Positions 1 through 32,390 of a DNA stretch of 32,390 nt are shown one piece after another. The DNA comes from Cyclobacteriaceae bacterium. GTDB lineage: Bacteria; Bacteroidota; Bacteroidia; Cytophagales; Cyclobacteriaceae. Location: assembly GCA_025363495.1 (NCBI GenBank), contig JANYDR010000127.1, positions 1 to 32,390 on the forward strand, written 5' to 3'. The translations under genes were made by a program, and so were the position numbers. Position 1 is the stretch's first letter, and every line of letters begins with the position of its first letter. The notes below the pieces were generated by a model. The model did no database searches. It was not told where the DNA came from and worked only from the letters and a program-made list of their open reading frames with translations.

Positions 1-678
1 GGCTTAAAGTCAGTAGAGTTGCTGAACTCAGAACAGTGGCCGGTTGCTATAAAACATGGTCTTACTTGTGCGATGGCTTATGCTTCCTCAATGGGACTAA
101 ATAAAGGATTCAACGATCCTTCCTTACACGAACAACTCTTAAAAGATTACACTCTTAACATTCCAAAAGCTGCCGATGCGGGTCTGAAAAACGTGATTTG
201 CTTTAGTGGGAATGCCAATGGATTGTCATACGAACAAGGCCTGGAAAACTGTGCCAAAGGTTTAGAGCCAGTTATGAAGATCGCAGCCAAACACGATATT
301 ACTGTGTGTATGGAGCTTCTCAACAGCAAGGTTGACCACAAGGATTATCAGTGTGATCATACTGAATGGGGCGTTAAACTATGCGAAAAACTTGGCTCAC
401 CTAATTTCAAATTGCTGTATGATATTTACCACATGCAGATCATGGAGGGAGATGTTATTGCCACGATTAAAAAACGCAGTCAATACATTGCACATTACCA
501 TACCGGCGGAGTACCTGGAAGAAATGAAATCGACAATACGCAGGAATTATACTACCCAGCTATTATGCGGGCGATTGTGGATACGGGGTTTAAAGGATTT
601 GTTGCTCAGGAGTTCATTCCGAAGAGACCAGATAAACTGGCTTCACTGAAAGAGTGCGTGATGATTTGTGATGTATAA
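1..678 (+). CDS. Hydroxypyruvate isomerase-like / sugar phosphate isomerase TIM-barrel protein (5' end outside window)
   Basis: Open reading frame continues in frame to base 1 (GLKSVELLNSEQW...); motifs VCMELLNSKVDHKDY, LLYDIYHMQIMEGD, HYHTGGVPGRNEID, GFVAQEFIP are typical of the xylose-isomerase-like TIM barrel / hydroxypyruvate isomerase family. Confidence 0.85.
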   Translation, partial: GLKSVELLNSEQWPVAIKHGLTCAMAYASSMGLNKGFNDPSLHEQLLKDYTLNIPKAADAGLKNVICFSGNANGLSYEQGLENCAKGLEPVMKIAAKHDITVCMELLNSKVDHKDYQCDHTEWGVKLCEKLGSPNFKLLYDIYHMQIMEGDVIATIKKRSQYIAHYHTGGVPGRNEIDNTQELYYPAIMRAIVDTGFKGFVAQEFIPKRPDKLASLKECVMICDV

Positions 679-706
679 GCCTTCTTGTAGATTTTAGTTT
701 TATTTT

Positions 707-3100
707 TTACTCATCTCTTAATGAATTAACAGGATTTGCCGTTGCTGCACGTACAACATGATATCCAACTGTAATGATTGTAATACCAAATGCGAGGACT
801 GCCGATATCAAAAAGGTTGACCATTCATTTGCCAACTCAACTCGATAGGCAAAATTCTGTAGCCAGGTATTGGTGAAATACCATGCTGAAGGAAATGCCA
901 GTACAATTCCAATCGATACAAGTAAAAAGAATTCTTTAGACACCAAGATGATGAGGCCATTCACACTGGCACCGATAACTTTACGTACGCTGATCTCCTT
1001 TTTACGCTGCTCTGTTGTGTATGCTGCTAGTCCAAACAAGCCGAGACAAGCAATGATAACGGTAAGCGCCGAGAAAGCCGTAAAGATCTGACTGCGCTTT
1101 TCGTCGGCCTTGTATTGTGAATCAAGATCTTCGTCAAGAAATACATATTCAAATGGGCTGTTAGGATAAACTTGCTTCCATTCTCTTTCAACAGATATCA
1201 TGCTGTTGCGGATATCACCTTGCGTAAGACGAACGAATACATAGTTTTGCTCACGATTTAAAACGATAAATAACGGTTCGATTGCGTCGTAGAGGGAGTT
1301 CTGATTGTAATCATTAATAACGCCAATAACTTTTCTCTCTTGTGGACCAGCGGGACCACCACCAAACATAAATTTTTTCCCAAGAGGATCTTTCCATCCC
1401 ATTCGGCTTACCATACTTTTATTTACCACAACTGAAAAAGCCGTATCGCCTGGATTATCCTTTGAAAAATTCCTTCCCTCGATAACTTTTATACCCATAG
1501 CGTTCAAGTAATCATAATCTGCAGAATAGAGATCAACGCCACGATCCACCATTTTTCCGTCGGCATCCTCAACCTGAAGCAATAATTTTCCAATACCCTC
1601 TCCTGGTGAGGCATCTGCCTTTCCTACTGCCACAACATCAGGAAGCTTACGCAATCGATCCGCCAGAACTTCCCCGTTCGCGCGCATGCTTCGATTGAGA
1701 TTCAGCCGAACCACGTTTTCTTTGTCAAAGCCCAGATCTTTATTTCTTAGAAACCGAACCTGATCGAAAACAACCAACGTGCTGACGAGCATGAAGATGC
1801 TAAGTCCAAACTGAATGACTACTAATGACTTTCTAAAAGTCGAACTGCCGCCTTTAGCTGCAAGCTTTCCCTTTAATACACTTACCGGACTGAAACTCGA
1901 TAAATAAAATGCCGGATAACTGCCTCCAAGGATACCAGTAACCAATACTATAATCACCAAACCTATCATCACCGGCGTTTGAATGATGTTAGAAAAGGGA
2001 AGTTGCTTGTTGGCCAATGAATTGAATGCCGGTAATAATGCATAAATAAACGCAAGGCTTATCATCAACGAACTAATTGACACAAGCAATGATTCGGTAA
2101 GAAACTGAGCAATGAGTTGACCTCGTTGCGAGCCCATCACTTTACGCAAACCAACTTCTTTTGCGCGACTGGTGGAGCGTGCCGTTGCCAGATTCATATA
2201 GTTAATACAGGCTATGAGAATCATGAAGACTCCCACCGCTGCAAAAATGTAGATATAAGAAATGTCTCCACCCTCTTCAGCTTCATCCTGGATTTTAGAA
2301 TGCAAATGAATATCGGTAATGCGCTGCAAACCATACTTCACTTTAATTCCCATCCTTTCAAAAGCAGGATTCACCTTTTCAGTGACCACCTTATCAAGAC
2401 TAACCTGGATTTTATTCAAATCGTAGCCCTCTGGCAATTGAATGTAAGTGGTTACGCTGAAGGCACCCCAACCACTTTGAAGAAGCTGAGGTCGGGAACT
2501 TTTGGAAATCAATCCATCAAATCTGAAATGAGAATTCAGTGGGACGTCCTTAATAACCCCAGTGACTTTAAAATTCTCGTTCTGCTGATTTATTAATGAT
2601 TGATTGAGGGCATCCTGTCCATTTGCAAAATATTTACGCGCAATGGTTTCGGTAAGAACAATACTGAACGGCTCATCAAGAGCTGTTCGGGGATCACCTG
2701 CAATAAAATCGTAGGTGAACATGTCAAACACGGTAGAGTCCGTCAGGAAAAATTTGCTTTCGTAGAATTGCTGATCACCATTTTTGTATTGGTTTCTGCT
2801 CGTGCCAATGAAGCGCACTGCATTTTCAATCTCGGGATAATTGTCGTCCAATTCATCAGCTAGTGGCATTTGAGTTGATGACCATGTAAATGCATTATCA
2901 GGTTCTTTAATATTGGAAACAATGCGATAGATGTTTTCAGCATTTTTATGATAGCGATCGAAGCTTCTTTCATCTAGTATATATAAAAGCAAAAACAGGC
3001 TGCTTGTGATGCCGATGGTAAGACCCACAATATTAATAGTGGCATACGCCTTGTCTTTTATCAGATTGCGATAGGCAATTTTCAGTAAATTCTTAAGCAT
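707..3100 (-). CDS. ABC transporter permease, FtsX/MacB type with MacB-like periplasmic domain
   Basis: 797 aa; N-terminal 'MLKNLLKIAYRNLIKDKAYATINIVGLTIGI', repeated 'RAKEVGLRKVMGSQRGQLIAQFLTES' and 'RKKEISVRKVIGASVNGLIILVSKEF' FtsX motifs. Confidence 0.93.
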   Translation of the reverse strand: MLKNLLKIAYRNLIKDKAYATINIVGLTIGITSSLFLLLYILDERSFDRYHKNAENIYRIVSNIKEPDNAFTWSSTQMPLADELDDNYPEIENAVRFIGTSRNQYKNGDQQFYESKFFLTDSTVFDMFTYDFIAGDPRTALDEPFSIVLTETIARKYFANGQDALNQSLINQQNENFKVTGVIKDVPLNSHFRFDGLISKSSRPQLLQSGWGAFSVTTYIQLPEGYDLNKIQVSLDKVVTEKVNPAFERMGIKVKYGLQRITDIHLHSKIQDEAEEGGDISYIYIFAAVGVFMILIACINYMNLATARSTSRAKEVGLRKVMGSQRGQLIAQFLTESLLVSISSLMISLAFIYALLPAFNSLANKQLPFSNIIQTPVMIGLVIIVLVTGILGGSYPAFYLSSFSPVSVLKGKLAAKGGSSTFRKSLVVIQFGLSIFMLVSTLVVFDQVRFLRNKDLGFDKENVVRLNLNRSMRANGEVLADRLRKLPDVVAVGKADASPGEGIGKLLLQVEDADGKMVDRGVDLYSADYDYLNAMGIKVIEGRNFSKDNPGDTAFSVVVNKSMVSRMGWKDPLGKKFMFGGGPAGPQERKVIGVINDYNQNSLYDAIEPLFIVLNREQNYVFVRLTQGDIRNSMISVEREWKQVYPNSPFEYVFLDEDLDSQYKADEKRSQIFTAFSALTVIIACLGLFGLAAYTTEQRKKEISVRKVIGASVNGLIILVSKEFFLLVSIGIVLAFPSAWYFTNTWLQNFAYRVELANEWSTFLISAVLAFGITIITVGYHVVRAATANPVNSLRDE

Positions 3101-3224
3101 AATAATAGATGGCTTGTAGAACGGTTATCACCCTGAACAGGATACTGTTAGATGTTATGTCAAGCAATAAAGTTTTAACGTCAGACCTGACCCTTCATTT
3201 TTGCATTTAAATACCCGAAAAGGC

Positions 3225-3257
3225 AAAAAAATCCGCTAATCTGAATTATTAGCGGAT
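3225..3257 (-). terminator. Rho-independent terminator of the DUF4097-like gene
   Basis: Minus strand ATCCGCTAAT-N7-ATTAGCGGAT perfect 10-bp stem followed by TTTTTT, 25 bp past the stop codon. Confidence 0.85.
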
Positions 3258-3281
3258 CTTCAAATTTGAATATTTTTTGTC

Positions 3282-4148
3282 TTATCGTTTAATCAGTTTC
3301 ACCCTGGCGTCGTCAGCCCTGATATCTACTTTAGCGGTACCACTTGCCAGCATGAGCTTGGTCCGGTTTTCAGAATCTTCTTCGGTTGTAAATTGTCCTT
3401 CCGTGATCACACGTCCATCATCATGATGAATGTCAAATTTACCACCACCCTTTGTGATGGTGAATGAAATCAAACCATCCTGAGCATCAATAAAGTATTC
3501 ACCATTGTCGGCGATTGATGTTTCAATGATGAGATCACCATCATCCACTTTTGCATCAATGAAAGTAAAGTTGGCGTTTTTGATTTTAACATCACTGTCA
3601 TCGCCAGTCAATTCCAAGGAACCTTTGCCCTCGTCCATCGTAATGTCACCATCATCCAGGCGGAACAGGAACTTGCTTCCCGAGCATTGAGCTAAATCAA
3701 CATCAGCATCATCTAATTGTAAAGAGATAGCGCCATTGATATTTTTTATCCAATAGTCTCCATCATCTCCCTTTACTTTCAGGCTTGTTCCCTCGGGCGC
3801 TTCGATTGTAATAGTATATTTTTCATAGTGGTAACCGATCATTCCGATTGATACAGAATTAGATCGTTCCCGTATTTCAAGATCACCACTTTGCTCTGTG
3901 ACGTCAACAGAAAATTCATCGTGCCCTCCGAAGACAATTCCCTTTGTGCTCACCTCACGATCAATCTTTACATGCGCTGTCTTACGGGTGGAACCGGTGA
4001 TGTCCACCTTGGCATCCGAACAATTTAATTCTACTGTTCCCGTGGAACTTAGGTTGTACTCTTTATCGAGATGAAACTTTCCATCAATATTTTGAGCAGC
4101 CACCGAAAAGCTCAAAAACATGCAAAAAACTGATATAATTGATTTCAT
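3282..4148 (-). CDS. Secreted DUF4097-like repeat protein
   Basis: 288 aa with signal peptide (MKSIISVFCMFLSFSVAAQ) and repeated DDGD/DDAD/DDSD motifs at 18-21 aa spacing, as in DUF4097-type beta-strand repeats. Confidence 0.7.
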   Translation of the reverse strand: MKSIISVFCMFLSFSVAAQNIDGKFHLDKEYNLSSTGTVELNCSDAKVDITGSTRKTAHVKIDREVSTKGIVFGGHDEFSVDVTEQSGDLEIRERSNSVSIGMIGYHYEKYTITIEAPEGTSLKVKGDDGDYWIKNINGAISLQLDDADVDLAQCSGSKFLFRLDDGDITMDEGKGSLELTGDDSDVKIKNANFTFIDAKVDDGDLIIETSIADNGEYFIDAQDGLISFTITKGGGKFDIHHDDGRVITEGQFTTEEDSENRTKLMLASGTAKVDIRADDARVKLIKR

Positions 4149-4202
4149 AAGCGTCTGATTTACTCCATGAGACGCGTAAGAACTCTCAAAGGTTGCCTGG
4201 AA

Positions 4203-5018
4203 TCATAATGACTTTATCAGATCGACGTATAATTCAGTGAGTTTTCCTTCAGCCTTTCCAGCTATTTTAATGATCTCAGAAATAACGGCCGGCTTCAGGT
4301 TGTCAGGATCGCAATCATCTGTGAGTACTGAAATCGCACAACAACGCAAACCCATGTGATTGGCCACGATCACTTCAGGAACAGTACTCATTCCTACAGC
4401 ATCGGCCCCAATCATATGTAAAAATCTATATTCGGCACGCGTTTCCATATTAGGTCCCATTACTCCCGCGTATACGCCAACATTTAATTTTATCTTTTTC
4501 TTCCTGGCAATTTTGATAAGCTTTTTATTCAATTCACTCGAGTACGGCTGACTCATATCCGGAAATCGAGGTCCCAATACCTCAAAGTTTTCGCCGCGTA
4601 ATGGATTATCGGGCTGGAAATTGATATGATCATCGATAAGCATTAGCTGACCTTTCTTCCATTTCAAATTCATATTTCCAGCCGCATTGGATATCAAAAG
4701 ATTTTCTATACCCAGCATTTTCATTACGCGTACTGGCAACGTAATCTGTTGTGTATTATATCCTTCATAATAATGGAAGCGTCCCTGCATGGCGAGCACT
4801 TTCTTTCCTTTTACAGTGCCATATATCAATTTACCACGATGAAACTCTACGGTTGATACTGGAAAATGAGGGATTGAATTATAATTGATTACTACCGGGT
4901 TCTTTATCTCTTTAACAAAAAGATTTCCCAGTCCTGTTCCCAGTATAACTCCTACTTCTGGCTCAGTGATTCCGTGTGCGCGAATGAATTCTGTGGCTTC
5001 TTTGATTTCGTGTAGCAT
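4203..5018 (-). CDS. punA: Purine nucleoside phosphorylase (PNP/MTAP family); ORF extends to 5060 but the internal ATG at 5018 is the more likely start
   Basis: VGVILGTGLGNL, HFPVSTVEFHRGKLIYG, MQGRFHYYEGY, NAAGNMN, GVMGPNMETRAEYRFLHMIGADAVGMSTVPEVIVANHMG are PNP signatures. Confidence 0.93.
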   Translation of the reverse strand: MLHEIKEATEFIRAHGITEPEVGVILGTGLGNLFVKEIKNPVVINYNSIPHFPVSTVEFHRGKLIYGTVKGKKVLAMQGRFHYYEGYNTQQITLPVRVMKMLGIENLLISNAAGNMNLKWKKGQLMLIDDHINFQPDNPLRGENFEVLGPRFPDMSQPYSSELNKKLIKIARKKKIKLNVGVYAGVMGPNMETRAEYRFLHMIGADAVGMSTVPEVIVANHMGLRCCAISVLTDDCDPDNLKPAVISEIIKIAGKAEGKLTELYVDLIKSL

Positions 5019-5173
5019 AGATTTAGAATAATGTAATTGATCAAAGATATGGAAAAGCATAAAGCCGAAAGCTTAAAGCGAAAAGCTCGTTTGCAGAAGA
5101 ACCAGTGTAATAGTCAATTTTCCCTTTATTTTTCCGGTGGTCATAAAGACAGAATATTTTATTGCGTGTTTGC

Positions 5174-5181
5174 TATATTTG
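5174..5181 (+). promoter_or_regulatory. Possible Bacteroidota -7 element (TATATTTG, matches TAnnTTTG)
   Basis: TATATTTG 107 bp upstream of the GGT-like ORF; no convincing -33 TTTG at normal spacing. Confidence 0.3.
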
Positions 5182-5191
5182 ATAAGTACCC

Positions 5192-5276
5192 AGCTTGAAG
5201 CTCAAAGTGGAAAGCAGAAAGCTTAAAGCCAGGGTAATCAAGCTTTACACTTTCAGCTTTCCACTTTAAGCTTTTA
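5192..5276. repeat. Stuttered inverted repeat built from AAAGTGGAAAGC/AAGCTTAAAGC words
   Basis: Left arm 5192-5229 AGCTTGAAGCTCAAAGTGGAAAGCAGAAAGCTTAAAGC; right arm 5239-5276, reverse complement AAAAGCTTAAAGTGGAAAGCTGAAAGTGTAAAGCTTGA. Confidence 0.8.
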
Positions 5277-5287
5277 ACCATTCCATT

Positions 5288-7132
5288 ATGAAAAAATTAT
5301 CGCTTCTTCTTCTCCAAATTATACTCATCAGCACGACATGGGCTCAGTCATTCAATAACTTCCCTGTTACCACACAAAAACCGCCGTTGCATGGAAAACA
5401 CTGGATGGCTATTACTGGCAAGCCGTTGGCAGCGACAGCCGGTGCAATGATTTTTACTAAAGGCGGTAATGCTGTTGATGCTTCCTGTGCGATGCTCGCG
5501 GCAACGTGTACAATGTGGGATGTATTAAGCTGGGGTGGAGAAACGCAGGCCTTGATTTACAATCCAAAAACCAAAAAAGTAATTGCTATCAACGCGATGG
5601 GAGTTGCCCCTACCGGCGCTACGGCAGATTTTTTCAAAGGCAAGGGCATGAAGTATCCACCCGAATTTGGTCCGCTGGCAGCTACTACTCCCGGCACTCC
5701 TGGAGGATTAATGACGATGCTGGCAGAATATGGTACACTAAGTTTAAAAGATGTACTGGCACCCGCTATGCAATTGGCAGATGGCTATCCGATTGAAGCG
5801 CAGACCGCTAACTCTATCGAACGCGGTAAAGAAGAAATTAAAAAATGGCCCTATTCCAAAAAAGTCTTTCTGCCACACCTCGGATCAAAGCGGGAAGCCC
5901 CTGATGCCGGAGAAATTTTTGTTCAGAAGGATTTATTAGCCACGCTGCAAAAACTCGTCGATACTGAACAACAAGCATTAAAGAAAGGCAAGACGCGTAA
6001 AGAAGCAATCTACGCTGCTTACGACCGCTTTTATAAAGGAGACATCGCTAAAGAAATTGCCAGGAGCTCTCAAGAACAAGGTGGTCTTATCACTGAACAA
6101 GATCTCTCCAACTGGAAAGTAAAGATCGAAGAACCAACCATGACGACATATCGTGGTATTGAAGTTTACAAAATGCAACAATGGACACAAGGACCGGCAC
6201 TGTTACAAACTCTCAACATTCTTGAAAACTTTGATCTGAAAAGTATGGGCTATAATTCAACACGTTACATCCATACGTTATACCAGGCGATGAATCTTGC
6301 CTTCGCCGATCGTGACTTCTATTATGGAGATCCTGCTTTTGCAAAAGATCAACAACCCATGAAGGGTCTGTTGTCCAAAGAATACGCCAAAGAAAGGATG
6401 AAGTTGATCAACCCGGAAATGAATGATCCGAAAATTGGTCCCGGTGATCCTTATCCAATTGAAGGCAAGCAAAATCCTTTCATGGAAGTACTAAAGAAGT
6501 GGGGAAACACTCAGGCTTCGCTGAATGATAAGTTCCTCGAAGACTTTACTGCTGGAACAACCTCTGTTGAAGCAACGGATAAAGAAGGTTGGGTTGTATC
6601 GATCACTCCGAGCGGTGGTTGGGTTCCATCATGTATTGCCGGCACAACGGGTGTTGGAATGAGTCAGCGCATGCAATCTTTTGTGCTCGATGCAAAAGAA
6701 AGTCCATTCAATGTTGTTGAACCCGGCAAACGCCCCCGTGTAACACTAACTCCAAGCCTTGCCTTGAAAGACGGTAAACCATTTCTTTCTTTTGCCAAAC
6801 AGGCGGGTGATGAGCAGGACCAGTTGTTGCTACAATTCTTTTTGAACATGGTTGAATTTGGAATGACTGTTCAAGAGTCTACGGAAGCAGCGAGTTTCAA
6901 AACATTGCAGATGTATTCCAGCTTTGGAAGCCATGAAAAAATTCCCGGAGGACTTATTCTTAATAGTGCAATGCCCTCATGGGTAAGAAAAGATCTGTCG
7001 AGGATGGGTTATAAATTATCATATCAAGACAGGACGAGTGGTCCGATCAACGCAATCTATTTTGATTGGGAGCATGGGAGCTTTTGGGGCGGGTCGAGTA
7101 ATCACGGGGAGGATTATGGGATAGGATGGTAG
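5288..7132 (+). CDS. Gamma-glutamyltransferase family protein (Ntn-hydrolase), secreted
   Basis: 614 aa, signal peptide; GKPLAATAGAMIFTKGGNAVDASCAMLAA, RPRVTLTPSLALKDGKPFLSF and a GTTSVEATDKEGWVVS segment aligning with the GGT autoprocessing Thr (TTHYSVVDKDG in E. coli GGT). Confidence 0.9.
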   Translation: MKKLSLLLLQIILISTTWAQSFNNFPVTTQKPPLHGKHWMAITGKPLAATAGAMIFTKGGNAVDASCAMLAATCTMWDVLSWGGETQALIYNPKTKKVIAINAMGVAPTGATADFFKGKGMKYPPEFGPLAATTPGTPGGLMTMLAEYGTLSLKDVLAPAMQLADGYPIEAQTANSIERGKEEIKKWPYSKKVFLPHLGSKREAPDAGEIFVQKDLLATLQKLVDTEQQALKKGKTRKEAIYAAYDRFYKGDIAKEIARSSQEQGGLITEQDLSNWKVKIEEPTMTTYRGIEVYKMQQWTQGPALLQTLNILENFDLKSMGYNSTRYIHTLYQAMNLAFADRDFYYGDPAFAKDQQPMKGLLSKEYAKERMKLINPEMNDPKIGPGDPYPIEGKQNPFMEVLKKWGNTQASLNDKFLEDFTAGTTSVEATDKEGWVVSITPSGGWVPSCIAGTTGVGMSQRMQSFVLDAKESPFNVVEPGKRPRVTLTPSLALKDGKPFLSFAKQAGDEQDQLLLQFFLNMVEFGMTVQESTEAASFKTLQMYSSFGSHEKIPGGLILNSAMPSWVRKDLSRMGYKLSYQDRTSGPINAIYFDWEHGSFWGGSSNHGEDYGIGW

Positions 7133-7137
7133 GATTG

Positions 7138-7188
7138 TCTTTGAGTAGGATTTGTAAGATTAAAGGATTGATAGGATTCTTTTGCTGG
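7138..7188 (+). repeat. Direct repeat copy 1 (TCTTTGAGTAGGATTTGTAAGATTAAAGGATTGATAGGATTCTTTTGCTGG)
   Basis: About 84% identical to 7891-7941 by eye; the two copies flank the 7259-7843 ORF. Confidence 0.8.
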
Positions 7189-7199
7189 AAAAAGTATAG

Positions 7200-7232
7200 A
7201 GTGGAAAGCTGAAAGCAAAAAGTGGAAAGCTG
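7200..7232 (+). repeat. Short direct repeat AGTGGAAAGCTG x2
   Basis: Copies at 7200-7211 and 7221-7232; the 16-mer AGTGGAAAGCTGAAAG (7200-7215) occurs inverted at 5250-5265. Confidence 0.75.
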
Positions 7233-7258
7233 GAGTTTAGTATTAAAGAGATAGGCAT

Positions 7259-7843
7259 ATGAAATACATATTGATGTTAGTGATGGTGGGTGGGGTTTGC
7301 GTTGCTTTGGCGCAGACGGTGCCTTCGGTGGAGGTGCAGATTAAGACAGCATTACTTGCCGCGCCGGAGGAGTCGAAAGAGAAGGCGATGGTCTATGGAT
7401 ATTCCCCGAAAGGTGAGTTTATGGTTTTAAGAAAGGGTGAAAATGAATTGGTATGCCTTGCGGATGATCCTGCTCAACCAGGGCTTAATGTATCATGTTA
7501 TCATAAAAGTCTCGAACCGTTTATGGCAAGGGGCCGCGAGCAGAAGAAAGAAGGAAAGACTTTTCAGGAGATTTTTGATCTGCGTGAGCAAGAGGTAAAG
7601 AGTGGCAAGCTTCAGATGCCAAAACAACCCGCATCGCTTTTTGTATACACGGCACCGGCTGAGAATTTTAATGCAATGACGGGTGAAGTAACAAATGGTT
7701 ACTCACGATCAGTGATCTACATTCCTTACGCTACGGCTGAAAGTACTGGGTTACCTGCGAAGCCAGCGGCACCGGGAATGCCGTGGATTATGAACCCGGG
7801 GACGCATCGGGCACATATTATGATTGATCCACCACGCAAATAG
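7259..7843 (+). CDS. Secreted hypothetical protein
   Basis: 194 aa, signal peptide MKYILMLVMVGGVCVALAQ; conserved-looking C-terminus MPWIMNPGTHRAHIMIDPP. Confidence 0.8.
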   Translation: MKYILMLVMVGGVCVALAQTVPSVEVQIKTALLAAPEESKEKAMVYGYSPKGEFMVLRKGENELVCLADDPAQPGLNVSCYHKSLEPFMARGREQKKEGKTFQEIFDLREQEVKSGKLQMPKQPASLFVYTAPAENFNAMTGEVTNGYSRSVIYIPYATAESTGLPAKPAAPGMPWIMNPGTHRAHIMIDPPRK

Positions 7844-7849
7844 CAGGAT

Positions 7850-7945
7850 TAACAGATTAAAGGATTGATAGGATTGCATAACCGAAATTATCTTTGAGTA
7901 GGATTTATGGGATTAAAGGATTGGCAGGATTTCTTTGCTGAAAAA
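7850..7945 (+). repeat. GGATTAAAGGATTGATAGGATT-type repeats (partial copy plus direct repeat copy 2)
   Basis: GATTAAAGGATTGATAGGATT (21 bp) near 7854-7874 identical to part of copy 1; 7891-7941 is the longer copy 2. Confidence 0.8.
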
Positions 7946-8057
7946 TAAAATAATCAGCCGAGATTGGTGGGATTAAAAAATGGTAGCATCTCCTAGCTAC
8001 AAATAGTCGGGACTGGAATTGTAGGTTAACCCGATTGATGGGTTTTTTGGTGGAAGC

Positions 8058-8819
8058 TCAGACATACAAATCATCCTTGCTTGCCTTCGCTACTTCGAGG
8101 AAGAACTTTGAAACTTTTTCTACTACAGCCTTCACATATTTTTCTCCTTTTTCAGCAGTTGCTTTGCGCGGATCGCCGACGCCGGTATCTTTTGTGACTC
8201 GCGTCCATTTGCGTTCGGCCCAGGCCCAGCCTTCACGGATAGCGGAGAAACGAAATTTCTTCGATGCTCCATCGCCAGCTTCTGATAACGGACTCACTAA
8301 ATGCGGTGTTAAATGCATCATCACGCTGGTTTCCATTTCGCCGGCATGATCATCTTTATGTTCGAAGAAATCTTTTTGATCCACTGACTGAAACCAATTG
8401 CATTGACATAAAAACATGGATGGAAACTTCAATCCAAGCTCGCGGATCATTGTTTTAAAATCATTGCCGCCATGACTGTTAAGAATAATAAGCTTATGGA
8501 TCCTATGACGATCCAGAACTTCAACCACATCACGCAACACCATTAGTTGGGTGCTTGGATTCATATTCATGTCCAGCTTGACGTCATATTGCCCGGTATT
8601 GACTCCAAAAGGAATGACCGGCAACACAATAACTTTAGCTCCTTGCTCCCAGGCCATTTTTGCCGCCATGGCAGCAATATTTTCCGCTTCTACGATGTCT
8701 GTCCCGTAAGGCAAATGATAATTATGTGCTTCCGTTGCTCCCCATGGAAGAATGGCTACTTCGTAAGACGAATCTTTTACAGTCTTCCAGTTGGTTTCGG
8801 AAAGGATATAAGGGCGCAT
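8058..8819 (-). CDS. Creatininase family protein (creatinine amidohydrolase-like)
   Basis: AILPWGATEAHNYHLPYGTDIVEAE, ILNSHGGNDFK, HAGEMETSVMMHLTPHLV metal-site motifs of the creatininase family. Confidence 0.92.
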   Translation of the reverse strand: MRPYILSETNWKTVKDSSYEVAILPWGATEAHNYHLPYGTDIVEAENIAAMAAKMAWEQGAKVIVLPVIPFGVNTGQYDVKLDMNMNPSTQLMVLRDVVEVLDRHRIHKLIILNSHGGNDFKTMIRELGLKFPSMFLCQCNWFQSVDQKDFFEHKDDHAGEMETSVMMHLTPHLVSPLSEAGDGASKKFRFSAIREGWAWAERKWTRVTKDTGVGDPRKATAEKGEKYVKAVVEKVSKFFLEVAKASKDDLYV

Positions 8820-8860
8820 TTTTTAGTTGTTCGTTGGTGGTTGTTAGTAAGGTCTGACAA

Positions 8861-9799
8861 CTATTTTAAAGGTATTGCAATTCGATACATTTTTCCTCTT
8901 CTTACTGTAAGGCTTTGATCTCGCAGCCAGGGATTATGGCGCTTCAGCAATTTGTAATTAATACCATTGGCCTGAGAAAAAGCTATCAGGTCTTTAATAG
9001 ATTCTCTTATCTCAATGTAACGAAGCCGCTCGCGATTATAAAGATGCTCTTTTGAAATCCTGAATCCATATTTCTGAGGATGCTCCACAATTTCTTTAAT
9101 AGCAAGTATCCTGAAAACATATCTCGATGTTTCATCATTTAAATACAAATCATAATAGGATTTCACCCGCTGGTCCTCCAAGGATCGGCTAACTCCGCCC
9201 ATACCACGATTATAGGACGCAGCGGCGAGTGTCCAATTCCTGAATTTTCCATTCGCCTGTTTCAAATATTTGCAGGCAGTGATTGTTGCCTTTATCGGAT
9301 CGTATCGCTCATCGACCTCATCGGTAATTTCCAGTCCGAATTCCCTACCTGATGTTTTTAAAATCTGCCAGAACCCAACCGCCTGTTTTGGTGAAACATC
9401 ATTCAGCAACGCTGATTCAATTAAAGGAAGATATTTAAAATCCGGAGGTATTCCGTTCTTCTCAAGCACGGAGTCAATTTGTGGAAGCCATCGATTCGCC
9501 CGCTTGATAAGGAATAATGTGTTGCTGTGGAGATACGTATTGATCTGCAATTCTTTATCAAAACGTTCACGAACATCCGGGTCACTTAACGGAACCGCTT
9601 CACCCGCAAATGAAAATTTATCAGGCACATCAATGGACACCGCTATTAATTGTTGAGAATCCTCCGGGATATCATCAAGGGCTACGTGATCATCCGAGAT
9701 TGGATTCCCATCGGGCGATACTCTCATTCCAGTGTAGGTTATGTAACCAAATAGAATGACGAGTGTGGCAATTGATATAAATAAAGAAAGGTCTTTCAT
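8861..9799 (-). CDS. Lytic transglycosylase (SLT/MltD-like), membrane anchored
   Basis: N-terminal TM helix; FKYLPLIESALLNDVSPKQAVGFWQILKTSGREFGL, YDPIKATITACKYLK, NWTLAAASYNRGMGGV. Confidence 0.92.
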   Translation of the reverse strand: MKDLSLFISIATLVILFGYITYTGMRVSPDGNPISDDHVALDDIPEDSQQLIAVSIDVPDKFSFAGEAVPLSDPDVRERFDKELQINTYLHSNTLFLIKRANRWLPQIDSVLEKNGIPPDFKYLPLIESALLNDVSPKQAVGFWQILKTSGREFGLEITDEVDERYDPIKATITACKYLKQANGKFRNWTLAAASYNRGMGGVSRSLEDQRVKSYYDLYLNDETSRYVFRILAIKEIVEHPQKYGFRISKEHLYNRERLRYIEIRESIKDLIAFSQANGINYKLLKRHNPWLRDQSLTVRRGKMYRIAIPLK

Positions 9800-10557
9800 T
9801 AAAAATTTGGTGACAACAGATACTTTGCGTAAAAGTCATCAATTACTTTCACCGCGTCTTCCGGGGTATCAACCACATTAAATAAAAACAAATCATCCTG
9901 ATGAACCATTGCTTCATGGACCAATACTTTTTTGATCCAGTCGATAAATCCGCTCCAGAATTTCTTCCCTACGAGCACAATCGGGAACCGGCCGATCTTC
10001 TTTGTCTGTATAAGTGTAAGGGCTTCCGTCAATTCATCCATTGTGCCAAATCCTCCTGGCATAACAATGAAGCCCTGTGAATATTTTACAAACATAACTT
10101 TGCGCACAAAGAAGTAATCAAACGTAATCAGTTTATCAGGATCGATATATGGATTTCCTTTTTGCTCATGCGGTAAATAAATATTTAATCCCACTGACTT
10201 ACCACCGGCGCGATTAGCTCCTTTATTGCCCGCCTCCATTATACCAGGACCGCCACCGGTAACCACACCATATCCATGATGAACTAACTTATAGGCAATA
10301 TCTTCTGCTGTTTTGTAATAAGGATGTCCGGCCTTCACACGGGCTGAACCAAAGATGGTAACGCATGGTCCTATCTTCGCAAGCTTTTCAAAGCCTTCAA
10401 CAAACTCACTCATTACTTTAAAAATCACCCAGGAATCAGAGCTCTTGATTTCAGCCCAATCCTTATCTTTAAATGCTTTACGAATACGGTGCTCCTCCTC
10501 TAACGCCAGCTTAATCGGATCTTCAGCACTTTTCTTTTCCTTTTTCTTCGTTGCCAT
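9799..10557 (-). CDS. LOG family protein (TIGR00730-like Rossmann fold)
   Basis: ITGGGPGIMEAGNKGA-like (VVTGGGPGIMEAGNKGANRAGG) and MPGGFGTMDELTEALTLIQ (PGGxGTxxE) motifs; 1-bp TAATG overlap with the downstream transglycosylase. Confidence 0.93.
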   Translation of the reverse strand: MATKKKEKKSAEDPIKLALEEEHRIRKAFKDKDWAEIKSSDSWVIFKVMSEFVEGFEKLAKIGPCVTIFGSARVKAGHPYYKTAEDIAYKLVHHGYGVVTGGGPGIMEAGNKGANRAGGKSVGLNIYLPHEQKGNPYIDPDKLITFDYFFVRKVMFVKYSQGFIVMPGGFGTMDELTEALTLIQTKKIGRFPIVLVGKKFWSGFIDWIKKVLVHEAMVHQDDLFLFNVVDTPEDAVKVIDDFYAKYLLSPNF

Positions 10558-10570
10558 AGTGTCTATCTTT

Positions 10571-10578
10571 CAAATATA
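10571..10578 (-). promoter_or_regulatory. Possible Bacteroidota -7 element (TATATTTG) for the LOG-transglycosylase pair
   Basis: Reverse complement of CAAATATA, 14 bp upstream of the LOG start. Confidence 0.35.
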
Positions 10579-10595
10579 AAGTCGAAGATAAAGAA

Positions 10596-11708
10596 ATGAA
10601 CGAAACAACACACAAAGGAACCTTGTGCTACGTCCGCAGCATATTCCTTTTGTTAAGTTTGATGAGTTGCAATAAAATCCGAACTGATTTAAAGTCCGAT
10701 TGGGAGCTCACGCCTTTTATTAAAGTCGACAGTGTTAACCCAATCTTAAATCCTGGTGAAAGTGAGTTTACATGCCCTATTCTTGGAACTCGTGTAAAGT
10801 GGGATGAGAAAGATGTTTTTAATCCTGCGGCTGTTGTCCGCAATGGAAAAGTCTATTTGCTCTTTCGCGCAGAGGATGTTATCGGTAAATATGCGGGCAC
10901 TTCACGCATTGGACTTGCTGTTAGCGAAGATGGACTGCACTTCACAAAAATGCCGGAGCCAGTTCTTTTTCCGGATAACGATAGTTTAAAAATTTATGAG
11001 TGGGAAGGTGGCATTGAAGATCCTCGCATCGTTGAAAGGGAGGACAGTACTTATATTCTTACCTATACAGCATATGATGGAAACCTGGCAAGACTCTGTC
11101 TGGCTACCTCGAGAGATCTCGTCAAATGGAAGAAACATGGTTTGGTACTTCCTGAAAAATATAAAGATACCTGGAGCAAGTCGGGCGCAATTATAGCAAA
11201 GCGAAGTGGTGAAAAAATTATTGCACAGCGAATCAATGGCAAGTACTGGATGTATTGGGGAGACACCGATCTTTTTTTGGCTTCTTCCGAAGATCTCATT
11301 CATTGGAAGGCAGAGGAAACACCAGATGGAAAATTGAAAACTGTTTTACAGCCGCGTAAAGGCTATTTCGATAGTCGCCTGGTTGAAAGTGGACCTTATG
11401 CATTGCTGACAGAAAAGGGAATTCTTCTTTTATACAATGGTATGAACCTGGAAGAAGGTGGGGACACAACATTAGGCAAAGGAGCTTACTGTTCCGGTCA
11501 GGTTCTTTTTGACGTAAGTGATCCAACGAAAATTATTAATCGCCTGGAAAAGAATTTTCTCATGCCTGATAAACCGTATGAAATCTCAGGACAAGTGAAT
11601 CAGGTTTGCTTCATTGAAGGAATGGTCCCTTTTAAAGGCAATTGGTTTTTATATTACGGTACAGCTGACTCAAAGATCGCAGTGGCTACCTCACCTCTTT
11701 TCAAATAA
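10596..11708 (+). CDS. Glycoside hydrolase family 130-like lipoprotein (beta-mannooligosaccharide phosphorylase-type five-bladed propeller)
   Basis: Lipobox LLSLMSC; DVFNPAAVVRNGKVYLLFRAEDV, GGIEDPRIVEREDSTYILTYTAYD, ATSRDLVKWKKHGLVLP, WYLYYGTADSKIAVA-like C-terminus. Confidence 0.85.
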   Translation: MNETTHKGTLCYVRSIFLLLSLMSCNKIRTDLKSDWELTPFIKVDSVNPILNPGESEFTCPILGTRVKWDEKDVFNPAAVVRNGKVYLLFRAEDVIGKYAGTSRIGLAVSEDGLHFTKMPEPVLFPDNDSLKIYEWEGGIEDPRIVEREDSTYILTYTAYDGNLARLCLATSRDLVKWKKHGLVLPEKYKDTWSKSGAIIAKRSGEKIIAQRINGKYWMYWGDTDLFLASSEDLIHWKAEETPDGKLKTVLQPRKGYFDSRLVESGPYALLTEKGILLLYNGMNLEEGGDTTLGKGAYCSGQVLFDVSDPTKIINRLEKNFLMPDKPYEISGQVNQVCFIEGMVPFKGNWFLYYGTADSKIAVATSPLFK

Positions 11709-12605
11709 ATCCCTAAGTGCACTTTCAAGATCTGTGAACTTAAATTGAAATCCAGCGCGTTCAATTTTTGAAGATGAGACCTTACTTCCGTTCAGAACGA
11801 TTGCAGCCATTTCACCGACAACCAGTTTAAGAACAAATCCTGGAACAGCAGGCGCCCAGAGCGGACGGTGTAATACCTTTGCAATTGCTTTCGTCATCTC
11901 ACGATTAGTTATGGCATGGGGAGTTACAGCATTATAAGCACCAGTCATACTTCCGTCTTCAACCGCTTTAATGAAGATGGCGCATAGATCATCGAGATGA
12001 ATCCAGCTTAATAGTTGTGTACCTGTACCTAGTGGAGAACCTATACCCAATTTTATTGTTCTCGCCATTTCCGGTAAGGCGCCTCCTTTTTCACTGAGCA
12101 CGATACCTATACGGATTTTTGCCACTCGTATTCCAAGAGAAGTAATTTGATCCACCTCGCGCTCCCACTCCACCACCACATTTGAGAGATAATCGCCGCC
12201 ATGTTTACTATCTTCTGTCATGACAACAGTATTATCAAGTCCAAATCCATAGATGCCGATAGCGGAAGCTGATACTACTGTTTTAACAGAATGTTTTTTA
12301 TTCTTCAATGTTTGATACAACAGGTCAGAAGATTTCGTACGACTCTCTAATATTTCCCTTTTACGTTCGGGTGTCCAGCGCTTATCGGCAACTCCGGCAC
12401 CGGCGAGATGGATGATTGTATCAACACCTTCAAGGGCCTTAGCATCCATCGTTCCTTTCTTTACGTCCCACACAAAAGATGGAACGTTTCCTGACTTCTT
12501 TTCACGTCCAAGGTGTGCTACGCCATATCCTTTTTGCAAGAGTAATTCCGTCAGGCGGGATCCTACTAATCCAGATGCGCCAGTAATTAAAATGGAAGTT
12601 GCCAA
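11691..12605 (-). CDS. TIGR01777 family NAD-dependent epimerase/oxidoreductase
   Basis: ILITGASGLVGSRLTELLLQKGYGVAHLGR, DTIIHLAGAGVADKRWTPERKREILESR, GIVLSEKGGALPEM, YNAVTPHAITNREMTKAIAKVLHRP. Confidence 0.93.
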   Translation of the reverse strand: MATSILITGASGLVGSRLTELLLQKGYGVAHLGREKKSGNVPSFVWDVKKGTMDAKALEGVDTIIHLAGAGVADKRWTPERKREILESRTKSSDLLYQTLKNKKHSVKTVVSASAIGIYGFGLDNTVVMTEDSKHGGDYLSNVVVEWEREVDQITSLGIRVAKIRIGIVLSEKGGALPEMARTIKLGIGSPLGTGTQLLSWIHLDDLCAIFIKAVEDGSMTGAYNAVTPHAITNREMTKAIAKVLHRPLWAPAVPGFVLKLVVGEMAAIVLNGSKVSSSKIERAGFQFKFTDLESALRDLFEKR

Positions 12606-12651
12606 AACAGTAATTTTTAAATGATCTTTGCATCAAGTTAACCAACCTGTA

Positions 12652-13341
12652 ATGAAAAAGTTTACGATTTTCTTTGCTTTGATAATAACCACGGTTGCCT
12701 ATGCGCAAAAAGTGGATGTCAGCAAGAAAAGTGAAAAAATAAAAGGTGAAAGTGCTGAAGGATATGCAACAGAGCTCGAAGGCAAGAAAGAAAATATAGC
12801 AGCCGCCTGGAGTCGTTTTCTAAAAGATCTTGGAAAAGTAAAATCCGGTACTGAGTATCAATATGTAGAAAACCCTGCATTGGGTGGTACGGTTTACACA
12901 ACCGGAATCATTTATGGAAAATCATCCGGTAACGAAGAAAAATCAACTGTCTGGATGGGAATAAAAGCTGTGGAATGGACCGTGAATGATATTTCACTGG
13001 TAGAAAATCAACTTGAAAAATTAGTCTATCAATTTGGAGTAAAATTCTACAGGGATAAAATCCAGGCACAGATAGATGAGGCTCAGCAGGCAAGCGATGC
13101 CGTAGTGCGTCAGCAGCAACGATTAGCGAATCAAAACAAAGATCTCAACAACAAGATTGTCAACAACGCCGAACAAAAAATACAACTCGAAAAATCTCTT
13201 GAGGCCAACAAGCTTGATAACCTGGTTCTCCATCAAAAACTTGAAAACAATAAAAAGTCACAAGACTCGGTAAAGCTTGCCGGTGAACAGATCAAGAGAA
13301 TTATTGAGCTGCATAAGGAGAGGCAGAGGAAGGTGAATTAA
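12652..13341 (+). CDS. Secreted hypothetical protein with C-terminal coiled coil (ORF opens at 12628; ATG at 12652 better fits a signal peptide)
   Basis: MKKFTIFFALIITTVAYAQ signal peptide; Gln/Lys-rich heptad-like C-terminus. Confidence 0.75.
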   Translation: MKKFTIFFALIITTVAYAQKVDVSKKSEKIKGESAEGYATELEGKKENIAAAWSRFLKDLGKVKSGTEYQYVENPALGGTVYTTGIIYGKSSGNEEKSTVWMGIKAVEWTVNDISLVENQLEKLVYQFGVKFYRDKIQAQIDEAQQASDAVVRQQQRLANQNKDLNNKIVNNAEQKIQLEKSLEANKLDNLVLHQKLENNKKSQDSVKLAGEQIKRIIELHKERQRKVN

Positions 13342-13357
13342 CACGGCAGGCATTTTT

Positions 13358-13394
13358 CCTCACCCCGGCCCTCTCCTAAAAGGAGAGGGGGAGG
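13358..13394. repeat. GC-rich palindrome CCCTCTCCT-AAA-AGGAGAGGG (intergenic repeat or terminator-like hairpin)
   Basis: Perfect 9-bp stem 13369-13377/13381-13389 extended by CCTC...GAGG; lies just past the 13341 stop, no clear T-tract. Confidence 0.7.
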
Positions 13395-13562
13395 TCCTAG
13401 CAAACAATATTTACGTTTTGTTAGCTTTTCTTTTTTAGAATTAGGAACTTTCTAACGTGATTGTGCGTCACACTGTCACGGTTATTCATTGAGAAGATCT
13501 TGTATCGGAGTTGATAATCTCGCTCACCTTATAGGAAGCCGCTCGGCGAGACGACATCACTG

Positions 13563-13589
13563 ATTGCAATTACCCCGCACAATTGCAAT
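13563..13589. repeat. Inverted repeat ATTGCAATT-N9-AATTGCAAT
   Basis: Perfect 9-bp arms 13563-13571 and 13581-13589. Confidence 0.85.
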
Positions 13590-13620
13590 GACATGAAAGG
13601 TGACTAGACGGGGGTTTAAC

Positions 13621-13763
13621 TAGGTTCTAATTAGGTTCTAACTAGGTTCCAATTAGGTTGCTACTAGGTTCCAACTAGGTCTCCAATAGGTCCCGACTAC
13701 CTCGTAAATAGGTTCCCATCTCATACTAATTAGGTTTCCTTCTCAATTTACTTAGGTTTTGTA
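13621..13763 (+). repeat. 11-bp phased TAGGTT array (consensus about TAGGTTCYAAY)
   Basis: Units start at 13621, 13632, 13643, 13654, 13665, 13676, 13687, 13698 (TACCT variant), 13709, 13731, 13753; all offsets are multiples of 11. Confidence 0.93.
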
Positions 13764-13860
13764 TTGACCTTATTCGGAGAACTATTAAATTCATATCGGA
13801 CCAATTGGCTGTCATGCCCGGACCAGCTTCATAGGCAGGCACTACTTAAACCCACTTGTT

Positions 13861-14416
13861 ATGAGAAAATTGAAAGATGAGACAGGCCCCAGCGGTATTT
13901 TCGGCGAAAGCATAAGTATCAGGTGAATGGCCGGGTTATCATTACCAACGGCCCCAAAAAGAAAAGAGGTGAACCAACGGCAAAAGAGCTTGCCCATCGC
14001 GCACGGGTTAGTGAGGCGGCATCGTATGCAAAGAATGTCGGAATGAGGAGTCACGGGCGTTATATGCTACCCGCGTGAGAAAAAAGCATGAGTCACCCCA
14101 ATCAGTAGCAATTCGCGACTTCCTAAATCCTCCAACGGTGGATGCGATCGAAGCCCCGAAATATCATGGAGTGATTGGTGATATTATACGCGTCCATGCC
14201 ACCGACGACTTCCAGGTAATAAAAGTAACGATCACTATTACCGGTGCTGACGGTGTGGTCATTGAGGAGGGCGATGCTATAGATGGTAGGCCTGCGCGGA
14301 TCAATCAATGGGAATACAAAGCTGTCGCTACAAACCCAACACTGAAAGGCACCAAGATCATGGCGGTTGCTTACGACCGACCGGGTAATAAGGGAATGGC
14401 GGAGATAGTGTTGTAA
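13861..14416 (+). pseudogene. Frameshifted remnant of a conserved hypothetical protein gene
   Basis: Consecutive coding-like segments in three frames: MRKLKDETGPSGIFGES (13861), KYQVNGRVIITNGPKKKRGEPTAKELAHRARVSEAASYAKN (from 13914), ECRNEESRALYATRVRKKHESPQSVAIRDFLNPP...AYDRPGNKGMAEIVL (to 14416). Confidence 0.75.
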
Positions 14417-14593
14417 TGTCTATACATACTAAAGGTCTGTTAGTTCTGCCTTTGTATAATTTGTGAAAACGTTTTGCAAGGCAAAGGGGTTTAACTATCT
14501 GATGACAGAAGATAATTCTTTAACACAACTAACAAGGTCGTCGGGAAAGAAGGAACAAGTGCTAACAGGCGCATCCGGAAATCATGATGATGT

Positions 14594-14718
14594 TTATTAT
14601 GGCACGCGCTTGATTATATCTGCACCATTATGGAGAAGTCGTTTCAGAATCAGATTTGGGGAAAATTCTCTCCATATGGCCGCCCCATAGTTTCACCTAC
14701 AAGCACGCGCCATAATAA
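14594..14718. repeat. Small element with imperfect 19-bp terminal inverted repeats
   Basis: TTATTATGGCACGCGCTTG (14594-14612) versus CAAGCACGCGCCATAATAA (14700-14718), 17/19 complementary. Confidence 0.6.
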
Positions 14719-14726
14719 GTACTCAC

Positions 14727-14757
14727 AAAAAAGCCCCCGACACATCGGAGGCTTTTT
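14727..14757 (-). terminator. Rho-independent terminator of the TonB-dependent receptor gene (possibly bidirectional)
   Basis: Minus strand AAAAAGCCTCCGA-TGTG-TCGGGGGCTTTTTT. Confidence 0.9.
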
Positions 14758-14775
14758 CTTATGAGCAGTCTAAAT

Positions 14776-17700
14776 TTAGAAGCTATATCTCAACCCCATT
14801 TGTCCCTGCCATCTTGACGCAAGCTGATCAACTGACCACAAGGCTTGTGGAGTGGAAAATGTGAAGACCTGTTTGCCAGTAGCCGGATCAACCTTGTTGG
14901 CAGGTGTCCATCCAACGTTGATAGATGAATTAAGTGTATTAGGAACGAAGTAAACCCTTCCCCAATCCTTGTTCAACAGGTTCGTGAAATTGATGACATC
15001 AAATGTAAGCTGAAGTGTATGTTTCTTGCTGCCAACGTTCAGATTGAAATCATGCATTAAGCGAAGATCCATTGTCGTGTTCCACGGTGTGCGACCTTCA
15101 TTTCGTTCTGTATAGGTTCCTCTGCGGGTATTCAAATAACTATTCCCTGTAACGAACGCTTCAAACTGCTGTTCGATCTGAGAAGGCGTTCTTGTATCGG
15201 ATGCATTAGTAGGTGCGAATGTGACTTCTCCCTGCTTTGGAACATACGCAAGGGAAATTTGCTGACCTGAACCTGTAACATCAGTACCATAGGTATAGGT
15301 AAATGGAGTACCTGACTGAGAAGAGAATACAATAGATGCACGGGACGTATGTTTGTCGTTCCATGTTTTAGCATAGCCAAGAGAAGAAACGATACGGTTA
15401 CGAATGTCAAAATTAGAGTGAGCTAATACCGGATTGTTTGCTACCAAAGCCTGGTTCAACTGCCAGTTGGACTCCATTGAATTTCTGATACCGTTGGAGA
15501 TGTCATATGATTGTCCGTAGGTGTAAGCAGCCATAATACTCAAACCAAAATTGTAGGTCTTTTGTACCTGGGCTGTCAATTGATAACGATATCCTTTGTC
15601 TGTATTGCTCAGCAAATAAGCATTTGAATAATTATTGTTAATTCTTCTGCCTGTACCTGTTTTAGATGTTGACGACACATAATAAGGTTGCTGATGATTA
15701 ACATCCCATGGCTTGTATGTTACTGAGTCTTTCAGGTTGACCATTTGAAACATTACATCATTGATCGTTTTAGTATAAATAGCTTCAAGAGTTAATTTAT
15801 ATTTTCCTGGTAGCATTATATCTGTCGCTAGACTGCTTCTCCAAACTTTTGGCATTTTGAAATTGTTGGCGATCAAATCAACTTCTCTTCTTCCGTTAGG
15901 TTGGTTACCACCGGTAGGATCGGTAGCCCATTGCTGATATTTTGTTGGGTCCGTTGGGAAGTTTGCGTTGGTGACACTTCCCGCCTTTGGAGGATTCAAA
16001 TCAAATGCACCAAACGTTACACCATTGTTGTAGTAAGCATAACCAAGCCATGCAAAAGGAATACGTCCCGTAAACGTGCCAGTTCCTCCACGGATGATCA
16101 CGCTTCCATCACCTTTAAGATCGTAATTAAATCCGATGCGCGGCGAAACCATAGCCTGACCAAAAATTTTGCTAGTAGCCTGGTTGAGCGGCTGATAACC
16201 ATAGGTTGTACCGTAATTAGGATCGTTAGGTGAATTTCCAACAGCATATGCTCCGCTGTTTGATGTTGTCGCCAATGCTGGTCCATTCGGTACCTGAGTC
16301 ATGTCAACACGAATACCGGGTGATAATCTAAGGCGGTCTGATACTGACCACTCATCCTGAAGATAAGCGCTATACATGTTTACTTTAAACGATGCATTTG
16401 GCTGATCATAATTTGTGTTCTGTGAATTGTCACTCAAATTATAAAATGCACGCATACGCGCTGGATTCTGTGCATAGAAATCAGTCAGACTGTTGTATGC
16501 ATATCTTCCATTCCAGGAGTTTACAAATCCATAATCGATATTATAAAACTCATTGTGTGTGCCAAGAGTAAACACATGATTCTTATGGTAGAAATTAAGA
16601 TTTTCAGTTACTTCAATTGTCTTCTGCTTCATGTTGAAGATACCCGCTTCACGATCCGTTCCCAATAAAACCTGACCACCATTAACGTTGTTGATTTCGA
16701 TCTGTGGGAAGATTCTTGATCCTGTTGGAGTTCTGTAATCATGAATGTTTGTATAACCTACAATCAGGTCATTTGAGAATTTGCTGCTGAAATTGCTTTT
16801 CAACTCAGCTACCGTTGTGCTCAAATCATTCTTCTGAATGAAGTCCTGGCTTGAAAATTTAAACAAGTTGGCAGCACGTTCAAGGTTACCAGCGTCGGAA
16901 CCAATCGTGTTATTACGGATTGTTAACTTATGCTTATCGCTGATGTTATAATCAAGTCTTGCAAAAAACTTATTACTGTTTGCACTGATATTGTAATCAC
17001 CATAAGAACCTGGGTCAAATCCACCCGCTGGATTGTAGCTGGTAACCGGAAGAGATTTCATTGTATTAACTATATTCTGTGCTGTTGTTGCGTCGATCAA
17101 ACTTCCTGAGCTTCCAACTCCGTAAAATACAGGCTCCGTCCTTCTCGCGATTTCCATGTTTGTAAAAAGGAAAAGCTTGTCCTTTATAAGTGGCAGTCCA
17201 ATTCTAAAGCCCGTTTGATAATCATGATAGCTGGAAGCGATCTTTGATCCATCGCCCGCGTTGTTAGGACCTGTGATTGCTGCATTTCTGCCAAATCCAT
17301 AAACAGATCCTGTAACTTCATTCGTTCCGCTGCGGGTAACCGCGTTGATTGTACCGCCCGTGAAGTTTCCAAGTTTAACATCATACGGTGCGATCTGAAC
17401 AGAAACTTCCTGGATTGCATCAAGACCGATTGGATTTGACCGTGTGCTGCTTCCGGGAGTATTTGAAGTTCCGCTCACACCTCCCAATGAAGGGCTGAAG
17501 CCAATCGCATCGTTGTTGATAGCTCCGTCAACTGAAATATTATTATATCTGAAATTCGTTCCTGCAAAGGAATTGTTAGAAGCCTGAGGTGTTAATCTAG
17601 TAAAATCAGAAATACTTCTTGCAAGGGTTGGAAGTTGCTGCAATTGATCCTTGCCTACACTCGTAGATGCGCCTGTTTTAATTTCCTGACTTATTCCAAC

Positions 17701-18060
17701 AACAACAATATCATTGAGTGTGGTCGATTCCTCATCAAGAGTAACATCCAGCTTGGTGTTGTTTCCCAACGTCAAATAGATTCCGTCCTGTTCTTTTGTT
17801 TTGTATCCTATAAAAGAAATTGAAATCTTATAAGGTCCTCCGGGGTTCATGTTCGGAAGGTTATAGCGTCCATCAGCGTTCACGACGGTGATGTATTTTG
17901 ATGCTGTGTTAACATTTACTGCAACAACAGATGCTCCGATCAGGCCTTCGCCTTTCGAATCCAGGACCTTTCCGCTAAGGGAAGAGGTTGTAATTTGAGC
18001 TTGTAATGCACTTGCTGTGACAATAAAAAGGGTGATAATGATCAGTAGATTTTTCTTCAT
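14776..18060 (-). CDS. TonB-dependent receptor with carboxypeptidase-regulatory-like N-terminal domain (Oar-like); ORF opens at 18093, likely start 18060
   Basis: Signal peptide MKKNLLIIITLFIVTASALQAQ; SGKVLDSKGEGLIGASVVAV, YKISISFIGYKTKEQ, plug domain LPTLARSISDFTRLTPQAS, DAIQEVSVQIAPYDVKLGNFTGGTINAVTRSGTN, C-terminal ...GQMGLRYSF. Confidence 0.93.
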   Translation of the reverse strand: MKKNLLIIITLFIVTASALQAQITTSSLSGKVLDSKGEGLIGASVVAVNVNTASKYITVVNADGRYNLPNMNPGGPYKISISFIGYKTKEQDGIYLTLGNNTKLDVTLDEESTTLNDIVVVGISQEIKTGASTSVGKDQLQQLPTLARSISDFTRLTPQASNNSFAGTNFRYNNISVDGAINNDAIGFSPSLGGVSGTSNTPGSSTRSNPIGLDAIQEVSVQIAPYDVKLGNFTGGTINAVTRSGTNEVTGSVYGFGRNAAITGPNNAGDGSKIASSYHDYQTGFRIGLPLIKDKLFLFTNMEIARRTEPVFYGVGSSGSLIDATTAQNIVNTMKSLPVTSYNPAGGFDPGSYGDYNISANSNKFFARLDYNISDKHKLTIRNNTIGSDAGNLERAANLFKFSSQDFIQKNDLSTTVAELKSNFSSKFSNDLIVGYTNIHDYRTPTGSRIFPQIEINNVNGGQVLLGTDREAGIFNMKQKTIEVTENLNFYHKNHVFTLGTHNEFYNIDYGFVNSWNGRYAYNSLTDFYAQNPARMRAFYNLSDNSQNTNYDQPNASFKVNMYSAYLQDEWSVSDRLRLSPGIRVDMTQVPNGPALATTSNSGAYAVGNSPNDPNYGTTYGYQPLNQATSKIFGQAMVSPRIGFNYDLKGDGSVIIRGGTGTFTGRIPFAWLGYAYYNNGVTFGAFDLNPPKAGSVTNANFPTDPTKYQQWATDPTGGNQPNGRREVDLIANNFKMPKVWRSSLATDIMLPGKYKLTLEAIYTKTINDVMFQMVNLKDSVTYKPWDVNHQQPYYVSSTSKTGTGRRINNNYSNAYLLSNTDKGYRYQLTAQVQKTYNFGLSIMAAYTYGQSYDISNGIRNSMESNWQLNQALVANNPVLAHSNFDIRNRIVSSLGYAKTWNDKHTSRASIVFSSQSGTPFTYTYGTDVTGSGQQISLAYVPKQGEVTFAPTNASDTRTPSQIEQQFEAFVTGNSYLNTRRGTYTERNEGRTPWNTTMDLRLMHDFNLNVGSKKHTLQLTFDVINFTNLLNKDWGRVYFVPNTLNSSINVGWTPANKVDPATGKQVFTFSTPQALWSVDQLASRWQGQMGLRYSF

Positions 18061-18227
18061 AACGTCTCCTAAGATTTTGCACAAAGGTGACATGATGATA
18101 TTACCCGGGAGGTACAGGATTATTATGAAATTGTTAAGGGAAACGCGAATGTTACCGGAGTGTTAACAAAAACACTCCAGACACCTGAAACCCGTAGCCA
18201 GAAAATCTGCTAAAAGGGGTCGCAAAC

Positions 18228-19217
18228 CTATTTATTAATCGGGACCTTGTTAAGAATGGCCTTAATGATATCAATGGTTTTCACATTGTCAGCCTCGGCC
18301 TCATAGTTCAATATGATGCGATGGTTAAGAACGTCGCGGGCCACTTCTTTAATGTCTTCGGGCAATACGTAATCCCTTCCCTCGAGATAGGCAATCGCTT
18401 TTGAAGCAAGGTTAAGGTTAATGCTGGCCCGTGGTGATGCGCCGAACTGAATGTACTGAGCCTCGTGATCGAGTTTGTATTCTTTCGCCTTACGGGTAGC
18501 GGAAATCAATTCAATAATATACTTCTCAAGGGACTCCGAAATTTTTATTTTGTTGACTTCATTCCGGATGGCGAAGATGTCCTCTTTTGTAAGGACCTGA
18601 TTTACCGAATAATCATATTGCAGATTCGATATCCTTCGCATGATTTCAAGCTCTTGTTCTTTCGTAGGATAATCAACAAAAACTTTCATCATGAAACGAT
18701 CAACCTGTGCTTCCGGCAATGGATAGGTCCCTTCATTTTCTACCGGGTTCTGTGTCGCCAGCACAAGGAAAGGTTTGTCAAGAGTAAACGTCGTTTCACC
18801 AATGGTTACTGTCTTTTCCTGCATGGCTTCGAGCAATGCGCTTTGCACTTTCGCCGGAGAGCGGTTGATCTCATCCGCCAGAATGATATTGGCGAAAATC
18901 GGCCCTTTCTTTACTTCAAATTTTCCCTCTTTCTGATTATAAATCATGGTGCCTACCAGGTCGGATGGCAGAAGATCTGGTGTAAACTGAATGCGTTGAA
19001 AATCCAGGTGGAGCACTCTTGCTACCGTAGAAATGGTCAGGGTTTTGGCCAAGCCGGGGACGCCCTCCAGCAAAACGTGACCGTTTGTGAATAGGCCAAC
19101 AAGCAGGCGGTTCACCATATATTCCTGCCCTACCACTACTTTAGCCACTTCGGTATACACCTGGCTTATTTTCCTGCGATGCTCTTGCTGCTGTTCGGTT
19201 GTAGTTTCCAATGCCAT
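18228..19217 (-). CDS. MoxR family AAA+ ATPase
   Basis: GQEYMVNRLLVGLFTNGHVLLEGVPGLAKTL (Walker A), IILADEINRSPAKVQSALLEAMQEKTVTIG (Walker B), ATQNPVENEGTYPLPEAQVDRFMMKV. Confidence 0.96.
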   Translation of the reverse strand: MALETTTEQQQEHRRKISQVYTEVAKVVVGQEYMVNRLLVGLFTNGHVLLEGVPGLAKTLTISTVARVLHLDFQRIQFTPDLLPSDLVGTMIYNQKEGKFEVKKGPIFANIILADEINRSPAKVQSALLEAMQEKTVTIGETTFTLDKPFLVLATQNPVENEGTYPLPEAQVDRFMMKVFVDYPTKEQELEIMRRISNLQYDYSVNQVLTKEDIFAIRNEVNKIKISESLEKYIIELISATRKAKEYKLDHEAQYIQFGASPRASINLNLASKAIAYLEGRDYVLPEDIKEVARDVLNHRIILNYEAEADNVKTIDIIKAILNKVPINK

Positions 19218-19316
19218 GCGGTTTTGCTCAAAAAAATTAACCGCAATAATAAGGATTTGAGTTTTAAAACTTCAATAAGATTTGCAAGGTTATTCGACCG
19301 GTAAAACACCGAGGGA

Positions 19317-20687
19317 CTAAAATGCAATTATCTCGGTGCCCCGGGGATTCATTAAATAGGAATTCACCAGATTCTGAACGACCCGGTTGTCCTTGCTCAC
19401 CTGGATGTAATTTTTTGCCGACTCAAAATCCGTGATAGCGATGTCCTCGCTGAAAAAACCAAAACCAAGATAATTTCCCTTTTCCACCAAAATGAGTGAC
19501 CGCTCTTCGGACTTTCGTCCCCTGCCGATGATGGCAACGGTTTCACCCTCCCCGAAAAATGAATCAATCGATTGCTGCATCCGCTGATTGTAAACATCGG
19601 AAGGTTCGGCACCGGCACAGGCCCCCTTGCACGTACCCGACTGATGTGCATAGCATGGACCTTTGGCAGTTTGAAGTCCTGAAAGCTTGGGACATAATTC
19701 AGCTTCTTTAACTTTTTCCCATAAAAAGCTCCAGGCATCGCTCTTGGAACTGAACGTTATGAGTGGTTTTGAATTCTTTGTAACGACGTTTACCACAAAT
19801 CTCAGATAACCGCGCTGGTCTTCATATTCAAAAATGCCCCACTCCTCCACCTTATATTTTTGTGCAAGATTATACTTTGGCCAAATCTTTCTGATCTCCT
19901 GAGATTCAAGAATCAAAGCGATCAATTCATTACCGGTAAGCTCATAGTGAATGCTGTGTATCTCGTTGCGGATGTTGGAGCGGTTCCACTCACGGGCGTC
20001 TCCACTGAAATGACCGGCTATTCTCTTCTTAATATTAATGGCCTTTCCAACATAAATAACGTTACCATGGGCATCATGAAAATAATATACACCCGCTTTC
20101 GCCGGAAGTTTATCAAATTCTTCTTTGGGTAAGTTTGGTGGAAGTGTCGTTTCCCCCGAACTCCGTTTTAATGCTTTGGCTATTATTCCTTCCGTGTCGC
20201 ACCTGAGATACAGATCAAAAATTTTCGCAGTTGCTTCTGCATCACCACCAGCGCGGTGACGATCAGAGATTCTTATACCTAAGCTTTCTGCCAACCGCCC
20301 AAGGCTGTATGAATCCAATCCCGGAATTATTTTTCGTCCAAGACGAACTGTGCAAAGTTTTCTCGGACTCCACTGAATACCAGCATCGTCAAATTCTTTC
20401 TTTATAAAGCTGTAGTCAAAGTGCGCGTTGTGTGCAACGAATACTCGGTCTTTCAGCCAGCCATGTATTTCGGATGCGATTTCCTCGAAAGAGGGTGCCT
20501 GCATCACCATTTCATTTGTAATGCCGGTAAGTCCGGTAATAAAATCGGGTACCCGACGACCCGGATTGATAAGCGTCTGAAAGCGGTCTGTGATCTGCAT
20601 TCCATCGTGATGGTAGATAGCAATCTCGGTCATGCGGTGATTATCCGCATATCCGCCTGTTGTTTCAATATCTACGATGGCATACAT
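19317..20687 (-). CDS. DnaQ-like 3'-5' exonuclease fused to GIY-YIG (UvrC/Cho-type) nuclease
   Basis: DEDDh exonuclease motifs IVDIETTG, AHNAHFDYSF, HRAGGDAEAT; GIY-YIG domain GVYYFHDAHGNVIYVGKAINIKKRI; UvrC-like Cys cluster C-x12-C-x7-C-x3-C. Confidence 0.93.
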   Translation of the reverse strand: MYAIVDIETTGGYADNHRMTEIAIYHHDGMQITDRFQTLINPGRRVPDFITGLTGITNEMVMQAPSFEEIASEIHGWLKDRVFVAHNAHFDYSFIKKEFDDAGIQWSPRKLCTVRLGRKIIPGLDSYSLGRLAESLGIRISDRHRAGGDAEATAKIFDLYLRCDTEGIIAKALKRSSGETTLPPNLPKEEFDKLPAKAGVYYFHDAHGNVIYVGKAINIKKRIAGHFSGDAREWNRSNIRNEIHSIHYELTGNELIALILESQEIRKIWPKYNLAQKYKVEEWGIFEYEDQRGYLRFVVNVVTKNSKPLITFSSKSDAWSFLWEKVKEAELCPKLSGLQTAKGPCYAHQSGTCKGACAGAEPSDVYNQRMQQSIDSFFGEGETVAIIGRGRKSEERSLILVEKGNYLGFGFFSEDIAITDFESAKNYIQVSKDNRVVQNLVNSYLMNPRGTEIIAF

Positions 20688-20889
20688 GTTTCGAAGTTAG
20701 TAACGCAAAGGCGGTAGAAAAAATCGGTATGGATGAAAATAAATGTGTTGCCCACAGATTCGCAATGCCCCTGGGTGGTAAACCATTATTGCTAACTTAT
20801 AACCTGTAAACTTTGCCAGTAGAGAAAAGGAACAAGCGGTAAAGAGCTTACGCCACATTTGCTGACCTTGTTTCCTTTTCCCCCTCTTC

Positions 20890-20921
20890 AATCCGTACCT
20901 GCAGTTTTCCCGCATACGGCT
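20890..20921 (-). ncRNA. Isolated group II intron domain V-like hairpin (remnant)
   Basis: Minus strand AGCCGTATGCGGGAAAACTGCAGGTACGGATT: AGC triad, CCGTA/TACGG lower stem, 2-nt bulge, upper stem TGCGG/CTGCA with G-U pair, GAAAA loop. Confidence 0.6.
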
Positions 20922-20950
20922 TTCCTACTAGAATTCATAACAGACATTCA

Positions 20951-20970
20951 CTGCCTGACCGGACGGGCAG
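20951..20970. repeat. Palindromic repeat CTGCCTGACCGGACGGGCAG
   Basis: CTGCC/GGCAG arms with largely complementary interior. Confidence 0.65.
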
Positions 20971-21000
20971 GGAAACAATTAAATGCACTTTTACGAATGA

Positions 21001-21318
21001 TAAAAATCCACAGATTGACAGCTTCGCTGTTCTGATATGTGAACCGCGATCAATCTGGAAAGCTCAATCATATTTTGCTCGGGTAAGCTCACCAACGCTT
21101 TTTAGCGACGTTTAGCAGCTTGCTGCATCTGTGGTTTTTACTCACGAGCAATAATGCACTCAATTGTATTAATCTGTGAAATCTGTGGCAAGAATGCCGC
21201 CGGATGGCACTTGCATTCAAGCCAAAACCATTGCTAGATAGAATTCCACAGGTCAAATGCCTGCAGATTTTCGTGGAACTCTCAGCACTCTGTGAGATCT
21301 GTGGGAAATGTATTCGTT
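21001..21318. repeat. Cluster of CCACAGAT/ATCTGTGG inverted-repeat words
   Basis: TAAAAATCCACAGAT (21001-21015) opposite ATCTGTGGTTTTTA (21127-21140); AATCTGTGAAATCTGTGG (21171-21188); ATCTGTGGGAAATGTATTC (21297-21315). Confidence 0.7.
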
Positions 21319-21362
21319 GAATCTAAACCGAATTTTGTGCAACTTCATTTTAAATTTTAACT

Positions 21363-21707
21363 ATGAATGTAATTGTCCGCTTTCTTCTCTCGGGAGTTGC
21401 TGTAATGCTCACCGCATACCTCTTGCCGGGTGTACATGTTCAGGACTATTGGGCCGCCCTCTTGGTGGCGATTCTTATATCACTTTCGAATGTAATTCTT
21501 AAACCGATTTTAGTTATTTTAACAATACCGATTACTGTTATCACACTCGGGCTTTTCTTACTGGTCATCAACGCCGTCATTATTTTGATAGTAGATTATT
21601 TCGTTGATACATTCGCTGTTGACGGATTTTGGTGGGCGCTGGCTTTTTCTCTTATTCTGTCGCTGTTCAATGGTATGTTTAGTGACTTGACGAAGGAAAG
21701 ACAGTAG
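21363..21707 (+). CDS. Phage holin family 4/YvlD-like small membrane protein
   Basis: 114 aa, four hydrophobic segments; LLSGVAVMLTAYLLPGV, SNVILKPILVILTIPITVITLGLFLLVINAVIILIVDYFV. Confidence 0.88.
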   Translation: MNVIVRFLLSGVAVMLTAYLLPGVHVQDYWAALLVAILISLSNVILKPILVILTIPITVITLGLFLLVINAVIILIVDYFVDTFAVDGFWWALAFSLILSLFNGMFSDLTKERQ

Positions 21708-21995
21708 GCAATTGGCAAAAGGCAGTAGGCAAAGATGGTTCATGGGTTAATTGCTATTTCCTTCGAATGAAATAATAGGGTGACCTGACGAAGGAACCAA
21801 AGTAGGCAGTAGGCAAAATGCAGTAGGCAAAGTGTGGGGCAAGGGCTTGAATATTATTCCTTCGGAGTAAAGTCATTGAACACAGATAAACATTGAAGCA
21901 GACTTTATTATCGCTTTATACCAAAACAATAAAAGTTAATTATTAAACAATCTTTTAAACAATCTTTGCCTACTGCCCTCTTGCCTACTGCCAAC
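21701..21995. repeat. GGCAGTAGGCAAA / TTTGCCTACTGCC repeat element
   Basis: Stuttered forward copies near 21702-21734 and 21800-21832; inverted copies TTTGCCTACTGCC...TTGCCTACTGCC near 21966-21993. Confidence 0.8.
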
Positions 21996-22075
21996 TTCTC
22001 TAAAAAGCCACTCATCCTATCCACACTTCCCCGGACATCCATTTTCCATAACTTCACTCTCATATAACTCTTCCC

Positions 22076-24433
22076 ATGAAAAAAATCATTTTCCTGCTAT
22101 TTGTTGGTTTCGCCACCCAGGCCCAGCAACTGGCACCTCTTACCGTAGAAAAAATTATGCGCGATCCCAAGTGGATTGGCGTTGCTCCAACCAATGTGTT
22201 CTGGGGTGAGGATAGCAAGCAACTTTACTTCAACTGGAATCCTGAGAAAAATGCTGGTGATTCATTATATACTATTTCTCTTATCAGTCGCGTTCCACAA
22301 AAGGTTAGTCCGGCTGTCAGAAGAGTCCTTCCATCTCAGAATGGAAACTATAATCGCACCAGCACTAAAAAAGTGTATGAAAAAAACGGAGATGTTTTTC
22401 TCCTTGACATCATTACCGGTAAGATCACGCAGATAACTTTCACCAACGAACGCGAATTCAATCCAGCGTTCTCGTTGAATGAAACAAAAATACTGTTCAC
22501 CGCAGCTTCGAACTTGTATAGCTGGGAAATCGGCACGGGTACCTTTACACAACTTACCGATTTCCGAAAGGGCACCAAAAAGGCTGACGCAAAACTGACA
22601 GAGCAAGATAAGTGGTTGAAGGCTGATCAGCTTGCTTACTTTCAGATATTAAGGGAACGCAACGCCAATAGAAAAGCAAGTGAAAAAATTCAAAAGGCGG
22701 ATCGTCCCGATCGTCCAAAAGAGATTTATATAGAAGAAAAAAATGTTGACCAGATTCAACTAAGCCCAGATGGAAAAACTGTTACGTTTCGTTTAACAAA
22801 AACGTCGGGGGCCAAGACCACCATTGTTCCAAGCTATGTTACAGAATCCGGATTTACGGAAGATATTTCGTCACGCACAAAAGTGGGAGCGCCTCAAAAT
22901 GTTTCCGAGTTATGGGTGTATTCAATTGCCAAAGACACTGTGCTGGCAGTTAAAACCAATGACATTCCGGGAATTAATGATCCCACGGATTTCAGTAAAG
23001 ACTATAAAGTCAAACCGGTTAAAGAGCCGGCAAAAGATGATAAGGCAAAAGACAAAAAGCCAGAGTCAAGACCAGTAACACTTATCGGTCCATTCTGGAG
23101 CGACGATGGAAAAAATAATATAGTTATCGCGCGTGCCCAGGATAACAAGGACCGCTGGTTGCTTTCGCTTGACGTCGCTACTCAGAAATTAAAAGCGATT
23201 GACCGCTTACGTGATGAAGCATGGATCACCGGTTTTGGTTTTGGTGGGAGTGCCTTTGGCTGGATCAGCAGCAACCAGATCTGGTTCCAGTCGGAAGAGT
23301 CAGGTTATGCGCATCTGTATACTTACGATTTTACATCGGATAAAAAACAAGCCCTGACATCTGGCAAGTACGAAGTGCAGACGATCGACCTTTCCAAAGA
23401 CAAAAAGTTTTTTTACCTCACTACAAACGAAATTCATCCTGGTGAAAAACAATTTTATAAGCTCCCTGTAACCGGTGGTAAGGCTGAGAAATTAACCACC
23501 CTTACTGGCGCAAATGAAGTTACTGTTTCTCCCGATGGGAAGTGGCTGGCCATTCGCTATTCGTACAGTAATAAGCCATGGGAACTTTACTTACAGGAAA
23601 ATAAAACCGGAGCAAAGCCACAACAGATAACAAATTCTTTGACTGAGGAATTTAAATCATATGCCTGGAAGGATCCCGAAGTAACAACATTTAAAGCACG
23701 CGATGGTGCTGAAGTTTATACACGCGTATTCAAACCGGCTAACCCGAATGGTGCTGCGGTAGTTTTTGTACACGGTGCAGGTTATCTTCAGAATGCACAT
23801 AAATGGTGGAGCAATTACTTCCGTGAATACATGTTTCATAATCTATTGGCCGACCGGGGCTATACTGTTCTTGATATGGATTACCGTGCGAGTGCTGGAT
23901 ACGGCCGTGACTGGCGTACTGGCATTTACCGCTTCATGGGAGGAAAAGATCTGACTGACAATGTTGATGGAGCAAAATGGTTAGTTGAAAAATACAATGT
24001 CGATCCGAAGCGCATTGGTATCTATGGTGGATCTTACGGTGGATTCATTACCCTTATGGGAATGTTTACGACGCCAGATGTATTCGCCGCAGGTGCTGCA
24101 CTTCGCCCCGTAACAGATTGGGCGCACTATAATCACGGCTATACAGCCAGCATTCTCAATGAACCGTTTACCGACAGCATTGCTTATGCAAAAAGTTCAC
24201 CGTTGTATTATGCATCCGGTTTGAAAGGACATCTTCTCATTTGTCATGGAATGGTCGATGTGAATGTCCATTTTGAAGATGCAGTTCGTTTAACGCAACG
24301 TCTCATTGAACTTGGAAAAAATAATTGGGAGCTTGCCGTTTACCCTGTAGAAGACCATGGCTTTGTCGAGCCAAGTAGTTGGACAGATGAGTATAAGAGG
24401 ATACTTAAATTGTTTGAGGAGAATCTGAAATAA
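22076..24433 (+). CDS. S9 family peptidase (prolyl oligopeptidase / DPP IV-like), secreted
   Basis: Signal peptide; catalytic motifs GIYGGSYGGF (Ser), HGMVDVNV (Asp), EDHGF (His). Confidence 0.95.
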   Translation: MKKIIFLLFVGFATQAQQLAPLTVEKIMRDPKWIGVAPTNVFWGEDSKQLYFNWNPEKNAGDSLYTISLISRVPQKVSPAVRRVLPSQNGNYNRTSTKKVYEKNGDVFLLDIITGKITQITFTNEREFNPAFSLNETKILFTAASNLYSWEIGTGTFTQLTDFRKGTKKADAKLTEQDKWLKADQLAYFQILRERNANRKASEKIQKADRPDRPKEIYIEEKNVDQIQLSPDGKTVTFRLTKTSGAKTTIVPSYVTESGFTEDISSRTKVGAPQNVSELWVYSIAKDTVLAVKTNDIPGINDPTDFSKDYKVKPVKEPAKDDKAKDKKPESRPVTLIGPFWSDDGKNNIVIARAQDNKDRWLLSLDVATQKLKAIDRLRDEAWITGFGFGGSAFGWISSNQIWFQSEESGYAHLYTYDFTSDKKQALTSGKYEVQTIDLSKDKKFFYLTTNEIHPGEKQFYKLPVTGGKAEKLTTLTGANEVTVSPDGKWLAIRYSYSNKPWELYLQENKTGAKPQQITNSLTEEFKSYAWKDPEVTTFKARDGAEVYTRVFKPANPNGAAVVFVHGAGYLQNAHKWWSNYFREYMFHNLLADRGYTVLDMDYRASAGYGRDWRTGIYRFMGGKDLTDNVDGAKWLVEKYNVDPKRIGIYGGSYGGFITLMGMFTTPDVFAAGAALRPVTDWAHYNHGYTASILNEPFTDSIAYAKSSPLYYASGLKGHLLICHGMVDVNVHFEDAVRLTQRLIELGKNNWELAVYPVEDHGFVEPSSWTDEYKRILKLFEENLK

Positions 24434-24439
24434 TTAATC

Positions 24440-24559
24440 AATTTGAAGATTTGAAAATTTGAAAATGTTCCTGTTCATAATTAGATCAGGTACCGAATTA
24501 CAATACGGTTAGCAACTCCTGTTCAACAGCTCCGCTCAGCATTTTCAAATCTTCAAATT
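24440..24559. repeat. AATTTGAAGATTTGAAAAT inverted-repeat element
   Basis: Left arm ATTTGAAGATTTGAAAATTTGAAAATG (24441-24467), right arm CATTTTCAAATCTTCAAATT (24540-24559). Confidence 0.8.
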
Positions 24560-24620
24560 ACGCGATCGCATAAAATGGAGTGCTTTTTAAAGAAATCCAT
24601 ATCTTTAATAAAAACACCCA

Positions 24621-25529
24621 GTGGGTATCGACGAAATCCATCTCAACTTCAATCAAAATAATCTCTGGGTGCTGAACCTGTGTCTTGCCTTCATCATGTT
24701 TGGTGTGGCGCTTGATTTGAAAGTTGAGGACTTTAAACGGATAGCATTATCACCAAAGGCTTCTTTTATAGGACTTGCGTCACAGTTTATACTACTTCCT
24801 TTTGTTACTTATCTTCTCGTACTGATCATTCAACCCCAACCAAGCATTGCACTTGGTATGATGCTGGTAGCGGCGTGTCCGGGTGGGAATATTTCCAATT
24901 TCCTTACGCATCTTTCCAAAGGTAATACGGCGTTATCTGTTACACTCACTGCCATTGGCACCGTACTCGCCATTGTAATGACTCCATTCAACCTGGGATT
25001 ATGGGCAAGCATGTATGAACCTACTTCCAGACTTTTAAAAGAAGTGCAACTTGACCCTATTGATCTTTTCCAATCGATTTTATTACTAGCCGGATTGCCA
25101 TTGACTATCGGAATGATCTTCACCCATTACTATCCCGATATTGCCGCAAAAGTTTCAAAAGCTATTAAGCCTTTGTCGATAATAATTTTTGTGGGCTTTA
25201 TCATTATTGCTTTTGCAAATAATGTTGATCATTTCATTTCGCACATACACATGGTTGTGATAATTGTCTTTATTCACAACGCCGCCGCACTCCTGACAGG
25301 TTATTTATCAGCAAAGAGTTTTGGGCTCTCATTGGCCGATCAAAAATCTATTACTATCGAGACCGGCATTCAGAATTCGGGTCTGGGATTATTCCTGATT
25401 TTCAGTTTCTTTAATGGCCTTGGCGGAATGGCTTTTGTGGCGGCATGGTGGGGAATATGGCATATCATATCCGGTTTAATCATCGCGACTTATTGGTCTG
25501 GCAAAGTCACTAGTTCTCAACCCGCCTGA
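24621..25529 (+). CDS. Bile acid:sodium symporter (BASS) family transporter; GTG start
   Basis: FIMFGVALDLKVEDFKRI, LVAACPGGNISNFLTHLSKGNTALSVTLTAIGTVLAIVMTP, ETGIQNSGLGLFLIF. Confidence 0.93.
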   Translation: MGIDEIHLNFNQNNLWVLNLCLAFIMFGVALDLKVEDFKRIALSPKASFIGLASQFILLPFVTYLLVLIIQPQPSIALGMMLVAACPGGNISNFLTHLSKGNTALSVTLTAIGTVLAIVMTPFNLGLWASMYEPTSRLLKEVQLDPIDLFQSILLLAGLPLTIGMIFTHYYPDIAAKVSKAIKPLSIIIFVGFIIIAFANNVDHFISHIHMVVIIVFIHNAAALLTGYLSAKSFGLSLADQKSITIETGIQNSGLGLFLIFSFFNGLGGMAFVAAWWGIWHIISGLIIATYWSGKVTSSQPA

Positions 25530-25531
25530 CC

Positions 25532-26566
25532 TTGCAGCGGTTATGGTATTATTTTCTTTGCGTTTATGTTCGTTGTGGATTGCGATTCTATTTTAAAAGA
25601 ATCATCATTCATGGAAGAGAAAATATTCCATCAGGACCTGTAATTTTTGCCGCCAATCACCAAAACGCTTTCATGGACGCGTTGCTGATTGTTTGTTTTA
25701 ATTCTCACTTCACACATTTTCTCACGCGCGCCGACATTTTTAAAAAACCTTTTACCCGATGGATACTCACCACGCTCAACATGGTTCCCATTTACCGCAT
25801 TCGTGACGGCTGGCAGTCATTATCAGAGAACCTGAAAACATTTGAAGCCTGTTACCAAATCTTTACAAAAAATGAGGCAGTAGTTATTTTCCCTGAAGGA
25901 AACCATGGTGGTCAGAGGAGACTTCGCCCACTCAGCAAAGGCTTTGCCCGAATTGCTTTTGAAGCATTGCAAAAAAATCCCGAATTGAAAATCTCTATTG
26001 TCCCGGTGGGTTTGAATTATTCCGATCACAAAGCGTTCCGCGGAAGCGTGAGTATTTATTTTGGGAAGCCCATATTGGCTAACGATTATTTTAAAGAAAA
26101 TCTTCCATCCGGAGCAGGACAATTACGTGATGATTTAAGTTTTCAACTGAAGCAATTGATAACTCATGTAGAAAATGCCGATGAATACAATTCTATTATT
26201 CAGAAGCTGGAGAATTCTACTCCGGATTTCCTTGACCCTGTCAAGACCAATTTAGCGATTTCAAAAATTGAGAATGGAGAAGAGCTACCAACTGGTTCTC
26301 CGTTAATTAAAAAAAATTACAGCCCGGGCCTACTTCACTATCTGGCGTTACTAATAAATTTTATTCCACTCATGCTATGGAAAAAAATTAACAATGAAAT
26401 TAAAGACCCGGTCTTTACTACTTCTTTGAAATTTGGTGTGGGAATTTTCGTTTTTCCCTTTTTTTATTTGTTGATCAGCCAGATCGTTTATTCAATTTGG
26501 GGGGCGGTGGCAGCTTTCGGATGGGTGGTGATCTCGTTTCCTTCCATGCTATTCTACCGCAAATAA
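25532..26566 (+). CDS. Lysophospholipid acyltransferase (PlsC-like); TTG start in the ORF track
   Basis: FAANHQNAFMDALLI acyltransferase block, VVIFPEGNHGGQRRLRPLSKGFARIAFEA, VPVGLNYSDHKAFRGSVSIYFGKPI. Confidence 0.88.
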   Translation: MQRLWYYFLCVYVRCGLRFYFKRIIIHGRENIPSGPVIFAANHQNAFMDALLIVCFNSHFTHFLTRADIFKKPFTRWILTTLNMVPIYRIRDGWQSLSENLKTFEACYQIFTKNEAVVIFPEGNHGGQRRLRPLSKGFARIAFEALQKNPELKISIVPVGLNYSDHKAFRGSVSIYFGKPILANDYFKENLPSGAGQLRDDLSFQLKQLITHVENADEYNSIIQKLENSTPDFLDPVKTNLAISKIENGEELPTGSPLIKKNYSPGLLHYLALLINFIPLMLWKKINNEIKDPVFTTSLKFGVGIFVFPFFYLLISQIVYSIWGAVAAFGWVVISFPSMLFYRK

Positions 26567-26624
26567 TACGCCGCCTGAATAAATTTTTAATTAATGGGAT
26601 CAAAAGAGTGGCTACCTTTCCGAC

Positions 26625-26744
26625 GAATACATTTCCCACGGATTAACACAGATAAAAATACACACGGAGTTTTTGTTACTGTCTTATTGAGTTCGGCGAA
26701 AATTGGCATATATTTTATCTGTGTCATCCGTGGGAAATGCATTC
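26625..26744. repeat. 120-bp MITE-like element with about 32-bp terminal inverted repeats
   Basis: GAATACATTTCCCACGGATTAACACAGATAAAA (26625-26657) versus reverse complement of 26713-26744, GAATGCATTTCCCACGGATGACACAGATAAAA. Confidence 0.9.
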
Positions 26745-26779
26745 ATTTCAACCCTTAATCATAACCTACCTTACACCAC

Positions 26780-28234
26780 ATGAAAAATCTCTTATTAAAA
26801 CTTGGCGTTCTATCAATGGCCCTGGGTCTCTTTACGGCCTGCCAGAAGAAAGAAACGGAGAGCGAAACATTTGCCCGTATAAACAAGGAAGTGCTTCAGA
26901 ATTCCAAAGCATACTCAACGCTTAAAGAAGCCACCTCTACGATCGGTCACCGCCTTACCGGATCCGACAATGGTCATAAGGCTGAAGAGTATACCTATAA
27001 TAAATTCAAAGAATATGGTTTTGACGATGTGAAATTCCAGGAGTTCGAAGTGGAAGCCTGGGCACGGGGAAGTATCGCCGTTACAATTGATGGAGATTCT
27101 GTTTCTGCTGTTACGCTTGGACATTCTCCTATCTATTCAGACGTTACCGGTGAAGTGGTTGACATGGGCAACGGATTGGAAATGGATTATGAAGGCCGAC
27201 AAGATGCAGTAAAGGGCAAGATCGCATTCATTTACATCGGCATATTGGATGGAAGCAAAGAAGGTATTCACAATCTTCACCGCAGTGAGAAAACCGCCAT
27301 CGCCATTAATCACGGAGCAAAGGGTGTTATTATTTTCAATCAGGTTGATAAAGGCGTATTGCTTACAGGCACAGCATCGGTTACAGGAGAATTAATTGCA
27401 ATTCCCGCAGTATGTATCAGCAAAGAAAGTGGAACAGCGTTGAAAGCAAAATTAAAATCCAAAAAGATACAAGCGCACATTGTGATGACAAATCACAGTG
27501 ACATGATCAAAGCGAGAAACGTGATTGCTGCGCTGAAAGGATCTGAGCTTCCCAACGAACGCATTGTTATTGGCGGGCATCTCGATTCATGGGATCTTGC
27601 AACGGGGGCCATCGATAACGGCATAGGATCATTTTCAATTCTTGATATGGCACGTGCTTTCAAGGCAAATAAACTTGCGCCTAAGAGAACGATAGAGTTC
27701 GTGATGTTCATGGGAGAAGAACAGGGTTTGCTTGGATCAAGATATATGGTTGACCAGGCCGTGAAAAACGGATCAATAGAGAATATAAAATATATGATGA
27801 ACTGCGATATGAGCGGCAATCCTATCGGCATCAACGCTGGTGGCAAACTGACGGACACTACATTTTATAAAACGCTTGGAGCTGAGATTCAAAAGATCGA
27901 TACGTTATTTAAAAATAAATTTTCAAAGGGATCAGGATTGCATAGCGATCACCAGCCGTTTATGCTGGAGGGAGTTCCGGTTGTTTCTATGATCAGCAAC
28001 CTCGACCGCTCGATCTATGGATGTTATCATTCAGACTGCGATGATTTTAACCTTGTAAATGAAGAGCATTTAAAGACAACAGCCCGTTTTGGCACAATGA
28101 TTTTGTACGGACTGGCAAATGCTGATAACCTTCCGGCTAAGAAGATGGATAGTGAAACCACGAAACAGTTTATGATAGACAATAATCTGAAAGAGCCATT
28201 GATTCTTGCCGGAGATTGGAAATGGGAGAAGTAG
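26780..28234 (+). CDS. M28 family metallopeptidase with PA domain, lipoprotein
   Basis: Lipobox LGLFTAC; VIGGHLDSWDLATGAIDNGIG, MFMGEEQGLLGSRYM, NCDMSGNP, GCYHSDCDDF zinc-ligand motifs. Confidence 0.93.
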   Translation: MKNLLLKLGVLSMALGLFTACQKKETESETFARINKEVLQNSKAYSTLKEATSTIGHRLTGSDNGHKAEEYTYNKFKEYGFDDVKFQEFEVEAWARGSIAVTIDGDSVSAVTLGHSPIYSDVTGEVVDMGNGLEMDYEGRQDAVKGKIAFIYIGILDGSKEGIHNLHRSEKTAIAINHGAKGVIIFNQVDKGVLLTGTASVTGELIAIPAVCISKESGTALKAKLKSKKIQAHIVMTNHSDMIKARNVIAALKGSELPNERIVIGGHLDSWDLATGAIDNGIGSFSILDMARAFKANKLAPKRTIEFVMFMGEEQGLLGSRYMVDQAVKNGSIENIKYMMNCDMSGNPIGINAGGKLTDTTFYKTLGAEIQKIDTLFKNKFSKGSGLHSDHQPFMLEGVPVVSMISNLDRSIYGCYHSDCDDFNLVNEEHLKTTARFGTMILYGLANADNLPAKKMDSETTKQFMIDNNLKEPLILAGDWKWEK

Positions 28235-28246
28235 TTGTGAATTATA

Positions 28247-28289
28247 AGTTATGAATTATGAAAGTGGCGGAGTCTCATAATTCATAACT
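28247..28289. repeat. Perfect 15-bp inverted repeat AGTTATGAATTATGA-N13-TCATAATTCATAACT
   Basis: Arms 28247-28261 and 28275-28289, between convergent gene ends. Confidence 0.9.
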
Positions 28290-28307
28290 ATTTCTAGACA
28301 TTACAAA

Positions 28308-29282
28308 TCATAGGTGGAGTAAATCCTTCCGGATCAAAAAAGAAAATCCTTCAAACTTAAATTCAAGTACATCTTTTGCAAAAGGACTTTTAGCGCCCTC
28401 CAACAGCTTTCCTTCTTTCTTACCTGCACGAACAAGTGCAAGTCCCTCCCTTACCTCTACCAGTCGTGTGGGAGAAATTAATGGAAGATTATGAGCTGGC
28501 AGTAGATATTTCAGATCAGGAACGAGTAAAGCAAGGCGCGTGATTGTTTTTTCATATGCATCAAGGTCCGTTCCCGGAAAAAACAGCCAAAGCGGACCCT
28601 CATAATAGGTGTCACCTGTCCATAACAAACCATTAGCTCGATCAAGCAGTGCAACGCAATCAGGGGTGTGTCCGGGAATAATAAAAACTTCAAGTTGTCT
28701 CCCTCCCAGATCTAAAATAGATCCATCATGAATATAATCAGTCAATTTATAAGGACGGATATGATAATTCGCTGTATCAACCGTCGGTAAGGTTTCCGGA
28801 CAAAGCGATGCTACCGTTACCTCCTGTTTGATTGCCTCATGCGACCAGCCTTGAGAACTCTTTTTCGTATAAGCAGTATCCACTCCAAGAATTGAATCAA
28901 AGTCAGCATTACCACCAATATGATCGTAATGAGTATGAGAATTGATAACCGTGATTGGCAAAGAAGTTAATTCTTTTACAACCAACTGTATGGAGTCCAG
29001 TCCCATCCCGGTATCAAAAAGCAGTGCTTTCTCTGATCCAATAATTAAATACGAGATTACCTGCTGCCAATTATACGGTTCATAAATAGCATAAACATTG
29101 TCCGTAACGGGATAAACTTTAAACCATGGATGTTTGGTCCCAATCTCCTTATATTTTTCATAGCCTTTCCGGAAAGGATGATCACACCATTTTTCATTTT
29201 CCGCTGACTTGGGGGAACAGGAAATAAAAATGATTGCAAAAAATGAGAAGATAAAGGGCGTTGCATTTCTGAGATTCTTCAA
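28308..29282 (-). CDS. MBL-fold metallo-hydrolase, lipoprotein
   Basis: Lipobox FISC; NSHTHYDHIGG (HxHxDH), IPGHTPDCVALLD, LLWTGDTYYEGPLWLF, LLPAHN. Confidence 0.93.
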   Translation of the reverse strand: MKNLRNATPFIFSFFAIIFISCSPKSAENEKWCDHPFRKGYEKYKEIGTKHPWFKVYPVTDNVYAIYEPYNWQQVISYLIIGSEKALLFDTGMGLDSIQLVVKELTSLPITVINSHTHYDHIGGNADFDSILGVDTAYTKKSSQGWSHEAIKQEVTVASLCPETLPTVDTANYHIRPYKLTDYIHDGSILDLGGRQLEVFIIPGHTPDCVALLDRANGLLWTGDTYYEGPLWLFFPGTDLDAYEKTITRLALLVPDLKYLLPAHNLPLISPTRLVEVREGLALVRAGKKEGKLLEGAKSPFAKDVLEFKFEGFSFLIRKDLLHL

Positions 29283-29341
29283 GGTTGATCAGGTTTAGGG
29301 TAAACCAATTTATGAAAAACTTGTGAAAGAAGAATGGATGG

Positions 29342-29382
29342 GTGTTGGTGAAAACACCAACACAGCCGAACACCAACACAGC
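29342..29382. repeat. Hairpin GTGTTGGTG-AAAA-CACCAACAC plus 16-bp-spaced direct repeat AACACCAACACAGC
   Basis: Perfect 9-bp stem 29342-29350/29355-29363; AACACCAACACAGC at 29353-29366 and 29369-29382. Confidence 0.85.
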
Positions 29383-29390
29383 TGAGCGGT

Positions 29391-29642
29391 TTACTTTCTA
29401 TACTTATCAACCACAGAGCGCGGTATAATCTGACTTAAAAGAAATTTACTGCACGAATCGGTGAAAAAAATCACCTCTGTCTTTTGCCACGTAGCGCAAG
29501 CACCAAGACCATCTACTTCATAATTGCACAAAGAGACCGACTCACCGCTCGGACTCTTGTGCTTGATCTGATAATATTTTGAATTATCGCACTCCCCGCA
29601 ACGGCTAAAAATTATAAGACAGAAAATGATTAAGTATTTCAT
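29391..29642 (-). CDS. Small Cys-containing secreted/lipoprotein-like hypothetical protein
   Basis: 83 aa, MKYLIIFCLIIFSRCGEC signal/lipobox-like N-terminus. Confidence 0.55.
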   Translation of the reverse strand: MKYLIIFCLIIFSRCGECDNSKYYQIKHKSPSGESVSLCNYEVDGLGACATWQKTEVIFFTDSCSKFLLSQIIPRSVVDKYRK

Positions 29643-29840
29643 CGTTCAAAAGTACCTGTTCATACCCTCAGACAGTCGGCTGGTAAATGGTACTTAACGG
29701 CAAAAGCGTTAAGTGGCAATTGAGAACGCCGAGTTAACATGAACAGACATTAATTGTATTAAAAAATTGTGCCAGGACAAAAACGGATCACTACGCGATA
29801 TGCGTAGCGGCACAGGCCTCATGAAAAATTGTGCTAATGT

Positions 29841-31229
29841 TTAGCGATTGCCAAGCCGGTTTAATGCCAAAACAAATTGCCTCTTAATGTTCGACTGATT
29901 TTGATGCCTTTGCTGCTTGATGACCCATCGGCCATTTACTATCGTTCCAAGGTTACTGCTTGAATCACCGGTGTAAACAATTGAAGAAAGAATATTTTTT
30001 TTCGAGGCGGTTGCGAATAAAGGAGCCGCGGCATCGACAATCACCGCGTCAAGTGGGCGACCTAATTCAAAATGATCTTTTCTATCCCTCATACCCATCG
30101 CTTTCCGCCCTGAAACGATCTCTTCATTGATCATATACTTCGCTGCATCTCCATCGAATGTATTTCTCTGGTTCGTGACCAGCCGCTGGCGATAATCAAT
30201 CATTCTGAATTCTTCCAGTGGATTCAATCCAATGTGACTGTCTGTACCAACAGACCAACGCCCACCTAGTCTGCAATATTCCTTCATTCTAAAAATACCA
30301 TCCCCGAGATTTCCTTCCGTCGATGGACATAAGACCACGTTTGCTTTCGATACCGCAAGTTCTTTTAGCTCCTGGTCGTTTAAATGAGTTGAATGAATAA
30401 GATGAAATCGCTCGTTCACAGGTAAATTTTCCAGCAGCCATTGCATCGGCCTTCTACCGCTGTACGCTAAACAATCTTCGATCTCCTTTTTTTGTTCAGC
30501 GACATGAATATGAAATGGCAATTCTTTTGAGGCTTGATTGAATGTTGTTACGATGTCTTTTAAATCTACTGCGCGCAATGAATGTACGCTTACGCCAAGT
30601 TGCGCGTCATTATAGTTCTTTATTACTCCTTTGGATGATTCCAAAAGTTTAAAATAATCGTCAATAGTTTTCGAAATAAATCTTTTCTGACGTGGTTGCG
30701 GGTCAAGACCAAAGCCACCTTTCTGGTAGAAGACTGGTACAAGTGTAATTTTTATGCCTGACGTTTTTGCAGCAGCCACCATTCTTTCTCCCATTTCAGC
30801 CAGATGGGCATAGGGTCTTCCATCCTTATCATGATGCAGGTAATGAAACTCCGCTACGTGAGTATATCCATGACGCAGCATTTCTGTATAAAGCATCGTG
30901 GCGATAGCTTCCGCATCCTCAGTACTCACCAGCAGTGCGCACTTATACATTTCCTCACGCCATGTCCAGAAATCATCTTCTATATTTGATCCGTGATTTT
31001 CAGCAAGTCCCGCCATCGCATATTGGAAAGCATGCGAGTGGGCATTTTGAAATCCAGGAAGAGCGTAGCCACCAACTGCTTCAATCGCAGAACCATCAGG
31101 ATGGGGTTTGTCAGATAGGTATTGAATACAACCTTTCTTATTGACACTCACGTACGCCGGTGAAAGCCAATCATCCTGCTGAAGAAGAGCATCAAAACGA
31201 AAATGCTTTAGTTGCTCATGCTCGATCAT
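29841..31229 (-). CDS. hutF: Formimidoylglutamate deiminase
   Basis: GYALPGFQNAHSHAFQYAMAGL, DDFWTWREEMYKCA, HIHVAEQKKEIEDCLAYSGRRPMQWLLE, HSTHLND, CPSTEGNLGDGIF, VGTDSHIGLNPLEEFRMIDYRQRL. Confidence 0.93.
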   Translation of the reverse strand: MIEHEQLKHFRFDALLQQDDWLSPAYVSVNKKGCIQYLSDKPHPDGSAIEAVGGYALPGFQNAHSHAFQYAMAGLAENHGSNIEDDFWTWREEMYKCALLVSTEDAEAIATMLYTEMLRHGYTHVAEFHYLHHDKDGRPYAHLAEMGERMVAAAKTSGIKITLVPVFYQKGGFGLDPQPRQKRFISKTIDDYFKLLESSKGVIKNYNDAQLGVSVHSLRAVDLKDIVTTFNQASKELPFHIHVAEQKKEIEDCLAYSGRRPMQWLLENLPVNERFHLIHSTHLNDQELKELAVSKANVVLCPSTEGNLGDGIFRMKEYCRLGGRWSVGTDSHIGLNPLEEFRMIDYRQRLVTNQRNTFDGDAAKYMINEEIVSGRKAMGMRDRKDHFELGRPLDAVIVDAAAPLFATASKKNILSSIVYTGDSSSNLGTIVNGRWVIKQQRHQNQSNIKRQFVLALNRLGNR

Positions 31230-32026
31230 AGTTGCTCAATAAGATTTTCAAAAACACTGCGAAGTACCTTTCTCATTTTTGTGCTCCTCTCCTTATCGTA
31301 TTGCTTCTCAGCGTCATTCATGTAATTCACCTTTGTCATCTCCAGTTGCAGAGCATGTTGATTTTCATTGGGCTGGCCAAAATGACGCGTGATATATCCA
31401 CCCTTGAAGGGATGATTATGATTTACCGAATAACTCCCTTGCTTTAAAGCATTAAATGTTGTCTCGATCAATTTCGCCGAAGCTGAAGTGCCATCAGCAT
31501 CACCCAGGATGAGATCAGGAAATTTCTCCTTTTGAATTGTTGGAACAACTTGTCGGATAGAATGACAGTCCCATAACAAGACCTTACCAAATTTATTTTT
31601 TAACTCCGCCAGCATTGATTCAATTTTGGCATGATAGGGATCATAATAAAGTTTTACTCTCCGACGAATTTCTTCCGGATCAATTTCTTTTCGATCATCC
31701 AGGTAAAGTGATTCTCCGACAAATGTTGTCGTTGGGCAAAGAGCCGTGATGATTCGACCATCCGTATAGAGTGGTTTACTTTGCGGATCTCGGTTGAGAT
31801 CAATTACCCATCGGCTGTAATGAGCTGCAATCATTGTGATACCCATCTCTGAAACAAAATCGTAGAGAGTATCAACAAACCAATCTGTGTCGTCAGGTGA
31901 AAGAGCCAGTACTGGCTTGTATTGCTCAATTAGTTCTTCCGGAAATGCAGTACCGCAATGAGGAACACTTAATAAAATAGGGACTTCAGAATTTTTGGCT
32001 GGGATGATCCTAAAAGGTTGATTCAT
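31226..32026 (-). CDS. hutG: N-formylglutamate amidohydrolase
   Basis: ILLSVPHCGTAFPEEL, DTDWFVDTLYDF, SRWVIDLNRDP, LLWDCHSIRQVVP, GGYITRHFGQPNENQHALQLEM; 4-bp ATGA overlap with hutF. Confidence 0.9.
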   Translation of the reverse strand: MNQPFRIIPAKNSEVPILLSVPHCGTAFPEELIEQYKPVLALSPDDTDWFVDTLYDFVSEMGITMIAAHYSRWVIDLNRDPQSKPLYTDGRIITALCPTTTFVGESLYLDDRKEIDPEEIRRRVKLYYDPYHAKIESMLAELKNKFGKVLLWDCHSIRQVVPTIQKEKFPDLILGDADGTSASAKLIETTFNALKQGSYSVNHNHPFKGGYITRHFGQPNENQHALQLEMTKVNYMNDAEKQYDKERSTKMRKVLRSVFENLIEQL

Positions 32027-32055
32027 TATTGTTACTTAATCCTGAAATAAAGTCT

Positions 32056-32316
32056 TTAATGCTTGCCCCCTTCAGTCTCACATTTCCTCAATTGCTCTTT
32101 AAGAGAAGTCAATTCATTTTTCACTTTTGTAATTTCAATATCCTTTATCTCCCTATATTTTGCAGCTTCGATTCTCTGCCTTTCAGCCTCAATGCTTTGC
32201 GTGAAACTATAAATCATGAATATAACTGTGATGACTGCAGCAGCACCAAGAATGATTGAAGTTCTTCTCGCTTGCTTTAACGCTATTGCGTGCGGAATGT
32301 CCTTTTCCAAGCTCAT
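32056..32316 (-). CDS. Small membrane-anchored coiled-coil hypothetical protein
   Basis: 86 aa; one TM helix (SIILGAAAVITVIFMIYSF) then a charged helical segment. Confidence 0.65.
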   Translation of the reverse strand: MSLEKDIPHAIALKQARRTSIILGAAAVITVIFMIYSFTQSIEAERQRIEAAKYREIKDIEITKVKNELTSLKEQLRKCETEGGKH

Positions 32317-32390
32317 TTTTTCCTACTTGATTTTTTACTCTCTTCAAGTGCCCTTCTTGCTTTTATTGCGGTCGTTTCCTGTTGTAACTC
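32313..32390 (-). CDS. C-terminal fragment of an upstream CDS (truncated by window end)
   Basis: Minus-strand frame ELQQETTAIKARRALEESKKSSRKK* open to the window edge; TGA overlaps the next ATG as ATGA. Confidence 0.55.
   Translation of the reverse strand, partial: ELQQETTAIKARRALEESKKSSRKK

Follow-up and report, generated by a model that had tools for sequence, protein, structure and literature searches.

Helically phased tandem repeats with locus-specific words upstream of DUF6266-related genes in Bacteroidota: possible cis-acting recognition sites

The parC repeats of ParR/parC systems have a period of 11 bp in R1 and 10 bp in pB171, with words that vary from family to family and determine specificity (PMC9426499). 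In R388, the 9-bp stbDRs, each followed by 2 nt to give an 11-bp step, lie around the operon promoter, are bound by the operon's own product, StbA, and have further copies in other promoters (PMC3098194). CarH operators are tandem 11-bp direct repeats (nnnnTnnACAn) that an oligomer binds on one face (PMC9304148), and the bind locus of pMV158 RepB has three tandem repeats of 11 bp that lie on the same side of the DNA at intervals of one helical turn (PMC9943647).

Here we analyse an 11-bp array in a stretch of 32,390 nucleotides from a Cyclobacteriaceae bacterium (hereafter the window), together with its relatives in other genomes. These loci resemble ParR/parC in having 10- or 11-bp repeats upstream of genes, with locus-specific words, and StbA/stbDRs in having helically spaced repeats upstream of a gene that is assumed here to encode the binder. 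They differ from ParR/parC in that the arrays are chromosomal and occupy several sites, neither a ParM-like gene (at the loci examined) nor a ribbon-helix-helix fold was recognised. They differ from StbA/stbDRs in that neither a plasmid match nor a Pfam relative for the family was found. The traits sought for a ParMRC- or StbA-type system, a plasmid location or an adjacent motor gene, were not found, the neighbours of the family genes being varied and mostly metabolic. Whereas CarH operators present one fixed word to one regulator in 3-5 repeats, the words here are locus-specific and the arrays reach 19 units, and unlike the RepB bind locus, which belongs to a replication origin, these loci have no recognised replicon features. 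The literature searched yielded no paper on DUF6266 or on such arrays.

The array in the window and the decaying locus downstream

Positions 13621-13763 (plus strand) hold 13 slots of 11 bp with the word TAGGTT(C), which bears out the strict 11-bp grid described in the initial annotation; decay is partial and sets in at slot 6. The slots, at 13621+11n, read TAGGTTCTAAT, TAGGTTCTAAC, TAGGTTCCAAT, TAGGTTGCTAC, TAGGTTCCAAC, TAGGTCTCCAA and TAGGTCCCGAC, followed by TACCTCGTAAA, TAGGTTCCCAT, CTCATACTAAT, TAGGTTTCCTT, CTCAATTTACT and TAGGTTTTGTA; eight carry an exact TAGGTT, two TAGGTC and one TACCTC, and two are CTCA slots. Self-match within the array is 0.72 at lag 22 and 0.55 at lag 11, against a background of about 0.25, so that the 22-bp repeat is the stronger, and TRF also detects both periods. 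The corresponding lag scores are 53.4 and 37.4; no lag exceeded 14.8 in 300 Markov resamples of the region, and nothing at other positions or lags of the window approaches the scores of the array. The array is real and far above chance. A partial, degenerate unit, GGGGGTTTAAC, occupies positions 13610-13620 (plus strand), and in the related genome G066 its counterpart, AGTTTAAT, precedes the first unit. Over a local match of 67 bp, the array and the gene-linked array of G066 are 88% identical. There was no Rfam match for a structured RNA, and the reading as an RNA element was dropped.

A TTGACC-N16-TAAATT promoter-like pair had been suggested directly after the array, and half of it persists in the comparison with G066. 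TAAATT falls within a promoter-like block around ATTAAATTCATATCGGA (13775-13800, plus strand) that is 88.5% identical to the G066 homologue and that we infer to be the putative -10/start region, whereas TTGACC corresponds there to TGGATC. A TATCGGA-like box is seen after gene-less arrays as well. About 100 bp past the array, positions 13861-14416 (plus strand) had been taken for a single gene. They are instead the remnant of a DUF6266-related gene that is not a single open frame, having two small frame-breaking deletions relative to its intact G066 homologue (L023); the C-terminal part, which encodes an Ig-like domain, is still open (14075-14416, plus strand) and 68% identical to L023. An assembly error could still be the source of these deletions. 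Two parts of the segment are duplicated on contig C350 of G000, namely 13403-13447 (plus strand, 96%) and 13706-13930 (plus strand, 94%), the latter comprising the array tail, the promoter block and the 5' end of the gene and directly abutting position 13447 there. The C350 copy also carries the first of the two deletions. The window copy is decaying, with a disrupted gene, an eroded array and a partial duplicate at C350. In C350 (L021) the fused parts span 3796-4063, and the flanks are unrelated to those of the window.

Other repeats also occur in the window. A REP-like palindrome (CCGGCCCTCTCC...GGAGAGGGGG) lies at 13345-13395, with 85-94% copies in the same genome and in several genomes of the genus. 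Tandem repeats, mostly of 7 or 14 bp, lie in or near intergenic DNA at 5053-5087, 5240-5274, 7204-7232, 21706-21996 and 28233-28262. The 7-bp class is also present in genus genomes that lack the family gene, and it is therefore a phenomenon separate from the 10/11-bp arrays.

The linked gene family and its upstream arrays

The family of the window gene is patchy, with matches in 4 of 63 genus genomes (8 in the window's own genome, 5 in G066, 9 in G022 and 2 in G035). Twenty members align well and share a basic N-terminus with 'SGxxGxxVxxR...RP', central helices and an Ig-like C-terminal half with 'DRPGN'; the net charge of the first 60 residues lies between +5 and +13 in all 20 (mean +8.6). 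No Pfam family covers these 20 close homologues, their scores against PF19781 (DUF6266) falling below Pfam thresholds, and PF19781 has no match in the window's own genome. The link to DUF6266 runs through L066 and L067, which are matched both by the window-family profile and by PF19781; the window-gene family differs from DUF6266 in its Ig-like C-terminal half. AlphaFold2 models (pLDDT 82.5 and 81.4) predict a hairpin, helices and an Ig-like sandwich, of which the helical and Ig-like parts alone are confident, the first ~17 residues being very low and the hairpin low. Foldseek matched Ig folds alone, generically and from the Ig-like part. Neither a known DNA-binding fold in the model nor a solved homologue by sequence was found. 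There were no plasmid or phage matches, and identity as a plasmid or phage gene was dropped. At one locus (L109, 4500-8200), two tandem family genes have as neighbours an Amidase_3 gene and one that matches DUF4248 weakly, and the same region holds a second repeat element common to L085 and L114.

Arrays recur upstream of homologues of the window gene in its own genome, in the genus, in the family and in some other families, as had been anticipated, but their words differ: for example, CTAGGTTCNNN, TAACAGTTTC (10 bp), TCGATGCAAA (10 bp), CACGGTCACCC, AAGTCCGGTGA and TGGACACATAA, among others. A TAGGTT-N5-TAGGTT match outside the window, on contig C109, immediately precedes a paralogue of the gene that neighbours the window array. 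For superfamily genes of the window's family (f1), we scored the 450 bp upstream against a fixed threshold and counted lags of 10-12 and 20-23 as helical. Such repeats were found at 15 of 20 close homologues and at 12 of 24 DUF6266 (PF19781) genes, which thus share the arrays, against 22 of 865 control ORFs (2.5%); it should be noted that the loci behind the 15/20 and 12/24 counts are phylogenetically non-independent and that the lag set was picked after the first examples, the DUF6266 genes serving as a later test of it. Repeats at non-helical lags were found at 1 of 20, 0 of 24 and 14 of 865, respectively. In other families, class-wide DUF6266 genes have arrays at L270 (GCTAACTATAT, six units), L274 (period 10), L275 and L277. 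The association of array and gene is common, not universal: in family f16 three of 20 homologues reach the threshold and none has a clear 10/11-bp array, and in f11 none of three homologues has an upstream array. A family gene from f22 (L070) has a CTAGGTT-type 11-bp array and a protein unlike the TAGGTT clade; its word may reflect either chance or a preferred word.

Further elements accompany subsets of the arrays. The box TTTGACCCAAGCA, or a close variant, directly follows the arrays of L109, L210, L219, L202 and L033. A leader of ~100 bp with the block CCTAATAATT stands immediately before the array in the clade of L038, L041, L087, L026, L039 and L031; in L087, no gene accompanies the leader and array. 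Word similarity tracks protein similarity overall (Mantel p=0.006) and loses significance below 55% identity (p=0.21); co-divergence of word and protein is weak, its significance coming from close pairs alone.

A sequence-blind tandem scan of 800 kb of G066, in stretches picked to include some family genes, found ~14 helical-period arrays, and 400 kb of G022, in stretches around family genes, yielded ~8. No period 10/11 array was found in 400 kb of the gene-free genomes G083 and G023, nor in 384 kb from 20 further gene-free genomes of the genus, giving zero in 784 kb from 22 same-genus genomes. The 384-kb set contained a few arrays of period 20-22, the strongest being a 21-bp array at a contig end.

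The initial annotation had also noted a conserved word with a drifting spacer, which can now be quantified over 73 units and 26 arrays. Among 73 units from six CTAGGTT loci, the successive columns contain 0,0,2,0,0,0,0,6 and then 32,40,35 mismatches (p=2e-49), with CTAGGTTC near-invariant and the three spacer bases varying freely; the non-uniformity persists with 15 distinct units (p=7e-8). Across the 26 arrays, the core-then-spacer layout gives a sum of 0.01 against -5.31 (sd 1.76) in permutations, about 3 sd above them. The repeated word, which would be read once per helical turn, is by these column patterns under constraint. The CTAGGTT spacers tend to switch, from one unit to the next, between triplets ending in G and triplets ending in C, which accounts for the 22-bp period.

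Dispersed copies and competing explanations

Arrays also occur away from the gene. The three-unit TAGGTT pattern is found 102 times in G066, three times in the window's own genome and not at all in the other 61 genus genomes, and reversed-pattern controls gave none. Three words in G066 are gene-linked once and dispersed elsewhere: CTAGGTTC and TTAGGTTC each precede a single family gene and recur at several intergenic sites that lack the gene, and the 10-bp word ACAGTT has one gene-linked array and five further sites. No ACAGTT arrays were found in G000 or G022. In the window's own genome, the assembly of which is incomplete, the word GATGC was found at its gene alone. Dispersed arrays occur in both orientations and often outside a promoter position.

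Several observations might suggest that array and flanks form a mobile or selfish, MITE-like repeat, full when gene-linked and shortened when gene-less, and bound by a mobilising protein. Two gene-less ACAGTT arrays copy the gene-linked segment at 80-87% identity, the homology covering ~90 bp of left flank and the array up to a TTTG box and stopping before the gene; three gene-less CTAGGTT arrays share flanks, part of the window segment recurs at C350, and the family is patchy in the genus. However, no transposase or recombinase domain was found in the family, and neither terminal inverted repeats nor target duplications were recognised by eye in three copies. Several gene-less CTAGGTT arrays have the array alone in common, and many arrays of DUF6266 genes have 3-5 units without known gene-less copies. 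We regard mobility as an unlikely reading, albeit one that retains some weight. Functionless satellites produced by neutral slippage are far less credible. Unit number does vary in register between copies, and the window array is eroding; slippage would homogenise every column alike, so the uneven columns speak against it, as do the enrichment upstream of one gene family, the fact that other periods hardly occur there and the lack of 10/11-bp arrays in related gene-free genomes. Column constraint and positional association together rule out slippage alone, and the array is not the one-off satellite that the initial annotation had named as a refutation.

The arrays might also be operators of one or more unlinked host regulators (OmpR/PhoB-, LytTR- or CarH-like) that happen to control these genes. 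The word ACAGTT, which we take to recall LytTR sites, counts in favour of this improbable reading. Direct repeats of 11 bp are, moreover, classical for CarH (PMC9304148). An OmpR/PhoB, SARP or CarH operator would lead one to expect a common word across the arrays of one genome, and none was found among paralogues: their words are unrelated and their periods are 10 or 11, so that a single regulator is unlikely to serve all of them. One shared host regulator was rejected on these grounds, and the OmpR/PhoB or SARP binder first suggested for the array is not supported. The sole gene consistently linked to the arrays is, in addition, the family gene.

A locus-specific reader and its implications

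Our preferred explanation, to which we give about an even chance, is that the array serves in cis as the recognition site of a gene module related to DUF6266 in Bacteroidota. The locus-specific words point to a previously unreported, word-specific form of protein-DNA recognition. Since paralogues within one genome have unrelated words and the family gene is the only gene linked to the arrays, the reader is probably locus-specific. By analogy with the systems above, a word-specific protein would contact the same face of the DNA at every helical turn and form an oligomer along the array; one contact per turn, a free spacer and 10- or 11-bp phasing fit the prediction of same-face cooperative binding. 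The candidate binder is the product of the linked gene, with its basic N-terminal arm (+5 to +13), hairpin, helices and Ig-like domain. This product may regulate the promoter of its own gene, immediately after the array, and may also occupy the dispersed copies. Given the TTTGACCCAAGCA box in a subset of loci and the block at 13775-13800 after the window array, control of the linked promoter would be the simplest output.

A broader possibility, which we hold only tentatively, is that these loci form a large, fast-diversifying set of self-specific pairs, in which each DUF6266-like protein reads its own helix-phased word and the pairs are mutually blind, like plasmid partition or immunity groups, with gene-less arrays as docking sites or selfish copies. 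The arrays provide a first concrete functional lead for the DUF6266-like family, recasting its function as a question of binding that can be tested and that brings its own controls, as there are many natural protein-word pairs and several per genome. If the linked protein does read its word, the family would offer a naturally occurring set of orthogonal DNA-binding specificities built on a scaffold that has gone unrecognised.
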